Positions 1-64,000 of a DNA stretch of 64,000 nucleotides are shown piece after piece. The position numbers and the translations under genes are program-made. The notes beneath the pieces are model-generated. The model was not told the origin of the DNA. It saw only the letters and a program-made list of their open reading frames with translations, and made no database searches. This stretch comes from Arthrobacter sp. RIT-PI-e. GTDB taxonomy: Bacteria; Actinomycetota; Actinomycetes; Actinomycetales; Micrococcaceae. Each line of letters begins with the position of its first letter. Within the stretch, counting starts at the first letter, position 1. Location of the stretch: NCBI RefSeq assembly GCF_001187915.1, contig NZ_LGIU01000097.1:1-64000 (forward strand), in the 5' to 3' direction.

Positions 1-715
1 CCACGGCCCGGCGGTGTGCCACCGCGTCGGCGCCGGCCTCGGCGAGCATGCCCCCCGCACCGGCCACGGTCGCCCGGGCGATCAGCGTGGCGAGCTGCGC
101 GTCCAGACCCAGCTCCACCCCCGCATCCGCCATGGCCTCGGCGAGGTAGAACGCGTAGGCGGGGCCGGACCCGCTGACGGCCGAGAGCGCGTCCACCTGG
201 TGCTCGGGGATCTCCACCACGGTGCCGGCAGGCGCCAGCAGCTGCCTGGCCCGCTCCATGGGCTCCGGCCCGGCAGCGGACCCGGCGGAGACGGACAGCA
301 CACCCCGCCCGAGGCGCGAGGGAGTGTTGGGCATGGAGCGGATCACGGGCTGGCCGGCGGGCAGTGCCGCCTCGATCATGGCGATGGACACGGCCGCGGC
401 GACACTGAGCACCACGGCGCCCGGCGCCAGGGCGTCGGCGATCTCCCGGGCCAGGGGCACGATCCCCACCGGCTTGACGCCCAGGACCACGATGTCGGCG
501 TCCCGGACCGCCCTCGTGTTGGCGTCGTCGTCCGCCCCGGGGGCGAGCGCGTCGATCCCGTGGCGTGCGCGGAGTTCCTCTGCCCGCTCGGGGCGGCGCA
601 GCGTCGCGGTCACCCGCGCGGGGTCGAGGCCGGCTCCCAGCAGGCCTGCCAGGATGGACTCGTTCATCGATCCGCATCCCAGGAAGGCGATGCGCAGGGA
701 GGTGTCGGAGGTCAT
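1..715 (-). CDS. proC: Pyrroline-5-carboxylate reductase (3' end outside window)
   Basis: Cytosolic enzyme that reduces 1-pyrroline-5-carboxylate to proline with NAD(P)H, the last step of proline synthesis. The gene reads right to left from ATG at 715, and the window holds 238 codons of a family usually near 270. The N-terminus shows the Rossmann nucleotide-binding loop (IAFLGCGSMNE, about residues 9-19). Further on, ALSAVSGSGPAYAFYLAEAM matches the C-terminal P5CR dimerisation signature with its SGSGPAY core. No frame break is visible in the part seen. It stands alone, about 300 bases from the isomerase gene to its right. Identification is firm; only the last 30 or so residues are missing. 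Confidence 0.95.
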   Translation of the reverse strand, partial: MTSDTSLRIAFLGCGSMNESILAGLLGAGLDPARVTATLRRPERAEELRARHGIDALAPGADDDANTRAVRDADIVVLGVKPVGIVPLAREIADALAPGAVVLSVAAAVSIAMIEAALPAGQPVIRSMPNTPSRLGRGVLSVSAGSAAGPEPMERARQLLAPAGTVVEIPEHQVDALSAVSGSGPAYAFYLAEAMADAGVELGLDAQLATLIARATVAGAGGMLAEAGADAVAHRRAV

Positions 716-1014
716 GGCCCCATCCTGCCATGAGCGGTTAACAGGCTACTCACAGCCTGCTCGCGGTTTCGTCACAAGGTCGGGTCCTACGGTAGGAACT
801 ACCTCATGAAGGTGCGAGTGATGAAGAACCGGAAATTCCTGATCCGGTCGGCGTCGGTGGCAGCAGATGATTCCCCCAACATCTGCAGGTCCACCGGCGC
901 CATCTCTTTTGACGGGTCATGTGCGGGCGCCCCCGTACCGGCACCCCTGTGGTCCCGATGATCGTGGTTCGAGCTGATGCCGCCCTGGCGGCTGTCGCCC
1001 CGGTGGCTGTCGTC
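716..1014. other. Intergenic stretch upstream of proC, no convincing gene
   Basis: About 300 bases between proC and the isomerase-like gene, both on the minus strand. A 51-codon plus-strand frame (806-961, start MKVRVMKNRKFLIR) has a basic N-terminus. It matches neither bL36 nor the small bS22 protein often found beside actinobacterial proC, so I do not call it a gene. The stretch should hold the proC promoter, and it contains the overlapping inverted repeats listed separately. Confidence 0.4.
785..803. promoter_or_regulatory. Two overlapping inverted repeats upstream of proC
   Basis: TCCTAC-G-GTAGGA (785-797) is a perfect 6-bp dyad. It shares its right arm with GGTAG-GAA-CTACC (791-803), a perfect 5-bp dyad. 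The composite could be an operator about 70-90 bases upstream of the proC start, or a pair of mutually exclusive hairpins. No cognate regulator is visible nearby. Confidence 0.25.
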
Positions 1015-1809
1015 TCAGTGGCGCAGGTGCGTCCGCGCGAAGCGGAGGGTCTCGGCGAGCCACTCCTCCCGCTCCCCGGCGCCGCGCGCCCGCCGGGTAC
1101 TGACCTCCACCGCCACCACGCCGTTCCAGCCGGTGTCGGCGAGGTGACCGAGCGCCTCGGCGCACCGCTGCTGGCCCTGCCCGGGCAGGAGGTGCTCGTC
1201 CTTGCCGTTCGGCGTGCCGTCGGTGAGGTGCACATGCGCGAGACGGCTGCCCAGTCTCCGGATCTCCTCGTAGGAGTCCATCTCGGCGATCGCCGCGTGG
1301 GAGAAGTCCCAGGTGACGTGCTCGTACGGTTCGGGCACCGGGTTCCAGTGCGGAAGATACGCCTTGGCCTCGCGGCCCCGCACCTTCCACGGGTACATGT
1401 TCTCGACGGCGATCTCCACGCCGTACTCCTCGGCGATCCGGGTGATCCCCTCCGGGAACTCCTCGGCGTAGCCGGTCTGCCAGCGGAACGGCGGATGGGT
1501 GACCACGGTCCGCGCACCCACCTCCACCGCCATGGCAGCCGAGCGCTCGATCTTGGTCCACGCCTTGCCCCAGACCTGCTGCGTCAGCAGCAGGGTGGGC
1601 GCATGGATGGCCAGGATGGGCTGCTCGTACTGTTCCTTGAGCACGTTGAGCCGGCCGGGGTCCTGGCTCACCGCGTTGTTCGTGACCATCACCTCCACGC
1701 CGTCGTACCCGAGGTCCTGGGCGAATGCGAAGGTGTCCGTGACCGTGAGCGGGTAGACGGAGGCGCTGGAGAGTGCGACCGGGATGACGCCGGGGCCGGA
1801 CGCGTCCAT
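1015..1809 (-). CDS. Sugar phosphate isomerase/epimerase-like TIM-barrel protein
   Basis: 264-residue protein of the xylose-isomerase-like TIM-barrel superfamily (AP endonuclease 2 family), which uses a divalent metal to act on sugars or similar polyols. Visible family features are IPVALSSASVYP at the first strand, the acidic ligands in IAVENMYPW, the TWDFSHAAIAE segment and HVHLTDGTPNGKDEHLLPGQG, typical of the metal-site loops. The substrate cannot be told from sequence. The ATG at 1809 lies one base after the stop of the exopolyphosphatase gene, so the two are almost certainly co-transcribed and translationally coupled. This pairing suggests a housekeeping role rather than a catabolic one. 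Confidence 0.85.
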   Translation of the reverse strand: MDASGPGVIPVALSSASVYPLTVTDTFAFAQDLGYDGVEVMVTNNAVSQDPGRLNVLKEQYEQPILAIHAPTLLLTQQVWGKAWTKIERSAAMAVEVGARTVVTHPPFRWQTGYAEEFPEGITRIAEEYGVEIAVENMYPWKVRGREAKAYLPHWNPVPEPYEHVTWDFSHAAIAEMDSYEEIRRLGSRLAHVHLTDGTPNGKDEHLLPGQGQQRCAEALGHLADTGWNGVVAVEVSTRRARGAGEREEWLAETLRFARTHLRH

Positions 1810-1810
1810 G

Positions 1811-2824
1811 TCAGACCCCCTCGGAGACGGGTGTACGCCGGATCACGTCGAGCTGGCTGTGCCCCACGCCCGCGCCGGTCAGCGGCTCCTCGGCGTCGAA
1901 CATCTTGGTGTCGAAGCGCCGGAGCAGCAACCCCTCACGGAGGGCCCACGGGCAGATCTCCATGGACTCCACACCGAACAGTTCCAGGGCGCACTCGGCG
2001 ACCAGGGCTCCGGCCAGCACCTGCGGGGCGCGCAGTTCGGAGACGCCGTCGAGGTTCGCCCGGTCGGCGCTGCTCATGGCTGCCAGGCGCTTGGTCCACA
2101 GCGTGAGGTCGGTACGCCGGAGCTCGCGGCGCACGAACGGACCCGCGGCCGACGGCGCAGCACCGGTGAGGCGCGCCAGCGACCGGAAGGTCTTGGACGT
2201 CCCCGCCACGAGGTGCGGTGACCCCAGGTGCGAGAACTGCGGCACGGCGTCGTTGAGCACCTCCCTGATGTAGCGGCGGAGCTTCTTCGCACTCTTCGCC
2301 GACGGCGGGTCCTCGGGCAGCCAGTCACGCGTGAGACGCCCGGCCCCGAGCGGCACGGACAGCGCCACCGCCGGCAGCTCGTCCGTGCCCATCGCCATCT
2401 CGAAGGAACCACCGCCGATGTCGAGGTTGAGGATCGACTCCGATCCCCATCCGTACCAGCGGCGTACCGCCTGGAAGGTCACCGCCGCTTCCTGGTCCCC
2501 GGAGAGCTCCTGGAGGTCGACGCCGGTCTCCGCGCGTACCCGGGCCAGCACCTCGCTGCCGTTGGCGGCCTCCCGGATGGCCGAGGTGCAGAAGGCCAGG
2601 AAGTCCTCGGCCCGGTGCCCGGACGCGAAGGCCCGTGCCTCCTGGACGAACCCCACCAGTTCGTCCTGGCCCTCACGCGAGATGTTGCCCGCGGCGTCGA
2701 GGTAGGTGACGAGCGAGAGCGGTTTCTTGTGGGAGGCGAAAGGCACCGGCCGGCCGCCGGGGTGCGCATCCACGAGCAGCAGATGGACCGTGTTCGATCC
2801 TATGTCCAGTACACCTAGCCGCAT
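1811..2824 (-). CDS. ppx: Ppx/GppA family phosphatase (exopolyphosphatase)
   Basis: 337-residue member of the Ppx/GppA branch of the ASKHA superfamily, which removes terminal phosphate from polyphosphate and/or hydrolyses pppGpp. The N-terminal phosphate-1 loop LGVLDIGSNTVHLLLVD and the second glycine-rich loop NLDIGGGSFEMAMG (about residue 145) are both intact, as is the catalytic-region FCTSAIREAANG. The length is that of the short actinobacterial Ppx1/Ppx2 type, lacking the C-terminal HD domain of E. coli Ppx. It follows topA by 61 bases and precedes the isomerase-like gene by one base. The balance between polyphosphate and pppGpp activity is not readable from sequence. Confidence 0.9.
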   Translation of the reverse strand: MRLGVLDIGSNTVHLLLVDAHPGGRPVPFASHKKPLSLVTYLDAAGNISREGQDELVGFVQEARAFASGHRAEDFLAFCTSAIREAANGSEVLARVRAETGVDLQELSGDQEAAVTFQAVRRWYGWGSESILNLDIGGGSFEMAMGTDELPAVALSVPLGAGRLTRDWLPEDPPSAKSAKKLRRYIREVLNDAVPQFSHLGSPHLVAGTSKTFRSLARLTGAAPSAAGPFVRRELRRTDLTLWTKRLAAMSSADRANLDGVSELRAPQVLAGALVAECALELFGVESMEICPWALREGLLLRRFDTKMFDAEEPLTGAGVGHSQLDVIRRTPVSEGV

Positions 2825-2885
2825 CGTTCCCGCACTTCCAGTTCTCGTCCCGCCATCATCGGTTCCGTCATCGAGGGGGTACGGG

Positions 2886-5633
2886 CTACTTGCCCGCCGC
2901 CACCTTCCGCTTTGCGGGCGCCCGCCGTGCGGTCTTCTTCGGCGCCGGGCCCTTGGCCCGTTTGTCGGCGCGCATCTCGACCGCCTGCTCGCGCGTCAGC
3001 CCCTCGATCGCCATGGACCCCGGGATCGTCACGTTGGTGGTGCCGTCGGTGACGTACGCACCGAAGCGGCCGTCCTTCACCACGATCGGCTTCTCGCTCA
3101 CGGGGTCGTCGCCGAACTCGGCCAGCGGCGGGGTGACCGTGCGGCCACCGCGCTGCTTGGGCTGACGGTAGATCTCCTGCGCCTGCTCGAGGGTGATCGT
3201 GAAGATCTCCTCCTCGGAGCCGATGGAACGGGAGTCGCTGCCCTTCTTCAGGTAGGGCCCGAAGCGGCCGTTCTGGACGGTGATCTCCTTCTCGTCCTCG
3301 TCCGCGCCGAGCACCCGCGGCAGGTGCATGAGGCGGAGCGCCTCCTCCAGCGTCACGGTGTCCACGGACATGGACTTGAAGAGGGACCCCGTGCGGGGCT
3401 TGACCTTCGCGGGCTTCTTCGGCGGCTTCGGCTTGCCGTTCTTGTAGTACTCCACGGGCTGTGCGGCGAGCTCCTCGGCCGTCACCTCGGGGATCAGCTC
3501 GATCACGTACGGCCCGTACCGGCCGTCACGCGCCACGATGGTGCGGCCCGTCTCGGGATCGGTGCCGAGGGCACGCTCCTGCGAGGTCGGCGTCTCCATC
3601 AGCTCGATCGCCTTCTCGGCGGTCAGCTCGTCCGGTGCCAGGTCCTCGGGCACGTTGGCGCGCTGCGGTTCCGTGCCCTCCGGGGCGTCGGCGGGCAGCG
3701 GCTTCTCCAGGTACGGGCCGAACTTGCCCACCCGCAGCGTGATGCCCTCGGCGATCTCCACCGAGTTGATCCGGCGGGCGTCGATCTCGCCGAGCTCGCT
3801 CACGATGGTGTGCAGGCCGGTGTCCTTGCGGTCCCCGTAGTAGAAGGAGTTCAGCCAGTCCACCCGGCCCGTCTCCCCTCGGGAGATGCGGTCCAGGTCC
3901 TCCTCGAGCTCCGCCGTGAAGTCGTAGTCCACGTAGTCGGTGAAGTGCTCCTCGAGCAGCCGCACCACCGAGAAGGCGATCCAGCTCGGCACGAGGGCCT
4001 GACCGCGGGAGCTGACGTAGCCGCGATCCATGATGGTGGACATGGTGGCCGCGTAGGTGGAGGGACGACCGATCCCGCGCTCGTCCAGCACCTTCACCAG
4101 GGACGCCTCGGTGTAGCGCGGGGGCGGCGAGGTCTCGTGGCCGATCGCCTCGATCGCCGTCGCCCCCAGGGCGTCACCCTTAGCGACGTTCGGCAGGCGC
4201 GTGCCCTGGGCGTCGTCGTCGGCCCCGTCCTCGCCCCGGACGGCGTCGCGGCCCTCCTCGTAGGCGGCCATGAAACCGCGGAAGGTGATCACGGTGCCGG
4301 AGGCCGAGAACTCGGCGTCCCGCCCGTCCGCGCTGACCGCGCCGAGGCGCAGCGACGCCGTGGAACCCTTGGCATCAGCCATCTGGGAGGCGACCGTGCG
4401 CTTCCAGATCAGCTCGTACAGCTTGAACTCGTCACCGCGCAGGCCCTGTGCCACCTGGGCGGGCGTGCGGAAGGAGTCACCGGAGGGGCGGATGGCCTCG
4501 TGGGCCTCCTGCGCATTCTTCGCCTTGCCCTTGTACACACGGCGCGCCTCGGGCACGTACTCCGGACCGTACAGCTCCGAGGCCTGACGGCGGGCGGCGT
4601 TGATCGCCTGGTCGGAGAGCGACGACGAATCGGTACGCATGTAGGTGATGTACCCGTTCTCGTACAGGCGCTGCGCCACCTGCATGGTGACCTTCGAGCT
4701 GAAGCGCAGCTTGCGGGCCGCCTCCTGCTGCAGGGTCGACGTCGTGAACGGCGCGGCCGGACGGCGCGTGTACGGCTTCGTGTCCAGCGACCGGACCGTG
4801 AACGTGGCGCTCTCCAGCCCCGTGGCGAGCGAGCGCGCGGAGTCCTCGTCGAGGCGTACGGCGTTCGCGGCCTTCAGCTCACCGCGGTCGGAGAAGTCCT
4901 TGCCCGTGGCGACACGGTTGCCGTCGACGGCGACCAGCTTGGCCGGGAACGCGGCGCCCTTGCCGGTCTCCTTCGGCGTGAAGATACCGGTCAGGTCCCA
5001 GTATGACGCCGTCCGGAACGCCATGCGCTCGCGTTCGCGCTCGACGACGAGGCGCGTGGCGACGGACTGGACGCGCCCGGCGGAGAGGCCCCGGGCCACC
5101 TTGCGCCACAGGACGGGCGAGATCTCGTACCCGTACAGGCGGTCGAGGATGCGGCGGGTCTCCTGGGCGTCCACCATGGGGATGTCGACGTCGCGCAGCT
5201 CACCCATGGCACGGGTGACGGCTTCCTTGGTGATCTCGCCGAAGGTGAGCCGGTAGACGGGGACCTTGGGCTTGAGCACCTGCAGCAGGTGCCAGGCGAT
5301 GGCCTCGCCCTCACGGTCCGCATCGGTTGCGAGGTAGAGCTCGTCGGCGTCCTTCAGTGCCGCCTTCAGCTCCGCCACGGTCTTCCGCTTCTCCGGGGAC
5401 ACCACGTAGTACGGTTCGAAGTCCCTCTCGAGGTCCACCGCGAACTTGCCCACCGAGGACTTCTTGAGTTCCGCCGGGAGGTCCGAGGGCTGCGGGAGGT
5501 CCCGGATGTGCCCCATGGAGGCAGCGACCTGGAAACCCTCGCCGAGGTACCCCGAGATGCTCTTGATCTTGCTCGGGGATTCGACGATGACGAGTTTCTT
5601 GCCGTGCTTCTTGTCCGTGGCCTTGGTGGGCAC
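2886..5633 (-). CDS. topA: DNA topoisomerase I (type IA)
   Basis: Relaxes negative supercoils through a transient 5'-phosphotyrosine link. I place the start at GTG 5633, just before PTKATDKKHGKKLVIVESPSKIKS, because the frame upstream is not protein-like and AGGAG precedes the GTG. This gives 915 residues. The Toprim domain shows E18 and the DxD pair D104/D106 (LATDADREGE). The active-site tyrosine is Y331 in YITYMRTDS. The C-terminus carries a series of actinobacterial repeats seen as GKFGPYLE, GRYGPYVIE, GRFGPYLKK and GRFGAYVTDG, then a lysine/arginine-rich tail (KKTARRAPAKRKVAAGK) expected to aid DNA binding. There are no zinc-finger cysteines at the end, as is usual for actinobacterial TopA. 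Confidence 0.97.
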   Translation of the reverse strand: MPTKATDKKHGKKLVIVESPSKIKSISGYLGEGFQVAASMGHIRDLPQPSDLPAELKKSSVGKFAVDLERDFEPYYVVSPEKRKTVAELKAALKDADELYLATDADREGEAIAWHLLQVLKPKVPVYRLTFGEITKEAVTRAMGELRDVDIPMVDAQETRRILDRLYGYEISPVLWRKVARGLSAGRVQSVATRLVVERERERMAFRTASYWDLTGIFTPKETGKGAAFPAKLVAVDGNRVATGKDFSDRGELKAANAVRLDEDSARSLATGLESATFTVRSLDTKPYTRRPAAPFTTSTLQQEAARKLRFSSKVTMQVAQRLYENGYITYMRTDSSSLSDQAINAARRQASELYGPEYVPEARRVYKGKAKNAQEAHEAIRPSGDSFRTPAQVAQGLRGDEFKLYELIWKRTVASQMADAKGSTASLRLGAVSADGRDAEFSASGTVITFRGFMAAYEEGRDAVRGEDGADDDAQGTRLPNVAKGDALGATAIEAIGHETSPPPRYTEASLVKVLDERGIGRPSTYAATMSTIMDRGYVSSRGQALVPSWIAFSVVRLLEEHFTDYVDYDFTAELEEDLDRISRGETGRVDWLNSFYYGDRKDTGLHTIVSELGEIDARRINSVEIAEGITLRVGKFGPYLEKPLPADAPEGTEPQRANVPEDLAPDELTAEKAIELMETPTSQERALGTDPETGRTIVARDGRYGPYVIELIPEVTAEELAAQPVEYYKNGKPKPPKKPAKVKPRTGSLFKSMSVDTVTLEEALRLMHLPRVLGADEDEKEITVQNGRFGPYLKKGSDSRSIGSEEEIFTITLEQAQEIYRQPKQRGGRTVTPPLAEFGDDPVSEKPIVVKDGRFGAYVTDGTTNVTIPGSMAIEGLTREQAVEMRADKRAKGPAPKKTARRAPAKRKVAAGK

Positions 5634-5723
5634 TTCACTCCTATATATGCGTGCAGCGAACGCGTGCAATGCCGCAGCAGGTGGAACGTGTCCCGGTCCG
5701 GACGCCCTGCCGGGCCTCATCTC

Positions 5724-5751
5724 ACAGTATGCGTGATGGATACCTGCACAA
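5724..5751 (-). promoter_or_regulatory. Possible topA promoter
   Basis: On the minus strand, TTGTGC (5751-5746) and TACTGT (5729-5724) are separated by 16 bases and lie about 90 bases upstream of the topA GTG. Both hexamers are partial matches to sigma-70-type -35 and -10 elements. The gap between the methyltransferase stop (5767) and topA (5633) supports an independent promoter here. Confidence 0.3.
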
Positions 5752-5766
5752 GGGTAATCGCTGGGC

Positions 5767-7506
5767 TCAGCGGGCAGGAACCAGGAAACCCTCGCGGACG
5801 AGCTGCTCCACGTCCACCAGCAACCCCGAGACGAAGGCGGCATCGGGGCGCTCCAGGAGCATCGCGAGCGCCCCGGCGATCTGCCCGGCCGTGAGGTCGC
5901 CGTCGCACGCGGACACGAAACCGGCCAGCTCCGTGCTCAGCAGCGTGGTGCGCCGCAGTCCGGCCCCCTGCCGCAGCAGGATGACCCCCGGGTGCTCCGC
6001 CCCGGGCCGCTGGTGGCGTTCCTCGGTGACGTCGTCGGCCACGAGCAGGAACTCCTCGGCGATCCCGCTGCCGGAGGACGCCTGCTCCGTGTGGGCGGCC
6101 AGCCAGTCGCCCCGCTCGACGGCGGCCGCCAGGTGCGGGCCCACCGGCTGCTCGATCTCGTGGGTGATCTCCTCGAACGTGGCACGCACGAGCCCATGCG
6201 GGTCCCGCGGTCTGCGCAGCCACACCGAGCCGAACCCGATGCCCTCCACGTCACGGGAGGCGAAGTCGGCGAGATACGCGGCGAAGCTCGCGAGGTAAGC
6301 CGCCCGGTCGCGGTTCTCGGCGGCGTCGCGGAGCCACGTCTCGGCGTACTGCAGGGGGGTCAGCTGCTCACGCTGGATGAACCAGGCGTCGACGCCGCTC
6401 GGCACGAAGGCGCGGACCCGGCGGTCCCAGGGGGCACCCTCCGGGATCTCCCAGTTGCCCAGGATCTGAGCGGCCCCACCGGGTGCGAGGACGCCGGGCA
6501 GCCCGCCCACGAGCCCCTCCACGATCGCGTCCCCAGCCAGTCCGCCGTCGCGGTAGGTGTACGCCTGCTCCTGCGTGGCGCGCGGGGTGATCACGAACGG
6601 CGGGTTGGACACCACGAGGTCGAACTGCTCGCCCTGCACGGGCTCCAGCAGACTGCCCCGGCGCAGGTGGACCCGGGGACCGGGCGCCTGCGGGTCGATG
6701 CCCAGCGCGGGCGCGTTGAGCAGCAGGTTGAAGCGGGCGAAGGCCAGGGCCCTCTCGGAGATGTCGGTCGCGGTGATGTGGCGCACGTGCGCGAGCAGGT
6801 GGAAGGTCTGGATACCGCAGCCGGTCCCGAGGTCCAGGGCGCGGTCCGCCTCCGTGCGGATCACGGTCTGCGCGAGCGTGAGCGATGCACGCCCGATCCC
6901 GAGGACGTGGTCGTGCCGCAGGCGGCCCGGCCGCAGCTCCGAGCCGAGATCGCTGGACACCCAGAGGTTGCCGCCCACGTCGGAGCCGTACGGGCGCAGA
7001 TCCACGGCGGCACGCCACCGGGCGCCGCCTGCGGGCAGGTCCGGCTCTGCTGATTCCGATACTGCTGTGGCCGACGAGCACCGGGCGTTCTCGCGCTGCG
7101 CGATCCTGTCAGGGCGGTCGGCCTCCGGCGTACCGACCCCGCCGGCTCCCACCTCCACCCGCTCGACGAGCCGCAGGCGCTCCAGGCCGGCCACGCCGCT
7201 CCCGGGGAAGGCTTCCGCGAGGTCCTCCTCGGGAAGCGTCTCGCCCAGGAGCCACAGCAGCACCGGGACGGCACGTGCCCTGTCCCCGCCGCGGGACCGG
7301 CCCTGTGCCTCCAGCAGCGCCGCGGCGAGTTGCCCCCGCCCGAGGGCGTCGTAGGCAGCACCGCCGAGCAGCTCCTCGACGCCGTCCACCGTGTAGTCCA
7401 GGGCCTCCAGCTCCCTGGCCAGCACCTCCAGCGCCGGCAGGTCCCGGCTCGACGGCGCGGTGGGGACGTCGTCGTCGAACTCGACCGCACCGCTCGGAGC
7501 CGGCAT
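5767..7506 (-). CDS. Class I SAM-dependent methyltransferase, two-part actinobacterial type
   Basis: 579 residues from ATG 7506, which overlaps the trhO stop by one base (TGATG), so translation is coupled. The central part is a Rossmann methyltransferase: ALDLGTGCGIQTFHLLAH is motif I, ITATDISERAL motif II, and VVSNPPFVITPR carries the NPPF motif shared with PrmC- and N6-adenine/glutamine-type enzymes that methylate amide or amine nitrogen. About 240 residues precede it (DALGRGQLAAALLEAQGR and following, winged-helix-like by appearance) and about 200 follow. The three-part layout matches a conserved actinobacterial family of unknown substrate. Coupling to trhO hints at tRNA or ribosome modification, but this is inference. 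Confidence 0.8.
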   Translation of the reverse strand: MPAPSGAVEFDDDVPTAPSSRDLPALEVLARELEALDYTVDGVEELLGGAAYDALGRGQLAAALLEAQGRSRGGDRARAVPVLLWLLGETLPEEDLAEAFPGSGVAGLERLRLVERVEVGAGGVGTPEADRPDRIAQRENARCSSATAVSESAEPDLPAGGARWRAAVDLRPYGSDVGGNLWVSSDLGSELRPGRLRHDHVLGIGRASLTLAQTVIRTEADRALDLGTGCGIQTFHLLAHVRHITATDISERALAFARFNLLLNAPALGIDPQAPGPRVHLRRGSLLEPVQGEQFDLVVSNPPFVITPRATQEQAYTYRDGGLAGDAIVEGLVGGLPGVLAPGGAAQILGNWEIPEGAPWDRRVRAFVPSGVDAWFIQREQLTPLQYAETWLRDAAENRDRAAYLASFAAYLADFASRDVEGIGFGSVWLRRPRDPHGLVRATFEEITHEIEQPVGPHLAAAVERGDWLAAHTEQASSGSGIAEEFLLVADDVTEERHQRPGAEHPGVILLRQGAGLRRTTLLSTELAGFVSACDGDLTAGQIAGALAMLLERPDAAFVSGLLVDVEQLVREGFLVPAR

Positions 7507-8432
7507 CACGCGGCGCTCGCTGCGGTGGCCTCGGCGTCGTCGGTCTCGCAGCCCTGCGGACACCGCAGGGTGACCGGGTCGGCAGCGCACGCAGCGCAGT
7601 AGAGGGTGAGGTTGCGGCAGGTCGGCTCGGAGCAGTTCTCGAACTTGTTGGTGGGCGTCCCGCAGCGCACGCACTTGCCGATCCTCACGGCGTCCTCGCT
7701 GAACTCGAGGTGCATCCGCTTGTCGAAGACGTAGAGCGAGCCCTCCCAGAGCCCTGCGTCCCGGTACCGCTCGCCGTAGCGCACGATCCCGCCGTCGAGC
7801 TGGTACACCTCGTTGAAACCGCGGGCGACCATCAGGCTGGAGAGCACCTCGCAGCGCACCCCGCCCGTGCAGTAGGTGACCACGGGCTTGTCCTTCAGTT
7901 CGTCGTACTTCCCGGAGTCGAGCTCGCGGACGAAGTCGTGGGTGGTGCGGACGTCGGGGACCACCGCTCCCCTGAACCTGCCGATCTGCGCCTCGAGGGC
8001 GTTGCGGCCGTCGAAGAACACGACGTCGTCCCCCGCCGCGCGCTTCGCGTCCACGAGATCGTGCAGCTCCTCCGGCGACAGGTGCGTGCCGCCGCCCACC
8101 ACGCCGTTCCCGTCCACCTTCAGCTCACCGGGGGCGCCGAAGGAGACGATCTCGTCGCGGACCCTGACGCTCAGGCGCGGGAAGTCCTCGGCGCCGCCGT
8201 CGGACCACTTGATCCCCATGCCCCGGAACCCCGGGTACTCCCGCGTGGTCTTCACGTACTGCTTCACGGCCCGGACGTCACCGCCCACCGTGCCGTTGAT
8301 GCCGTGCTCCGAGAGGAGGATCCTCCCGCGGAGCCCCCACTTCTCGCAGAGTGCGCGCTGCCACAGGCGGATCGCCTCGGGATCGGGCAACGGGGTGAAG
8401 GCGTAGTACAGGGCGATACGGTTGGTCGACAC
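7506..8432 (-). CDS. trhO: tRNA uridine(34) hydroxylase, rhodanese family
   Basis: 308 residues. TrhO (YceA) introduces the 5-hydroxyl on U34 of tRNAs in an oxygen-dependent reaction. The N-terminal TrhO-type domain ([20 protein letters not shown], then [13 protein letters not shown]) is followed by a rhodanese domain. Its active-site loop is [12 protein letters not shown], with the catalytic cysteine in YCTGGVRC. The C-terminus is cysteine-rich ([34 protein letters not shown]), likely a metal-binding tail typical of this family. The start chosen is GTG 8432 ([10 protein letters not shown]), the point where homology-like sequence begins; the long upstream open frame is antisense to other genes. 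The stop overlaps the methyltransferase start. Confidence 0.9.
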
Positions 8433-8519
8433 GGATTCAAGCCTACGTCGCGTCTCGAAATGGTCACTGTTACGTGCACCCCGTGACCTGCGCGGCACCG
8501 GACACCTAGGGTTCAGTCC

Positions 8520-9170
8520 ATGAGCGAATCCGCAGACACCGACCTGTTCCGGACCTGGCTCGCGGGCTGGGCGGCCTGCCGTGGGTACACCCCCGAGGAC
8601 CACGACAGCAGTGTCTCCGTGCTCCGGCCCGATCGGGGGGAGGAGACCGAGCATTTCCTCGTCGAACCCGGCACGGAGGTGTTCCGCGCACTCGCCGCGG
8701 AGACGCGTCAGGACCCGGCGCGGGTCCTGACGGTGGCCACCCACCGGATGCTCGAGCTCGTCGACGAGGCCGGACGCCTGGGCCTCAGGGTGGTCGACCG
8801 GAGGCAGTCCCTGATGCGCATGGACATGCACGGGCAGGACGTCGAGGATCCCCGTGCGCCCGAGGACGGCATCACCGTCGAGCGCACGCGGGAGGGCGCC
8901 TGCCGCCACGTCACGGTGCACGTGGACGGCGAGGTCGCGGCGCGGGGCTCCGTGTCGGTGGTCGGCGAGTACGCGGTCTACGACCGCATCGAGACGGAGG
9001 AACGCTTCCGGCGGAGGGGCCTGGGGACGTTCGTGATGCGCGCGCTCACCGCAGGGGTGCTGGAGGAGGACATCACCACCGGGCTGCTCATGGCGTCCGC
9101 CGACGGCCGGGCGCTCTACGAGTTCCTCGGGTGGCAGTACCTCGTCGACGTGTTCGTCGTCAGAGGATAA
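8520..9170 (+). CDS. GNAT family N-acetyltransferase
   Basis: 216-residue protein with a C-terminal GNAT fold, expected to transfer an acetyl group from acetyl-CoA to an amine of unknown identity. The acetyl-CoA-binding motif A is seen as [22 protein letters not shown] (about residues 160-182, core RRRGLG), followed by [21 protein letters not shown], the usual motif B ending with the YEFLGW element. The first 110 residues are less typical and may form a partner half-domain. It is the only plus-strand gene between trhO and the helicase and starts 87 bases from the divergent trhO start, so the two probably share a promoter region. Confidence 0.85.
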
Positions 9171-9218
9171 GCGCCTCCCCCGCCGCGGGTTGCAGCACGG
9201 CGGTGGCACAATCGACGC

Positions 9219-11576
9219 GTGGCCACGCAGGATGCACTGATCTCCCTGCTCGGGGGCGGACCCGACCCCGAGCAGCTGCTGCACGTCCGCGAGATCCCGG
9301 CACGAGCGGCGGAGCATTCCCCGTGGCCTGCATGGGTGCATCCCGAGGTGGTCGAGGCGTTCCTCACGCACGGGGTCCGCGAGCCGTGGCGCCACCAGGC
9401 GGCGGGAGCCACATCCGCGCACGACGGCGAGCACACCATCATCGCCACCGGGACGGCCTCCGGGAAGTCCCTCTCCTACCAGCTGCCGATCCTCGACGAG
9501 ATCCATCGCAGTGAGCTGGCCGGCCGGGTCACCCTGGCCCCGAGCGGTTCCGTGGCCCTCTACCTCGCGCCCACCAAGGCACTGGCGGCGGACCAGCTGT
9601 CCGCCGTCAACGCACTGGACCTGCCCACCGTACGTGCGGAGACCTACGACGGCGACACCGAATCCGGTGCCCGCCGCTGGATCCGCGACCACGCCAACCT
9701 GGTGCTCGCGAATCCGGACATGCTGCACCACGGGATCCTCCCGAACCACACCCGGTGGGCGCGGTTCCTCCGCCGGCTCAAGTACGTGGTGATCGACGAG
9801 GCGCACAGCTACCGGGGGATCTTCGGTTCCCACGTGGCCAATCTGCTGCGCCGCCTGAAACGGATCTGCGCGAGCTACGGCGCCCACCCGGTGTTCATCG
9901 GGGCGTCCGCCACCTCGTCCGACCCGTCGGTGTTCTTCGGGCGGCTCATCGGCGCCCCGGCCCGCGCCGTCACCGAGGACAGTTCGCCGCACGGCTCCAC
10001 CACCGTGGCCTTCTGGGAGCCGCAGCTCACCGGGACACGGGGCGAGAACGGCGCACCGACGCGGAGGACCGTCATCGCCGAGACCTCCGACCTGCTCGCC
10101 AATCTCGTGTCCGCGCAGGTGCGCACCATCGCGTTCGTCAAGTCCCGACGAGGCGCGGAGAGCATCGCCCAGACGACGCAGCGGATGCTCGAGGAGGTCC
10201 ATCCCGGCCTGCCGCACCGCGTCGCCGCGTACCGCTCCGGCTACCTGCCCGAGGAACGGCGGGCGCTCGAGACGTCCCTGCGCAGCGGCGAGCTCCTGGG
10301 CGTCGCCAGTACCTCCGCCCTGGAACTCGGCATCGACATCTCCGGCCTCGACGCCGTCCTGGTGGCGGGATGGCCGGGTACGCGGGCGTCCCTCCTCCAG
10401 CAGATCGGCAGGGCCGGAAGATCCGGTCAGGACGCCGTCGCCGCCTTCGTGGCCGGTGACGATCCCCTGGACACCTACCTCGTCCACCACCCGGAGGCAG
10501 TCTTCGACCTCGCGGTGGAGGCCACGGTCATCGATCCGGCCAACCCGTACGTCCTCGGCCCGCACCTGTGCGCCGCAGCCGCCGAGCTGCCCGTCACCGA
10601 GCAGGACCTGGCACTCTTCGGTGCCACCGCCGAGGAACTGCTCGGCACGCTGTGCGCCCAGGGGTTCCTGCGGCGCAGACCCGCCGGATGGTTCTGGACC
10701 TACCCGCAGAGTGCTGCCGGCATGGTGAATCTCCGGGCGGACGGTGGTGGGCCCGTCAACATCGTGGAGGCCGGATCCGGTGCCCTGCTCGGCACCATGG
10801 GCTCGCCCCAGAGCCATTACCAGGCGCACGCCGGAGCCGTGTACGTCCACCAGGGCCGTACGTACGTGGTGCAGGAACTGGACGAGGAAGCACACAGCGC
10901 CGTGGTGTCCCGCGCCTACCCCGACTACTACACGCAGGCGCGGGACGTGACGCAGATCGAGGTGATCGGACGGGACGTCAGCACCCTGTGGGGTGGTGTC
11001 CTCGCGAACTTCGGGGACGTGAAGGTGACCACCCAGGTGGTGTCCTTCCAGCGGAAGGCCTTCTCCTCCAACGAGGTGCTCGGCGAGGAGCCGCTCGAGC
11101 TCGGGGCCAGGGACCTCTTCACCAAGAGCGTGTGGTTCGAGATCAGCCCCGGGCTCCTGGAATCGGAGGGGATCCTCGCCGACGAACTCCCGGGCGCCCT
11201 GCACGCCGCCGAGCACGCAGCGATCGGACTGCTGCCCCTGGTGGCGTCGAGCGACCGCTGGGACATCGGCGGGGTGTCCACCGCACTCCACGCGGACACC
11301 GGGATGCCCACCATCTTCGTGTACGACGGCCATCCCGGAGGGGCCGGGTTCGCGGAGCGGGGTTTCGAGGCCGCACGGACCTGGTTGTCCGCCACCCGCG
11401 ATGCCATCGAGGCCTGCGAGTGCGACTCCGGATGCCCGTCCTGCGTGCAGTCGCCCAAGTGCGGGAACCGCAACAACCCGCTCAGCAAGGGTGGGGCCGT
11501 CGCGGTGCTGTCCCTCATCCTCCGGGAAGCGGGCGGTGCCACGGACCCGGTGAAGGTGGAGCAGTCGGCGGAGTAG
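9219..11576 (+). CDS. MrfA-like DEAH-box helicase of the Tad neighbourhood
   Basis: 785 residues from GTG 9219. Superfamily 2 helicase: Walker A GTASGKS (78-84), motif Ia [11 protein letters not shown], motif II VVIDEAH, motif [12 protein letters not shown], and the C-terminal RecA half with [16 protein letters not shown] and the arginine-finger segment [11 protein letters not shown]. The C-terminus is the DUF1998/MrfA type, with four clustered cysteines ([16 protein letters not shown]) that bind zinc in MrfA. MrfA works with a nuclease in repair of mitomycin-type DNA lesions. In actinobacteria this gene stands next to the Tad locus so often that it is called the helicase of the helicase/secretion neighbourhood, as here, where it converges on the tad operon. 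Whether the two are functionally linked is unknown. Confidence 0.9.
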
Positions 11577-11623
11577 CGGTCCGGGCCCGGCGCCGCGCAT
11601 CGACGGCGCACCTCCGACGCGGA

Positions 11624-12058
11624 TCACGGCGGCGGCCCGGCTCGTGCTGCGCCCTGTGCGTCCGGGGGGATCCCGGACGGGGGTACGACCCCCCGGATGA
11701 CCGCCGTTCCGGGCCCGGTGGTACCGAGGGCGCACTCCTGGATCTCCGCCCCGTGATGTTCCGCCACCTCCTCGGCCGCGGCGCACGGGTTCCCGCCGGT
11801 GATCCCCCGCACGGCATCGGCCGCCGCCAGTGCGGCGAGATCGGCGGCCGTCGCGGCTTTCGACGCAGCCGAGGCCGCCTGCAGCAGGAGTGCCGCCGAG
11901 GCGATGAGTACGAGAGCCAGCAGCGCCAGACCCGCCATCAGCAGCGTCCCCGCACCCCGTTCGGTATCGGCCGGGGTCTTCTCCCCGCCCCGCTCCCCGT
12001 CCTCGACGCGCTTCCCCGGCGGTCCTCCGACCGCTGACCTCGCGTTCCCCTCACCCAC
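11624..12058 (-). CDS. TadE-like minor pseudopilin of the helicase/secretion neighbourhood
   Basis: 144 residues from GTG 12058, overlapping the end of tadE by 8 bases. A charged N-terminus is followed by [40 protein letters not shown] (residues 37 on), a class III-prepilin-like hydrophobic segment after a glycine. The [12 protein letters not shown] stretch continues it, and there are paired cysteines ([15 protein letters not shown]). This matches the small protein always last in this type of tad cluster, probably a minor pilin or pilus-tip component exported through the inner membrane. The gene ends 47 bases from the stop of the convergent helicase gene. Confidence 0.75.
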
Positions 12059-12518
12059 CGTGCTCGTCCTTCCCGGATGCCGTCGCCTCGAGGGTGATCC
12101 CCAGGAGTCCGACGAGCGGCGTCTCCCCCTCGGTCCGCACCTCCACGGTGATCCACCCGGCAGCAGCTCCCACCCGGGTGCGGGCGCCGGATCCTGCCAG
12201 ACGCTGCACCGTCTGCTCCACCGCGGCCATGCTCTCCCCGCGCATCGCCTCCCGGGCTCCGGCACGCGCGGCCTCCTCGATCCGGAGCTGGACCGTCCCC
12301 ACGTGAGCGGTGCCCAGCAGCAGGGCGAGCAGGACGACCAGGGCGGGAAGCACCACGGCGATCTCCGCGGTGACCGCGCCCCGCTCGCCGTGATCCGCAG
12401 CGCGGTGGCCGGCGTCGACCGCCCCCGCCGTCCCGGGCCGATGGCGACCCCGGGAGGGACGAACACTGCCCCGTCCCGTGCCCGCCGTCGGGCGCTCCCC
12501 ACCCTGGTCGCAGACCAT
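12051..12518 (-). CDS. tadE: TadE-like minor pilin
   Basis: 155 residues. The first 46 residues are arginine-rich; then comes GERGAVTAEIAVVLPALVVLLALLLG, which fits a TadV-type prepilin cleavage site after G47 with glutamate at +5 (E52) and a single hydrophobic helix. The rest is a small extracytoplasmic domain (EEAARAGAREAMRGES) as in TadE. ATG 12518 overlaps the stop of the pilin gene (TGATG), so the products are made in coupled fashion. The long basic pre-sequence is unusual for TadE, and an internal start nearer the helix cannot be excluded. Confidence 0.8.
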   Translation of the reverse strand: MVCDQGGERPTAGTGRGSVRPSRGRHRPGTAGAVDAGHRAADHGERGAVTAEIAVVLPALVVLLALLLGTAHVGTVQLRIEEAARAGAREAMRGESMAAVEQTVQRLAGSGARTRVGAAAGWITVEVRTEGETPLVGLLGITLEATASGKDEHGG

Positions 12519-12919
12519 CAGCCGAAGTTCAGTGCGGAGGAGATGAGGGACATCAGCAGCCCTCTGATCTCGCCGCTGGAGAGCACCGCCACGAGGAGCG
12601 CAGCGAACCCGACGGCAGCGAGGGTGGCGATCGCGTATTCCGCGGTGGCCATCCCGGCTTCCCGGTCCAGCAGCCCGCCCTGTCGGCGTCGGAGCGCCCG
12701 GACGGAGGAACGCCTGCGCCGGTTCTCGGCACGGCGGTCGGCGCGGTCGGCGGGATGAGGCTCCACGAGGCCGAGCTGCCGGACCTCCGGCAGCCGGGCA
12801 CCGTGATGATCCTGCGCGGGATGGTGCCGTCCGATCCCGTGCGGTCCGGCCTCGCCGGTTCCGTTCCGCTGGACGAACGTGGTTCCACCGGTCTGCCTGG
12901 GCTGGGTCTGCGAGGACAT
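12518..12919 (-). CDS. DUF4244 / Flp-type pilin
   Basis: 133 residues with a strong AAGGAGAA ribosome site before ATG 12919. An 85-residue polar, histidine/arginine-rich leader precedes DREAGMATAEYAIAT, where G89 to M90 gives a prepilin peptidase site and E94 is the +5 glutamate. The hydrophobic helix AIATLAAVGFAALLVAVL follows, ending LISSALNFG at the C-terminus. This is the DUF4244/Flp layout, in which the mature pilin is only about 44 residues. The leader is much longer than the usual 10-50 residues; a shorter start is possible but no better ribosome site is seen. It lies between tadC and tadE and is probably the major subunit. Confidence 0.8.
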   Translation of the reverse strand: MSSQTQPRQTGGTTFVQRNGTGEAGPHGIGRHHPAQDHHGARLPEVRQLGLVEPHPADRADRRAENRRRRSSVRALRRRQGGLLDREAGMATAEYAIATLAAVGFAALLVAVLSSGEIRGLLMSLISSALNFG

Positions 12920-13067
12920 GGGTTCTCCTTCGATCGATGTAGGACACCGGGTCCTACGGGTGGTGAGCGGCGGGTGCCGCGGACTCCACTGTGCCGAGCG
13001 TCTGCAGGCCTCCGGACACGGGAAGCGGCTAAGTGGATAACGCCCGTGCACATCCGTCCCGGGCGGG

Positions 13068-13658
13068 TCAGAGCGCGGGGAGGAGACCGATGACCACCGG
13101 GACCACGCCCAGGCAGATGAAGGCCGGCAGCGAGCACAGGCCGAGGGGCAGGACGAGCTGCACCCCGAGCGCCGCCGCCCGCCTGTCCACCTCGCGGTTG
13201 TGCCGACGCCGCACCTGGTCGGCCTGGGCGTGCAGGAGTCCCGCCGAGGGCGCACCGGTGGCCGTGGCGAAGTGCAACCCCTGCCGCACCTCCAGGAGGA
13301 CACGACGCCCTGCATCGGGGCGACGGCGACCGGGTCCGGCACGGGTGGTGGACCTTCCGTCCCACTCCGAGAGGCCCACCTCCCAGGAGGAGTCCCAGGA
13401 CGCCCCGAGGCGCCGCGCCGCGCAGACCCGTGTCAGGCAGACACCGATCCGCGGATCGCAGGAGTCGGCGACGAGGACGAGGGCGCTCTCCACGGTGGCC
13501 CCGGAGAAGAGCATGGCGGCCAGCAGATCGAGGATGAGCGGGGCATCGCCGATGCCGTGCCGCTCCTGGGCACCGGTGGGTCGTGAGGAGCTGCGCAAGC
13601 GGGCCGAGGGGGTCAGGAGAACGACCGCCGCGGAGGCCAGCAGTACGCCCACGACCAC
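13068..13658 (-). CDS. tadC: Tad pilus inner-membrane platform protein, TadC-like (T2SS F domain)
   Basis: 196 residues from GTG 13658. Begins with a membrane segment (VVVGVLLASAAVVLL) and ends with a second one (LGVQLVLPLGLCSLPAFICLGVVPVVIGLLPAL). Between them is a T2SS-F-type domain: LILDLLAAMLFSGATVESALVLVAD, then LHFATATGAPSAGLLHAQADQVRRRHNREVDRRAAAL. It is short for TadC (usually 280-310), as is common in actinobacterial Tad loci. It overlaps tadB by 46 bases. Several GTG codons lie close together (13658, 13652), so the exact start is uncertain. Confidence 0.75.
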   Translation of the reverse strand: MVVGVLLASAAVVLLTPSARLRSSSRPTGAQERHGIGDAPLILDLLAAMLFSGATVESALVLVADSCDPRIGVCLTRVCAARRLGASWDSSWEVGLSEWDGRSTTRAGPGRRRPDAGRRVLLEVRQGLHFATATGAPSAGLLHAQADQVRRRHNREVDRRAAALGVQLVLPLGLCSLPAFICLGVVPVVIGLLPAL

Positions 13659-14449
13659 GCCGACGCTCGCGGCGCCACTCCCGTCGCATGCTGCCCGAGC
13701 CGGGTGGACCACATCCGGGCGATGACCATCAGCAGGATCCCGGCCGCGAGCGCGAGCCGGCCCGCACCGGTCCCCAGGAGGACGGTGAGGGGGTTGATCC
13801 CCAGTGCGAAGGCGAGGACCAGGCCCACGGCGGGGAGCCAGGCGAGGGGGAGCACCGTGGCTCGTGGCCCTGCCGGGGCCGTGGCCCGGGCGGGCGCGCC
13901 GCCCAGCCCGGCATCCGCCTGCCCCGCGTAGTGCTCCAGGATCCCGGCCAGGGGTGCGCCACTGCGTTCGGAGATCTCGAGGCAGGCGGCGAGGTCCGCC
14001 CAGAGTCGCGCCGTACCCCTGGTGAGAGCATCGGAGCCTCCCACCCCACCGGTGGGACCGGCGCTCTGGCGGAGTGCTTCGGGGACGCTCAGCCCGAGGT
14101 CCGCGGCTCGGCGGGCCGGGGCGAGGCGGGGGAGCACGGCGTTCCCGAAGGCGCTGCCGCTCGCCGCGTAGACGGTCTCGATGCCGGCCCACGGCGCACT
14201 CGGGGGCCGCCCCGCCTTCAGCAGGCCCGCGAGCTGATGGACGAACAACGGGATCTCGTGCAGATCGGTCCTTCCCGAGGCGCCCCGCCACCAGCGGTCC
14301 CGGGAGGACGGCGGCCGCGTGGGATGCCGCCCCGCGGGTCCGCCGGAAGCCCTGCCCCGGAGGGGGCCCTGCCGGGGCGACGCGGTCGGCCCCAGCAGCA
14401 GGAGGGCGGACGCGGTGACCAGGAGCGCGGAGACCAGCAGACCCGTCAC
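13613..14449 (-). CDS. tadB: Tad pilus inner-membrane platform protein, TadB-like (T2SS F domain)
   Basis: 278 residues from GTG 14449, sharing GTGA with the tadA stop. The N-terminal membrane helix LLVSALLVTASALLLLGP is followed by a cytoplasmic T2SS-F-like domain (LHEIPLFVHQLAGLLKAGRPPSAPWAGI, then CLEISERSGAPLAGILEHYAGQ). Two more helices follow: LPLAWLPAVGLVLAFALGINPLTVLLG and LALAAGILLMVIARMW. Its last 15 or so residues (SAWSWAYCWPPRRSFS) are read out of frame over the start of tadC and look unselected. TadB and TadC together form the platform on which the TadA ATPase acts. Confidence 0.8.
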   Translation of the reverse strand: MTGLLVSALLVTASALLLLGPTASPRQGPLRGRASGGPAGRHPTRPPSSRDRWWRGASGRTDLHEIPLFVHQLAGLLKAGRPPSAPWAGIETVYAASGSAFGNAVLPRLAPARRAADLGLSVPEALRQSAGPTGGVGGSDALTRGTARLWADLAACLEISERSGAPLAGILEHYAGQADAGLGGAPARATAPAGPRATVLPLAWLPAVGLVLAFALGINPLTVLLGTGAGRLALAAGILLMVIARMWSTRLGQHATGVAPRASAWSWAYCWPPRRSFS

Positions 14450-15747
14450 GGATCCGTCCCCACCGCGCCCACCCGGGCCGCGAAGTCCTCCCAGCCCTCG
14501 GCGCGCTCACAGGTCGATCCCGTGTCCACGAGGACGGGCCGCCCCAGCAGCCGGTTCGCGGATGAGAGCTCCGGGAGGCTGATGCCCCCCCCCCGCCGCC
14601 CTGCTGCGCCCCTGACGACGTGGACCACGGCGTCGAGCGCGCTCGCCGCCTGCAGGGCCAGGGCCTCGGGGGACAGACCGGCCAGCGCTGCGAGGGCGGC
14701 CAGCCTCGCCGGGACGGCTTCGGCGGAGTTGGCGTGGAGGGTCCCGCCCCCGCCGTCGTGCCCGGTGTTCATCGCGGCGAGCAGTTCGCGGACCTCCGCA
14801 CCCCGGCACTCGCCCACCACGAGGCGGTCCGGTCGCATCCGCAGTGCCTGCCGGACCAACTCGGTGAGATCCACCACGCCGGATCCCTCGAGATTGCCGT
14901 GACGTGACTGGAGACCGACCGTGTGGGGGTGTCCGGGGTCGAGTTCAGCGGCGTCCTCGACGAGGACGATGCGCTCGTGGTGCCCGGCGAGCCCCAGCAG
15001 CGTGGACAGCAGCGTGGTCTTGCCCGTCCCGGTGGCGCCGCTGATGAGGAAGTTCGACCGGCACCGCATCATCAGGGTCAGGGCCTCGGCCATGGGCGGC
15101 GCGATGGTCCTACGGTCGATCAGCTCGGCGAGTGAGAACACCCGCGGGCGCCGGATCCTGATCGAGAGCAGCGCCCCACGGGTGGAGAGGGGCGGAAGTC
15201 CCGCATGGATGCGCACCCCGTCGAGCCGCACGTCCACCGCCGGTGAACCGTCATCGAGACGGCGGCCACCGGCGGCGACGAGACGGACGGCGAGGGCCCG
15301 CACGTCCTCCTCGGCGGGGAAGAGCCGTCCGATACGTCGAGGACCCGCGGGTCCGTCCACCCGGACGTCGTCGGGTCCGTTCACGAGGATGTCGGTGACG
15401 GACTCCTCGGCCAGCAGGTGCTCGAGCGGGCCGATCCCCTGGAGCTCGGCCCTGACCCGGTCCAGCGCCGACAGCGTCCCCTCCGATCCCAGGAGCCTGC
15501 CGCTGGATCCCACCGCGTCGGCGAACGCGGCCCCCGTGGCCTGCACGTCACCGGCCAGCACCGCCCTCCGGACGGTGTCCACCATCGACGCGGCGGCGGG
15601 ATCGCAGGATCCGCCGCGTCCGGGGGGACCATCCGTCCGCCGCGTCGCGACAACACCGAACGGCACCCCGGGGCCCGCGACGGAGGTCCCGGCGGCGGCC
15701 CGCAACTGACGCCGTGTGGGGACGGCAGGCACCTCGCCGTCGTTCAT
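14446..15747 (-). CDS. tadA: Tad pilus assembly/secretion ATPase (TadA/CpaF family)
   Basis: 433 residues; hexameric VirB11/PilB-type ATPase that powers pilin assembly at the inner membrane. After an N-terminal region come GPLEHLLAEESVTDILVNGPDDV (the standard TadA N-domain), Walker A GATGTGKTT (237-245), the Asp box VLVEDAAEL, Walker B MRPDRLVVGECRGAE, and HDGGGGTLHANSAE, the conserved histidine box. All catalytic motifs are intact. ATG 15747 overlaps the tadZ stop by four bases (ATGA). This is the family called helicase/secretion-neighbourhood ATPase in actinobacteria. Confidence 0.93.
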   Translation of the reverse strand: MNDGEVPAVPTRRQLRAAAGTSVAGPGVPFGVVATRRTDGPPGRGGSCDPAAASMVDTVRRAVLAGDVQATGAAFADAVGSSGRLLGSEGTLSALDRVRAELQGIGPLEHLLAEESVTDILVNGPDDVRVDGPAGPRRIGRLFPAEEDVRALAVRLVAAGGRRLDDGSPAVDVRLDGVRIHAGLPPLSTRGALLSIRIRRPRVFSLAELIDRRTIAPPMAEALTLMMRCRSNFLISGATGTGKTTLLSTLLGLAGHHERIVLVEDAAELDPGHPHTVGLQSRHGNLEGSGVVDLTELVRQALRMRPDRLVVGECRGAEVRELLAAMNTGHDGGGGTLHANSAEAVPARLAALAALAGLSPEALALQAASALDAVVHVVRGAAGRRGGGISLPELSSANRLLGRPVLVDTGSTCERAEGWEDFAARVGAVGTDP

Positions 15748-16811
15748 GCCGCCCCCGCCTCCGTACCGGCGAGGATCCCGCGGACCACCCTCCGCACTCC
15801 CCGCGGCAGAGGGAGATCGAGCAGGCGTCGTCCCGCCTCCGCCTGTGCCACGCCTCGTACGCTGGGCAGATACGCCAGCGGCCCCGCCTGGCCCAGCATC
15901 TCGGCGGCGAGCCAGGTGTCCAGTCCGTCGAGGACCGGCCCGCGCAGCACCACCGTGACGGGGAGGGCACCGAGGACCTGGAGGAGTTGTGCGGCAGCAG
16001 CCACTCCTCGCGGCCGAGCCGGGGCCAGGAGAACCACCCGGTCGCAGGCCGACAGCAGTTCCTGGTACAGCTGACCGGTGCCGCCCAGGTCGACGAAGCT
16101 CGCGGCGTAGGCTCCGCGGGCTGCTTCCAGGACGGCCCCGGCAGAGACCATGCCGTGCTCCCCCCAGCCGTCCGACCGGCGCTGATCCGCATGGGACAGC
16201 ACGGCGAGTGATCCGACGGTCGGCAGCGCCGCAGCGAGCTGTTCCGCGCCGAGCGTCCCGCGGATGCCGCCCAGATCGTGCCAGCGCACACCGGGGTGCT
16301 CCTCGATCCCGAGGGCGAGGTCGAGCCCGCCGCCGTACGGATGGCCGTCCACCAGGAGCACGGCACCGGTACCGGCGGCCCGCTCGCGTGCGCACCAGGT
16401 GGCGAGCGTACTCACCCCGCTGCCACCGGCGGCACCGAGGAACCCCGTGACGGTCCCCGTCGCCGCCGGGCTGAGGCGTTCCGCGAGATGCTCCGCGAGC
16501 CAGCCGACGCCCTGCGGAAGGATCACCACGCTCGCAGCCCGGAGCGCCGCGGCACCGGCCCACGCCCCGGCCTGGTCATCGGCCGCACCGACCACGATCA
16601 CCTCCCGGGACCCGTACACCGCAGCCGGCTGCTCCGCACCGACGAGGAGCACCACGGGGTCGAGCGCGAGGGCCTCGGCCGGACGGTCCGCGAAGACCGG
16701 TGGCACACCCACCGCCGCACAGGATCGCGCCACCTGGTCGCGCAGGAACTGCGAACCACCCACGAGGACCACCGGGCGGCGCCCGTTCGGCGTCCACGTC
16801 TGCTGCGTCAT
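15744..16811 (-). CDS. tadZ: TadZ/CpaE-like P-loop protein, first gene of the tad operon
   Basis: 355 residues. Resembles the CpaE-like/septum-site-determining proteins that open actinobacterial Tad loci and are thought to localise the pilus machine. A receiver-like N-terminal third (PVVLVGGSQFLRDQVARSCAAVG) is followed by a MinD-type ATPase half. Its deviant Walker A reads GFLGAAGGSGVSTLATWCA, with no lysine where MinD has GKGGxGKT; later come VLLVDGHPYGGGLDLALG and SFVDLGGTG. Loss of the P-loop lysine suggests weak or no ATP hydrolysis, a known trait of CpaE homologues. The start at 16811 is divergent from the polymerase-like gene at 16917, giving a 105-base shared promoter region. Confidence 0.85.
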   Translation of the reverse strand: MTQQTWTPNGRRPVVLVGGSQFLRDQVARSCAAVGVPPVFADRPAEALALDPVVLLVGAEQPAAVYGSREVIVVGAADDQAGAWAGAAALRAASVVILPQGVGWLAEHLAERLSPAATGTVTGFLGAAGGSGVSTLATWCARERAAGTGAVLLVDGHPYGGGLDLALGIEEHPGVRWHDLGGIRGTLGAEQLAAALPTVGSLAVLSHADQRRSDGWGEHGMVSAGAVLEAARGAYAASFVDLGGTGQLYQELLSACDRVVLLAPARPRGVAAAAQLLQVLGALPVTVVLRGPVLDGLDTWLAAEMLGQAGPLAYLPSVRGVAQAEAGRRLLDLPLPRGVRRVVRGILAGTEAGAA

Positions 16812-16916
16812 GGGTACAGCGTCCCGGGCGGCACGCCGAGGAGCACTGCGATACGCGGCTATGTGGACAAGCCGGGCGATTGCAGGAATGACACCGTCAC
16901 CGCCCAGAATGTGCTC

Positions 16917-18611
16917 ATGTACATCGCCGTGGGGTCAGTGCCGTCGGGCAGGGACGGCGGCACCGTGCACGCACTGCAGGCCCTGGATGCCACCGGCGAG
17001 CGCCCCGGGGATCAGGAGGTCCCGGGACCCGGGAACCTCCCGGCCGCCGTCGCCCGGGCCGAGCACCGCCGTCCGCGCTGGATCTGGGGCAGCACCCGGC
17101 CCGTGTACCCGGCCCTCCTCACCGCGGGGGTGACGGTGGACCGGTGCTGGGACCTCGAGCTGACCCGGACCATCCTCACGCACTCGGGATCCTGCCGCCC
17201 CTCCCCCTACATCGACGCGTTGCGCACCGCTGCCCCGCGGATCGACGGCGCCGACCCGCCACGACTGCTGCTCCCGCCCCCTCCGCCACCGAACCAGCAG
17301 TCCCTGTTCGAGGACCCCGCACGGACGTCCGGTCCTGCCCTCGAGGAGGTGATCGGGCAGTTCCGGGACCAGAGCGCCGCGATGGCGGACGCCGCGGAGC
17401 CCGGCCGGCTCAATCTCCTCGTCGCGGCCGAATCCGCCGGCTCGCTCATCGCCGCGGAGATGGAGCACTGGGGCCTGCCGTGGCGCCGGGACATCCATGA
17501 GGAACTGCTCGAACGCCGGCTCGGCCCCCGCCCACCGGACGGTGCGCGCCCGCGTGAGCTGGAGCGCCTCGTCGGTGAGCTCCGGGACGCGCTCGGGAAC
17601 CCCGGGCTGAATCCGGACTCGCCTCAGGACCTCCTGCGTGCCCTCCACCGGGCGGGTGTCGAGGTGAGGACCACCCGGTCCTGGGAGCTGGAACAGCACC
17701 GGCACCCGGCGATCATCCCGCTCCTGGCGTACAAGAAGCTGTCCCGGCTGCTGAGCGCCAACGGGTGGAACTGGCTCGATGCGTGGATCCACGACGGGCG
17801 GTTCCGCCCTGAGTACGTGGTGGGCGGGGTGGTGTCCGGGAGGTGGGCGTCCCGCGGTGGAGGTGCACTGCAGATCCCCCGCGAGGTGCGCGACGCCGTA
17901 CGCCCCGACGACGGGCACGTCCTGATCGTCGCCGACGCCGCGCAGCTCGAACCACGCGTCCTCGCGGCCCTGGGACGCGACGCCGCGCTCGCCACCGCTG
18001 CGCGGGGGAAGGACCTCTACCAGGGCATCGCGGACCAGGGCTTCGACGGGGACCGCGCGAAGGCCAAGCTGGCGATGCTCGGGGCGATGTACGGTGCCAC
18101 GAGCGGTGAGTCCGGCCAGCTGATGCCCCGGTTGGCGCGCGCCTACCCGCAGGCCATCGCCGTCGTGGAGGCAGCGGCGAGAGCCGGCGGGCCCGGGGCG
18201 GCCGTGGGCAGCCACCTCGGCCGGGGTTGCCCGCCCGCCTCGGCGGAGTGGCTGGCACGGCAGCGCACGACGACGGCGGAGGAGCAACGCCGTGCGGACG
18301 GCGCCGCGCGGGCCCGCGGACGTTTCACGCGGAACTTCGTGGTGCAGGCGTCCGCCGCGGAGTGGGCGCTGTGTTGGCTGGCCGAGATCCGGCGGAGGCT
18401 CGCCGCAGGCCCTGTCCCGCAGCCGCGCAGCCGGATCGCCTTCTTCCTCCACGACGAGGTGGTGCTCCACGTCCCCGGGGAGTTCGCCGCGGAGGCCACC
18501 ACCGTGCTGGAGGACGCGGCGCGTGCGGCCACGCGTCTGCTGTTCGGTGAGATCCCCCTCGATCTTCCGATCACCACGGTCGCCGTCGGGTCCTACGCCG
18601 ACGCCAAGTAG
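16917..18611 (+). CDS. DNA polymerase I-like protein (annotated in relatives as 3'-5' exonuclease/polymerase)
   Basis: 564 residues from ATG 16917. The C-terminal two-thirds is a family A polymerase fold: motif A LIVADAAQLEPRVLAALG (for DYSQIELR), the O-helix RAKAKLAMLGAMYGATSG (for RRxxKxxNFGxxYG), and motif C AFFLHDEVVLHVP with the HDE triad. Motif A keeps the first aspartate but replaces the QIELR core with QLEPR, and the O-helix is also degenerate. The N-terminal domain (WIWGSTRPVYPALL, CWDLELTRTILTH) occupies the exonuclease position, but I cannot see the DEDD acidic residues. A repair or translesion role is possible. It lacks the 5'-nuclease domain and is about half the length of PolA, so it is not the replicative Pol I. 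Confidence 0.75.
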   Translation: MYIAVGSVPSGRDGGTVHALQALDATGERPGDQEVPGPGNLPAAVARAEHRRPRWIWGSTRPVYPALLTAGVTVDRCWDLELTRTILTHSGSCRPSPYIDALRTAAPRIDGADPPRLLLPPPPPPNQQSLFEDPARTSGPALEEVIGQFRDQSAAMADAAEPGRLNLLVAAESAGSLIAAEMEHWGLPWRRDIHEELLERRLGPRPPDGARPRELERLVGELRDALGNPGLNPDSPQDLLRALHRAGVEVRTTRSWELEQHRHPAIIPLLAYKKLSRLLSANGWNWLDAWIHDGRFRPEYVVGGVVSGRWASRGGGALQIPREVRDAVRPDDGHVLIVADAAQLEPRVLAALGRDAALATAARGKDLYQGIADQGFDGDRAKAKLAMLGAMYGATSGESGQLMPRLARAYPQAIAVVEAAARAGGPGAAVGSHLGRGCPPASAEWLARQRTTTAEEQRRADGAARARGRFTRNFVVQASAAEWALCWLAEIRRRLAAGPVPQPRSRIAFFLHDEVVLHVPGEFAAEATTVLEDAARAATRLLFGEIPLDLPITTVAVGSYADAK

Positions 18612-18740
18612 ACGGCCCACCCCACCCTGCGCACGGGTCCGGGCGGGGATGGTGGTACTTGTCCACACAGCGCGGCCCCCGCCCCCGCCGCTGCATCGGG
18701 GCGGCTACGGTGGCAGCACGGACGAGGGAGGGGAACCGAC

Positions 18741-20240
18741 ATGACCGTACTGAGGATCGACACGGACCGGTACGCCGAAGCGGCCGCGCTGACCGCGGCC
18801 GCGGGGCAGCAGCTGGCGGACGCGGCCGGGACAGCGGGCACTGCCCTCGGCGGTGCCCGCGGCATGGCGGGGGGGGACACGCCCGGGGCCGGCTGGTCCG
18901 CGTCCTACGACCCTGCTGCCCGCGACGTCCTGTCGGCCTGCCGCGACCTCGCCCTCGCCTCGGCGGACACCTCCCGGGCGCTGGATCTTTCCGCAGGCGC
19001 CTACCTCAGCGCCGAGCACATCGCCGCCGGGGGGCTCTCCGCGCTGGTCGGACCCCATGCGCCACGGTCCGTGGACGTCCCCGCCGCCGCCCTCCTCCCC
19101 TCCGCGGGCGAGGGCAACCCCGGGTGGCCCCCGCCCTGCTGGGACATCGTCGCGGGGATCGCCGGTGTGGTGTGGCCCTCGGGCGACCCCGCGCTCCTCC
19201 GCTCGGCCGCCCGCACCTGGGACGTACTCGCCGACGAGGTGGGGAGGGGCGTCGACGGTCCTGCGGCCTCCGCCCGGCACACTCTCGACGGGCTGCTGGC
19301 GGAGGATCTCCACCTCTACCGGGAGAGGAGCCTCGAGATCGAGGCGGCGGGACGCCTGGTGGCGGACGCATCGAGGGACATCGCCCGGGGATGCGGGTCC
19401 CTCGCGTCGGCGATCGAGGAGGCGCACCAGGAACTGCTCGACGAGACCCGCTCCTTCGCCCTCGAGTGCGGCACCCTCGTCGCGGTGGGCACCGCGCTCA
19501 GCCTGGTCACGCTCGGGGGATCGGCGGCCGTGACAACCCTGGTGGGAGCCGCCCGTACCGCCCGGATGGTGCTCCGCGTCCACGAGGTCCTGGCCCGCCT
19601 CGCCGCCCTCGCCCGGACCGTGTCGATCGTGGTGGCACGGTTCCCGGGGGCGGGCCGGCTGACGGCCGGGCTCCGCGTCCTCGCACCCCCGCGCCTCCTC
19701 GCGTCCTCGCAGGTCACCGCGGTGCGTTCCGCGGTGGCCTCCTGGTCACGGGCCGCCCTGACGTCACGAACCGCGTCCCGCCTGGCACCGGCCGTACGCA
19801 TGATCCGTCCGCTGGGAGCGGCGGGACTCCGGGGCCTCGACTCCAAGGCCGTGCCGGTCGCCCGGCCCGGCCCCGCCGAGCTGGTGGCCGGCCGACTGTC
19901 CTACCAGGTCCGGCGCACCGTCCTCGGCTCCAGGGCGGTGCGCGGCAGTGAGACGGACCAGGCGTTCGCCCTGCTGCGGGCCTCCCCCCTCGGCAGCGTG
20001 CCGGCGGTCGCCGTCGCCGAACGGGTCATCAGGGGCAAGGATCGCGTGGACGCGGCAGAGGGCCTGCTCGCCCTCCCGGGAACCATCAGGAACCGCACGG
20101 CACCGTACCGGCCCGCACGGCTGTCGCCGGATGCGACGGGGCCCGGGCGTCTCACAGCGGGGCGGGGATCTCCCGCCCCGCATCCCCGGGCCGGGGCCAG
20201 CCGGGACCCTCGAACATCGACTCCAGCAGCATCGCCGTGA
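18741..20240 (+). CDS. WXG100/T7SS-like protein of unknown function
   Basis: Not a recognised family member by full length. The 499-residue frame starts with an alpha-helical WXG100/LXG-like region (RIDTDRYAEAAALTAAAGQQLADAAGTAGTALGGA; later WDVLADEVGRGVDG, LEIEAAGRLVADASRDIARGCGSL). A hydrophobic stretch follows (ALECGTLVAVGTALSLVTLGGSAAVTTLVGAARTARMVLRV), as in putative type VII secretion substrates and some polymorphic toxins. No catalytic toxin domain, YD repeat or immunity gene follows. The last ~50 residues are proline/arginine-rich, look unselected, and run 89 bases into the end of the opposite-strand NUDIX gene. The true C-terminus was therefore probably lost or lies in another frame. 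Function unknown. Confidence 0.55.
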   Translation: MTVLRIDTDRYAEAAALTAAAGQQLADAAGTAGTALGGARGMAGGDTPGAGWSASYDPAARDVLSACRDLALASADTSRALDLSAGAYLSAEHIAAGGLSALVGPHAPRSVDVPAAALLPSAGEGNPGWPPPCWDIVAGIAGVVWPSGDPALLRSAARTWDVLADEVGRGVDGPAASARHTLDGLLAEDLHLYRERSLEIEAAGRLVADASRDIARGCGSLASAIEEAHQELLDETRSFALECGTLVAVGTALSLVTLGGSAAVTTLVGAARTARMVLRVHEVLARLAALARTVSIVVARFPGAGRLTAGLRVLAPPRLLASSQVTAVRSAVASWSRAALTSRTASRLAPAVRMIRPLGAAGLRGLDSKAVPVARPGPAELVAGRLSYQVRRTVLGSRAVRGSETDQAFALLRASPLGSVPAVAVAERVIRGKDRVDAAEGLLALPGTIRNRTAPYRPARLSPDATGPGRLTAGRGSPAPHPRAGASRDPRTSTPAASP

Positions 20241-20934
20241 AACCCCAGACCACGGCCTCCGGCAGGATGAAGGCCGGCGTGCGGCTGGTCAGGCCGTTGC
20301 GCCGGACGACCGCCGTACGCCTCCGCCCGGGATCGAGCAGCGCGCTCACGGGAGCCCGGAACACGAGCTCGGACTCGGCCGTGTCCACGGCGTGGACGGC
20401 CGATTGCTCCGCCCACCAGCCGAGCACAGGGGTGACCAGGAAGTTGCTGACGGGCAACCCGATCTCGGGGAGCCCCCCGAGGACCTCCACCCCGTGTGGG
20501 TCCAGCCCCGTCTCCTCCTGCGCCTCCCGCAGCGCGGCCGCCGTCTCGTCGAGATCGTCCTCGTCGATCGCGCCTCCCGGGAAGGCGACCTGGCCCGGGT
20601 GGTGGTTCAGGGAACCGGCCCTCATCACGAACAGGAGGTCGAGGTCGCCGTGATCCGCCGTCCTCGCAGGGCCCCGTGCGGCGGACGGCGGGACCGCGCG
20701 ATCCTGTGGCATGGCTGCGCGCTCCCCGAGGAGGATCAGCACCGCGGCCCGGCGCGCCGTCGCCGGATCCAGGACGGCGAGCTGCCAGCTGTCGCGCGCC
20801 GGGAGCGAGCTGCCGGGTCCGGCCATGGACTCCGCCCAGGCCCGCAACTCGTGATAGGCACCCACCGGACCCTCCGGACCGGACGGCACCGGCCCGGCCA
20901 CCCGCTCAGGCACTGAGTCCGTGACTGGCTTCAC
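20152..20934 (-). CDS. NUDIX hydrolase, coenzyme A pyrophosphatase type
   Basis: 260 residues from GTG 20934, overlapping the end of nth by 29 bases. The NUDIX box is complete ([25 protein letters not shown], with REAQEETG supplying the metal ligands). It is preceded by [13 protein letters not shown], the UPF0035/NuCoA element that marks CoA diphosphatases, which cut CoA into 4'-phosphopantetheine and 3',5'-ADP. Aromatic [12 protein letters not shown]-like sequence after the box ([12 protein letters not shown]) fits that subfamily. Pairing with nth is common in actinobacteria. Its 3' end overlaps the convergent WXG-like frame. Confidence 0.88.
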
Positions 20935-21715
20935 GGAGCTCGGCGCGGGTCCGGCCGGCCCTCATGAGTTCCAGGAGTTCCTCGCGGCCCGGGGCCAGTT
21001 CGTACTTGAGGAGCTTGGCGGCCTTCATGGGGTCGGTCTCGCCCTCCCCGTAGGACGGGCACAGCGCCGCGAGCGGGCACACACCGCAGGCCGGTTTCCT
21101 CGCGTGGCAGATCCTGCGTCCGTGGAAGATGACCTGGTGGGAGAGCAGTGTCCAGTCCCGGGGTTCGAACAGCGCGCCCACCTCGTGCTCCACCGTCACC
21201 GGGTCGTCCGCCGCCGTCCAGCGGAAACGCCGTGCGAGCCGCCCGAAGTGTGTGTCCACGGTGATTCCAGGGACACCGAAGGCATTCCCGAGCACCACGT
21301 TGGCTGTCTTCCGCCCCACCCCGGGCAGCGTGACCAGGTCCTCGAGTCTTCCCGGGACCACGCCGTCGTACTCGTCGACCAACCGGCGGGACAGCGCGAG
21401 CAGGCTGTTGGTCTTGGCCCGGTAGAACCCGGTGGGGCGGATGATCTCCTGCAGCTCGGTCTCCTGCGCCTCGGACAGGGCACGGGCGTCGGGGTAGCGC
21501 TCGAAGAGGGCCGGCGTGGTGAGGTTGACCCGCACATCGGTGGTCTGGGCGGACAGCACCGTCGCCACCAGCAGTTCGAAGGCGTTCCGGAAGTCCAGCT
21601 CGGCCACCGCGTAGGGGTAGGTCCCGCCGAGGATCCGGCCGATCTTCCGTGCCCGTCGTTTCAGGGCGACCGGGGACTCGTCCCCGGTGCTCGATCTCCT
21701 GCCTGCCACGGGCAT
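20906..21715 (-). CDS. nth: Endonuclease III (DNA glycosylase/AP lyase)
   Basis: 269 residues. Removes oxidised pyrimidines and cuts at the abasic site. The helix-hairpin-helix with the catalytic lysine is [14 protein letters not shown] and the catalytic aspartate lies in [12 protein letters not shown]. The 4Fe-4S cluster ligands [17 protein letters not shown] have the exact C-x6-C-x2-C-x5-C spacing. [10 protein letters not shown] near residue 56 is the usual N-terminal signature. The C-terminal 30 residues ([18 protein letters not shown]) form the small extension seen in actinobacterial Nth. All key residues are present. Confidence 0.96.
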
Positions 21716-21769
21716 GGTTCCTCTCGGCGGTGCTTCCGGTACCGGCGGGTGCCGGCAGCGGGTGTCGCG

Positions 21770-23130
21770 TCAGTCGCGGGGGGCGCGTTCGATGTTGCCG
21801 AGGTCCCGCAGTACCCCCATGGCTCCCGTGCGCTTGTCCTGGACCAGGAACTCGTCCCCACGATCCTCGATGCCCACCTCCCAGTCGCCGGGCTCCAGTG
21901 TGAACACCTCGTGCCCGGTCTGCTCGTCGTACACCGGGCGGGAGGATCCGACAGCGAACCAGAAGGCCTCGACCACGGGTTCCTCGGCCGCCGTCCGGGT
22001 CGCCGTGATGGGCTCCTGCCGGACACGATCGGCCGTACGGTCGGGACCGGCGTCGGCGCGGTTGGTGTCCGGGCGTGCGTACTCCTCGGGTACCGCCTCG
22101 TGGACCCGGGTCTCGTCGGTCCTGGACACCACGGGTTCCACCGCGGTGGCGTCATCGGTCTCGAGCGCGTCGGGGATGCGCGAGGAGCCCTGGGCCGCGG
22201 ACGAACCGCCGCCCACCCGTCCGTCGTGGCCGGCGGGGGAGGCTGCGTCCTGCGGCTGCTCCTTCGGATCGTCGTCCACCGGGGCCGGCCCGGCGCGCAG
22301 CCCGGACGGGCCCGCGCCGCGGCGCCGGCGCCGATCACACCGGCACCCCCTGCCCCGTACAGCCCGGCCCCGTTCTGCCGCACCCCGGCCGCTGCCGGAT
22401 TCACCGGGCTCGCGTCCCGCCGGTCCGCGGGGACGCGGACGGCGGACGATGCCGTGGTCGAGGAAGCGGTGGTCGAGGGAACCGTGGAGGAGTCCGCGGG
22501 TGATCCGGCCGCCACCTTCACGGCGGGCTTCTCCGCGCGGGGACGGGGGCGTGCGGCAGTCATGGGACGGGCCAGCGGATGTGCGGGTACCTCCGGCCGG
22601 TCGATGAGGTCGTTCTTGAGCACCGGCAGGAACGGGGCCAGGACGGTGGCGGCCAGCATCAGGATCGCGCCGAGCAGGCACAGGAACGGACCGATGTGGA
22701 ACACCATGACCGTCTGCAGGAAGAAGAACGTGGTGGCGAGGACCGCGGAGACGGAGGCGAACTGGTCCACCGAGAGCGAACCGACCCGGAGGCCGGCGGC
22801 GCCCAGGCGGCGGCCGGCGAGCAGGGCGAGCGCGGCCACCGGGACGAGGATCCCGATGCCGATGAAGAAGAGGGACGTGCTGTTCCAGAAGTTGCTGTAG
22901 AACACCAGACCGTCGACGTAGGGCAGGAGCGTCCCGATGAACAGGAGCAGCACACCTCCGCCGAAGATCAGCTCGCGGAGGGTGAAGGGACCGAGGACCG
23001 CCTCACTGGGACCGGCGGCAGCACCGGGTGTGCCCCCGGGCCCCGATCCCGTACCGGTCGAGGTGGATCGGGCGGAGGACGGTGAGCCCCCGCTGTCGGT
23101 GGGACGCTGCCACTTCGATGCTTCCGTCAT
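21770..23130 (-). pseudogene. Membrane protein gene with an apparent frameshift near 22305-22330
   Basis: From ATG 23130 the frame encodes a proline/serine-rich head and four hydrophobic segments (LIFGGGVLLLFIGTLLPYV, LFFIGIGILVPVAALALLAG, SVSAVLATTFFFLQTVMVF, LLGAILMLAATVLAPFL), then an Ala/Ser/Thr linker. After GAGVIGAGAAA that frame turns arginine-rich. A protein-like tail continues in another frame (GPSGLRAGPAPVDDDPKE, then FWFAVGSSRPVYDEQTG, VGIEDRGDEFLVQDKRTG, ending at 21770). One extra base in the GC-only run around 22305-22330 explains both halves. The reconstructed product is about 450 residues, a four-helix membrane protein with a cytoplasmic tail. No function can be assigned. The lesion may be real or a sequence error. 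Confidence 0.7.
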
Positions 23131-23374
23131 TTTCTCTACTCCCGTTCATAGCGGTGGTTCCCGGCACCCCGCGATCGCCGGGACTTCTCCCGGCTCCCAG
23201 CCTAGTCACCGTGTCTGTGCTTCTCCATCACCGGGATCGTCGCCACGAGCCGCTCGCCGCACGATCGCGGCAGTTCATCCGGTTCCTGTGACGGCAGACA
23301 CACCGGGCTCCCCCGGAGTGGATAGGCTTCCCCCAGCACACGGATCAGCGAACACCTCACGGAAGGGGTAGTAC

Positions 23375-25333
23375 ATGAGCACCCACCAGCAAGGCGATGC
23401 CTTCGAGAACCTGCTGCGCGAGGACCGCCGGTTCCCGCCGAGCGCGGAGTTCGCGGCCGCCGCGGTGGCCCAGCCCGCGCTGTACGAGGAGGCCCGTGAG
23501 CAGGGTGCGGAGTTCTGGGCAGGGCAGGCGAGGAAGCTGCTCACCTGGGACACGGATTTCACGCAGACACTGGACTGGTCGGACGCTCCGTTCGCCAAGT
23601 GGTTCGTGGGCGGCACCGTCAACGCCGCGTACAACGCCCTGGACCGGCACGTGGAGGCGGGGCGGGGGGACCGGGTGGCCATCCACTTCGAGGGTGAGCC
23701 CGGGGACACGCGCACCATCACCTACGCGGAGCTGACCGAGGAGGTGAAGCGGGCGGCCAACGCGTTCGAGTCCCTCGGGGTGCAGAAGGGCGACCGCGTG
23801 GCGGTCTACCTCCCGATGATCCCCGAGGCGGTGGTGACCATGCTGGCCTGCGCCCGCATCGGCGCCGTGCACTCCGTGGTGTTCGGCGGCTTCTCCGCGG
23901 ACGCCCTGCGCAGCCGGATCGACGACGCCGAGGCCAGGCTCGTGGTCACCGCCGACGGCACCTACCGGCGGGGGGAGCCGCGTGCGCCCCAGCCCGCGGG
24001 GGCCGGCGCGCTGGCGCGGGCGGGCCACACGGTGACGAACGTCGTCGTGGTCCGCCGGAACGAGCAGCCGGTGGAGTGGACCGAGGGGCGTGACGTGTGG
24101 TGGCACGACGTCGTCGACGGCGCGAGTGCCGAGCACACCGCGGTGCCGCACGACGCCGAGCACCCGCTGTTCATCCTCTACACCTCCGGGACCACGGGAA
24201 AGCCGAAGGGCATCCTGCACACCACCGGCGGGTACCTCACCCAGACGGCCTTCACGCACCTGAACACCTTCGACCTCCGCCCCGAGACGGACGTGTTCTG
24301 GTGCACGGCGGACATCGGCTGGGTGACGGGGCACAGCTACGTGGCCTACGCGCCGCTCGTGAACGGCGCCACCCAGCTCATCTACGAGGGCACGCCGGAC
24401 ACCCCCCACCAGGGCCGCTGGTGGGAACTCGTGCAGAAGTACAAGGTCTCCATCCTCTACACCGCCCCCACGGCGATCCGCACCTTCATGAAGTGGGGGC
24501 GCGAGATCCCGCAGCAGTACGACCTCTCGTCCATCCGGGTGCTCGGATCGGTGGGTGAACCCATCAACCCCGAGGCCTGGATGTGGTACCGCGAGGTCAT
24601 CGGCGGCGGGAACGTGCCGATCGTGGACACCTGGTGGCAGACCGAGACCGGCGCGCACATGATCGCCCCCATGCCCGGGGTCACCGCCACCAAACCCGGA
24701 TCGGCACAGGTGGCGGTGCCCGGCATCGCGATCGACGTGGTGGACGAGCTGGGGAAGCCGGTGCCCGACGGCTCCGGTGGCTACCTCGTGATCCGGGAAC
24801 CGTGGCCGTCGATGCTGCGCGGCATCTGGGGGGACCCGCAGCGGTTCAAGGACACCTACTGGTCGCGCTTCGACGGCATGTACTTCGCCGGCGACGGAGC
24901 GAAGAAGGACGACGACGGCGACCTCTGGCTCCTCGGCCGGGTGGACGACGTCATGAACATCTCCGGGCACCGGCTCTCCACCACCGAGATCGAGTCCGCG
25001 CTGGTCAGCCACCCCTCCGTGGCCGAGGCCGCCGTGGTGGGCGCGAGCGACGAGACCACGGGCGAGGCCGTGGTGGCCTTCGTGATCCTGCGCGGCTCCG
25101 CGAAGGACGACGACGACATCGTCACCACCCTGCGGAACCACGTGGGCAAGGAGATCGGGCCGATCGCCAAGCCGCGGAACATCCTGGTGGTCCCGGAGCT
25201 GCCGAAGACCCGCAGCGGCAAGATCATGCGGCGCCTGCTCAAGGACGTGGCCGAGGGCCGCGAGGTGGGCGATGCCACCACGCTCTCGGACCCGACCATC
25301 ATGCAGCAGATCGCCGTCTCGCTCCGGAAGTGA
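23375..25333 (+). CDS. acs: Acetyl-coenzyme A synthetase
   Basis: 652 residues; makes acetyl-CoA from acetate through acetyl-AMP. N-terminal ACS domain (FWAGQARKLLTWDTDFTQTLDW), P-loop-like A3 motif LYTSGTTGKPKGILHT, WWQTETG (A5), the hinge aspartate region WLLGRVDDVMNISGHRLST (A8), and the acetylation-controlled lysine in PKTRSGKIMRR. Length and order are standard. One loop after VVTADGTYRRG (about residues 202-220, EPRAPQPAGAGALARAG) lacks the usual lysine and VDEAL sequence but stays in frame. AAGGGG precedes ATG 23375. A perfect-stem terminator follows at 25380. Confidence 0.96.
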   Translation: MSTHQQGDAFENLLREDRRFPPSAEFAAAAVAQPALYEEAREQGAEFWAGQARKLLTWDTDFTQTLDWSDAPFAKWFVGGTVNAAYNALDRHVEAGRGDRVAIHFEGEPGDTRTITYAELTEEVKRAANAFESLGVQKGDRVAVYLPMIPEAVVTMLACARIGAVHSVVFGGFSADALRSRIDDAEARLVVTADGTYRRGEPRAPQPAGAGALARAGHTVTNVVVVRRNEQPVEWTEGRDVWWHDVVDGASAEHTAVPHDAEHPLFILYTSGTTGKPKGILHTTGGYLTQTAFTHLNTFDLRPETDVFWCTADIGWVTGHSYVAYAPLVNGATQLIYEGTPDTPHQGRWWELVQKYKVSILYTAPTAIRTFMKWGREIPQQYDLSSIRVLGSVGEPINPEAWMWYREVIGGGNVPIVDTWWQTETGAHMIAPMPGVTATKPGSAQVAVPGIAIDVVDELGKPVPDGSGGYLVIREPWPSMLRGIWGDPQRFKDTYWSRFDGMYFAGDGAKKDDDGDLWLLGRVDDVMNISGHRLSTTEIESALVSHPSVAEAAVVGASDETTGEAVVAFVILRGSAKDDDDIVTTLRNHVGKEIGPIAKPRNILVVPELPKTRSGKIMRRLLKDVAEGREVGDATTLSDPTIMQQIAVSLRK

Positions 25334-25379
25334 CGCCGGACGCACCCCGGGGGTGGAGCGCCCGGAGCGGCACGGCATG

Positions 25380-25411
25380 AGGAAGGCCCCCGCAGGTGCG
25401 GGGGCCTTCCT
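25380..25411 (+). terminator. Intrinsic terminator after acs
   Basis: Perfect 14-bp GC-rich stem (25380-25393 with 25398-25411) and a 4-base AGGT loop, 47 bases after the acs stop. No U-tract follows, as is common in high-GC actinobacteria. It may also serve the convergent ohr transcript. Confidence 0.75.
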
Positions 25412-25479
25412 GGTTCCCGCTCATGCGGGAGACCTGCGGGGGGTCCCGCGAAGTGGGGAACCCGTGCTCGCGAGGGGTG

Positions 25480-25902
25480 TCAGCCGATCGTGGCGTCCAC
25501 GGTGACGTCGATGTTGCCGCGGGTGGCGTTGGAGTAGGGGCACACCTGGTGGGCCTGCTCCACGAGGGAGTCGGCGGTCTCCTGGTCCACGCCACCGATC
25601 TCCGCGTGCAGGGCCACCGCGAGCTGGAAGCCGCCGGCGTCGGTGGGGTTGATGCTCACCTCGGCCGTCACCGCGGTGTCGCTGATCTTGGCCTTGCTGC
25701 GGCCCGCCACGAGCTTGAGGGCGCTGTGGAAGCAGGCGGCGTAGCCGACCGCGAAGAGCTGCTCGGGGTTGGTCGCACCACCGGCGCCGCCCATCTCCTT
25801 GGGAACGGCCAGGTCGACCGCCAGCTGGCCGTCGTCGGTGCGTGCCTCGCCGTTGCGTCCGTCGCCGGTCGCCGTCGCCACTGCCGTGTAGAGAGCACTC
25901 AT
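25480..25902 (-). CDS. ohr: Organic hydroperoxide resistance protein (Ohr/OsmC family)
   Basis: 140 residues from ATG 25902; thiol peroxidase that reduces organic and fatty-acid hydroperoxides using lipoyl-type donors. The two redox cysteines are C57 in GYAACFHSAL and C121 in QVCPYSNATRGN, in the exact Ohr contexts. The head MSALYTAVATATGDGRNG and the tail NIDVTVDATIG are also typical. It is transcribed away from a TetR-family gene, with a 20-bp imperfect palindrome between them. No MarR-type OhrR gene is present, so the TetR protein is the likely controller. Confidence 0.95.
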   Translation of the reverse strand: MSALYTAVATATGDGRNGEARTDDGQLAVDLAVPKEMGGAGGATNPEQLFAVGYAACFHSALKLVAGRSKAKISDTAVTAEVSINPTDAGGFQLAVALHAEIGGVDQETADSLVEQAHQVCPYSNATRGNIDVTVDATIG

Positions 25903-25951
25903 GGTGTCGATCCTTTCGTCCCGGTGACCTCGGTGGCCGCCGTCCTTCAAG

Positions 25952-25971
25952 TAGACTAACTAGTAACTCTA
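25952..25971. promoter_or_regulatory. Palindromic operator between ohr and the TetR gene
   Basis: TAGACTAACTAGTAACTCTA is a 20-bp imperfect palindrome (16 of 20 positions symmetric, core ACTAGT). It stands out as AT-rich in the 115-base divergent gap, 50 bases from the ohr start and about 50 from the TetR start. Size and position fit a TetR-dimer site that controls both genes. Confidence 0.6.
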
Positions 25972-26020
25972 CCGTCGGCAAGTTCCTGCTCCGTCGGGCT
26001 CTTCGTCAGAATGGAGCATG

Positions 26021-26599
26021 ATGTCCGCCCAATCCCCCGTCCGCGCCCGCATCCTCGATTCCGCCGGCCGCCTGTTCGGCGCCGACAGCATCCGCTCGGT
26101 CAGCGCCGACAAGGTGATCGCCGACGCCGGCACCACGAAGGTGACCTTCTACCGGCACTTCCGGTCCAAGGACCACCTCGTCGTGGCCTATCTGGACGGT
26201 CAGCTCGACGACCTGCGGGCCGCAGCGGAAGCACAGCGGACAGCGGGTGGCGACGCCTGCGCCGTCCTGCTCCGGCTCGCCGCGGCCAACGGGGAGATCG
26301 CCTGCCGACCCGGTTTCCGCGGCTGCACCTTCATCAACGCGGCTGCGGAGTACCCGGCGGACGGCGTGGTGCGGGACGCCGTGGAGCGGTACCGGACCTG
26401 GTTGCACGAGGTGGTGACGGGCCTCCTCGTCGAGCTCGGCGCGGACCACCCCGACGTGGTCGCGGATCAGCTCATCATGCTGCGCGACGGCGCCATGGTG
26501 CACGGGTTCATGGGCGACCCGGCCGCCGTCGCCGATGCCCTGGTCACCGCGGGCCGCGCGATCATCACCGCCCATCTCCCGGCGCAGCAGCACCCCTGA
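26021..26599 (+). CDS. TetR/AcrR family transcriptional regulator
   Basis: 192 residues from ATG 26021 (an ATG at 26018 is equally possible). The N-terminal helix-turn-helix is textbook TetR: RILDSAGRLFGADSIRSVSADKVIADAGTTKVTFYRHFRSKDHLV, with the recognition helix TTKVTFYRHF. The ligand domain contains cysteines (DACAVLL, EIACRPGFRGCTF), which could allow redox sensing. The gene is divergent from ohr with a shared palindrome, so it probably represses ohr and itself and releases on peroxide. That role is inferred from context. Confidence 0.85.
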   Translation: MSAQSPVRARILDSAGRLFGADSIRSVSADKVIADAGTTKVTFYRHFRSKDHLVVAYLDGQLDDLRAAAEAQRTAGGDACAVLLRLAAANGEIACRPGFRGCTFINAAAEYPADGVVRDAVERYRTWLHEVVTGLLVELGADHPDVVADQLIMLRDGAMVHGFMGDPAAVADALVTAGRAIITAHLPAQQHP

Positions 26600-26686
26600 G
26601 GGCTCCCGGCCCGGAGCGGTCGTCCACCGGTGTGACGTTCGTCGTGATCGCTGGCCCGGGTGGGTGGGCGAGAGGACAATCTAGGC

Positions 26687-28012
26687 GTGTCCACTTCTGT
26701 TCAGCAGCCCCCCGTGTCGAATCCCAGGATGGCCCGCCGCGTCGCCGGCGCCTCCTTCGTGGGGACGGCTCTCGAGTCCTACGACTTCTACGTCTTCGGC
26801 ACCGCCGCCGCCTTGATCCTCGGGCCGGTCTTCTTCCCGGAGCAGGACGCCCTCACCGCCACCCTGTCCGCCTTCCTCGTCTTCGCGATGGGCTTCGTCG
26901 CCCGCCCGATCGGGGCCGTCCTCTTCGGGCACCTGGGGGACCGGATCGGCCGCAAGCGCACCCTCATCTGGACCATCCTGCTCATGGGTCTGGCCACCGG
27001 ATCCATCGGGCTGCTCCCGGACTACGACACCATCGGGGTGTGGGCTCCCGTCATCCTCACGGTGCTCCGCCTGCTGCAGGGGCTGTCCCTGGGAGGCGAG
27101 TGGGGCGGGTCGATCCTCATCGCCACGGAACACGCCGAACCCCGCAAACGCGCGCTCTACGCCTCGATCCCGCAGCTCGGGTCCCCCGTGGGCACCATGC
27201 TGGTCTCCTCGATCTTCCTCCTCCTCACCCTCCTGGTACCCGAGGTCATGACCGGCTGGGGCTGGCGCATCCCCTTCCTGCTCGCCTTCCCCTTCCTCGG
27301 CATCGCGATCTACCTCCGCCTCGCCATCGACGAGACCCCGATCTTCCGGGAGGCCACCCGCACCCGGGCCATCAAGCGGGTCCCGTTCCTCGAGGTCATC
27401 CGCTCCCAGCCCGTGGCCATCGTGGTGGCCACCGCCTCCGCCGTCCTCGGCATCGGCTCCTACTTCCTCATGACCACCTACACGCAGGCCTACGGCACGG
27501 ACACGCTCGGGCTCTCCCAGGCCACGGTGCTCAACGCCGCCCTGGTGGGCTCGATCCTGCAGCTGGTCACCATCCCGTCCTTCGGCCTGCTGGCCACGCG
27601 GATCGGCTCCGCGAAGGTGGTGGCCGGCGGCGCGCTCGGCACGGCCCTGATCGCCTTCCCGCTGTACTGGGTGATCAGCGTCGCCACCGAGCCGATGTAC
27701 ATCGCGGCGATCATCCTGGGCGGCATCCTCCCGACGGCCAGCTGGGCGGCGCTCGGCGGGCTGATGGCGGACATCTTCAAGCCCGCCACCGCGTTCACGG
27801 CGCTCTCCTTCGCCTACAGCCTGGCCGCGATCGTGGCCGGCTTCGCGCCGTCGATCACCCAGCGCTTCGGCATCGCGACCGACGGCGCCTGGTGGCACCC
27901 CGGCGTCGTGCTGGCCACCATGAGCCTCGTCACCGTGATCGGGGCGCTCGCGGCCGTCCGTCTGCGCGCCCGGCTGGCGGAGTCGGAGGACCCGCTGGTC
28001 CGTACGGCATAG
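26687..28012 (+). CDS. MHS-family MFS transporter
   Basis: 441 residues from GTG 26687, chosen for the AGAGGA ribosome site ten bases upstream. Metabolite:H+ symporter type of the major facilitator superfamily: ASFVGTALESYDFYVFGTAAALI is the MHS opening helix, GHLGDRIGRKRTL the loop 2-3 motif, and RLLQGLSLGGEWGGSILIATEH the helix 4 signature. About 12 hydrophobic segments are visible. Substrates of the family include shikimate, proline/betaine and alpha-ketoglutarate. aroQ starts seven bases after the stop, so shikimate- or quinate-type import is an attractive but unproven guess. Confidence 0.85.
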   Translation: MSTSVQQPPVSNPRMARRVAGASFVGTALESYDFYVFGTAAALILGPVFFPEQDALTATLSAFLVFAMGFVARPIGAVLFGHLGDRIGRKRTLIWTILLMGLATGSIGLLPDYDTIGVWAPVILTVLRLLQGLSLGGEWGGSILIATEHAEPRKRALYASIPQLGSPVGTMLVSSIFLLLTLLVPEVMTGWGWRIPFLLAFPFLGIAIYLRLAIDETPIFREATRTRAIKRVPFLEVIRSQPVAIVVATASAVLGIGSYFLMTTYTQAYGTDTLGLSQATVLNAALVGSILQLVTIPSFGLLATRIGSAKVVAGGALGTALIAFPLYWVISVATEPMYIAAIILGGILPTASWAALGGLMADIFKPATAFTALSFAYSLAAIVAGFAPSITQRFGIATDGAWWHPGVVLATMSLVTVIGALAAVRLRARLAESEDPLVRTA

Positions 28013-28019
28013 TGGGGGC

Positions 28020-28505
28020 ATGAGCCCGGAGCGCACCCCCAGCATCCTCGTGGTCAACGGACCGAACCTGAACCTCCTCGGCACGCGGGAACCGGCCGTG
28101 TACGGCAGTGCCACGCTCGACGACGTCATCCGCCTCGCCACCGAGACGGCACGGGCGCACGGCTGCACCGTCACCGCGATGCAGTCCAACCACGAGGGCG
28201 TCATCATCGACGCCATCCACGCGGCACGCCCGGGGACGGACGCGATCGTCATCAACGCCGGCGCCCTCACCCACACCTCGATCGCGATCCGCGACGCGCT
28301 GGCCGCCGTCGCCCTCCCCGTGGTGGAGGTGCACATCAGCAACGTGCACCGGCGGGAAGAGTTCCGCCACGTCTCCTACATCTCCGGTGTGGCGGACGCG
28401 GTGATCGTGGGGGCCGGCATCGACGGCTACCGCCTCGCGGTGGACCATCTCGCATCGAGGCTCACGGCCGGAACCCCACCGCAGGGCGCATCCCCGGGAA
28501 AGTAG
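28020..28505 (+). CDS. aroQ: Type II 3-dehydroquinate dehydratase
   Basis: 161 residues. Removes water from 3-dehydroquinate to give 3-dehydroshikimate. Motifs in order: VVNGPNLNLLGTREPAVYG (with the flexible-lid arginine and catalytic tyrosine), MQSNHEGVIIDAIH, VINAGALTHTSIAIRDAL and VEVHISNVHRREEFRH, which holds the catalytic histidine. Length is normal for the dodecameric type II enzyme. It could serve aromatic synthesis or quinate use. Close linkage to the upstream MHS transporter and absence of other aro genes here slightly favours a catabolic or scavenging setting. Confidence 0.95.
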   Translation: MSPERTPSILVVNGPNLNLLGTREPAVYGSATLDDVIRLATETARAHGCTVTAMQSNHEGVIIDAIHAARPGTDAIVINAGALTHTSIAIRDALAAVALPVVEVHISNVHRREEFRHVSYISGVADAVIVGAGIDGYRLAVDHLASRLTAGTPPQGASPGK

Positions 28506-28560
28506 TACCCGAGCGCTCCGATGGGCGCCCGCACCCTCCCGGATAGGGCACCATGGTGCT

Positions 28561-30429
<1,869 letters not shown>

Positions 30430-30435
30430 GAGGTC

Positions 30436-31911
30436 TCACCAGCCGATTGCATCGAAGGCGTCCTGCAGCTTCCTGCCGCGCTGCGGGTCGAGGGACGCAA
30501 CCCAGGCGATCCGGCCGGCGAGGTGCTCGAGGAACCGGACCCGGCCACGGCGCTGCGACTCCGGCCCGTGCACGCGGCAGTTGTGGAGGATCGCCTTCAG
30601 GGCGTCGTATTCCTTCCGCGGTACGTTCGGATGGCGGTTCACGACGACGCCGGTGACCTGCTGACGCACGGAGGCACCGCGGATGCGCGTCTTCGGCGGA
30701 TTCACCCGGTGCCCCTCGGCGGTGACGATGCGCTCCACGCCACGGACGAAGGCGTGGGCACGGCGCGCGAGGGACGCGGGACCGCTGAACGCGAGATCGT
30801 CGGCGTAACGCGTGTAGGTGGCCCCGGCCGCCTCCGCCCAGCCCTCGAGCCGAGCATCGAGCCTGCGCAGGCTCAGGTTCGCGAGAGCGGGCGACGACGG
30901 CGCACCCTGGGGCAGGTGCGGTGCCCGCAGCGCCTGCGTGAGCCGGGAGCGCTCCTCCGGCGTCCCGCCGTCGGGCATGGCGCGCAGCACCCGCTCGGGA
31001 ACCGCGTGGGTGCATAGGCCGGTCAGCGTATGTGCCACGGCCTCCGGGTACCCCGCCCGCCGGAGTACTCCGAAGATCCGCCCCGGGGGCACGCTGGCGA
31101 AGAAGGAGACGAGGTCGAGCGCGATCACGACGTCGGACCCCGTGTGCGCGGCCGCGTGCGTGCGGGCGCTGCGGCCCGGGACGAACCCGTGGGCGGCACC
31201 GTGCAGCGGCAGGGGCGTGAGGATCCGGTCCAGCACCCTGCGCTGGACGGTGCGGAGCCTGATCCCCGGGATCTCCAGGAGGCGCGGGGTACGTCCTGGA
31301 CGGACCTGCCACGCGTGGCGGTAGTGCCGGAGCGCGGGCTGCGGGGTGCGCTGGTTCCAGGACCGCGTGTCGGCGAACCAGTCCAGCTCCCCCGGGGTCA
31401 GCCGAAGTTCCCGCGCGAGCTCCCCGAGGTCGTGGGTGTCCGCCGGCGCGTCCTCGAGGAGGAAGTGGGACGGAGCGAGCGGGGTCCCCGCGGCTGCGGC
31501 CCTGGCGACGGCCTCCTCGAAAGCGGGCGCGCGCTCGATCCAGGCGGCGAGCTCGCGCGGAGCACCGGCCGGACGTCGGGGGTGGCCGGAGAGCACCGTG
31601 CGGACCAGCGGACCGAGCCAGCGCCGTCGTGCTCCCAGGAGGTCCGCCCCGGCCGCGAGGAGGTCCTCGCGCTGCCAGGTCGGTGCGTCGAGGAAGGCCC
31701 GCGCCAGCAGGCGGGCCATCCCCGGCCCACCCGGGGCAGGACGGCGACGGAGTATGAGTGCTGCAGGTGAGACGTCGGAGAGCCGCGGTGTCCTCGGCGA
31801 TGGTGACGCCGTCGATGTCACCGGAGCGGGGCGCGGAGGATGCGGCGCCGCCGCGTCGGGAGCGTCGTCGCCGGGGCGAGGTGCGCCGGGGCGAGGTGCG
31901 GGGCTGCTCAT
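30436..31911 (-). CDS. Retron reverse transcriptase
   Basis: 491 residues from ATG 31911, with a GGGGGAG ribosome site. Residues 1-45 are Pro/Ala-rich. Residues about 55-180 form a helical extension ending LTPGELDWFADTRSWNQR, a retron-type N-terminal element. The polymerase core follows: RLLEIPGIRLRTVQRRVLDRIL, HGFVPGRS, the first catalytic aspartate D266 in VIALDLVSFFAS, QGAPSSPALAN (335-345) and the YADD box at 369-372 (YTRYADDLAFSG). Two retron hallmarks are present: VTG at 419-421 and a variant NAxxH seen as HAAAH at 252-256. A candidate msr-msd RNA lies 51 bases upstream. Length and extension recall the myxobacterial Mx162 enzyme. No fused effector domain is evident. Confidence 0.93.
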   Translation of the reverse strand: MSSPAPRPGAPRPGDDAPDAAAPHPPRPAPVTSTASPSPRTPRLSDVSPAALILRRRPAPGGPGMARLLARAFLDAPTWQREDLLAAGADLLGARRRWLGPLVRTVLSGHPRRPAGAPRELAAWIERAPAFEEAVARAAAAGTPLAPSHFLLEDAPADTHDLGELARELRLTPGELDWFADTRSWNQRTPQPALRHYRHAWQVRPGRTPRLLEIPGIRLRTVQRRVLDRILTPLPLHGAAHGFVPGRSARTHAAAHTGSDVVIALDLVSFFASVPPGRIFGVLRRAGYPEAVAHTLTGLCTHAVPERVLRAMPDGGTPEERSRLTQALRAPHLPQGAPSSPALANLSLRRLDARLEGWAEAAGATYTRYADDLAFSGPASLARRAHAFVRGVERIVTAEGHRVNPPKTRIRGASVRQQVTGVVVNRHPNVPRKEYDALKAILHNCRVHGPESQRRGRVRFLEHLAGRIAWVASLDPQRGRKLQDAFDAIGW

Positions 31912-31962
31912 CGGCTCCCCCTGGACCTCGTGGACGGTTGGGCAACCTGGGTGGCTGCTGGG

Positions 31963-31976
31963 CGGATCCCGGCCGA
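31963..31976 (-). repeat. Retron a2 repeat
   Basis: CGGATCCCGGCCGA on the plus strand, the exact reverse complement of 32104-32117. It would pair with a1 in the transcript and expose the 3' end from which reverse transcription starts. It ends 51 bases before the reverse transcriptase ATG. Confidence 0.8.
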
Positions 31977-31990
31977 CCTGTCCTGCTGTT

Positions 31991-32027
31991 CGGGCACTGT
32001 GCTGCGCGGAGCGCAGTCAGGTGCCCG
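31991..32027 (-). other. Long interrupted hairpin, probable msd stem
   Basis: CGGGCAC and GTGCCCG (7 bp) enclose a symmetric 4x4 internal loop, then CTGCGC and GCGCAG (6 bp) with a 3-base loop, 37 bases in all. A long stem with an internal mismatch is typical of the DNA part of msDNA. Confidence 0.75.
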
Positions 32028-32103
32028 AGGCGCCCTGTGCTGGTCGATCTGCGTGCCCCGGGGTAGCCCCGGAGAGGAACGCGCACCGCGTGCGTGCTCC
32101 GCC

Positions 32104-32117
32104 TCGGCCGGGATCCG
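32104..32117 (-). repeat. Retron a1 repeat
   Basis: TCGGCCGGGATCCG on the plus strand, perfectly complementary to the a2 repeat 127 bases away. Chance occurrence of a perfect 14-bp inverted pair at exactly these positions is unlikely even in GC-rich DNA. Confidence 0.8.
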
Positions 32118-32125
32118 TTCACGTC

Positions 32126-32155
32126 ACCCTAGCAAGGTGCACCCTCACAGGTCAC
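32126..32155 (-). promoter_or_regulatory. Probable retron promoter
   Basis: On the minus strand GTGACC (32155-32150) and TAGGGT (32131-32126), separated by 18 bases, resemble actinobacterial -35 and -10 elements (TANNNT type). A start site about seven bases downstream falls near 32119, two bases before a1, just where a retron transcript should begin. Confidence 0.5.
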
Positions 32156-32231
32156 CGGGCGCCGCCCATGGGACAGGCACGGGCGCAGCCGTGCTGCAGA
32201 TCCTCGGTGGCGTCCATGACGGTTCGGGTAC

Positions 32232-32250
32232 GTGATCGGTCCTCGATCAC
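32232..32250. promoter_or_regulatory. Perfect dyad between retron and lipoprotein gene
   Basis: GTGATCG-GTCCT-CGATCAC: 7-bp perfect arms, 5-base spacer. It lies in the divergent gap, about 110 bases upstream of the lipoprotein start and about 115 from the retron a1 repeat, and may be an operator for either unit. A second weaker hairpin (GCACGG/CCGTGC) is at 32177-32194. Confidence 0.3.
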
Positions 32251-32358
32251 CCGGCGCAGCCGTTCACGGGTAACGTCCAGGTGAGGGGGACGGAGCGGCG
32301 CAGGATCGTGTCCGGGATCCCCCGGCGTCCCACCCCTTCTCCCCGAGGAACACCATCC

Positions 32359-33045
32359 GTGCGCAGCCTTCCGACACTCATAGCCCTCAGCGCCGCCAGC
32401 GTGGTCCTCGCGGGCTGCTCCACCACCGCGGTGGGTTCCCCGGAGCCCGATGCCTCCGCATCCTCCTCCGTGACGGCGTCGCCGTCCTCGACCCCGGCAC
32501 CCCCGACGGCGTCGCCCTCCACCGCTGCGCCGTCCTCCACCCCGGCAGCGCCGTCGACCACGCCGTCGACCACACCGCCCGGTACCCCCGTCCCGACGGC
32601 ACCGGCCGAGAGCGTGCCCGGAACCGTCGAGCCCGCCCCGGCGCCCCCGGCCCCGGTGTCACCCCCCGCCCTGCAGCCCGAAGCTCCCGAGAGTTCCGTC
32701 CCGCCGGCACCCGCGGCGGAGTTCGCCGTCACTCCCGGCCAGGAATGGGGCGAGGTCACCATCTCCGTCCCGCAGGAAGCCTCCATCAGGGTCGACGGCA
32801 GCGGGTACCAGCCCGGGCAGGAGGTCACTCTCATCCTCGGGATCTACCAGAGCGACGGATCGGTGATGGATGATTAGATCGTCAATGCCGATGCCGCCGG
32901 GAACTACAGCACCGTGATCACCCTCCCCGCCGATCTCGAGCCGAGGACGTACGGCCTCCTGGTCATCATCTCGGACGGGAGGATGGGCGGGCCGGAGTTC
33001 GAGGCGTCGAAGCGCTCCGTGGTCATCGAGGTCGTCGCGCCCTAG
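32359..33045 (+). pseudogene. Secreted lipoprotein gene interrupted by an in-frame TAG
   Basis: From GTG 32359 the product begins VRSLPTLIALSAASVVLAGC, a clear lipoprotein signal with lipobox LAGC (C20). A Pro/Ser/Thr/Ala-rich spacer of about 100 residues and a beta-rich domain (VTPGQEWGEVTISVPQEA, YQPGQEVTLILGIYQSDG) follow. Reading stops at TAG 32875-32877, yet the same frame continues without a break in clearly protein-like sequence (IVNADAAGNYSTVITLPADL, RTYGLLVIISDGRMGG, KRSVVIEVVAP) to a second stop at 33043. The domain resembles Ig-like or bacterial surface-adhesion repeats. One base change (CAG or GAG to TAG) accounts for it. Function unknown. Confidence 0.75.
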
Positions 33046-33160
33046 CTGCACCGTGGCCGCGCATCACGGATCCGCCGTCGGGCCCTACGTCCGACGGCGG
33101 CCGAGGGGTTCAAGAGTGACGTGCAGGGGAGAACGGCGTCACCTCCACCCCACCCATGAC

Positions 33161-33198
33161 GGAAGCGGCCATCCCCGTCACCGGGGATGGCCGCTTTC
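33161..33198 (-). terminator. Intrinsic terminator after the peptide permease operon
   Basis: Perfect 15-bp stem AAGCGGCCATCCCCG (33163-33177) with 33082-complement at 33182-33196, 4-base loop, extended by one wobble and one G-C pair. It lies 16 bases past the dppC stop and would also stop transcription coming from the lipoprotein gene. Confidence 0.75.
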
Positions 33199-33213
33199 GT
33201 GCCCTACAGAGGA

Positions 33214-34155
33214 CTACTTGCGGCGCGTCTTCGGATCCAGCGCCTCGCGGAGGGACTCACCGAGCAGGGTGAAGCCGAGCGCCGTGATCGCGATGCATGC
33301 TCCCGGCAGGAAAGCGAGCTGCGGGGCGATGGCGAGCTCGGACTGCGCGTAGGTGAGCATGCGCCCCCACTCGGCGGTCTGGGGCAGCCCTCCACCGAGG
33401 CCGAGGAAGGACAGCGCAGCGGCGTCGATCACGGCGGTCGCGAGCGGCAGGGGGGCCTGCACGATCACGGGGCCCATACTGTTGGGGAGCGGGTGGCTCA
33501 TGGTGATCGTCCTGCGGCTGAGCCCCAGGGTCTGGGCGGCCAGGATGTAGTCCGCCCCCCGCTGGGACAGCATGGAGGACCGCAGGAGCCGCGCGAAGAT
33601 GGGGACCTGCGACACACCGATGGCGATCATGATGGCGTACGCGTTCTGACCGAGTACGGCGGCGATGCTGACCGCGAGGAGCAGGTTGGGGACGGAGAGC
33701 AGGATGTCCACGAACCGCATGATGACGTTGTCCACCCAGCCGCCCAGCCCACCGGCCAGGACGCCGAGCAGCATGCCACCCGCCAGCCCCAGGGCCGTGG
33801 AGATGACGCCGATCAGCAGGGACGCCTGGGCGCCCCAGATGAGCTTGCTGAGCACGTCCCCGCCGAAGCGGTCCAGCCCCAGCGGGAAGCCGTCGAGCTC
33901 CCCGGGGCCCGGGATGGTGGTGGGGGTGATGGAGGTGCGCCCGGGGAGGTCGTTGCCGCCGTAGGGCGCGAGGAGCGGGGCGAGGATCGCGACGAGCAGG
34001 AAGACGCCGATGATGACGGCGCCGGCGATGGCCGCGGGATTCCTCCGCAGCCGCAGGAAGGCGTCCCGCCAGAGCCCGGTACCTCGGCCGGAATCGATGG
34101 CGGGGTCGTTCGGCGCGGCGGAGCCGCCGGCGGCGGGGGGCAGGATGGTACTCAT
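33214..34155 (-). CDS. dppC: Peptide/nickel ABC transporter permease, DppC-like
   Basis: 313 residues from ATG 34155, sharing ATGA with the dppB stop. Inner-membrane permease with an N-terminal OppC_N helix (RRNPAAIAGAVIIGVFLLVAILAPLLAPYG) and the periplasmic PLGLDRFGGDVLSKLIWGAQASL sequence typical of DppC/OppC. About five further helices follow. The EAA loop is QRGADYILAAQTLGLSRRTITMSHPLPNSMGPVIV, contacting the ATPase. The DALDPKTRRK-type tail (REALDPKTRRK) is standard. It should pair with DppB and be powered by the fused ATPase at 28561-30429. Confidence 0.92.
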   Translation of the reverse strand: MSTILPPAAGGSAAPNDPAIDSGRGTGLWRDAFLRLRRNPAAIAGAVIIGVFLLVAILAPLLAPYGGNDLPGRTSITPTTIPGPGELDGFPLGLDRFGGDVLSKLIWGAQASLLIGVISTALGLAGGMLLGVLAGGLGGWVDNVIMRFVDILLSVPNLLLAVSIAAVLGQNAYAIMIAIGVSQVPIFARLLRSSMLSQRGADYILAAQTLGLSRRTITMSHPLPNSMGPVIVQAPLPLATAVIDAAALSFLGLGGGLPQTAEWGRMLTYAQSELAIAPQLAFLPGACIAITALGFTLLGESLREALDPKTRRK

Positions 34156-35156
34156 TGCACACGCACCCTCGGGTCGATGACGGAGTAGGACAGGTCCACG
34201 ATCAGGTTGATCAGGGCGTAGAGGATGGCGATGAAGATGATGAAGCCCTGGAGCACGGGGTAGTCCAGCCCGAAGATCGCGTCCCGCAGGAACCGGCCGA
34301 TCCCGTTGAAGGCGAAGACCGTCTCCGTGAGCACCGCACCCGAGATCAGCAGACCCAGCTGGAGGCCGATGGTGGTGACCACGGGGAGCATCGCGTTCCG
34401 CAGGATGAAACTCCCCCGGATGGTGCGCTCCATGAGGCCCTTGGCACGGGCGGTGCGTACGTAGTCGGCGTTCTGCACCTCGAGCACGGAGGCCCGGGTG
34501 ATGCGCACGATGATCGCCAGCGGGATGGTGCCGAGGGCGATCCCGGGGAGGATCAGGTGCTGCAGGGCGTCCCACGCGGCGTCGTACTCACCCGTGAGCA
34601 CGCCGTCCAGCACGTAGAACTGGGTGTAGTGCGTCGCGTCGATCCTCGGGTTCTGCCGCCCGTCCGGCGGGAGCAGCGACCATTGGATGGCGAAGAGGTA
34701 CTTGAGGATGAAGGCGAGGAAGAAGACGGGGACCGTGATGCCGATCAGGCTCAGCACCACGGAACCGTGGTCCAGGATCCGGCCGTAGTGACGCGCGGCG
34801 AGGTACCCCAGCGGGATGCCGATGCCGATGGCGAAGATCAGGGCCACGATGGTGAGTTCCATGGTGGCCGGGAACCGGGTGGCGAACTCCTCGAGCACGG
34901 GGCGTCCGGTGTTGATGGAGACGCCGAAGTCACCGCGCAGCAACCGGCCCATGTAGGTGAGGTACTGCACGGGGAGCGGGCGGTCGAACCCGTAGAGCTC
35001 GTTGACTCGGGCCACCGCCTCGGGCGTGGCCTTCTCCCCCAGCAGGGCCGTGGCCGGGCCGCCGGGAAGACTGCGGACCCAGAGGAACAGCAGGATGGAC
35101 AGGCCGAAGAGGGTGGGGATGAGCAGCGCTATCCGCTTGCCGATGACGCGTAACAC
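34152..35156 (-). CDS. dppB: Peptide/nickel ABC transporter permease, DppB-like
   Basis: 334 residues from GTG 35156 with GGAAGGA upstream. Begins VIGKRIALLIPTLFGLSILLFLWVRSLPGGPATALLG, the DppB/OppB signature, then PLPVQYLTYMGRLLRGDFGVSINTGRPV in the periplasmic loop. Six hydrophobic helices and the EAA loop NADYVRTARAKGLMERTIRGSFILRNAMLPVVT are present. An unusual insertion (QWSLLPPDGRQNPRIDATHYTQFYVLDGVLTGEYDAAWD) is a periplasmic loop seen in this subfamily. A stable hairpin separates it from the binding-protein gene upstream. Confidence 0.92.
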   Translation of the reverse strand: MLRVIGKRIALLIPTLFGLSILLFLWVRSLPGGPATALLGEKATPEAVARVNELYGFDRPLPVQYLTYMGRLLRGDFGVSINTGRPVLEEFATRFPATMELTIVALIFAIGIGIPLGYLAARHYGRILDHGSVVLSLIGITVPVFFLAFILKYLFAIQWSLLPPDGRQNPRIDATHYTQFYVLDGVLTGEYDAAWDALQHLILPGIALGTIPLAIIVRITRASVLEVQNADYVRTARAKGLMERTIRGSFILRNAMLPVVTTIGLQLGLLISGAVLTETVFAFNGIGRFLRDAIFGLDYPVLQGFIIFIAILYALINLIVDLSYSVIDPRVRVQ

Positions 35157-35212
35157 GGGTAGTCCTTCCGGATGGTCCGGCGATCACCGGACAGATGTAG
35201 TACAGCACGCCA

Positions 35213-35242
35213 GGAGCCGGCCCCCGGGTGGGGGCCGGCTCC
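35213..35242 (-). terminator. Intercistronic hairpin between dppA and dppB
   Basis: Perfect 13-bp stem GGAGCCGGCCCCC with its complement and a 4-base loop, in the 104-base gap after the binding-protein stop. Such hairpins partly terminate or protect the upstream message, so that the binding protein is made in excess over the permease. Confidence 0.6.
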
Positions 35243-35260
35243 ATCGGTTCTGCGGCGCTG

Positions 35261-36955
35261 TTACTCGCTCAGCTCGATCTCGGAGAAGACCTCGTCGCTG
35301 ACGGGGCTCGCCGGGTAGGAGGTGACGCGCGGTGCGAAGGCCAGCGAGGGGGCCGGGTGGGCCAGCGGGATGGCCGGGTTGAACTCGGCGATCTGCTCGT
35401 TGATGTCCTTGTACAGCTCCGTCTGCTCGCCGCGGTCGCTGGTCCCGCGGGCCTCGTCCAGGGCCGCGAACAGCTCGGGGTTGTCGAAACCGAACTCCGG
35501 CTTCTCCCGTCCGAAGAAGACGCCGATGAAGTTGTCGGTGTCGTTGTAGTCGCCGGTCCACCCGAGCAGGTGGAGACCGTGGTCGGCGGTGCCCTGGACC
35601 TGGTTCAGGTAGTCGGGCGACCACGCGGCGGGAGCCGGGTTGACCCGGATACCCACGTCGCTGAGCTGCGCCTGCAGGTTGGTGAAGACCTGCTCCGGCG
35701 TGGGCATGTACGGACGGGAGACGTTCGTGGGGTAGTTGAAGGTGATCTCGAAGCCGTCGGGGTACCCCGCCTCGGTGAGGAGCTCGCGCGCGCGCTCCGG
35801 GTCGAAGTCGTACGTGGTGACGTCCTCGTTGTAGCCGTCGACCACCGGCGGGATGAACTGCGAGGCCACCTCGGTACCCTCGGGCAGGGTCTGCGAGACC
35901 AGGGCCTCCTTGTCGATCGCGTGGGCGATGGCCTCACGCACCAGGGGGTCCTGCAGCTCGGGGATCTGCTGGTTCATGCCGAGGTACAGGATGGTGAACG
36001 GGTCGCGCGGGACGATGTTGTACCCGGCATCCTTGAGGGACTGCGTGTCCGCCGGCGCCACGAGGTCGTAGCCGTCGATCGTGCCGGCCTCGAGGGCCTG
36101 GCGGCGTGCCTGGGGGTCGTCGATGATCCGGAACGTCACGTCGCTGATCTGACCCTGCTCACCCCAGTAGTCCGGGTAGGCGGAGAGCTGCAGCTGCTCA
36201 CCCACGGACCAGGAGTCGAACGTGAACGGCCCCGTACCCACCGGGTTGCCCAGGGCGTACTCGCTGAGCGAGGGGGTGTCCTCGGTGCCGCCGATCTCGT
36301 CCGCGGAGAACTCCTCCAGCGCGGTGGGGCTCTGCATGGCGAAGGCGGGCAGGGAGAGCGCCGCGATGAAGCCGGCGAACGGCTGCGCGAGGTTGATGGT
36401 GGCCTCGTTGTCGCCGGAGGCCTCGCAGGACTCGTAGACGGCGTCCTCGGGGCTGTCCGCGAAGCCGCGGAACAGCGAGTTGTAGTAGTAGGAGACCGTC
36501 TCCGCCTGCTGGATGCCGGTCCAGTTGTACCAACGGTCGAAGTTGTAGCAGACCGCCTCGGCGTCGAACGGGGTGCCGTCGTGGAAGGTGACCCCCTCCT
36601 TGAGCTGGAAGACCGTGGACAGTCCGTCCTCGGAGGTCTCCCACGACTCCGCGAGCAGCGGCGCCGGGTTGGCCGTACCGGGCTCCACACCCACCAGGCC
36701 CTCGAAGATCTGCCGGCTGACGCGGAAGGACTCGCCGTCGCTGGCGAAGGCGGGGTCGAGCGACTTCGGGTCCGAGGAGGCCGCGAAGACGAAGCTGGAG
36801 TCCACGGTGGACTCGCCCTCCGCGCCCGTGTTCTCCTCGCGCTCGCTCTGCACGCAGCCGCTCAGCAGAAGTGCTGCGATGGACATTCCTGCCGTGAGGG
36901 CGGCGCGTTTGCGCACAGAACCTGCGCCCTGCACTGCGGTGCCTCGGTTGGACAT
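35261..36955 (-). CDS. dppA: Peptide-binding lipoprotein of an ABC importer (SBP family 5)
   Basis: 564 residues from ATG 36955 (AGGGAG five bases upstream; ATG 36958 is possible). Basic head, then TAGMSIAALLLSGCVQ, a lipobox with C34 at the anchor. SBP_bac_5 motifs: LDPAFASDGESFRVSRQIFEGLVGVEPG, WETSEDGLSTVFQLKEGVTFHDGTPFDAEAVCYNFDRW, the cluster signature of family 5, and LLGWTGDYNDTDNFIGVFFG near the C-terminus. Two cysteines (VCYNF, ESCEAS) may form a disulfide. It binds peptides or similar solutes outside the membrane and delivers them to DppBC. First gene of the operon. Confidence 0.93.
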   Translation of the reverse strand: MSNRGTAVQGAGSVRKRAALTAGMSIAALLLSGCVQSEREENTGAEGESTVDSSFVFAASSDPKSLDPAFASDGESFRVSRQIFEGLVGVEPGTANPAPLLAESWETSEDGLSTVFQLKEGVTFHDGTPFDAEAVCYNFDRWYNWTGIQQAETVSYYYNSLFRGFADSPEDAVYESCEASGDNEATINLAQPFAGFIAALSLPAFAMQSPTALEEFSADEIGGTEDTPSLSEYALGNPVGTGPFTFDSWSVGEQLQLSAYPDYWGEQGQISDVTFRIIDDPQARRQALEAGTIDGYDLVAPADTQSLKDAGYNIVPRDPFTILYLGMNQQIPELQDPLVREAIAHAIDKEALVSQTLPEGTEVASQFIPPVVDGYNEDVTTYDFDPERARELLTEAGYPDGFEITFNYPTNVSRPYMPTPEQVFTNLQAQLSDVGIRVNPAPAAWSPDYLNQVQGTADHGLHLLGWTGDYNDTDNFIGVFFGREKPEFGFDNPELFAALDEARGTSDRGEQTELYKDINEQIAEFNPAIPLAHPAPSLAFAPRVTSYPASPVSDEVFSEIELSE

Positions 36956-37169
36956 CATTACTCCCTGGTCAACGAGTGAATTCTGGCGGACGAACCGCTC
37001 TCCATGGGGTACCGCGCAAGGCAGCTCCACCATGTTCCGTGTGATGAGCGTAACTTCCGCCAGAAGCCACTTCGTTACTTTTGGGGCCAGGATGGTTACG
37101 ATTTGGTCTCGAGAGTCTTCCGCCGGGCAGTTGTCACCTCCCGGAAACGTCGGTGTAACAGGGGGATCG

Positions 37170-38177
37170 ATGACGGCCGGGACCAGCACCACCGCTGCAC
37201 GCTTCCGGCGCTTCGCGGAGATCGAGGTGCGGGGCGTCTCACCGCTCTACGAGCAGTGGTGCCTGGGCATCAGTACCGATCCCGAGCTCCTGACCCTCCT
37301 CGACCACCTCCCCTCCCCACGGCGCCAGCCCAACCTGCTGCTCGGGGCCGCACGCCTGGCCGGGGTGCCGCTCGAGGACTACCGCTCCTTCCGGCGCTTC
37401 GTGCTGCAGCACTGGGAGACCATCCGCCGAACGCTGGAGACCCGGACCACGCAGACCAACGAGGCCGGCCGGTGCGCCGTCCTGCTCCCGCTCCTCACGC
37501 AGATCGGCGCTGCCGAGGGCAGGCCGCTGGCCCTGATCGAGGTGGGTGCCTCCGCGGGGCTCTGCCTCTACCCGGACCGCTACGCCTACCGGTACTCCCC
37601 CGGCCCCCACCTCGCACCGGCCTCCGGTTCACCCATGCCTGCCCTGGACTGCCGGGTGAGCGGACCGGCACCCCTGCCGAGCGCGCTCCCGGAGATCGTC
37701 TGGCGGGCGGGTGTGGACCTCAGCCCGCTGCGCGCGGACGTGCCCGACGACGTCCGCTGGCTGGAGGCGCTCGTCTGGCCCGGGCAGGAGCACCGCACCG
37801 AGCGGCTGCGCGCCGCCCTCGGCGTGGTCCGGAGGGAACCACCGCTGCTCGTCGAGGGGGATCTCAACGAGGAGATCGCGCCGCTCGTGGCCCGCGCACC
37901 GCAGGACGCCGTCGTGGTGGTGTTCCACACCGCCGTCCTCGCCTACCTCGACGCCGCGGGCCGGGCCCGCTTCGCATCCACGATGACCGGCCTCACCGGG
38001 CAGCGGGAGAGGCCGGTGCACTGGATCTCCAACGAGGGCGCGGGCACCCTGACGGGCGTGGCCGGAGCGCTCGGGAAGAGCCCCGGGGAACGGGACGGCT
38101 CGTTCGTGCTGCGGCACGACGGGCGGACGGTGGCCCGCACCGGGCCCCACGGACAGTACCTCGACTGGCTGCCCTGA
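37170..38177 (+). CDS. DUF2332 family protein
   Basis: 335 residues from ATG 37170, preceded by GGGGGA. Matches the DUF2332 family common in actinobacteria and rhizobia: RFAEIEVRGVSPLYEQWCLGISTDPELL at the start, QPNLLLGAARLAG, LIEVGASAGLCLYPDRY, a glycine-rich loop that resembles a SAM-binding motif I, and WRAGVDLSPL. No function is known; a methyltransferase-like fold is only a guess from the EVGASAGL loop. It is divergent from the peptide-binding protein gene, with a relatively AT-rich 214-base gap between them, and converges on the protease gene with a 4-base gap. Confidence 0.8.
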   Translation: MTAGTSTTAARFRRFAEIEVRGVSPLYEQWCLGISTDPELLTLLDHLPSPRRQPNLLLGAARLAGVPLEDYRSFRRFVLQHWETIRRTLETRTTQTNEAGRCAVLLPLLTQIGAAEGRPLALIEVGASAGLCLYPDRYAYRYSPGPHLAPASGSPMPALDCRVSGPAPLPSALPEIVWRAGVDLSPLRADVPDDVRWLEALVWPGQEHRTERLRAALGVVRREPPLLVEGDLNEEIAPLVARAPQDAVVVVFHTAVLAYLDAAGRARFASTMTGLTGQRERPVHWISNEGAGTLTGVAGALGKSPGERDGSFVLRHDGRTVARTGPHGQYLDWLP

Positions 38178-38181
38178 GACG

Positions 38182-39381
38182 TCAGCCGCGCGTGCACCGA
38201 CCTGCGGAGACGGGCTCGCTCAGGCCGGGGGCGCCCAGGGCGATGGGGCGCAGCTCCTCGAGGGAGAGTGCATAGCCCACCGGGGCGTCAGCCGTGGACT
38301 TCGCGAAGACCACACCGGCAACGCGTCCCTGCAGATCCAGCAGCGGCCCCCCGGAGTTCCCCTGCTGCACGTTCGCGGCGAGGCTGTAGACCTGGAGCGG
38401 CTGGGGGTCGGCGCCGTAGATGTCGTTCACGAGCACGGGCGAGAGACTCTGCACGCTCGCGGGCTGGATCCGGTAGGGACCACCTGCGGGATACCCGGCG
38501 AACGCCGCCGTCGCCCCGCTGTCCAGCTCCTCACCGAGCGGGAGCGGGGACGCCGGCAGGTCGTCGACGGCGATCACGGCGATGTCGCGGGCCGTGTCCA
38601 GCTGGACCACGCGCCCCTGCCGGGCTCCTGCTCCGGGCACCTCCACCACCGGCTGATCCACCCCGGCCACCACGTGGGCGTTGGTGATCACGCGTCCGGG
38701 GGCGACGACGAACCCCGACCCCGTCTGGTTCTGCCCGCACTGGAAGGCGGTACCGGTGATCCGGACCACGGAAGAGCCGGCTGCGGTGAGCTCCGGGGTG
38801 TCCACGGAGGCATCGGGGATCTGGGCGGGGACGGCGGGACCTACGCCCTCGAGGAGGGTGGGGATGCCGTCGTCCACCGCGATGCTCCGCAGCTGCGCCA
38901 TCCAGGAGCGCACGGGGGCAGGGGTGGTGGAGTCGATGGCACGGATCACCTGCGACCCGGCGATCTGCTGCGACAGGAAGGGCGCCCCGAGGGTACCCAC
39001 GCTGAACGCGAGCATGGAGAGCACGAGCGCTGCGACCACCACGTTGACCACCCCACCGAGGAGCCGGTCCACGAAGCGCAGCGGCGGGAAGTCGGACCAC
39101 CTGCGGATCGACGCCCCGAGCGCGGAGCCGATGCCCTGACCCACGACGATCAGGACGATCAGGGTGCCGATCACGGCAATCAGGCGCCACGGGTTCTGCG
39201 GGACCCACTCGCTCACCAGCGGGATGGCGAAGAACGCCGCCACCGCACCGGCCACGAACCCGGCGATCCCGCCGAGGGTGACGAGGAAGCCGTTGCGGAG
39301 CCCGGCCACGAGATAGCCGAGGAGCACCACCACCAGCACGAGGTCGAGGACCGTGAACCCCTCGAGACTGATTTCCGACAC
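38182..39381 (-). CDS. MarP-like membrane serine protease (CvpA + trypsin-like domains)
   Basis: 399 residues, GTG 39381 chosen for the GGGGAG five bases upstream. The N-terminal half has four hydrophobic segments of the CvpA type (VLDLVLVVVLLGYLVAGLRNGFLVTLGGIAGFVAGAVAAFF, LIAVIGTLIVLIVVGQGIGSALG and one more). The outer domain is a chymotrypsin-fold protease: the catalytic His is in VITNAHVVAG, Asp in DTARDIAVIAV and Ser in QQGNSGGPLLD. Cys pairs (FQCGQNQTGS, GRCTRG) may give the redox switch known for MarP. In mycobacteria MarP protects against acid and oxidative stress by cleaving cell-wall hydrolases. Same role is likely here. Confidence 0.9.
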   Translation of the reverse strand: MSEISLEGFTVLDLVLVVVLLGYLVAGLRNGFLVTLGGIAGFVAGAVAAFFAIPLVSEWVPQNPWRLIAVIGTLIVLIVVGQGIGSALGASIRRWSDFPPLRFVDRLLGGVVNVVVAALVLSMLAFSVGTLGAPFLSQQIAGSQVIRAIDSTTPAPVRSWMAQLRSIAVDDGIPTLLEGVGPAVPAQIPDASVDTPELTAAGSSVVRITGTAFQCGQNQTGSGFVVAPGRVITNAHVVAGVDQPVVEVPGAGARQGRVVQLDTARDIAVIAVDDLPASPLPLGEELDSGATAAFAGYPAGGPYRIQPASVQSLSPVLVNDIYGADPQPLQVYSLAANVQQGNSGGPLLDLQGRVAGVVFAKSTADAPVGYALSLEELRPIALGAPGLSEPVSAGRCTRG

Positions 39382-39587
39382 GAACACTCCCCTGGCTGTG
39401 ATCGCCGGAGGGGACAGCCCGTCCGGCACGTGAGCGATTCTAGCCGCGAAGCATGGGAGCGCCGTGGGAGCGGGTCCCACGGCGGATCACCGGAACCTGT
39501 ATCAGTCGTCACATCTGCTCCGGTACGGCAAGATGGACAGTAGACGACCGAGCGGATCGCCGCCCCCACGAAGCATCAGGAGAATTC

Positions 39588-40265
39588 ATGGACATCGAGG
39601 TACTGCGCCGGGCGCCCCTCTTCGCGACACTGGGCGACGACGTCTTCGCCGCCCTCACCGACGAGCTCACCGAGGTGGATCTCCCGCGGGGCTCCTCCGT
39701 CTTCCGGGAGGGCGACCAGGGCGATCAGCTGTACTTCATCGTCTCCGGCAAGATCAAGCTCGGCCGCACCGCCCAGGACGGCCGGGAGAACCTCCTGGCG
39801 ATCCTTGGCCCCGGCGAGCTGTTCGGCGAGATGGCCCTCTTCGACCCGAGCCCCCGCACCGCCACGGCCACGGCCGTCTCGGAGACGCGGCTGGCCGGAC
39901 TGAGGAACGAGAACCTCCGCACCCTGCTGGAGACCCGCCCGGAGGTGTCGGCGCAGCTCCTGCAGGCCCTGGCACGCAGACTCCGCCGCACCAACGAGTC
40001 CCTCGCGGACCTGGTCTTCTCCGACGTGCCCGGCCGCGTGGCGAAAGCACTGCTGGACCTCGCCGACCGCTTCGGCAGGCCCGCCACGGACGGCATCCTG
40101 GTGGCTCATGAGCTCACCCAGGAAGAGCTGGCGCAGCTGGTCGGCGCCTCCCGCGAGACGGTCAACAAGGCGCTCGCCGAGTTCGTGCAGCGTGGCTGGC
40201 TCCGCCTGGAGGCGCGCGCCGTCGTCATCCTCGACATCCAGCGGCTCCGCCAGCGCAGCCGCTGA
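39588..40265 (+). CDS. crp: Crp/Fnr family transcriptional regulator (cAMP receptor type)
   Basis: 225 residues, AGGAGAA before ATG 39588. Cyclic-nucleotide-binding domain (residues 1-115) with the phosphate-binding cassette GELFGEMALFDPSPRTATATA, including the Glu and Arg that hold cAMP. It is followed by the dimer helix and a winged helix-turn-helix (LTQEELAQLVGASRETVNKALAEFVQRGWL, about 168-200). It corresponds to actinobacterial Crp/GlxR, a global regulator of carbon use, respiration and growth. Gene order next to the MarP-type protease is usual in this group. Confidence 0.94.
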   Translation: MDIEVLRRAPLFATLGDDVFAALTDELTEVDLPRGSSVFREGDQGDQLYFIVSGKIKLGRTAQDGRENLLAILGPGELFGEMALFDPSPRTATATAVSETRLAGLRNENLRTLLETRPEVSAQLLQALARRLRRTNESLADLVFSDVPGRVAKALLDLADRFGRPATDGILVAHELTQEELAQLVGASRETVNKALAEFVQRGWLRLEARAVVILDIQRLRQRSR

Positions 40266-40280
40266 CCTTTCCCCCTCCAT

Positions 40281-40317
40281 GCGGAAGGCATCCGCCCGGT
40301 GGGTGGGTGCTTTCCGC
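40281..40317. terminator. Bidirectional terminator between crp and NUDIX gene
   Basis: 17-bp stem (40281-40297 with 40301-40317) with three G-U wobbles and a 3-base loop, located between two convergent stops 15 and 29 bases away. Confidence 0.7.
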
Positions 40318-40345
40318 TGTTCTCCCTGCTCGGCGGGAGAGCCCT

Positions 40346-41260
40346 TCAGCGTCCGCGCTGCGCCGAACCGCCCTCGGTGAGCCGGGGGCACTCGACCTCC
40401 AGCATCAGCGTCCCCTCCTGCTCGGCGAGGTGCGGGTGGTAGACCTTCACGGGCCGCTTGTGGGAGAGGTACGCCACGCAGCCGCGCGAGGACCCGATCT
40501 TCTCGAGGATCACCTCCACGGCGGGAACCGCGAGATCGCTGAGCGTCCGGCCCACGCTGTTCTGCTGACCGATCTCGTCGCCGAGCCGGGTGGTGTCGCG
40601 CTCGGCGATCTCACGAGCCGCCCAGCGCCACCCACCCCACACGCCCTTGCTGTCCAGGATGCTGGGTTCCTGGTTCACCGGTTGCGCAGCGGCGAAGTAG
40701 TGGGTGTCGAAGCGGCGGTGCGCGAAGTCCGGGGTGAGCCAGTGAGACAGCGGCTTGATGAGATCGGTCCGGACACCGAGCCCGCGGCGGCCGAGGATGT
40801 CCGCGAAACGGCACTCGCCCTCGTTGATGGCCTCGCGCGCCCTCATCCACTCCTTGGCCTGCGTGCCCTCCACCAGGGACGACGCGTCCGGGCCGGCGAG
40901 CAGCACACCGGTCTCCTCGAACAGCTCACGGATCGCGCAGAGCACGTGCCGGCGGGCGGCCCGATGGTCCTCCATCCCGAGAGTCTTCGCCCACAGGGAG
41001 GGGGACGGACCGAACCAGCGGACGTCGTCGTCGTCGGACTCGTCGACACTCCCGCCGGGGAAGCCCACCACCCCGAGCGGGGACTCGCCACGGCGGTAGG
41101 AGAGATACGTCTCGGTGCCGATCGCCCGGTCACGCAGGAGGACCACGGACGACGCCGGGCGGGCGGCGAGGGGGGTGCGCTCACCGTGCTCCACCCAGCT
41201 CTGCGCCGCGCCACGCTGGTCCGGGGGCACGGGGAAGTACCTGGTGCTGAGACGGTCCAC
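40346..41260 (-). CDS. NUDIX hydrolase
   Basis: 304 residues from GTG 41260. A NUDIX fold with an insertion: GFPGGSVDESDDDD, then WFGPSPSLWAKTLGMEDHRAARRHVLCAIRELFEETGV. The RELFEETGV helix carries the metal ligands, while the usual spacing between GG and REx2EE is lengthened by about 25 residues. This matches the larger NUDIX proteins (RNA or (di)nucleotide type) encoded next to ridA in actinobacteria. Substrate unknown. Separated from ridA by three bases, so part of a DUF4177-ridA-NUDIX operon. Confidence 0.8.
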   Translation of the reverse strand: MDRLSTRYFPVPPDQRGAAQSWVEHGERTPLAARPASSVVLLRDRAIGTETYLSYRRGESPLGVVGFPGGSVDESDDDDVRWFGPSPSLWAKTLGMEDHRAARRHVLCAIRELFEETGVLLAGPDASSLVEGTQAKEWMRAREAINEGECRFADILGRRGLGVRTDLIKPLSHWLTPDFAHRRFDTHYFAAAQPVNQEPSILDSKGVWGGWRWAAREIAERDTTRLGDEIGQQNSVGRTLSDLAVPAVEVILEKIGSSRGCVAYLSHKRPVKVYHPHLAEQEGTLMLEVECPRLTEGGSAQRGR

Positions 41261-41263
41261 GGG

Positions 41264-41751
41264 CTAGACGAACTCCGCGACGAGCTCGACCTCGACCGGC
41301 GAGTCCAGGGGCAGGACGGCCACACCCACGGCGGAACGGGCATGCACACCGGCGTCACCGAACGCGTGGCCGAGCAGCTCGGAGGCACCGTTGATCACCC
41401 CGGGCTGGCCGGTGAAGGAGGGGTCGGAGGCCACGAAGCCCACCACCTTGACGATCCGCGTGACCCGATCCAGGTCCCCGATGCGGCTCTTGACGGCGGC
41501 GAGCGCGTTCACGGCGCAGGTAGCGGCGAGTGATCGGGCGGTTTCCGCGTCCACGCCGCCGGGCGCGCCGACCTTGCCCGAAGCTGTGAGTTCGCCCCCA
41601 ATGAAGGGCAGCTGGCCGGAGGTGAACACCAGCGTCCCGCTGGTCACGGCGGGGGCGGACGAGGCCCCCGGCGCAGCCCCTCGGGAAGGGGGATGCCGGG
41701 CGCCGCGAGACGTGCCTCGACCGCCGACTGCCCCGGATTCGCGGGTGACAC
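41264..41751 (-). pseudogene. ridA: RidA family protein gene with an apparent frameshift near 41677-41681
   Basis: RidA hydrolyses reactive enamines/imines from PLP enzymes. From GTG 41751 (two bases after the DUF4177 stop) the first 22 codons read MSPANPGQSAVEARLAAPGIPL-type sequence, typical of actinobacterial RidA. After PLPEG the frame ends early, while the rest of the protein (PGASSAPAVTSGTLVFTSGQLPF, SGKVGAPGGVDAETARS, GDLDRVTRIVKVVGFVASDPSFTG, SAVGVAVLPLDSPVEVELVAEF) continues one frame away. One G missing from the GGGG run at 41677-41680 restores a 162-residue protein. The catalytic-site arginine of RidA is replaced by its equivalent in HARSAVGVAVLPLDSPVE. Confidence 0.75.
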
Positions 41752-41753
41752 CG

Positions 41754-41909
41754 TCAGTTCTTCTCCCGCTTGAGGTAGGCCACGAGGCCCTTGCCGTCGG
41801 GACCGGGGACCACCTGCACGAGCTCCCAGCCATCGTCGCCCCACTGATCGAGGATCTGCTTGGTGGCGTGGATGATGAGTGGAATCGTGGAGTACTCCCA
41901 TTTCGTCAT
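41754..41909 (-). CDS. DUF4177 small protein
   Basis: 51 residues: MTKWEYSTIPLIIHATKQIL, then DQWGDDGWELVQVVPGPD. The WEY start and the GWELV core are diagnostic of DUF4177, a small conserved actinobacterial protein of unknown function. It is first in an apparent operon with ridA and the NUDIX gene and divergent from the penicillin-binding protein gene, 35 bases away. Confidence 0.85.
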   Translation of the reverse strand: MTKWEYSTIPLIIHATKQILDQWGDDGWELVQVVPGPDGKGLVAYLKREKN

Positions 41910-41944
41910 GGGAAAAGGGTAACGCGTGCTTGTAAACTGGAATA

Positions 41945-44248
41945 ATGGCCGCTCGCAAATCACCCCTCTTCGACACGGCAACCACCCTCGGCAAGATCGT
42001 CGCCTTCCTCGGGATCAGCGCGCTCGCCGGAGTGCTCGCCGCCGGACTCCTCGTTCCCGTGGCAGCAGCTGCCGGGACCGGCGCCACGGCGTCCATCGAC
42101 TTCTTCGAGGAACTCCCCGCCGAACTGGAGCGCGGGGCCCTGGCCCAGCCCAGCACCATCGTGGCGGCCGACGGCTCCCTGATCGCCACCCTGTACGAGG
42201 AGAACCGGCAGCCGATCACCCTCGACCAGGTGTCGAAGCCCATGATCGACGCCCTGATCTCCATCGAGGACTACCGCTACTACGATCACGGCGGAGTGGA
42301 CATCGAGGGTGTGCTCGGAGCCATCGCCAGCAACCTGTCCTCCGACACCACCCGCGGGGCCTCCACGCTCACGCAGCAGTTCGTCACGAACGTCCTGATC
42401 GACGAGGCGAACCGGAATGACGAGACAGCTGTGTACAGCGGCAACAAGACGGTGGGCGACAAGCTCCGGGAGATGAAGCTGGCCATCGCCGTGGAGAAGG
42501 AGATGACGAAGGACGAGATCCTCGAGGGGTACCTCAACATCGTCCAGTTCAGCGGGACGAGCTACGGGGTGCAGGCCGCTTCGCAGTACTTCTTCGGCGT
42601 GGACGCCATCGATCTGACCATCCCGCAGAGCGCACTGCTCGCCGGTGTGGTGAACGGACCTACCTACTACAGTCCCACCGAGAACCCCGAGCGGGCACTG
42701 GAGCGTCGGAACCTCGTCCTCGGGGCGATGCTGGAGCACGGCAAGATCACGCAGGAGGAGTACGACGCCGCAGTGGCCACGGATCTGGGCCTCAACCTCA
42801 CCCCCACGCTGAGCGGCTGCGTCGGCGCCGAGCAGGCCCCGTACTACTGCGACTACGTCACCCACCTGATCATGAACGACCCCGCCTACGGCGAAACCAT
42901 GGAGGACCGTCAGGACACGCTCTACCGCTCTGGGTTGACCATCAGGACCACGCTGGACTCCCGCGTGCAGGCAGCCGCCCAGACCGCCGTGGTGGAGACC
43001 GCCAACCCCGACACCACGGACGGCCGGGTGGGGCACACCATGACGAGTCTGGATCCCAAGACCGGCAACATCCTCTCCATGGCCCAGAACACCCGGTACG
43101 ACCCCGCCGAGGGGCAGGGCAACACGGTGCTGAACTTTAACGTGGATGAGTTCGACAACGCCGATTCCTCCAAGCCGCTGGGAGGTGGCGGCGGGTTCCA
43201 ACCGGGTTCCACCTACAAGCCCTTCACCGTCGCGGCATGGCTGGAGGACGGCAGGAGTCTCAATACGGTGGTGAACGGCAGCAAGCGTACTTACCCGCAA
43301 GGTGATCGGTGGCGTGCGAGTTGCGCTCCCGGGGGAAACTTCGAGATCTTCGAAGATGACGGCTACACCCCGCAGAACTACGGCGACATCAACTACCGCA
43401 ACACCACCGTGCTCGAGGGTCTCGCCCAGTCGTTCAACACGATCACCATGTCGAGCGCCCGGGAGCTCGACCTGTGCCGCATCCGCGACATCGGGTTCGA
43501 TCTCGGCGTCCACGACGCCAAGCGGACGGACGGCGAAGAGGGCCGCTTCAACTTCCGGCCCGCATCACTCATCGGTGGCGGTGGCGAGGCGGCTCCGCTG
43601 TCCATGGCCACCGCCTACTCGGGCTTCGCCAACGACGGCATCGTCTGCACCCCCCGTGCGCTCACCGAGGTCACGGCCGTGGACGGCACCAGCTACCCGG
43701 TGCCCCCAGTCACCTGCGACCGCAAGATCTCCGCGGACGTGGCCCATGGCGTGAACACCGCGACGCAGGAGGTCATGAAGACCGGGTCCGGATCGGTTCT
43801 CCAGTACGGCGGCATTCCCATGGCGGGCAAGACCGGTACCAACGACGCCCGGTCGCAGACCTGGTTCATGGGCTACAACTCCGGGATGGTCACCGCCAGC
43901 TGGATCGGCAACTGGCAGGGCGAAGGGGAGAACAGTGGCCTCGGGGGCTTGCAGATCGGCGGTCAGGTGTACCCCGAGATCGACGGTTCCCTGATCGCAG
44001 CCCCCTCCTGGGCACGGTTCATGCAGCAGATCCCGGGCCTCTACGTCGGGGAACCCTTCGCCAACCCGCCGGCCCGCATGCTCGCCTATGGCCAGAGCGT
44101 CAACGGCAACCAGAACAACCCGGCACGCCCAGGACGCCCCGGTAACGGCACCACCGGTACCGGCGGAACTGGCACCGGCGGCGTGCTCGGTGGTACTCCT
44201 GGAGGAAACATCGGGAACACCATCCCCAACAACGGAGGAAACGGCTAG
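41945..44248 (+). CDS. ponA: Class A penicillin-binding protein (transglycosylase/transpeptidase)
   Basis: 767 residues. Builds and cross-links peptidoglycan. A membrane helix near residues 17-45 (IVAFLGISALAGVLAAGLLVPVAAAAG) precedes the GT51 domain: SIEDYRYYDHGGVD (catalytic Glu), RGASTLTQQFVTN, KLREMKLAIAVEKEMTKDEILEGYLN. The transpeptidase domain has the active serine S422 in STYK (422-425), SFNT as the SxN-like motif and KTG at 629-631. A Gly/Asn/Pro-rich tail (PGRPGNGTTGTGGTGTGG) ends it. Few bases separate TGTAAACT (about 41932-41939) from the ATG, so the message may be nearly leaderless. Same strand as a metallophosphoesterase, as in other Micrococcaceae. Confidence 0.95.
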   Translation: MAARKSPLFDTATTLGKIVAFLGISALAGVLAAGLLVPVAAAAGTGATASIDFFEELPAELERGALAQPSTIVAADGSLIATLYEENRQPITLDQVSKPMIDALISIEDYRYYDHGGVDIEGVLGAIASNLSSDTTRGASTLTQQFVTNVLIDEANRNDETAVYSGNKTVGDKLREMKLAIAVEKEMTKDEILEGYLNIVQFSGTSYGVQAASQYFFGVDAIDLTIPQSALLAGVVNGPTYYSPTENPERALERRNLVLGAMLEHGKITQEEYDAAVATDLGLNLTPTLSGCVGAEQAPYYCDYVTHLIMNDPAYGETMEDRQDTLYRSGLTIRTTLDSRVQAAAQTAVVETANPDTTDGRVGHTMTSLDPKTGNILSMAQNTRYDPAEGQGNTVLNFNVDEFDNADSSKPLGGGGGFQPGSTYKPFTVAAWLEDGRSLNTVVNGSKRTYPQGDRWRASCAPGGNFEIFEDDGYTPQNYGDINYRNTTVLEGLAQSFNTITMSSARELDLCRIRDIGFDLGVHDAKRTDGEEGRFNFRPASLIGGGGEAAPLSMATAYSGFANDGIVCTPRALTEVTAVDGTSYPVPPVTCDRKISADVAHGVNTATQEVMKTGSGSVLQYGGIPMAGKTGTNDARSQTWFMGYNSGMVTASWIGNWQGEGENSGLGGLQIGGQVYPEIDGSLIAAPSWARFMQQIPGLYVGEPFANPPARMLAYGQSVNGNQNNPARPGRPGNGTTGTGGTGTGGVLGGTPGGNIGNTIPNNGGNG

Positions 44249-44249
44249 C

Positions 44250-45197
44250 GTGCAATCGACTCGAACACCCCGGAGCGGGGCACCGCTCGGCTGGGCCGCA
44301 GGACTCACCCTGACCGCCGCGGCCGCCACCTTCGCCTACGCCGCCACCGTGGAGCGCACGCTCTACCAGGTGCGCAAGGAGACGCTGCCCATCCTCCCGG
44401 CCGGGTCCACCCCCCTGCGGGTGCTCCACCTCTCCGACATCCACATGGTGCCCGGCCAGAAGTCGAAGGCCGACTGGCTGGGCAGTCTTGCCAGCCTCAG
44501 CCCGGATCTCGTGGTGAACACCGGCGACAACCTGAGCCACCGGAAGGCCGTGGGTCCGCTGCTGGAGGCGCTGGAGCCGCTGCTGAAGTTCCCCGGCGTG
44601 TTCGTCCCCGGGTCCAACGACTACTACGCGCCGGAGTTCAGGAACCCCCTGCGCTACTTCGCCGGCCCCTCGCTCGCCCCCAAGGAGACCGAGCGCAGGG
44701 AACTGCCGTGGACCGAGCTGTTCAGTGCCTTCGGCGCAGCCGGCTGGGTGGACCTGACCAACCGTTCGCAGTCGATCGGCTTCGGCAACCTGCGCATCGA
44801 CTTCACCGGCGTGGACGATCCCCACATCGATCGCGACCGGTACTCGCCCTACCCCTCGGGCAGCAGCACCTCCGCCGACGCCCCGCACATCCGCGTGGCC
44901 GTGGCCCACGCACCGTACCAGCGGGTGCTCGACTACTTCACGGAGGGCGGCGCGGATCTCATGCTCGCCGGTCACACGCACGGCGGACAGGTCTGCGTAC
45001 CGGGCTACGGGGCACTGCTGAGCAACTGCGACCTCGCCACCTGGCGTGCGCGTGGCCTCACCGACTGGGACCACGCCGGGCGTACGGTGCCGCTGAACGT
45101 CTCGGCGGGCATCGGCACGTCCCGGTTCGCGCCGGTGCGGTTCGCGTGCAAGCCGGAAGCCGTGCTCCTCACCCTGACACCCCGGGGTACCCGCTAG
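44250..45197 (+). CDS. Membrane-anchored metallophosphoesterase
   Basis: 315 residues from GTG 44250, one base after the PBP stop, with GGAGGAA upstream. A hydrophobic segment (LGWAAGLTLTAAAATFAYAATVER) anchors it. The calcineurin-like motifs follow: LRVLHLSDIHMV, VVNTGDNLSH, FVPGSNDYYAP (GSND replaces the common GNHD, as in this subfamily), AVAHAP and LMLAGHTHGGQVCVPG. These supply two metal sites. Enzymes of this YkuE-like group are linked to cell-wall or lipid phosphoester hydrolysis, which suits the neighbour PBP. Substrate not known. Confidence 0.88.
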   Translation: MQSTRTPRSGAPLGWAAGLTLTAAAATFAYAATVERTLYQVRKETLPILPAGSTPLRVLHLSDIHMVPGQKSKADWLGSLASLSPDLVVNTGDNLSHRKAVGPLLEALEPLLKFPGVFVPGSNDYYAPEFRNPLRYFAGPSLAPKETERRELPWTELFSAFGAAGWVDLTNRSQSIGFGNLRIDFTGVDDPHIDRDRYSPYPSGSSTSADAPHIRVAVAHAPYQRVLDYFTEGGADLMLAGHTHGGQVCVPGYGALLSNCDLATWRARGLTDWDHAGRTVPLNVSAGIGTSRFAPVRFACKPEAVLLTLTPRGTR

Positions 45198-45303
45198 GAC
45201 AGTCCTGCCTGCTGCGCGACTCCGAGTGCGTGATCGGCGTCACGACTCTTCTGGCCTACGATGGTTGCCAAGAGCCACGATCGTCGATCACCGAAGAGTT
45301 GGC

Positions 45304-47148
45304 ATGAGAAATCAGAACACGCTGTGGCAATCCCTCGGCAGGTTGTACCCGCACGTCCGCCCGATCATCCCCCGCCTGGTCCTCGGTCTGCTCTGCGCGC
45401 TCGGGGCCAGCATCATGGCGCTGGCCATCCCGCAGGTGCTGCGCGTCCTCATCAACGATGCGCTCGCCGCCGGAGGTGCCGCGCGGACCGTGTGGGTCGC
45501 GTCCGGCGTCGTCCTGCTCCTCGGGGTGCTCGAAGCCACCTTCGTGGCGCTGCGCCGGCAGTTCGTGATCACCCCGGCCACCACGGTGGAGACGAACATG
45601 CGCACCTCCTTCTACCGGCACCTGCAGAACCTGACGGTCGAGTTCCACGACCGCTGGGGCAGCGGCCAGCTGCTGTCCCGGGCCATGAGCGATCTGAACC
45701 TCATGCGCCGGTGGATGGCCTTCGGGCTCATCATGCTGGTGGTCACCTCCCTCACCGTGGTGATCGGCGTGACCATCATGTTCTTCACGAGCTGGCCGCT
45801 AGCGCTGATCTTCACCGCCGCCGCCGTACCGCTGATGATCTACGGCTACCGCTTCCGTACCTCCTACAGCCGGGTGTCCCGCAAGAGCCAGGACCAGGCC
45901 GGCGACCTCGCCACCACGGTGGAGGAGTCGGTGCACGGCATCCGGGTGCTGAAGGCCTTCGGCCGCAGCCGCGAGGCGCTCGAGGACTTCGAGGAGCAGG
46001 CCGAGGAACTGCGCGACACCGAGATCGTGAAGGCGCGCTCGCTCGCCACCTTCTCCATGATCGTGATGCTGCTGCCGGAGCTGGCCCTCGGCGCCTCCCT
46101 CGTGGTGGGCATCGTCCTGGCGGCGAACGGCGACGTGTCCATCGGCGCACTCGTCGCGTTCTTCGCCACGGCGGCCGCCGTGGCCGGGCCCGTGGAGTTC
46201 ATCGGGCCGCTCCTCGCCATGACCTTCACGGCGAAGACCGCAATCGACCGGCACTACGAGGTCATGGAGGCGGAGAACACCATCACGGATGCCGCCGAGC
46301 CCGTGCACCTCACCGATCCACGCGGCGCGCTGGTGCTCGACGCCGTCCACTTCCGGTACCCCGACGCCGAGGAGGGCACGCGCGACGTGCTCGACGGCGT
46401 GGACCTGGAGCTCCGGGCCGGTGAAACCATGGCGCTGGTGGGCGTGACTGGGTGCGGCAAGAGCACGCTGCTGCAGCTGGTGCCCCGGCTCTACGACGTC
46501 ACCGCAGGGAGCATCCGGATCGACGGCGTGGACCTCCGCGACCTCGAGCTGGACGAGCTGCGCTCGCTCGTGGCCGTGGCCTTCGAGGACACCACCCTGT
46601 TCTCCAGCTCCGTCCGCGACAACGTGCTCATGGGCTCCCGCACCGAGGGCGCCGAGGCCGAACGCATCCTCGCCGAGGCACTCGAGGTGGCCCAGGCGCA
46701 GTTCGCCGACACCCTGCCGGAGGGTATCGACACGCTCATCGGCGAGGAGGGGCTCAGCCTCTCGGGCGGGCAGCGACAGCGCATCGCCCTGGCCCGCGCG
46801 ATCGCCGCGCATCCCACCGTCCTGGTGCTCGACGACCCGCTCTCGGCGCTCGACGTGACCACGGAGGAACTGGTGGAGGAAGGGCTGCGCGCCGTGCTGA
46901 GCTCCACCACCACGTTGATCGTGGCCCACCGGCCCTCCACGGTGGCACTCGCGGACCGCGTGGCCCTGCTGCAGGGCGGCCGGATCACCGACGTCGGGAC
47001 GCACTCGGAGCTGCTGGCCCGCAACGAGCACTACCGGTACGTGATCGCCAGTCTCGACGACGAAGAGGTAGCGCTCGACGACGAGGAGACCAAGGTGCCG
47101 GGCAGCATGGGACGGCCGGAGCACGACGACGAGGAGGCACTGGCATGA
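45304..47148 (+). CDS. ABC exporter subunit with a variant Walker B
   Basis: 614 residues from ATG 45304. Six-helix exporter domain in the first 330 residues ([39 protein letters not shown] and others), then an ATPase domain: Walker [13 protein letters not shown]-loop VAFEDTTLF (glutamine replaced by Glu), [15 protein letters not shown], and [12 protein letters not shown]. The acidic residue after Walker B is Asp, not Glu, marking the degenerate site of a heterodimer. The H-loop IVAHRPST is intact. Overlaps the next gene by four bases, so the two products almost certainly form one heterodimeric exporter. Substrate unknown. Confidence 0.92.
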
Positions 47149-48998
47149 GGCGCACCACGGCAGCACCCGGTGGCGCACCGGAGCCGGACGGAGCCGCTTC
47201 CTCGGGTGTGGCCGACGAGGACGACGTCCTCCTCGACCGCGAGCGCAGCAGGGCCGTCCGGGCCAGGTCCTTCCGGCTCCTCGGCTCGCTCATCCGCCCG
47301 AACCGCCGGCAGTTCTCCTGGACCGTGCTGCTCGTGGTCGTCTCGCAGGCCGCCCGGGTGGCCGGGCCTGCGATCATCGCGTTCGGCATCGACCGCGCCC
47401 TGCCCGCCCTGCTCGACGGCGACCCGGTGCTGCTCTGGGTGGGCGGCGGCACCTACCTCCTGGCCGCGGTGCTCGCCTCCGTGCTGACCGCGGGGTACGT
47501 GCGGGCCACGGCGCAGCTCAGCCAGACCATGCTGCTGGACCTCCGCGTCCGGGTGTTCCGGCACACCCAGCGGCTGAGCCTGGAGTTCCACGAGAAGTAC
47601 ACCTCGGGGCGCATCATCTCCCGTCAGACCTCCGACCTCGAGGCGCTGCGCGAGCTCCTGGACTCCGGGATCAGCTCACTGGCCTCCGGAGCCATGTTCA
47701 TGCTCTTCACGGCGGTCACCATCTTCGCGCTGGACTGGCGCACGGGCCTGCTGATCCTCGTGGCGGCGATCCCCATGTTCCTCCTCTCCCGCTGGTACCA
47801 GAAGCACTCGCAGCTCGCCTTCCGTGCCAGTCGCGTGGTGTCCGCGCGGCTGATCGTCCACTTCATCGAGACCATGACCGGCATCCGCGCCGTCAAGGCC
47901 TTCCGCCGCGAGGCCGTCAACGCCCGGCGGTACGACGAGCTGGCGGAGGACTACCGCAGGGTCACCGTGCGCTCCATCAACCTGAACGGCATCTTCCAGC
48001 CGGGCCTGGTGCTGATCGGCAACGTCACGGTGGCCGTGGTGCTGGTGTTCGGCGGCTTCCGCGTGCTCGGCGGCACGCTCGAGGTCGGCGCGCTCCTCGC
48101 CCTGCTCCTCTACAGCAAGCGCTTCTTCCAGCCCGTGGACCAGATGGCCATGTTCTACAACTCCTTCCAGTCGGCGTCCGCCGCGCTCGAGAAGGTCTCC
48201 GGGCTCCTCGAGGAGGAACCCACGGTGCGGCCCCCGAGGAATCCGGTGCCGCTGCCCCACCCCCGGGGCACGATCCGCTTCGACGACGTCCGGTTCCGGT
48301 ACGGGACCGGACCCGTGGTGCTGCCCACCCTGGACCTGACCATCCCGGCGGGCCAGACCGTGGCGCTGGTGGGCAGGACGGGCGCCGGGAAGTCCACGCT
48401 GGCCAAGCTGATCGCGCGCTTCTACGACGTCTCCGAGGGGGAACTGACCCTCGACGGCGTGGACATCCGCGAGGTGGACCCCACGGACCTGCGCCGCGCC
48501 GTGGTGATGGTCACGCAGGAGGCCTTCCTCTTCAGCGGCTCCGTGGCGGACAACATCGCGCTCGGCAAGCCCGAGGCCACGCGCGCGGAGATCGTGGCGG
48601 CGGCACGCGCGGTGGGTGCCGAGGAGTTCATCAGCGCGCTCCCCGAGGGTTTCGACACCGATGTGAACAAGCGCGGCGGGCGGGTCTCCTCCGGCCAGCG
48701 GCAGCTGATCAGTTTCGCCCGCGCCTTCCTCGCGGACCCCGCCGTCCTCATCCTCGACGAGGCCACCTCCTCCCTGGACATCCCGAGCGAGCGCCTGGTG
48801 CAGGAGGGGCTGCAGAAACTCCTCGGCAACCGCACCGCGCTGATCATCGCGCACCGGCTCTCCACCGTGGCCATCGCGGACCGCGTGCTCGTGGTGCACG
48901 ACGGCGCCGTGGTGGAGGACGGCACGCCGGCCGATCTGATCGGCGGCACGGGCCGGTTCGCGACGCTGCACGCCGCGTGGAAGGACTCCCTGGTCTGA
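47145..48998 (+). CDS. ABC exporter subunit (catalytic partner)
   Basis: 617 residues from ATG 47145 (ATGA overlap). Six-helix membrane domain followed by the ATPase: Walker [12 protein letters not shown]-loop [10 protein letters not shown], signature RVSSGQRQL (serine for the first glycine), Walker B with catalytic Glu in [13 protein letters not shown], and H-loop IIAHRLSTV. With the first subunit this gives one canonical and one degenerate ATP site, typical of heterodimeric multidrug or lipid exporters. A 40-residue polar N-terminal tail precedes the first helix. Confidence 0.92.
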
Positions 48999-49082
48999 GA
49001 CCCGCACCCCGGTTTCCCTCTGCCCCTGGTCCTCGGCTACTCTTGGACAGTTGCGGTTCCGGAGGTCCTCCGGGCGCAGCAC

Positions 49083-49158
<76 letters not shown>

Positions 49159-49170
49159 GGAAGTACACAG

Positions 49171-49208
49171 ATGAAAGGCCCGTCGGCATCAGCCGACGGG
49201 CCTTTCAT
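49171..49208 (+). terminator. Terminator after tRNA-Pro
   Basis: Perfect 17-bp stem ATGAAAGGCCCGTCGGC (49171-49187) with its complement at 49192-49208 and an ATCA loop. The stem ends CCTTTCAT on the right, giving a weak U-rich side. It is the strongest terminator in this part and may serve both strands. Confidence 0.85.
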
Positions 49209-49412
49209 GCGTCCGAGGCCCCGCCGCGCGACGACCGCGTTCGTCCTGTGGCGTCGCTCCCGCGTTCTCGGGCTCAGGGGGCGTGTCGCACCGGGACCCG
49301 CCGGTTCGTGCGCGCTCCCGCCGCAGAAGCCGTGAGCGACGACGCCGATTGCGGTCGGACGTGCCCCGGTCGGGCGTTGTGGCGCGCGGGCGGCACATCC
49401 GACGAGGCGTCG

Positions 49413-50312
49413 TCAGGCGAACATACGCCCCGTCAGCCGCTCGTACGCCTCGACGTACCGCGCCCGGGTGCGCTCCACGACGTCGTCGGGCAGCGCCGGC
49501 GGCTCGGACGAACGGTCCCAGCCGGAGGCGTCCGAGGTCAGCCAGTCCCGCACGTACTGCTTGTCGAAGGACGGCTGTGCCTGACCGGGTGCGTACAGTG
49601 CCGCGTCCCAGAAGCGGGAGGAATCCGGGGTGAGCACCTCGTCGCCGAGCGTGATCCGCCCCGTGGCGGGGTCCAGGCCGAACTCCACCTTGGTGTCCGC
49701 GAGGATGATCCCCCGCTGACGGGCGATGTCCTCCGCCGTCGTGTAGATCTGCAGGGTGAGGTCGCGGAGCCGGGCCGCGACGTCGCTGCCCACCGCCTCG
49801 ACCACGGCGGAGTACGCGATGTTCTCGTCGTGCTCGCCCACCTCGGCCTTGGCCGACGGCGTGAAGAGCGCCGGCTCCAGGCGCGAGCCGTCCACGAGAC
49901 CCTCGGGCAGCGGCAGGGAGCAGACCGTCCGCGAGTCCCGGTACTCGAGCAGCCCGCTGCCGGTGAGGTACCCGCGGGCGATGCACTCGATCGGGTACAT
50001 GGCGAGCTTCCGGCAGATCATGGCACGGCCCTCGACGGCGGTGGGCACTCCCCCGGCGGCATCGGCCGCGATCACGTGGTGGGGCACACCGCTCAGCCGC
50101 TCGAACCACCACAGGCTCAGCTGGGTCAGCACGCGCCCCTTGTCGGGGATCTCGGTGGCGAGCACGTGGTCGTAGGCGCTGATGCGGTCGCTGGCCACCA
50201 CGAGGACGGTCTCGCCCTGCCCGTCCTCCGGCTCGTACAGGTCGCGGACCTTGCCCGAGTACACGTGGCGCCAGCCGGGCAGGTCGAGGTGCGCTGGGGC
50301 GAAGGCGCTCAC
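49413..50312 (-). CDS. purC: SAICAR synthetase (phosphoribosylaminoimidazole-succinocarboxamide synthase)
   Basis: 299 residues from GTG 50312, overlapping the purD stop (GTGA). Joins aspartate to CAIR with ATP, purine pathway. Motifs: VYSGKVRDLYEP (ATP loop), VASDRISAYDHVLATEIPDKGRVL, ARGYLTGSGLLEY, and TKVEFGLDPATGRITLGDEVLTPDSSRFW, which are all strictly conserved. Length is that of the eukaryote-like longer PurC common in actinobacteria. The order purD-purC with purF-purM 8 kb downstream is usual for Micrococcaceae. Confidence 0.96.
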   Translation of the reverse strand: MSAFAPAHLDLPGWRHVYSGKVRDLYEPEDGQGETVLVVASDRISAYDHVLATEIPDKGRVLTQLSLWWFERLSGVPHHVIAADAAGGVPTAVEGRAMICRKLAMYPIECIARGYLTGSGLLEYRDSRTVCSLPLPEGLVDGSRLEPALFTPSAKAEVGEHDENIAYSAVVEAVGSDVAARLRDLTLQIYTTAEDIARQRGIILADTKVEFGLDPATGRITLGDEVLTPDSSRFWDAALYAPGQAQPSFDKQYVRDWLTSDASGWDRSSEPPALPDDVVERTRARYVEAYERLTGRMFA

Positions 50313-51601
50313 AGCGACGCCGCCGTGGGCCCGGTGACCTCGATCTCGCCGCGGGCCGCCCTCAGGGCGATGTCCGTGCGGTGGTGGCCGCCCTCGAGCT
50401 CGATCAGCGAGATGCTCTCGTACGCGGTGGCGCGGGCCTCGTCCAGGGACGCACCGAGTCCGACGACGGCGAGCACCCGTCCACCGGAGCTCACCACCTT
50501 GCCGTCCTGCAGCACCGTTCCCGCGTGCAGCACGGAGGCGCCGTCGATCTTCGCGGCCTTCCCGAGGCCCTTCACGCGCCGTCCGGTGACGGGTGTGTCG
50601 GGGTAGTTCTCGGAGGCGAGCACCACGGCCACGGCGGTCTTCGGGGACCAGTTGAGCTGGTCGATCGTCTCCAGACGGCCCTGCGCGGCGGCGAGCAGCA
50701 CTCCGCCGAGCGGGGTGGTCAGCCGCGCGAGGACCGCCTGGGTCTCCGGGTCCCCGAAGCGGGCGTTGAACTCGATGACGCGCATCCCGCGCGAGGTGAG
50801 GGCCAGCCCGCAGTAGAGCACGCCGGCGAAGGGCGTGCCGCGGTGGGCCATCTCGTCGATCACGGGCCGGGCCACACGCTCGATCACCTCGTCCACGAGA
50901 CCCGGAGGCGCCCACGCGAGTGGCGAGTACGCGCCCATGCCTCCGGTGTTGGGGCCCTCGTCGCCGTCGGAGAGGCGTTTGAAGTCCTGGGCGGGGGCCA
51001 GCGGCAGCACCGTCCGGCCGTCCGAGAGCACGAAGAGGGAGACCTCCGGGCCGTCGAGGTACTCCTCGATCACCACCGTGCCGCCGGCCGCGAAGCAGGC
51101 CGAGGCGTGGGCGCGGGCCTCCTCGAGGTCGGAGGTCACCACCACGCCCTTGCCCGCGGCGAGGCCGTCGTCCTTCACCACGTAGGGGGCGCCGAACGTG
51201 CACAGCGCCTCGTCGGCCTCCGCGTCCGTGGTCGCCACGCGGGCCATCGCGGTGGGCACGCCGGCAGCCGCCATGACCTGCTTGGCGAACGCCTTGGACG
51301 CCTCGAGCTCCGCGGCGGCACGGGTGGGACCGAACACGGGGATGCCGGCCTCCTGCAGTGCGTCCGCCACGCCGTTCGCGAGCGGGGCCTCCGGGCCGAT
51401 CACCACGAGGTCGAGGGCGAGGCGCTGCGCGAGCTCCGTGACGACGGCGGGATCGTTCGCGTCCACGGGGTGCACGGTCACCTCCCCGGCGATCCCGGCG
51501 TTGCCGGGGGCCGCGTGGACCTCCTGCACCAGGGGGTCGGCCACCAGGGCCCGGACAAGAGCGTGTTCGCGGCCGCCGGGGCCCAGTACGAGAACCTTCA
51601 C
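50309..51601 (-). CDS. purD: Phosphoribosylamine-glycine ligase (GAR synthetase)
   Basis: 430 residues from GTG 51601, begins VKVLVLGPGGREHALVRAL. ATP-grasp ligase joining glycine to phosphoribosylamine, step two of purine synthesis. Seen are GPEAPLANGVADAL, the ATP-grasp loop YVVKDDGLAAGKGVVV, the signature DFKRLSDGDEGPNTGGMGAYSP and the metal residues in VIEFNARFGDPETQ. Full length, no lesion. It is divergent from the sulfite-oxidase-like gene at 51695. Confidence 0.97.
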   Translation of the reverse strand: MKVLVLGPGGREHALVRALVADPLVQEVHAAPGNAGIAGEVTVHPVDANDPAVVTELAQRLALDLVVIGPEAPLANGVADALQEAGIPVFGPTRAAAELEASKAFAKQVMAAAGVPTAMARVATTDAEADEALCTFGAPYVVKDDGLAAGKGVVVTSDLEEARAHASACFAAGGTVVIEEYLDGPEVSLFVLSDGRTVLPLAPAQDFKRLSDGDEGPNTGGMGAYSPLAWAPPGLVDEVIERVARPVIDEMAHRGTPFAGVLYCGLALTSRGMRVIEFNARFGDPETQAVLARLTTPLGGVLLAAAQGRLETIDQLNWSPKTAVAVVLASENYPDTPVTGRRVKGLGKAAKIDGASVLHAGTVLQDGKVVSSGGRVLAVVGLGASLDEARATAYESISLIELEGGHHRTDIALRAARGEIEVTGPTAASL

Positions 51602-51694
51602 AGTAGAACAGCGTACTGGAGGTGCCCGGGGCTCCTGCGGGTGGGCCGGACCCGCACCACCCATACCTCGCGGGTGCTTCTCCGAATACCTCGC

Positions 51695-53347
51695 ATGAGC
51701 AACTCGACCCCCTCCCGTCGCGGACAGACCGCCCTCGCCGCCCTCGCCGGCATCATCGCCGCCGGTGTGGTGCTGGGGGTCGCGGAACTCGCCGGGGCGT
51801 TCTTCCGGGCCAGCGCCACCCCTGTGATCGCCATGGGGTCCACCTTCATCGACTTCACGCCGCTGTGGCTGAAGGAATTCGCGATCGACACGTTCGGCAC
51901 CAATGACAAGCTGGCGCTGTTCGTGGGCATGGGCGTCACCATCACCCTCCTCGCAGCCGTCCTCGGCATCGTGGCCTATCGCAAGTGGGCGCTCGGGGTG
52001 GCCGGTGTCCTGCTGATGGGCGCGATCATCCTCGCCTGTGTCCTCACCCGCGCCGGGGCAGGTGCGGCGGATGCCCTGCCCACCGTGCTCGGCACGGCCG
52101 CAGGGCTCCTGGCGCTGCGGTGGCTGATCGCCCGCCTGCACCACGCCGCCGTCGGAAGCACTGCCGGAAGTACTGGTGGGGGCGCCACGGACGGCACACA
52201 GCGCACCGGCGTCGCGGAGCCGGTCGGTACGCGCGACGACGCCGCTCCCGCCGCCACCGCGGTCCGCAACCCCCGCAGCACGTCGCGTCGCGGGTTCTTC
52301 GCGGCGGCCGGCCTCACCGCCGTCGTCGCCGCGGCGGCAGCCGGTGGTGGCCGCCTCCTCGCGACGGCGCGGAACAACGGGACCGCAGCGCGGGCGAACC
52401 CGCAGTTCCCAGCCCCCGCCAGCCCGGCCCCGCCGCTGCCCGCCGGCGTGCAGTCCCCCGTGGAGGGTGTCACACCGTTCATCACGCCCAACGGTGACTT
52501 CTACCGGATCGACACCGCGCTGAGCGTGCCGCAGCTGAACGCCGATACCTGGGAACTGCGCGTGCACGGCATGGTGGAGGAGGAATTCACCCTCAGCTTC
52601 CAGGACCTGCTGGACGCCGACCTGATCGAGCGCTACGTGACCCTGACCTGCGTGTCCAACCCCGTGGGCGGCGATCTCGTGGGCAACGCCAAGTGGCTCG
52701 GCTACCCGCTGCGGGACGTGCTCGCGCGGGCCAGGCCGCTGGAGGGTGCGGACATGGTGCTCTCCACGAGCTCCGACGGCTTCAGTGCCTCCACCCCCCT
52801 GCCCGTGCTGCAGGACGACCGCGACGCGATCCTCGCCGTGGCCATGAACGACGAGCCGCTCCCGGTGGAGCACGGCTACCCGGTGCGGATGGTGGTACCC
52901 GGCCTCTACGGGTACGTCTCCGCCACCAAGTGGGTGGTGGACCTGGAGGTCACCCGGTTCGAGGACGCGACGGCGTACTGGACGGACCGCGGCTGGTCGG
53001 AGAAGGGCCCCATCAAGACCATGACCCGCGTGGAGGTGCCCCGCTCCTTCGCCTCCGTGCCGGCGGGCAGCGTGATGATCGGCGGCGTGGCCTGGGCCCA
53101 GCACCGCGGGATCAGCGAGGTGGAGGTGTCCGTGGACGGCGGGGACTGGCAGCCGGCCACCCTGGCCGCCGAGGCCTCCGTGGACACCTGGCGCCAGTGG
53201 TCCTTCGAGGCCCGGCTCGACTCCGGCTCCCACACCGTGCGGGCCCGCGCCACCGACCCCGAGGACGGCGTGCAGACCGAGGAGCGCGCCGACACCGTAC
53301 CCGACGGCGCCTCCGGCTGGCAGACCGTGCAGTTCACCGTGGACTAG
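51695..53347 (+). CDS. Molybdopterin-dependent sulfite-oxidase-fold membrane protein
   Basis: 550 residues. An N-terminal membrane part with about four hydrophobic segments (ALAALAGIIAAGVVLGVAEL, LFVGMGVTITLLAAVLGIVAY, LGVAGVLLMGAIILACVLT, VLGTAAGLLALRWLIA) is followed by a twin-arginine-like STSRRGFFAAAGLTAVV near residue 195 with another hydrophobic stretch. The oxidoreductase domain follows: FYRIDTALSVPQL, WELRVHGMV, then YVTLTCVSNPVGGD, whose cysteine binds molybdenum, and GYPVRMVVPGLYG. A Mo-co dimerisation domain ends it (WAQHRGISEVEVSVDGGDW). It acts outside the membrane on an unknown substrate; similar proteins are widespread in actinobacteria. Confidence 0.88.
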   Translation: MSNSTPSRRGQTALAALAGIIAAGVVLGVAELAGAFFRASATPVIAMGSTFIDFTPLWLKEFAIDTFGTNDKLALFVGMGVTITLLAAVLGIVAYRKWALGVAGVLLMGAIILACVLTRAGAGAADALPTVLGTAAGLLALRWLIARLHHAAVGSTAGSTGGGATDGTQRTGVAEPVGTRDDAAPAATAVRNPRSTSRRGFFAAAGLTAVVAAAAAGGGRLLATARNNGTAARANPQFPAPASPAPPLPAGVQSPVEGVTPFITPNGDFYRIDTALSVPQLNADTWELRVHGMVEEEFTLSFQDLLDADLIERYVTLTCVSNPVGGDLVGNAKWLGYPLRDVLARARPLEGADMVLSTSSDGFSASTPLPVLQDDRDAILAVAMNDEPLPVEHGYPVRMVVPGLYGYVSATKWVVDLEVTRFEDATAYWTDRGWSEKGPIKTMTRVEVPRSFASVPAGSVMIGGVAWAQHRGISEVEVSVDGGDWQPATLAAEASVDTWRQWSFEARLDSGSHTVRARATDPEDGVQTEERADTVPDGASGWQTVQFTVD

Positions 53348-53384
53348 GACCACGCCCGAGCCGAGGGCACCCTCCCTCACAGAT

Positions 53385-53423
53385 CTGCGCCCGCCGGATG
53401 ACCGTTCCCTCCGGCGGGCGCAG
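53385..53423 (+). terminator. Terminator after the molybdopterin oxidoreductase gene
   Basis: Perfect 14-bp stem CTGCGCCCGCCGGA (53385-53398) with its complement at 53410-53423 and an 11-base loop, 38 bases after the stop codon. Confidence 0.7.
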
Positions 53424-53465
53424 TCGTACCCGCCGGAGCCGCGGCGCATGAGGAATACTGGGGGC

Positions 53466-54473
53466 ATGCCCTCCACCTTCACCACGGCGGACGCCGTGGA
53501 TCTCGCCGTCCTGGAACGCAACGGCTTCGTCGAGTCCCGCCACGTGGGTGCCGCCGTCGTCCTCGCGGCGGACGGCACCGTGGTGACCGAGCTCGGCGAC
53601 ATCACCGGACCCGTCTTCCCGCGCTCCACGCTCAAGCCGTTCCAGGCCCTGGCCAGCATGAAGGCCGGCGTCCCGTTGCGCGGACCGCAGGTGGCCCTCG
53701 CTGCGGCGAGCCACGTGGGCGCCAGGGAGCACACGGACGTGGTGCGCACCATGCTCGACGCCGCCGGGGTCACCGAGGAGCACCTGCAGTGCCCGGAGGA
53801 CTGGCCGCAGGACGAGCAGGCACGCAACGAGCTGGTCCGCAGCGGCAGGGGCAAGCAGCGCATCGCGTTCAACTGCTCCGGCAAGCATGCGGCCTTCCTG
53901 TGGGCCTGCACCGAGAACGGCTGGGACACGGACACCTACCTCGACCCCACCCACCCCCTGCAGCGCTCCGTGGCGTCGGTGATCGAGGAGTACACCGAGG
54001 AACCGGTGGCCGCGTGGGGCGTGGACGGCTGCGGTGCACCCGTGGCCGCGGTGTCCCTGACGGGCCTGGCACGGGGCATCGGGCGGATGGCGAAGGCGCC
54101 GTCGGACAAGCACGCGGACGCCCGCGCGGCCACGATCACCACCGCCATGCTGGACTATCCGTGGGCGGTGCACGGCGAGGGCCGGGAGAACTCCGTGGTC
54201 ATGGAGGATCTCGGGGTCCTGGCGAAGAGCGGCGCCGAGGGCGTCCTGGTGCTCGCCGCGCCCACGGGCGCCTGCCTGGCCCTCAAGATCCTCGACGGCA
54301 GCTCCCGCGCGGCCACGCTCGTGGGACTGACCCTCCTCGCCGCCTCCGGCGCGATCGACGCCGACAAGGTGGGCGCCGTGCTCGAGAAGGTGGTGCAGCC
54401 GGTGCTCGGCGGCGGGCGCCCGGTGGGCAGCCTGCGCCTGGCCGCCCCGGTCCTGGCCCTGCTCGACCGGTAA
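53466..54473 (+). CDS. L-asparaginase II-type (thermolabile, PF06089 family)
   Basis: 335 residues from ATG 53466. Hydrolyses asparagine to aspartate and ammonia. Family features: VLERNGFVESRHVGAAVVLAADG, GPVFPRSTLKPFQALASMKAG (STLKP matches the conserved nucleophile-bearing segment), SHVGAREHTDVVRTML, NCSGKHAAFLWAC, and VDGCGAPV (core DGCGAP). It is the serine-hydrolase-fold AnsA family of Rhizobium and actinobacteria, not the E. coli type. Followed ten bases later by the SCP-like gene, thus the first of a three-gene run ending with DUF2079. Confidence 0.9.
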   Translation: MPSTFTTADAVDLAVLERNGFVESRHVGAAVVLAADGTVVTELGDITGPVFPRSTLKPFQALASMKAGVPLRGPQVALAAASHVGAREHTDVVRTMLDAAGVTEEHLQCPEDWPQDEQARNELVRSGRGKQRIAFNCSGKHAAFLWACTENGWDTDTYLDPTHPLQRSVASVIEEYTEEPVAAWGVDGCGAPVAAVSLTGLARGIGRMAKAPSDKHADARAATITTAMLDYPWAVHGEGRENSVVMEDLGVLAKSGAEGVLVLAAPTGACLALKILDGSSRAATLVGLTLLAASGAIDADKVGAVLEKVVQPVLGGGRPVGSLRLAAPVLALLDR

Positions 54474-54483
54474 CGGCCGCACG

Positions 54484-54849
54484 ATGGCTCGACGACGCAT
54501 CTCCGGTGAGGACGGCCACCGGGCCCTCGCCGCGGTGGAGGGCGGTTCCGCCGTCCGCGCCGACCTCGCCACCGCCGTGCGTTTCGCCCTGGAGGAACTC
54601 GCCGCACTCGCGCCCGGCAACAGCGTGGGGGGGCGCGTGCCGCCCTTCGGTGTCCCCCAGTGCGGGGCGGGGCCCCGCCACACCCGCGGTACCCCGCCGA
54701 ACGTGGTGGAGACGGATGCCGCCACCTGGCTGGCCCTGGTCCGCGGGAAACAGACCTGGGCGGAGGCCGTGACCGCCGGCAAGGTCGCGGCGTCGGGTTC
54801 CCGCGCCGACCTCGAGGCGTGGCTGCCGATCTTCGGCCGCACCCCATGA
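54484..54849 (+). CDS. Sterol carrier protein-like small protein
   Basis: 121 residues. Matches the bacterial SCP-orthologue family of actinobacteria: ATAVRFALEELAALAPGNSVGGRVPPFGVPQCGAGPRHTRGTPPNVVETDAATWLALVRGKQTWAEAV. The RGTPPNVVE and TWLAL(V/A) elements are hallmarks. SCP2-fold proteins bind lipids or acyl groups in a hydrophobic cleft; the bacterial role is unknown. Its stop overlaps the start of the next gene (ATGA). Confidence 0.85.
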   Translation: MARRRISGEDGHRALAAVEGGSAVRADLATAVRFALEELAALAPGNSVGGRVPPFGVPQCGAGPRHTRGTPPNVVETDAATWLALVRGKQTWAEAVTAGKVAASGSRADLEAWLPIFGRTP

Positions 54850-56387
54850 GCACGGACCGGACCGCCGCGGCAGGAGCCGGTGGTGATGCGCCGGGTGGCC
54901 TGCCGTCCGAGGTGGGCCCGGACGCGCGGACCGGTTCGAGGGTACCCGGGCGGCTCCGGGATCCTCGATCGCAGGGCGCCGAGGCGCGCCGTCGGCCGGG
55001 CCGGGCGGTCGCCGCCCTCCGCCGGGAACCGCCGTCGGCCTGGCTGCTGGGGCTGGCCGCCCCCGCGCTCTACTGCCTCTTCTCTGTCACCCAGTGGAAC
55101 CGGCTCGCCTCGCCGTCCTGGGACCTCGGGATTTTCACCCAGCTCGCCAAGGCCTACGCGGGTGCGGGCGCCCCGATCGTGCCCATCAAGGGCGAGGGCT
55201 TCAATCTCCTCGGTGACCACTTCCGCCCCCTGCTGGTGCTGCTCGGCCCCGTGTACGCGGCCGCGCCGTCGGGTCTCACCGTGCTCCTGGTGCAGGACGT
55301 GCTCTTCGGCCTCTCCGTCGCGGTGGTGACCCGGGTGGGCCTGCAGTTCCTCGGCCGGGCCGCGGGGCTGGGCCTCGGGGTCGCCTACGCCCTGTCCTGG
55401 GGCCTGCAGACCGCGGTGGCCGCGCAGTTCCACGAGATCGCGTTCGCCGTGCCGCTGCTCGCGCTCGGCCTCGAGGCGGTGCTGCGGCGGCGCGTGGTCC
55501 CCGCCGTCGTGTGGGGCGGGCTGCTGGTGTTCGTCAAGGAGGACCTCGGGCTCACCGTGATGGCCCTGGGGCTGGTACTCGCCTGGCGGCTCAGGTCCCG
55601 AGCCGGATGGTGGCTCGCGGCCTGGGGAGCCCTGTGGCTGGTGCTCTCGGTCCGGGTGATCCTGCCCGCCCTGAACACCGGGGGCCAGTACGACTACTCG
55701 GACCGCATCGACGTCGGCGCGATGCTCGCCGACCCCGGGAGCGCCGTCGTCGACCTCGTGTCGGGGCCCGCGAAGTACCAGACGCTGCTGCTGCTCCTGG
55801 TGGCCGGCGGGGTCCTGTTCCTGCGCTCACCGCTGGCCCTGGTGCTGGTACCCACGCTGCTGTGGCGGTTCGTCTCCGGCGAGGACGTCTACTGGGGGCC
55901 CGAGTGGCACTACAGCGCCGTCCTGATGCCCGTGCTCTTCCTGGCGCTCGCGGACGGCGTGCAGAACCTCCGCAGCAGCCCGCTCCGCCCGCTGCGCACC
56001 GTCGCGGGTCTCGGCGTCCCGGTGGCCCTCGTGGCGGGTCTCTCGCTGCTGCCCTCCTCGGAGTTCGCGGCGCTCGCCGACGCGGACACCTACCGGCAGT
56101 CGCCGCGCTGGGACGCCGCCCACCGCATGATGGAGCTCATCCCCGAGGACGCCACGGTGGAGAGCGGCGTGGTGCTCATGGCGTACCTGGTGCCGGAGAC
56201 CCGCGTGTACTGGCTCGGCAATGCGAACCCCGCGCCGGACTACCTGATCGTCGACGCCGAGGACTGGAGCTGGGGAGGCACCCGGCCCGCCGACGCCGTC
56301 GCGCATGCGGAGCAGCGCTTCCCCGGCACGGAGTACACCCTGGTGTTCGACGACGCCGGGTACCAGCTCGTCGAGCGGCGTCGCTGA
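54846..56387 (+). CDS. DUF2079 multi-pass membrane protein
   Basis: 513 residues from ATG 54846. After a 60-residue polar head come about nine hydrophobic segments. The DUF2079 opening is WDLGIFTQLAKAYAG, then GFNLLGDHFRPLLVLLGPVYA, and AQFHEIAFAVPLLALGLEAVL. The fold resembles GT-C glycosyltransferases such as PMT: DLGIFTQ and GDHFRP are the conserved acidic loop, which fits a lipid-linked sugar donor. Near the C-terminus a cell-surface domain (YRQSPRWDAAHRMMELIPEDATVESG) follows. Probable envelope glycosylation, exact substrate unknown. Confidence 0.8.
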   Translation: MSTDRTAAAGAGGDAPGGLPSEVGPDARTGSRVPGRLRDPRSQGAEARRRPGRAVAALRREPPSAWLLGLAAPALYCLFSVTQWNRLASPSWDLGIFTQLAKAYAGAGAPIVPIKGEGFNLLGDHFRPLLVLLGPVYAAAPSGLTVLLVQDVLFGLSVAVVTRVGLQFLGRAAGLGLGVAYALSWGLQTAVAAQFHEIAFAVPLLALGLEAVLRRRVVPAVVWGGLLVFVKEDLGLTVMALGLVLAWRLRSRAGWWLAAWGALWLVLSVRVILPALNTGGQYDYSDRIDVGAMLADPGSAVVDLVSGPAKYQTLLLLLVAGGVLFLRSPLALVLVPTLLWRFVSGEDVYWGPEWHYSAVLMPVLFLALADGVQNLRSSPLRPLRTVAGLGVPVALVAGLSLLPSSEFAALADADTYRQSPRWDAAHRMMELIPEDATVESGVVLMAYLVPETRVYWLGNANPAPDYLIVDAEDWSWGGTRPADAVAHAEQRFPGTEYTLVFDDAGYQLVERRR

Positions 56388-56406
56388 GTCCCGCTAGCCT
56401 TGGACC

Positions 56407-56939
56407 ATGACCTCCGAGCAGCCCTCGACGAACGGCATCCCCGAGCAGCCCGACCTGCGGGGAGCGGTGCCGGCCGCCGGGCAGCCGACCGCGGCGGACC
56501 GGGCCGCGGCCGCGGGGCCGTCGCCGCGGGCGGCCCCGCCGCCATCCCCGCCGATGCCTCCGCCGACGGTCCCGGTCCCGGTCCCGGTCCCGGTCCCGGT
56601 CCCGGTCCCGGTCCCGGTCCCGGTCCAGCGGCGGACCCCGGGCCGGGACCGTCCGCTGCAGCGCCTTCCGCCTACCGTGAGGTGACCGTCCGCAGGGCGC
56701 CGAAGTTCATCCCCTTCATGGTGGTGGGCGCGCTCCTCGGGTTCCTCGCCGCGCTCGTGATCGCCTACACCGGGGAGCAGGATCCCACCCTGACGCGCGA
56801 GTCCGTCCTCGGGTTCTTCACCGTGGTGCTCGCCCTGCCGGGGCTGCTCCTGGCGGCCCTGCTGGTGCTGGTGTTCGACCGGCGCAGCGTCAAGCGTGCC
56901 GAGCGGGCCCGGGCCGAACGGACCGAGGACGATACCTGA
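56407..56939 (+). pseudogene. Small membrane protein gene with an apparent frameshift beside a hexamer repeat
   Basis: The frame from ATG 56407 (MTSEQPSTNGIPEQPDLRG) looks like the start of a small actinobacterial membrane protein but ends at 56685. The conserved-looking second half, SAYREVTVRRAPKFIPFMVVGALLGFLAALVIAYTG and a second helix GFFTVVLALPGLLLAALLVLVFDRRSVKRAER, lies in another frame ending at 56939. A single-base change somewhere between about 56440 and 56640 would join them. Translation of the whole from TTG 56400 in one frame is possible but gives a random-looking head. The region includes the GGTCCC array. Confidence 0.6.
56568..56621. repeat. Tandem hexamer array (GGTCCC)9
   Basis: Nine perfect copies of GGTCCC followed by a partial copy, inside the coding region of a membrane protein. 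It encodes Gly-Pro or Val-Pro repeats depending on frame. Copy number changes add or remove two residues without changing frame, so length variation among strains is expected. Confidence 0.95.
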
Positions 56940-57045
56940 GGCAACGGGATTACCGGATCCGCTAACGGAGGGGTACCCGGCTGTCGAGAGTGTGCACGGG
57001 ACATCCGACACCCGGGTGCCGTGCAGCTCGATGGAGGACAGTGTC

Positions 57046-57219
57046 ATGAAAGCATTTGCGTGTGGGGACGTCGTACCGGGCTGCGACGCCCGCTGGGTCT
57101 GCAGTTCGGAGGACGAGGTGCTCGCGCAGGTCGCTTCGCACGCCGGGGTGGTGCACGGTCTGACCCAGGTCTCCCCCGAGATGGTCGGCGCGGTCCGCGC
57201 CAACATCGCCACGGTCTGA
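57046..57219 (+). CDS. DUF1059 small protein
   Basis: 57 residues from ATG 57046: MKAFACGDVVPGCDARWVC, then EVLAQVASHAGVVHGLTQVSPEM. CGDVVPGC is the DUF1059 signature; the three cysteines may bind a metal. Unknown function, widespread in actinobacteria and archaea. Starts 106 bases after the membrane protein frame and ends 13 bases before the EAL gene. Confidence 0.85.
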   Translation: MKAFACGDVVPGCDARWVCSSEDEVLAQVASHAGVVHGLTQVSPEMVGAVRANIATV

Positions 57220-57232
57220 GACCACGGCCCCG

Positions 57233-58360
57233 GTGCAGCCCTCCGAGCAGGAGATCGACGCCGCCGAACTGGCGTCCGCGTGCCGTGGGGAGGGCATCAC
57301 CTCCGCGTACCAGCCGATCATCGACACCGTCCGCGGGTCGGTGGTCGGCTACGAGGCGTTGATCCGCTTCCCCGGGTACGAGGTGAAGGACCCCGAGGTG
57401 TGGTTCGCCCGGGCACGCCGTGACGGGTACGGGGCGGAGCTCGAGGCGGCGGCACTGCGCAGTGCCTTCCGGCAGCGGAGCGCCCTGCCGGGCAACTGCT
57501 TCCTCACCGTGAACGTCTCCCCTCCCCTGCTCGCCACCCCCGCCGTCCGGGCCGTGTGGGCCGAGCAGGGTCACCTCGGCGGTGTCTTCGTCGAACTGAC
57601 CGAACAGGCGGCGATCGACTCCTACGTGGAGCTCGAGCCGCATCTGCAGTCGCTGCGGTCCGCGGGTGCGATGATCGCGATCGACGACGCCGGATCCGGG
57701 TACGCGGGGCTCCAGCACCTGCTCGCAGTGCGGCCGGCCATGATCAAGCTGGACCGCGAGCTGGTCCGCGAGGTGGACCTCGACGAGGCGAAACGGGCCC
57801 TGGTGGAGATGCTCGGCATCTTCGCGAACCGGGTGGACGCCTGGATCCTCGCCGAGGGCATCGAGCGCGTGGAGGAGCTCGACACCCTCGCCGCCCTCGG
57901 CGTCCCCCTGCTGCAGGGGTACCTGCTCGGACGTCCCGGCCCACCCTGGCAGGAGGTGGACCTCGACGTCGCGCTCCGCCTGTCCGGCCGGCCGCAGCCG
58001 GTCGCGGCGTCCACCGTACGCGGCGTCCTGGAACCCGCCACGACGGCGGGCTCGCTCACCGAGGCCACGACGCGCTTCGAGGCCGACCCGCAGCTCACCG
58101 ACCTCGTGCTCCTGGACGGGCACCGCCCCGTGGCCGTGCTGTCGGAGGAGGAGGCCCGGTTCGGCATGTTCCGTCCCGGGATGATCGTCAACGTGGACAC
58201 CCGGATCGGCGAGGCGCTCTCGCGCTCGATCACCCGGGAGCGCTCCGACCGGTTCTCCCCGCTGCTGGTCACGGACAACGCCGGCCGGTACGTGGGAGTG
58301 GCACGCCTGGAGCGGTTGATCGGCAGGATCGCCTCGGAGGACACCGCGTCCCTGCGCTGA
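57233..58360 (+). CDS. EAL domain protein (probable c-di-GMP phosphodiesterase) with C-terminal extension
   Basis: 375 residues from GTG 57233. The EAL domain spans about residues 20-245. YEALIRF keeps the EAL motif, and VNVSPP, FVELTEQ, IAIDDAGSGYAGLQHL, MIKLDRELV, ILAEGIER and LLQGYLLGRP keep the metal and catalytic residues (E, N, E, DD, K, E, Q). Activity on c-di-GMP is therefore plausible. Loop 6 is DDAGSGYAG rather than DDFGTGYSS. The C-terminal 120 residues (ATTAGSLTEATTRFEADPQLTDLVLLDGHRPVAVLS, LVTDNAGRYVGVARLERL) look like a CBS-type regulatory pair. No GGDEF partner is in the window. Confidence 0.85.
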   Translation: MQPSEQEIDAAELASACRGEGITSAYQPIIDTVRGSVVGYEALIRFPGYEVKDPEVWFARARRDGYGAELEAAALRSAFRQRSALPGNCFLTVNVSPPLLATPAVRAVWAEQGHLGGVFVELTEQAAIDSYVELEPHLQSLRSAGAMIAIDDAGSGYAGLQHLLAVRPAMIKLDRELVREVDLDEAKRALVEMLGIFANRVDAWILAEGIERVEELDTLAALGVPLLQGYLLGRPGPPWQEVDLDVALRLSGRPQPVAASTVRGVLEPATTAGSLTEATTRFEADPQLTDLVLLDGHRPVAVLSEEEARFGMFRPGMIVNVDTRIGEALSRSITRERSDRFSPLLVTDNAGRYVGVARLERLIGRIASEDTASLR

Positions 58361-58420
58361 GAGCCGGAGGACAGCCCCATGGGAGGCCCACCCCTTGGCA
58401 CCCCGTGCGAGAATGGGGCC

Positions 58421-59980
58421 ATGGTGCGCGGCGACGGACAACTCTCCCACGATCTTCTCCCCGGCGAGAAAGGACCACAGGATGCCTGTGGTGTCTTCGG
58501 TGTCTGGGCACCCGGCGAGGAGGTGGCCAAGCTCACCTACTACGGGCTGTACGCACTGCAGCACCGCGGCCAGGAGTCCGCGGGGATCGCCACGAGCGAC
58601 GGCGCCCGCATCAACGTCTACAAGGACATGGGCCTGGTGTCCCAGGTCTTCGACGAATCCACCCTCAACACCCTCGCCGGGCACATCGCCGTCGGGCACT
58701 GCCGCTACTCCACCACCGGTTCCTCGCACTGGGCCAACGCCCAGCCCACCCTCGGCGCCACCGCCGCCGGCACGGTGGCCCTGGCGCACAACGGCAACCT
58801 GACCAACTCCGCCGAGCTCTACCAGATGGTCCTCGACCGTCACGGCAAGCCTCGCGCCGGTGAGCTCGCGCAGGGCAACACCACGGACACCGCCCTGGTC
58901 ACGGCGCTCCTGGCGGGGGACGACGACCGCTCCCTGGAGGAGACCGCGATGGAGCTGCTCCCGAGCATCCGCGGCGCCTTCTGCTTCGTGTTCATGGACG
59001 AGGGCACCCTCTACGCCGCACGCGACGCCTACGGGGTGCGCCCCCTGGTGCTCGGTCGGCTCGAGCGCGGCTGGGTGGTGGCCTCGGAGCAGGCCGCACT
59101 GGCCACGGTGGGTGCGAGCTACATCCGCGAGATCGATCCCGGCGAGTTCATCGCCATCGACGAGGACGGCGTGCGCAGCCGCCGCTTCGCCACCCCGACG
59201 GCGGCCGGCTGCGTCTTCGAGTACGTGTACCTGGCCCGTCCCGATGCCTCGATCGCCGGCCGCTCGGTGTACGAGTCGCGGGTGGAGATGGGCCGCCAGC
59301 TGGCGCGGGAGAACTCCGCCGTCGCGGACATCGTGATCCCCGTCCCGGAGTCCGGTACGCCGGCCGCCGTCGGCTTCGCCGAGGAGTCCGGCATCCCCTT
59401 CGCCCACGGCTTCGTGAAGAACGCCTACGTGGGGCGCACGTTCATCCAGCCCAGCCAGACCCTGCGCCAGCTGGGCATCCGGCTCAAGCTCAACGCGCTG
59501 GAGTCCGTGATCCGCGGCAAGCGCATCGTCGTGGTGGACGACTCCATCGTGCGCGGCAACACGCAGCGGGCCGTGGTCCGGATGCTGCGGGAGGCCGGCG
59601 CAGCGGAGGTGCACGTGAAGATCTCCTCGCCCCCGGTGCGCTGGCCCTGCTTCTACGGCATCGACTTCGCCTCGCGGGCGGAACTGATCGCCAACGGCGC
59701 CCTGGTGAACGAGATCAGCTCCTCGATCGGCGCGGACAGCCTCGCCTACATCTCCGAGGACGGCATGATCGACGCCACGCAGCAGCCCCGCGAGCGCCTC
59801 TGCACGGCCTGCTTCACCGGGCAGTACCCGATCGAACTGCCGGAGGAGGACCGCCTCGGCAAGAACCTGCTGGAGCGGGTCGATCCCGCGGACAAGCCCG
59901 GGGCCACCGGGTGCGACCCGGGCCCGGACGCGGAGTTCGAGCCCGTCCTGACCGCTGAAGACAGGAAAGAGCGAGTATGA
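58421..59980 (+). CDS. purF: Amidophosphoribosyltransferase (GPAT)
   Basis: 519 residues from ATG 58421. Converts PRPP and glutamine to phosphoribosylamine, the committed purine step. After a propeptide-like head, DACGVFGVWAP supplies the N-terminal nucleophile cysteine; GHIAVGHCRYSTTGSS and LAHNGNLTN belong to the glutaminase; RIVVVDDSIVRGNTQR is the PRPP loop. Cysteines in RWPCFYGID and LCTACFTGQYP, with others upstream, could hold the 4Fe-4S cluster of the Bacillus-type enzyme. Four-base overlap with purM (ATGA). Confidence 0.97.
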   Translation: MVRGDGQLSHDLLPGEKGPQDACGVFGVWAPGEEVAKLTYYGLYALQHRGQESAGIATSDGARINVYKDMGLVSQVFDESTLNTLAGHIAVGHCRYSTTGSSHWANAQPTLGATAAGTVALAHNGNLTNSAELYQMVLDRHGKPRAGELAQGNTTDTALVTALLAGDDDRSLEETAMELLPSIRGAFCFVFMDEGTLYAARDAYGVRPLVLGRLERGWVVASEQAALATVGASYIREIDPGEFIAIDEDGVRSRRFATPTAAGCVFEYVYLARPDASIAGRSVYESRVEMGRQLARENSAVADIVIPVPESGTPAAVGFAEESGIPFAHGFVKNAYVGRTFIQPSQTLRQLGIRLKLNALESVIRGKRIVVVDDSIVRGNTQRAVVRMLREAGAAEVHVKISSPPVRWPCFYGIDFASRAELIANGALVNEISSSIGADSLAYISEDGMIDATQQPRERLCTACFTGQYPIELPEEDRLGKNLLERVDPADKPGATGCDPGPDAEFEPVLTAEDRKERV

Positions 59981-61092
59981 GCATGCCGTCCGGACCCATC
60001 ACCTACGCCTCCGCCGGCGTCGACGTCGAAGCGGGGGACCGCGCCGTCGAGCTCATGAAGGACGCCGTCCGGGCCACGCACGGCGCGCAGGTGCTCGGCG
60101 GGGTGGGCGGTTTCGCGGGTCTCTTCGACGTCTCCCGGCTCCTCACCTACACGCGACCGCTCCTGGCGACGTCCACCGACGGCGTGGGCACCAAGGTGGC
60201 GATCGCGCAGGCCATGGACATCCACGACACCATCGGGTTCGACCTCGTGGGCATGGTGGTGGACGACATCGTGGTGGTGGGCGCCGAACCACTGTTCATG
60301 ACCGACTACATCGCGTGCGGCAAGGTGGTCCCCGAGCGCATCGCGGACATCGTGCGCGGCATCGCGGCGGGCTGCTCGGTGGCCGGGACCGCCCTGGTGG
60401 GCGGGGAGACCGCGGAGCACCCGGGGCTGCTCGGCGAGCACGAGTACGACGTCGCCGGTGCCGCCACGGGCGTGGTGGAGGCGAGCCGCGTTCTCGGCCC
60501 CGAGCGGGTGCGCGAGGGCGACGTGGTGATCGGCATGGCCTCCTCCGGCCTCCACTCGAACGGGTACTCGCTGGTACGGCGCGTGATCAACCAGGCCGGG
60601 TGGGCGCTGGACCGGCAGGTCTCCGAACTCGGCCGCACCCTCGGCGAGGAACTCCTGGAACCCACGCGCATCTACGCCGCGGACTGCCTGGCGCTGGCCC
60701 GCAATGACGCCGCCCAGGTGCACGGCTTCAGCCACGTCACCGGTGGCGGACTCGCGGCCAACCTGGCCCGTGTGCTCCCGCGGGGCCTCGAGGCCACCGT
60801 GGACCGCTCCACCTGGGAGCTCCCGCCGATCTTCACGCTCGTGTCCCAGCTCGGCTCGGTTCCGCTGCCGGACCTCGAGCGCACCCTCAACCTCGGTGTC
60901 GGCATGGTGGCGATCGTCGGGGAGGAGGGCGCCGACGCGGCTCTCCGGCAGCTGAACGACGCCGGTCTCCCGTCCTGGACCATGGGTACCGTCGGGACCG
61001 CCGGCACGGGGAGCACCGACGGCCCGGACTACGTGCAGGGCGCCAAGGGCGTGGACGGCGGCGCGGGCCGGTTGCTGGGCGCCTACGCCTGA
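59977..61092 (+). CDS. purM: Phosphoribosylformylglycinamidine cyclo-ligase (AIR synthetase)
   Basis: 371 residues. ATP-dependent ring closure giving aminoimidazole ribotide. Opens TYASAGVDVEAGDRAVELMK, the conserved start, then STDGVGTKVAIAQAM, LVGMVVDDIVVVGAEPLFMTDYIACG, ALVGGETAEHPG, MASSGLHSNGYSLVRR and VHGFSHVTGGGLAANLARVLP, all hallmark PurM segments. Full length. Overlaps purF by four bases and is followed by a terminator. Confidence 0.97.
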   Translation: MSMPSGPITYASAGVDVEAGDRAVELMKDAVRATHGAQVLGGVGGFAGLFDVSRLLTYTRPLLATSTDGVGTKVAIAQAMDIHDTIGFDLVGMVVDDIVVVGAEPLFMTDYIACGKVVPERIADIVRGIAAGCSVAGTALVGGETAEHPGLLGEHEYDVAGAATGVVEASRVLGPERVREGDVVIGMASSGLHSNGYSLVRRVINQAGWALDRQVSELGRTLGEELLEPTRIYAADCLALARNDAAQVHGFSHVTGGGLAANLARVLPRGLEATVDRSTWELPPIFTLVSQLGSVPLPDLERTLNLGVGMVAIVGEEGADAALRQLNDAGLPSWTMGTVGTAGTGSTDGPDYVQGAKGVDGGAGRLLGAYA

Positions 61093-61150
61093 GCGGGTCT
61101 GCACTGACACCTGGCCCGGCGCGTCGGCCGGGACCCGGCCGGACAGGCTC

Positions 61151-61184
61151 AGGGGCCGGGACGGTCATCCCGGCTCCGGCCCCT
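61151..61184 (+). terminator. Probable terminator after purFM
   Basis: AGGGGCCGG (61151-61159) pairs with CCGGCCCCT (61176-61184), a 9-bp stem. An alternative inner stem CCGGGA/TCCCGG competes with it. Located 58 bases after the purM stop. Confidence 0.55.
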
Positions 61185-61636
61185 CGGAGGGCTCGAGACA
61201 CCGCGATACCGCGTCGTCAGCGTGCGGCTCGGGACGACCACGGGCCATCGGTCGCACCGCCTCCGCGCTGGTGGAGCGATGGGTGCATCCGGATGCCGTC
61301 TCCGAGGTGGACCATGCCCCTGGGTCGTCGCCTCCGAGGCGAGCGAGGCAGCAGGGCGGCCCAGGAGCGAGGATGCGGACCGGGGACGGCGGTGGCGATC
61401 GTGAGGCCCTACCGATGGACAGGTGACCGGCGACTGGGGTCCGCCCACGGAGATGGTCCTGCGAACGGCACCCAGCAGGTGCGGAGGCTGCTGCACGGCA
61501 CCCCTCGGGCGGTGGACCACGGACGTCAGCCCCGGGTTGCCGATGCGGTGACCGGAAATGTCATCGATCGTCCCGGACCGGCCGGGGTGTGGAACAGCGC
61601 CGCGGTGTGCTCGGACCCGGTCGCGGGAGGAGGGGC
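61185..61636. other. Gene-free stretch upstream of the xyl operon
   Basis: About 450 bases between the purM terminator and the xylA promoter. Open frames on both strands here are arginine/proline-rich and read like antisense or random GC-rich sequence. I see no start with a ribosome site, no tRNA and no repeat. Notably there is no XylR gene. Confidence 0.5.
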
Positions 61637-61664
61637 TTGACTCCGCGCTCATAACCAATATGTT
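61637..61664 (+). promoter_or_regulatory. xylA promoter
   Basis: TTGACT (61637-61642) and TATGTT (61659-61664) with 16-base spacing form a plausible sigma-70-type promoter. The -10 is covered by the left arm of the palindrome, so a bound repressor would block RNA polymerase. Confidence 0.5.
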
Positions 61665-61684
61665 TGTGACTACAACATATTGGT
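61654..61684. promoter_or_regulatory. xyl operator (11-bp inverted repeat)
   Basis: ACCAATATGTT (61654-61664) and AACATATTGGT (61674-61684) are perfect inverted copies separated by nine bases, the most AT-rich stretch nearby. Position over the -10 element, 19 bases before the xylA ATG, fits a ROK-type XylR repressor site released by xylose. The regulator gene is not in this window. Confidence 0.7.
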
Positions 61685-61702
61685 CACACCTTGGAGCACT
61701 CA

Positions 61703-62893
61703 ATGACGATCGAGCCCACCCGCGACGACAAATTCTCCTTCGGACTCTGGACGGTGGGCTGGGAGGCCCAGGACCAGTTCGGCTCCGCCACCCGGGCACC
61801 GCTCGACGTCGTCGAGGCCGTGAACCGCCTGAGCGACCTCGGCGCCTACGGACTGACCTTCCACGACGACGACCTGTTCCCGTTCGGCTCCAGCGCCGGC
61901 GAGCGGCAGGCGCAGATCGACCGCCTCAAGGGCGCCCTCGACTCCACGGGACTGGTCGTCCCCATGGTGACGACGAACCTGTTCAGCCACCCCGTGTTCA
62001 AGGACGGCGGTTTCACGAGCAACGACCGCGGCGTGCGCCGCTTCGCCCTGCGGAAGGTCCTGGACAACATCGACCTCGCCGCGGAGCTCGGCGCGAGGAC
62101 CTTCGTGATGTGGGGTGGGCGCGAGGGCAGCGAGTACGACGCCGCCAAGGACATCCGTGGTGCCCTCGAGCGCTACCGCGAGGCCGTGAACCTGCTGGGC
62201 GACTACGTCACCGACAAGGGCTACGACATCCGCTTCGCGATCGAGCCCAAGCCCAACGAGCCACGCGGGGACATCCTGCTCCCCACCCTGGGTCATGCCA
62301 TGGCGTTCATCGAGACCCTCGAGCGCCCGGAGCTCGTGGGCATCAACCCGGAGACCGGCCACGAGCAGATGGCCGGGCTGAACTTCACGCACGGGATCGC
62401 GCAGGCCCTCTACCAGGGCAAGCTCTTCCACATCGACCTCAACGGCCAGCGCAGCATCAAGTTCGACCAGGACCTGGTCTTCGGGCACGGAGACCTGCAG
62501 AACGCGTTCTCGCTCGTGGACCTGCTCGAGAACGGCGGGCCCGCCGGAGGCCCCACCTACGACGGGCCGCGCCATTTCGACTACAAGCCGAGCCGCACCG
62601 AGGACATGGACGGCGTCTGGGACTCGGCTGCAGCCAACATGCAGACCTACCTGCTGCTCAAGGAGCGCGCGGCGGCCTTCCGCGCCGACCCCGAGGTCCA
62701 GACGGCACTCACCGCATCGCGCGTGTCCGAGATCAACGAGCCCACGCTGAACGAGGGCGAGGGCTACGAGGCCCTGCGCGCGGACCGGGCCTCCTACGAG
62801 GACTTCGACGCCGATGCCTACTTCAACGGCAAGGGCTTCGGTTTCGTGAAGCTCCAGCAGCTCTTCATCGAGCACCTGCTCGGAGCCCGCTGA
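61703..62893 (+). CDS. xylA: Xylose isomerase
   Basis: 396 residues from ATG 61703 (GGAG seven bases upstream). Interconverts D-xylose and D-xylulose in a TIM barrel with two Mg/Mn ions. Actinobacterial (class I) type: [17 protein letters not shown] opening, [10 protein letters not shown] with the catalytic histidine region, [14 protein letters not shown], the metal ligands in [13 protein letters not shown] and [19 protein letters not shown], and [23 protein letters not shown]. Length and all motifs are normal. Heads an operon with xylB three bases on. Confidence 0.97.
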
Positions 62894-62896
62894 CCC

Positions 62897-64000
62897 ATGG
62901 CCCTCGTCGCCGGAGTCGATTCCTCGACGCAGAGCTGCAAGGTGGTGGTGCTCGACGGCGCGACGGGGGCCGAGGTCCGCTCCGGCCGCGCCGCCCATCC
63001 CGAGGGCACGGAGGTGGACCCTGAGGCCTGGTGGCGGGCCCTGCTCCCGGCCCTGGCGGACGCCGATGCCCTGGCGGACGACGTCGGGGCGCTGGCGATC
63101 GCGGGCCAGCAGCACGGCATGGTGCTGCTGGGCCGCGACGGGCGCGTCCTGCGCGACGCCCTGCTGTGGAACGACACCAGGTCCGCCGGTGCCGCCCGGG
63201 ACCTGATCGACGAGCTCGGCGTCGACGACCTGGTGGCCCGGACCGGCTCGGCGCCCGTGGCGTCCTTCACGAGCACCAAGGTGCGGTGGGTGCGCGACTC
63301 CGAGCCCGACGTCGTGCCGTCGATCGCGGCGGTGGCGCTCCCCCACGACTGGCTGACCTGGCGGCTGCGCGGCTTCGGCCCCGCGGAGGACTCCCCCCTG
63401 GGACCCGTGCTGGAGGAACTGGTGACCGACCGCTCGGATGCGAGCGGCACCGGGTACTGGGACCCCGCCGAGGGGGCGTACGACCTCGACCTCTTCCGGC
63501 ACGCACTGGGGCGTCCCGCGCGTGAGGCCCGCGGCGGCGGGAGCACCGGGGACGACGGCGATGAGGCACCGGAGGTCCTCCTGCCCCGCGTCCTGGCGGC
63601 GGATGCCTCCGCGGGCGAGGTGCACCCCTCCTATCTCGCGACGGAAGGACACCGGGTGATCCTGGGTCCCGGCGCCGGGGACAACGCGGGTGCCGCGCTG
63701 GGGCTGGGCGCCCAGGCGGGCGACGTCGTCGTGTCCCTGGGGACCAGTGGCACGGTCTTCGCCGTGGCGGCGGACCCGGTGGCGGACGCCTCCGGCACGG
63801 TGGCCGGGTTCGCGGACGCCGGCGGTCTCTTCCTGCCCCTCGTGGCCACCCTCAACGCCGCCCGGGTGCTCACCTCCGTGGCCGGCCTCCTCGGGGTGGA
63901 CCACGACGGCCTCGCGGCCCTGGCGCAGGAGGCGGCACCGGGTTCCGGCGGCGTGGTCCTGGTGCCGTACTTCGAGGGGGAACGCACGCCCAACCTCCCG
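62897..64000 (+). CDS. xylB: Xylulokinase (3' end outside window)
   Basis: 368 codons seen from ATG 62897. FGGY-family kinase that phosphorylates D-xylulose to feed the pentose phosphate pathway. N-terminal phosphate loop [17 protein letters not shown], sugar loop [30 protein letters not shown] with the catalytic-region residues, [12 protein letters not shown], then [33 protein letters not shown]. Typical length is 460-500, so about a quarter is missing. A Gly/Asp-rich loop ([14 protein letters not shown], near residues 212-225) is longer than usual. Confidence 0.95.

Follow-up and report, generated by a model that had tools for sequence, protein, structure and literature searches.

Retron reverse transcriptases (RTs) of myxobacteria carry an N-terminal extension, as does the RT described below, and its function is given as unknown in Simon et al. 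(2019; PMC6868368), where the branch motifs listed for retrons at the internal end of the a1 repeat are TAGC, CAGA, CAGC, GAGC, and ACGC. Where actinobacterial retrons are mentioned in that source, they are named only as putative, from bioinformatic surveys (PMC6868368). With regard to the copying of the template, in several retrons host RNase H1 has been reported to contribute to termination and to the removal of the template, and for Eco1 it has been proposed that the folded single-stranded RT-DNA sets termination (PMC8989520). Here we analysed a stretch of 64,000 nucleotides from Arthrobacter sp. RIT-PI-e (hereafter the window, whose positions are used throughout), in which a 155-nt element (32117-31963, minus strand) lies 51 nt upstream of a 491-aa RT ORF (31911-30436). 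This element is very probably the msr-msd RNA of a retron, with the RT as the next gene and the msd as cDNA. No prior description of this retron RNA, or of the polarity test applied below, was recognised in the literature searched, the scope of which left two relevant retron surveys outside.

The element is bounded by the inverted repeats a1 (32117-32104) and a2 (31976-31963), which are perfect over 14 nt. Between them, the minus strand at 32028-31990 reads TCGGGCAC-CTGA-CTGCGC-TCC-GCGCAG-CACA-GTGCCCGA and forms the msd hairpin. An earlier note on this DNA had located a hairpin here, and it proved to be real and correctly placed. The note's 7+6 bp with a 4x4 loop held for the 6-bp inner stem and the 4x4 internal loop; the outer arms TCGGGCAC and GTGCCCGA form 8 bp, a terminal T-A pair having been omitted. 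Its description as the dominant secondary structure was right in part only, since msr hairpin 2 (32074-32056) likewise has an 8-bp stem and is far more conserved. The parts of the locus, with the evidence for each, are the following:

32104-32117, minus strand: a1, 5' inverted repeat of the putative retron ncRNA, CGGATCCCGGCCGA; perfect 14-nt complement of a2.
32103, minus strand: the G that directly follows a1, predicted to prime through its 2'-OH (branch guanosine); conservation and retron branch motifs.
32076-32100, minus strand: msr hairpin 1, covarying; 8/10 pairs with both-side changes.
32056-32074, minus strand: msr hairpin 2, CUCCGGGG-CUA-CCCCGGGG, nearly invariant; 100% of cells paired in 37 sequences.
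32029-32055, minus strand: linker from the msr to the msd stem; position in alignment A1 (see below).
32028-32021 / 31997-31990, minus strand: msd outer arms, 8 bp; folding z, covariation, and wobble polarity.
32016-32002, minus strand: msd inner hairpin, 6 bp, with a UCC loop that is GGA in the cDNA; conservation of the C-UNC-G loop.
31978-32028, plus strand: minimal predicted cDNA, 51 nt, in the cDNA sense; spacings.
31963-31976, minus strand: a2, 3' inverted repeat, with a G (31977) just before it; perfect complement of a1.
30436-31911, minus strand: retron-type reverse transcriptase, 491 aa, with YADD, VTG, and HAAAH in region X; PADLOC, Foldseek, and motifs.

A divergent ORF (32281-32877, plus strand) with a lipoprotein-like start and a Ser/Pro/Thr-rich tract adjoins the ncRNA; among the loci compared, only the window's own genome matched it (E 1e-15, low-complexity masking). 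At gathering scores, Rfam matched the window in one place only, a tRNA gene (49083-49156, plus strand), and the retron RNA had no match in Rfam 15 at these scores.

The product of ORF 31911-30436 showed a Pfam RVT_1 match. With PADLOC it matched RT_other over residues 48-491 (584 bits) and RT_outgroup over residues 66-491 (543 bits), the latter profile being unspecific in that it also matches in 3/14 control genomes; the best 25 of 53 PADLOC matches were all retron RT models. Its best solved relative by sequence was the retron RT Ec86 (E 1.4e-29). An AlphaFold2 model of the RT (mean pLDDT 87.7) gave as best PDB match in Foldseek the retron Ec86 RT 7v9x (E 1.4e-19, TM 0.78 by target length, 26% identity), and the best 18 Foldseek matches were all retron RTs. 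In an alignment of 35 sequences, residues Y369, D371, and D372 of the YADD motif were invariant. The VTG of region Y lies in QVTGVVVN in the window RT, and only its G was nearly invariant across the 35 RTs. Region X reads HAAAH, not NAXXH, with H256 invariant and the first residue variable; Mx65 and Ec48 are also reported without the N of this motif (PMC6868368). The predicted structure contains a helical N-terminal domain at about residues 62-141, the model of which (mean pLDDT 86.4) had no PDB match at E ≤ 0.001. Four loci (L014, L019, L022, and L024) showed stop codons inside the matched RT frame; in L014, L019, and L024 these stops lie upstream of an open frame that begins after a2 and is 454-461 codons long. 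A phage origin of the RT was considered and rejected: for 80 of the 162 relatives from viral contigs, the top-ranked had 36% identity, and one short match of 158 residues lower in the ranking had 38%. Plasmid relatives reached at most 49% identity.

The RT was found in 32/295 genomes of the family (E ≤ 1e-30) and in 5/396 genomes of the phylum (E ≤ 1e-20), its own genome included in both; the named genome collection yielded 48 loci. Hosts were Arthrobacter, Frigoribacterium, Cryobacterium, Nocardioides, Pseudonocardia, Amycolatopsis, and others, with a few loci in Paraburkholderia and in planctomycete and acidobacterial assemblies. In order to examine the RNA, 37 sequences (the window and 36 of 78 loci) were aligned with MAFFT without reference to structure (alignment A1). 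These loci were chosen by hand among the nearer relatives, where a1 was clear and ended in GA and a2 began with TC. Duplicates and remoter relatives showing such repeats were reserved for the model search. Over the 46 structure pairs of A1, 93.4% of the cells were paired, and both sides had changed in 30/46. None of 500 shuffles reached any of five pairing measures, and slid versions paired 38-46% of cells. Compensatory changes occurred in four of the five helices: at 12/14 pairs of a1/a2 (96.1% of cells paired), 8/10 pairs of msr hairpin 1 (84.1%), 2/6 pairs of the msd inner stem, and, with at least one both-side change each, 8/8 pairs of the msd outer stem, where the pair at columns 94/129 was nevertheless unpaired in 23/37. 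Msr hairpin 2 had no both-side changes, six of its eight pairs never varying and two varying on one side only. The internal loop kept its 4x4 size throughout A1, with no gap in its columns.

A covariance model built from A1 matched at 73/78 RT loci (E ≤ 0.001), 37 of which (the window, L001, included) are the model's own sequences and a few others near-duplicates. Matches at L067, L072, and L065 were weak, and L030 and L054 gave none up to E 1. The RNA model alone matched one place in the 3.46 Mb genome at E ≤ 0.01, 13/38 genomes of the genus (the other 25 being without a match to the retron RNA), and 15/396 genomes of the order; 14 of these 15 matches adjoin an RT of the same family, and the one at L101 (E 0.0086) does not. 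Since model matches coincide with the family RT, both at the 73/78 loci and in 14/15 genomes, RNA and RT travel together. The distance from a2 to the assumed RT start was 0-60 nt in 75/91 loci, the lower end of this range being given by construction, as the start was taken to be the first start codon after a2. For polarity, loop, and spacing counts, a set of 88 model-aligned sequences was used. This set excluded near-duplicates (L001, L012, L017, L035, and L038), re-fetched loci (L080, L082, L085-L087, and L089), weak, partial, or poorly aligned sequences (L065, L067, L072, and L105), short antisense matches, and L101, which has no adjoining RT. An RT tree was available for 85 of the 88, as L022, L081, and L088 have no usable RT frame. 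A GGGG-NNA-CCCC core like that of msr hairpin 2 (window 32056-32074) was also seen in L055, L057, L060, L063, L068, and L069, which include planctomycete, acidobacterial, and Paraburkholderia members. Msr hairpin 2 may be a candidate recognition stem for the RT.

Folding was compared with dinucleotide shuffles, the window having a GC content of 65-77% in every 1-kb block. The whole a1-a2 RNA (32117-31963), for which the earlier note had proposed this comparison, folded at -90.5 kcal/mol against -69.2 +/- 4.0 (z -5.34), and none of 200 shuffles was as good. The 39-nt msd stem alone gave z -4.79 as RNA and -4.61 as cDNA (0/200 shuffles each). With short flanks (31978-32035) the values were -2.52 as RNA (5/200) and -3.06 as DNA (2/200), and with the flanks 31965-32040 DNA folding reached z only -1.34, 21/200 shuffles folding equally well. 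This last value indicates that the single-sequence statistic depends on the borders chosen; the comparative evidence for the predicted msd stem does not depend on them. Over the 88 sequences, the computed energy of the cDNA was more stable than that of its complement in 58/88, with 2 ties (means -15.8 and -15.0 kcal/mol), and the cDNA z against shuffles averaged -2.30 and was below -2 in 52/88. This is a modest result.

More can be learned from the mismatches that each helix accepts. A helix working as RNA is expected to tolerate G.U and not A.C, and a helix working as cDNA to tolerate RNA A.C (T.G in the cDNA) and not RNA G.U (C.A). In A1, the msd helices had 0 G.U and 27 A.C cells, against 95 G.U and 14 A.C in the a1/a2 and msr helices; the 88 sequences gave 6/63 and 204/35, respectively. 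Counted as parsimony changes (gains or losses) on the RT tree of 85 sequences, the msd showed 5 G.U and 35 A.C changes against 108/32 in the other helices (p 1e-13). The outer-stem pair at A1 columns 94/129 accounts for 21 of the 35 msd A.C changes; without it the figures are 4/14 against 108/32 (p 7.5e-6), and the remaining outer stem has 0 G.U and 11 A.C changes. No polarity was seen in the inner hairpin, with 4 G.U and 3 A.C changes, too few to tell. Mutation without strand bias should be unable to make such a difference, since C-to-T and G-to-A are the same event on opposite strands, and the neighbouring helices can be taken as an internal control. The only family with proven msDNA tried as a control for polarity was the Ec86 type (6 sequences), with 2 G.U and 0 A.C in the msd and 23/6 in the other helices; the test therefore has no positive control, as this set holds too few changes and the A.C excess is absent from it. 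The pair at columns 94/129, which is G-C in the window, is A.C in 48/88 sequences. In the cDNA this is a T.G wobble with a constant position, and it may be a recognition feature.

The inner loop of the msd was conserved as C-UNC-G in 80/88 sequences, and therefore as C-GNA-G in the cDNA. It occurred in 79/81 Actinobacteria (counting L032, the probably mislabelled record discussed below) and in 1/7 other members, the remaining six of these seven being without a GNA loop. To our knowledge, the UNC triloop has no special standing in RNA. All four bases occurred at the middle position, and in 84 triloops the changes on the tree at loop positions 1-3 numbered 3, 20, and 3; the loop of msr hairpin 2 followed a different pattern (24, 13, and 3). 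DNA mini-hairpins that combine a GNA loop with two or more G-C pairs are described as extraordinarily stable and nuclease resistant, GCGAAGC having a Tm of 78 C (PMC4686876). Across about ninety relatives, the wobble polarity together with the C-GNA-G loop suggests that the msd stem has been kept by evolution as folded DNA, namely single-stranded cDNA, and not as folded RNA.

The priming guanosine had been sought in GGCGGAGC, just after a1, and this could be narrowed to its first G (32103), the sole one at the retron xAGx position. G32103 was invariant in 37/37 sequences of A1, and so were the G that follows it and a GG lying two bases beyond; the Mx65-like GAGC that closes GGCGGAGC was not conserved in the same alignment. 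At the branch place, 84/88 sequences had xAGx (GAGG 49, GAGA 25, AAGC 4, GAGC 4, CAGG 1, and AAGG 1). G32103 is accordingly put forward as the best-supported predicted branch guanosine. At the other end, the base before a2 was G in 86/88 sequences (31977 in the window), as in the Ec86 region, and by analogy with Ec86 we take the predicted cDNA to start just inside G31977. Its 3' end would be expected within the linker 32029-32055 or at the base of the msd stem, which gives a predicted cDNA of 51 nt (to the stem base at 32028) up to about 78 nt (to 32055, at msr hairpin 2), bounds set by spacing alone. The small msDNA anticipated earlier thus stands as a bounded prediction; the 65-nt msDNA indicated by the name of Mx65 (PMC6868368) falls inside this spacing-only range.

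The covariation, the adjacent retron-type RT, the wobble polarity, and the GNA loop support the reading of this locus as a retron whose msd hairpin gives the cDNA, as the earlier note had proposed. The retron features present comprise the RT class with YADD and VTG, an a1/a2-flanked RNA beside the RT, and a conserved predicted priming G; as the RT matches PADLOC models, this would be a new retron within an apparently catalogued RT clade. By inference from known retrons, a1 would pair with a2, and the RT, probably holding msr hairpin 2, would prime from the 2'-OH of G32103. Copying would begin at about 31978, proceed to higher positions through the msd stem, and end somewhere from the stem base (32028) to msr hairpin 2 (32055), and host RNase H would then remove the RNA template. 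The selected product, as sequence evolution suggests, would be the single-stranded cDNA, folded as DNA into the hairpin of 8+6 bp with a GNA triloop at its tip; DNA tips of this kind are known for their nuclease resistance.

Other explanations of the element are hard to reconcile with these data. The msd-like stem might work as RNA, with no branched cDNA, in a structured RNA partner of a defence RT or a scaffold RNA. The element is indeed strongly structured as RNA (z -5.34), and other defence RTs (DRT) are described as using structured noncoding RNAs; yet the msd outer stem avoids G.U and accepts A.C, with the flanking helices showing the reverse, the a1/a2 repeats and the xAGx at the branch place are retron traits, and in predicted structure the RT is nearest to retron RTs. 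We consider this explanation highly improbable. Selection on the stem in a plus-strand antisense RNA and not in cDNA would give the same strand polarity, which by itself cannot separate DNA from RNA on that strand. Against it, the reversed polarity is limited to the msd outer stem and spares a1/a2 and the msr, the stem sits where the template of an RT-linked RNA would be expected, and the GNA triloop is a DNA stability motif (PMC4686876), so that an antisense origin has only a very slight chance of being correct.

Hardly any weight can be given to the view that GC-rich palindromes arose here by chance, or that the element is a cruciform or a transcription terminator preceding an ordinary gene. 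The GC content of the window (65-77% per 1-kb block) and the z of only -1.34 with one choice of borders would fit such an origin, but the full-length z is -5.34, the covariation lies far above shuffles and slid controls, and the model matches one place (E ≤ 0.01) in the 3.46 Mb genome; a cruciform would moreover treat both strands alike, against the polarity observed.

In order to look for genes linked to the retron, stop-to-stop frames of at least 90 codons were clustered over 48 RT loci, up to 4 kb per side. None of the 25 largest ORF clusters was a conserved neighbour. Clusters of 41, 28, and 13 loci were rejected as candidate effectors, being mostly opposite-strand frames over the RT gene, and no remaining cluster among the 25 spans more than 7 loci. 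No linked defence effector was found in this search, and the retron element is not defined by having one; single-gene (fused) retrons are represented in PADLOC. The retron adjoins peptide-transporter genes (window 28561-30429 and 33214-35156), dppBC-like upstream and convergent dppDF-like downstream. Besides the window, dppDF-like genes lie downstream in L002-L004, L008, and L031-L033, and dppC-like genes upstream in L032, L033, L081-L083, L085, and L086. That the retron keeps its place beside the same peptide-transporter genes suggests vertical descent within the genus. One of these records, L032 (WNZI01000030.1), is titled Vibrio cholerae 35D and carries an Arthrobacter-like retron and dpp genes, with protein identities to the window of 88.7% (dppDF-like) and 93.5% (dppC-like); it is probably mislabelled or contaminated.

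As to function, the role that we consider most likely, tentatively and at somewhat less than an even chance, is phage defence by an RT-msDNA complex that has no linked effector gene; its output would be the helical N-terminal domain of the RT or an unlinked protein. A narrower proposal, which we regard as unlikely, is a one-protein retron in which the minimal, GNA-capped, nuclease-resistant DNA hairpin, selected on the DNA strand, would be the ligand of the helical N-terminal domain of the RT. If this proved true, the N-terminal domain would be an undescribed effector or sensor, a separate effector would be unneeded, and wobble polarity would offer a general way, from sequence only, to find those parts of RT-linked RNAs that are copied into functional DNA.

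For the retron itself, the covarying RNA family defines, in one actinobacterial group, where template and branch site are likely to lie and which sizes to expect, all of which is open to direct testing. Wobble polarity and the GNA loop represent evolutionary evidence for selection on the single-stranded DNA fold itself, and a selected DNA fold bears on the termination proposal made for Eco1 (PMC8989520). Once checked on a proven retron family, wobble polarity may also be of use in testing other RT-linked RNAs.

Compared with known systems, the myxobacterial retrons Mx162, Mx65, Sa163, and Ne144 have an RT with an extended N-terminus like that of the window RT (PMC6868368), a likeness by description only. 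Their hosts are myxobacteria, whereas the present retron has an actinobacterial host and is known from sequence alone. The branch motif is GAGC in Mx65 and CAGC in Mx162 (PMC6868368), and the present group has mostly GAGG or GAGA instead of xAGC. PADLOC RT_other and RT_outgroup both match the window RT, so that its RT clade appears to be catalogued, in the form of protein models only. Ec86 (Eco1) shares with the present retron the a1/a2 repeats and the guanines at their inner ends (one after a1, one immediately preceding a2), and its msr has, by folding, an 8-bp hairpin with a 3-nt loop like msr hairpin 2. In contrast, Ec86 has an annotated effector gene upstream, and none was found conserved among the 25 largest ORF clusters of the 48 loci searched here; its msd stem is longer and bears a GCCT loop instead of C-UNC-G, and its annotated RT, with 295 aa, has no room for the N-terminal domain found in the 491-aa RT of the window.
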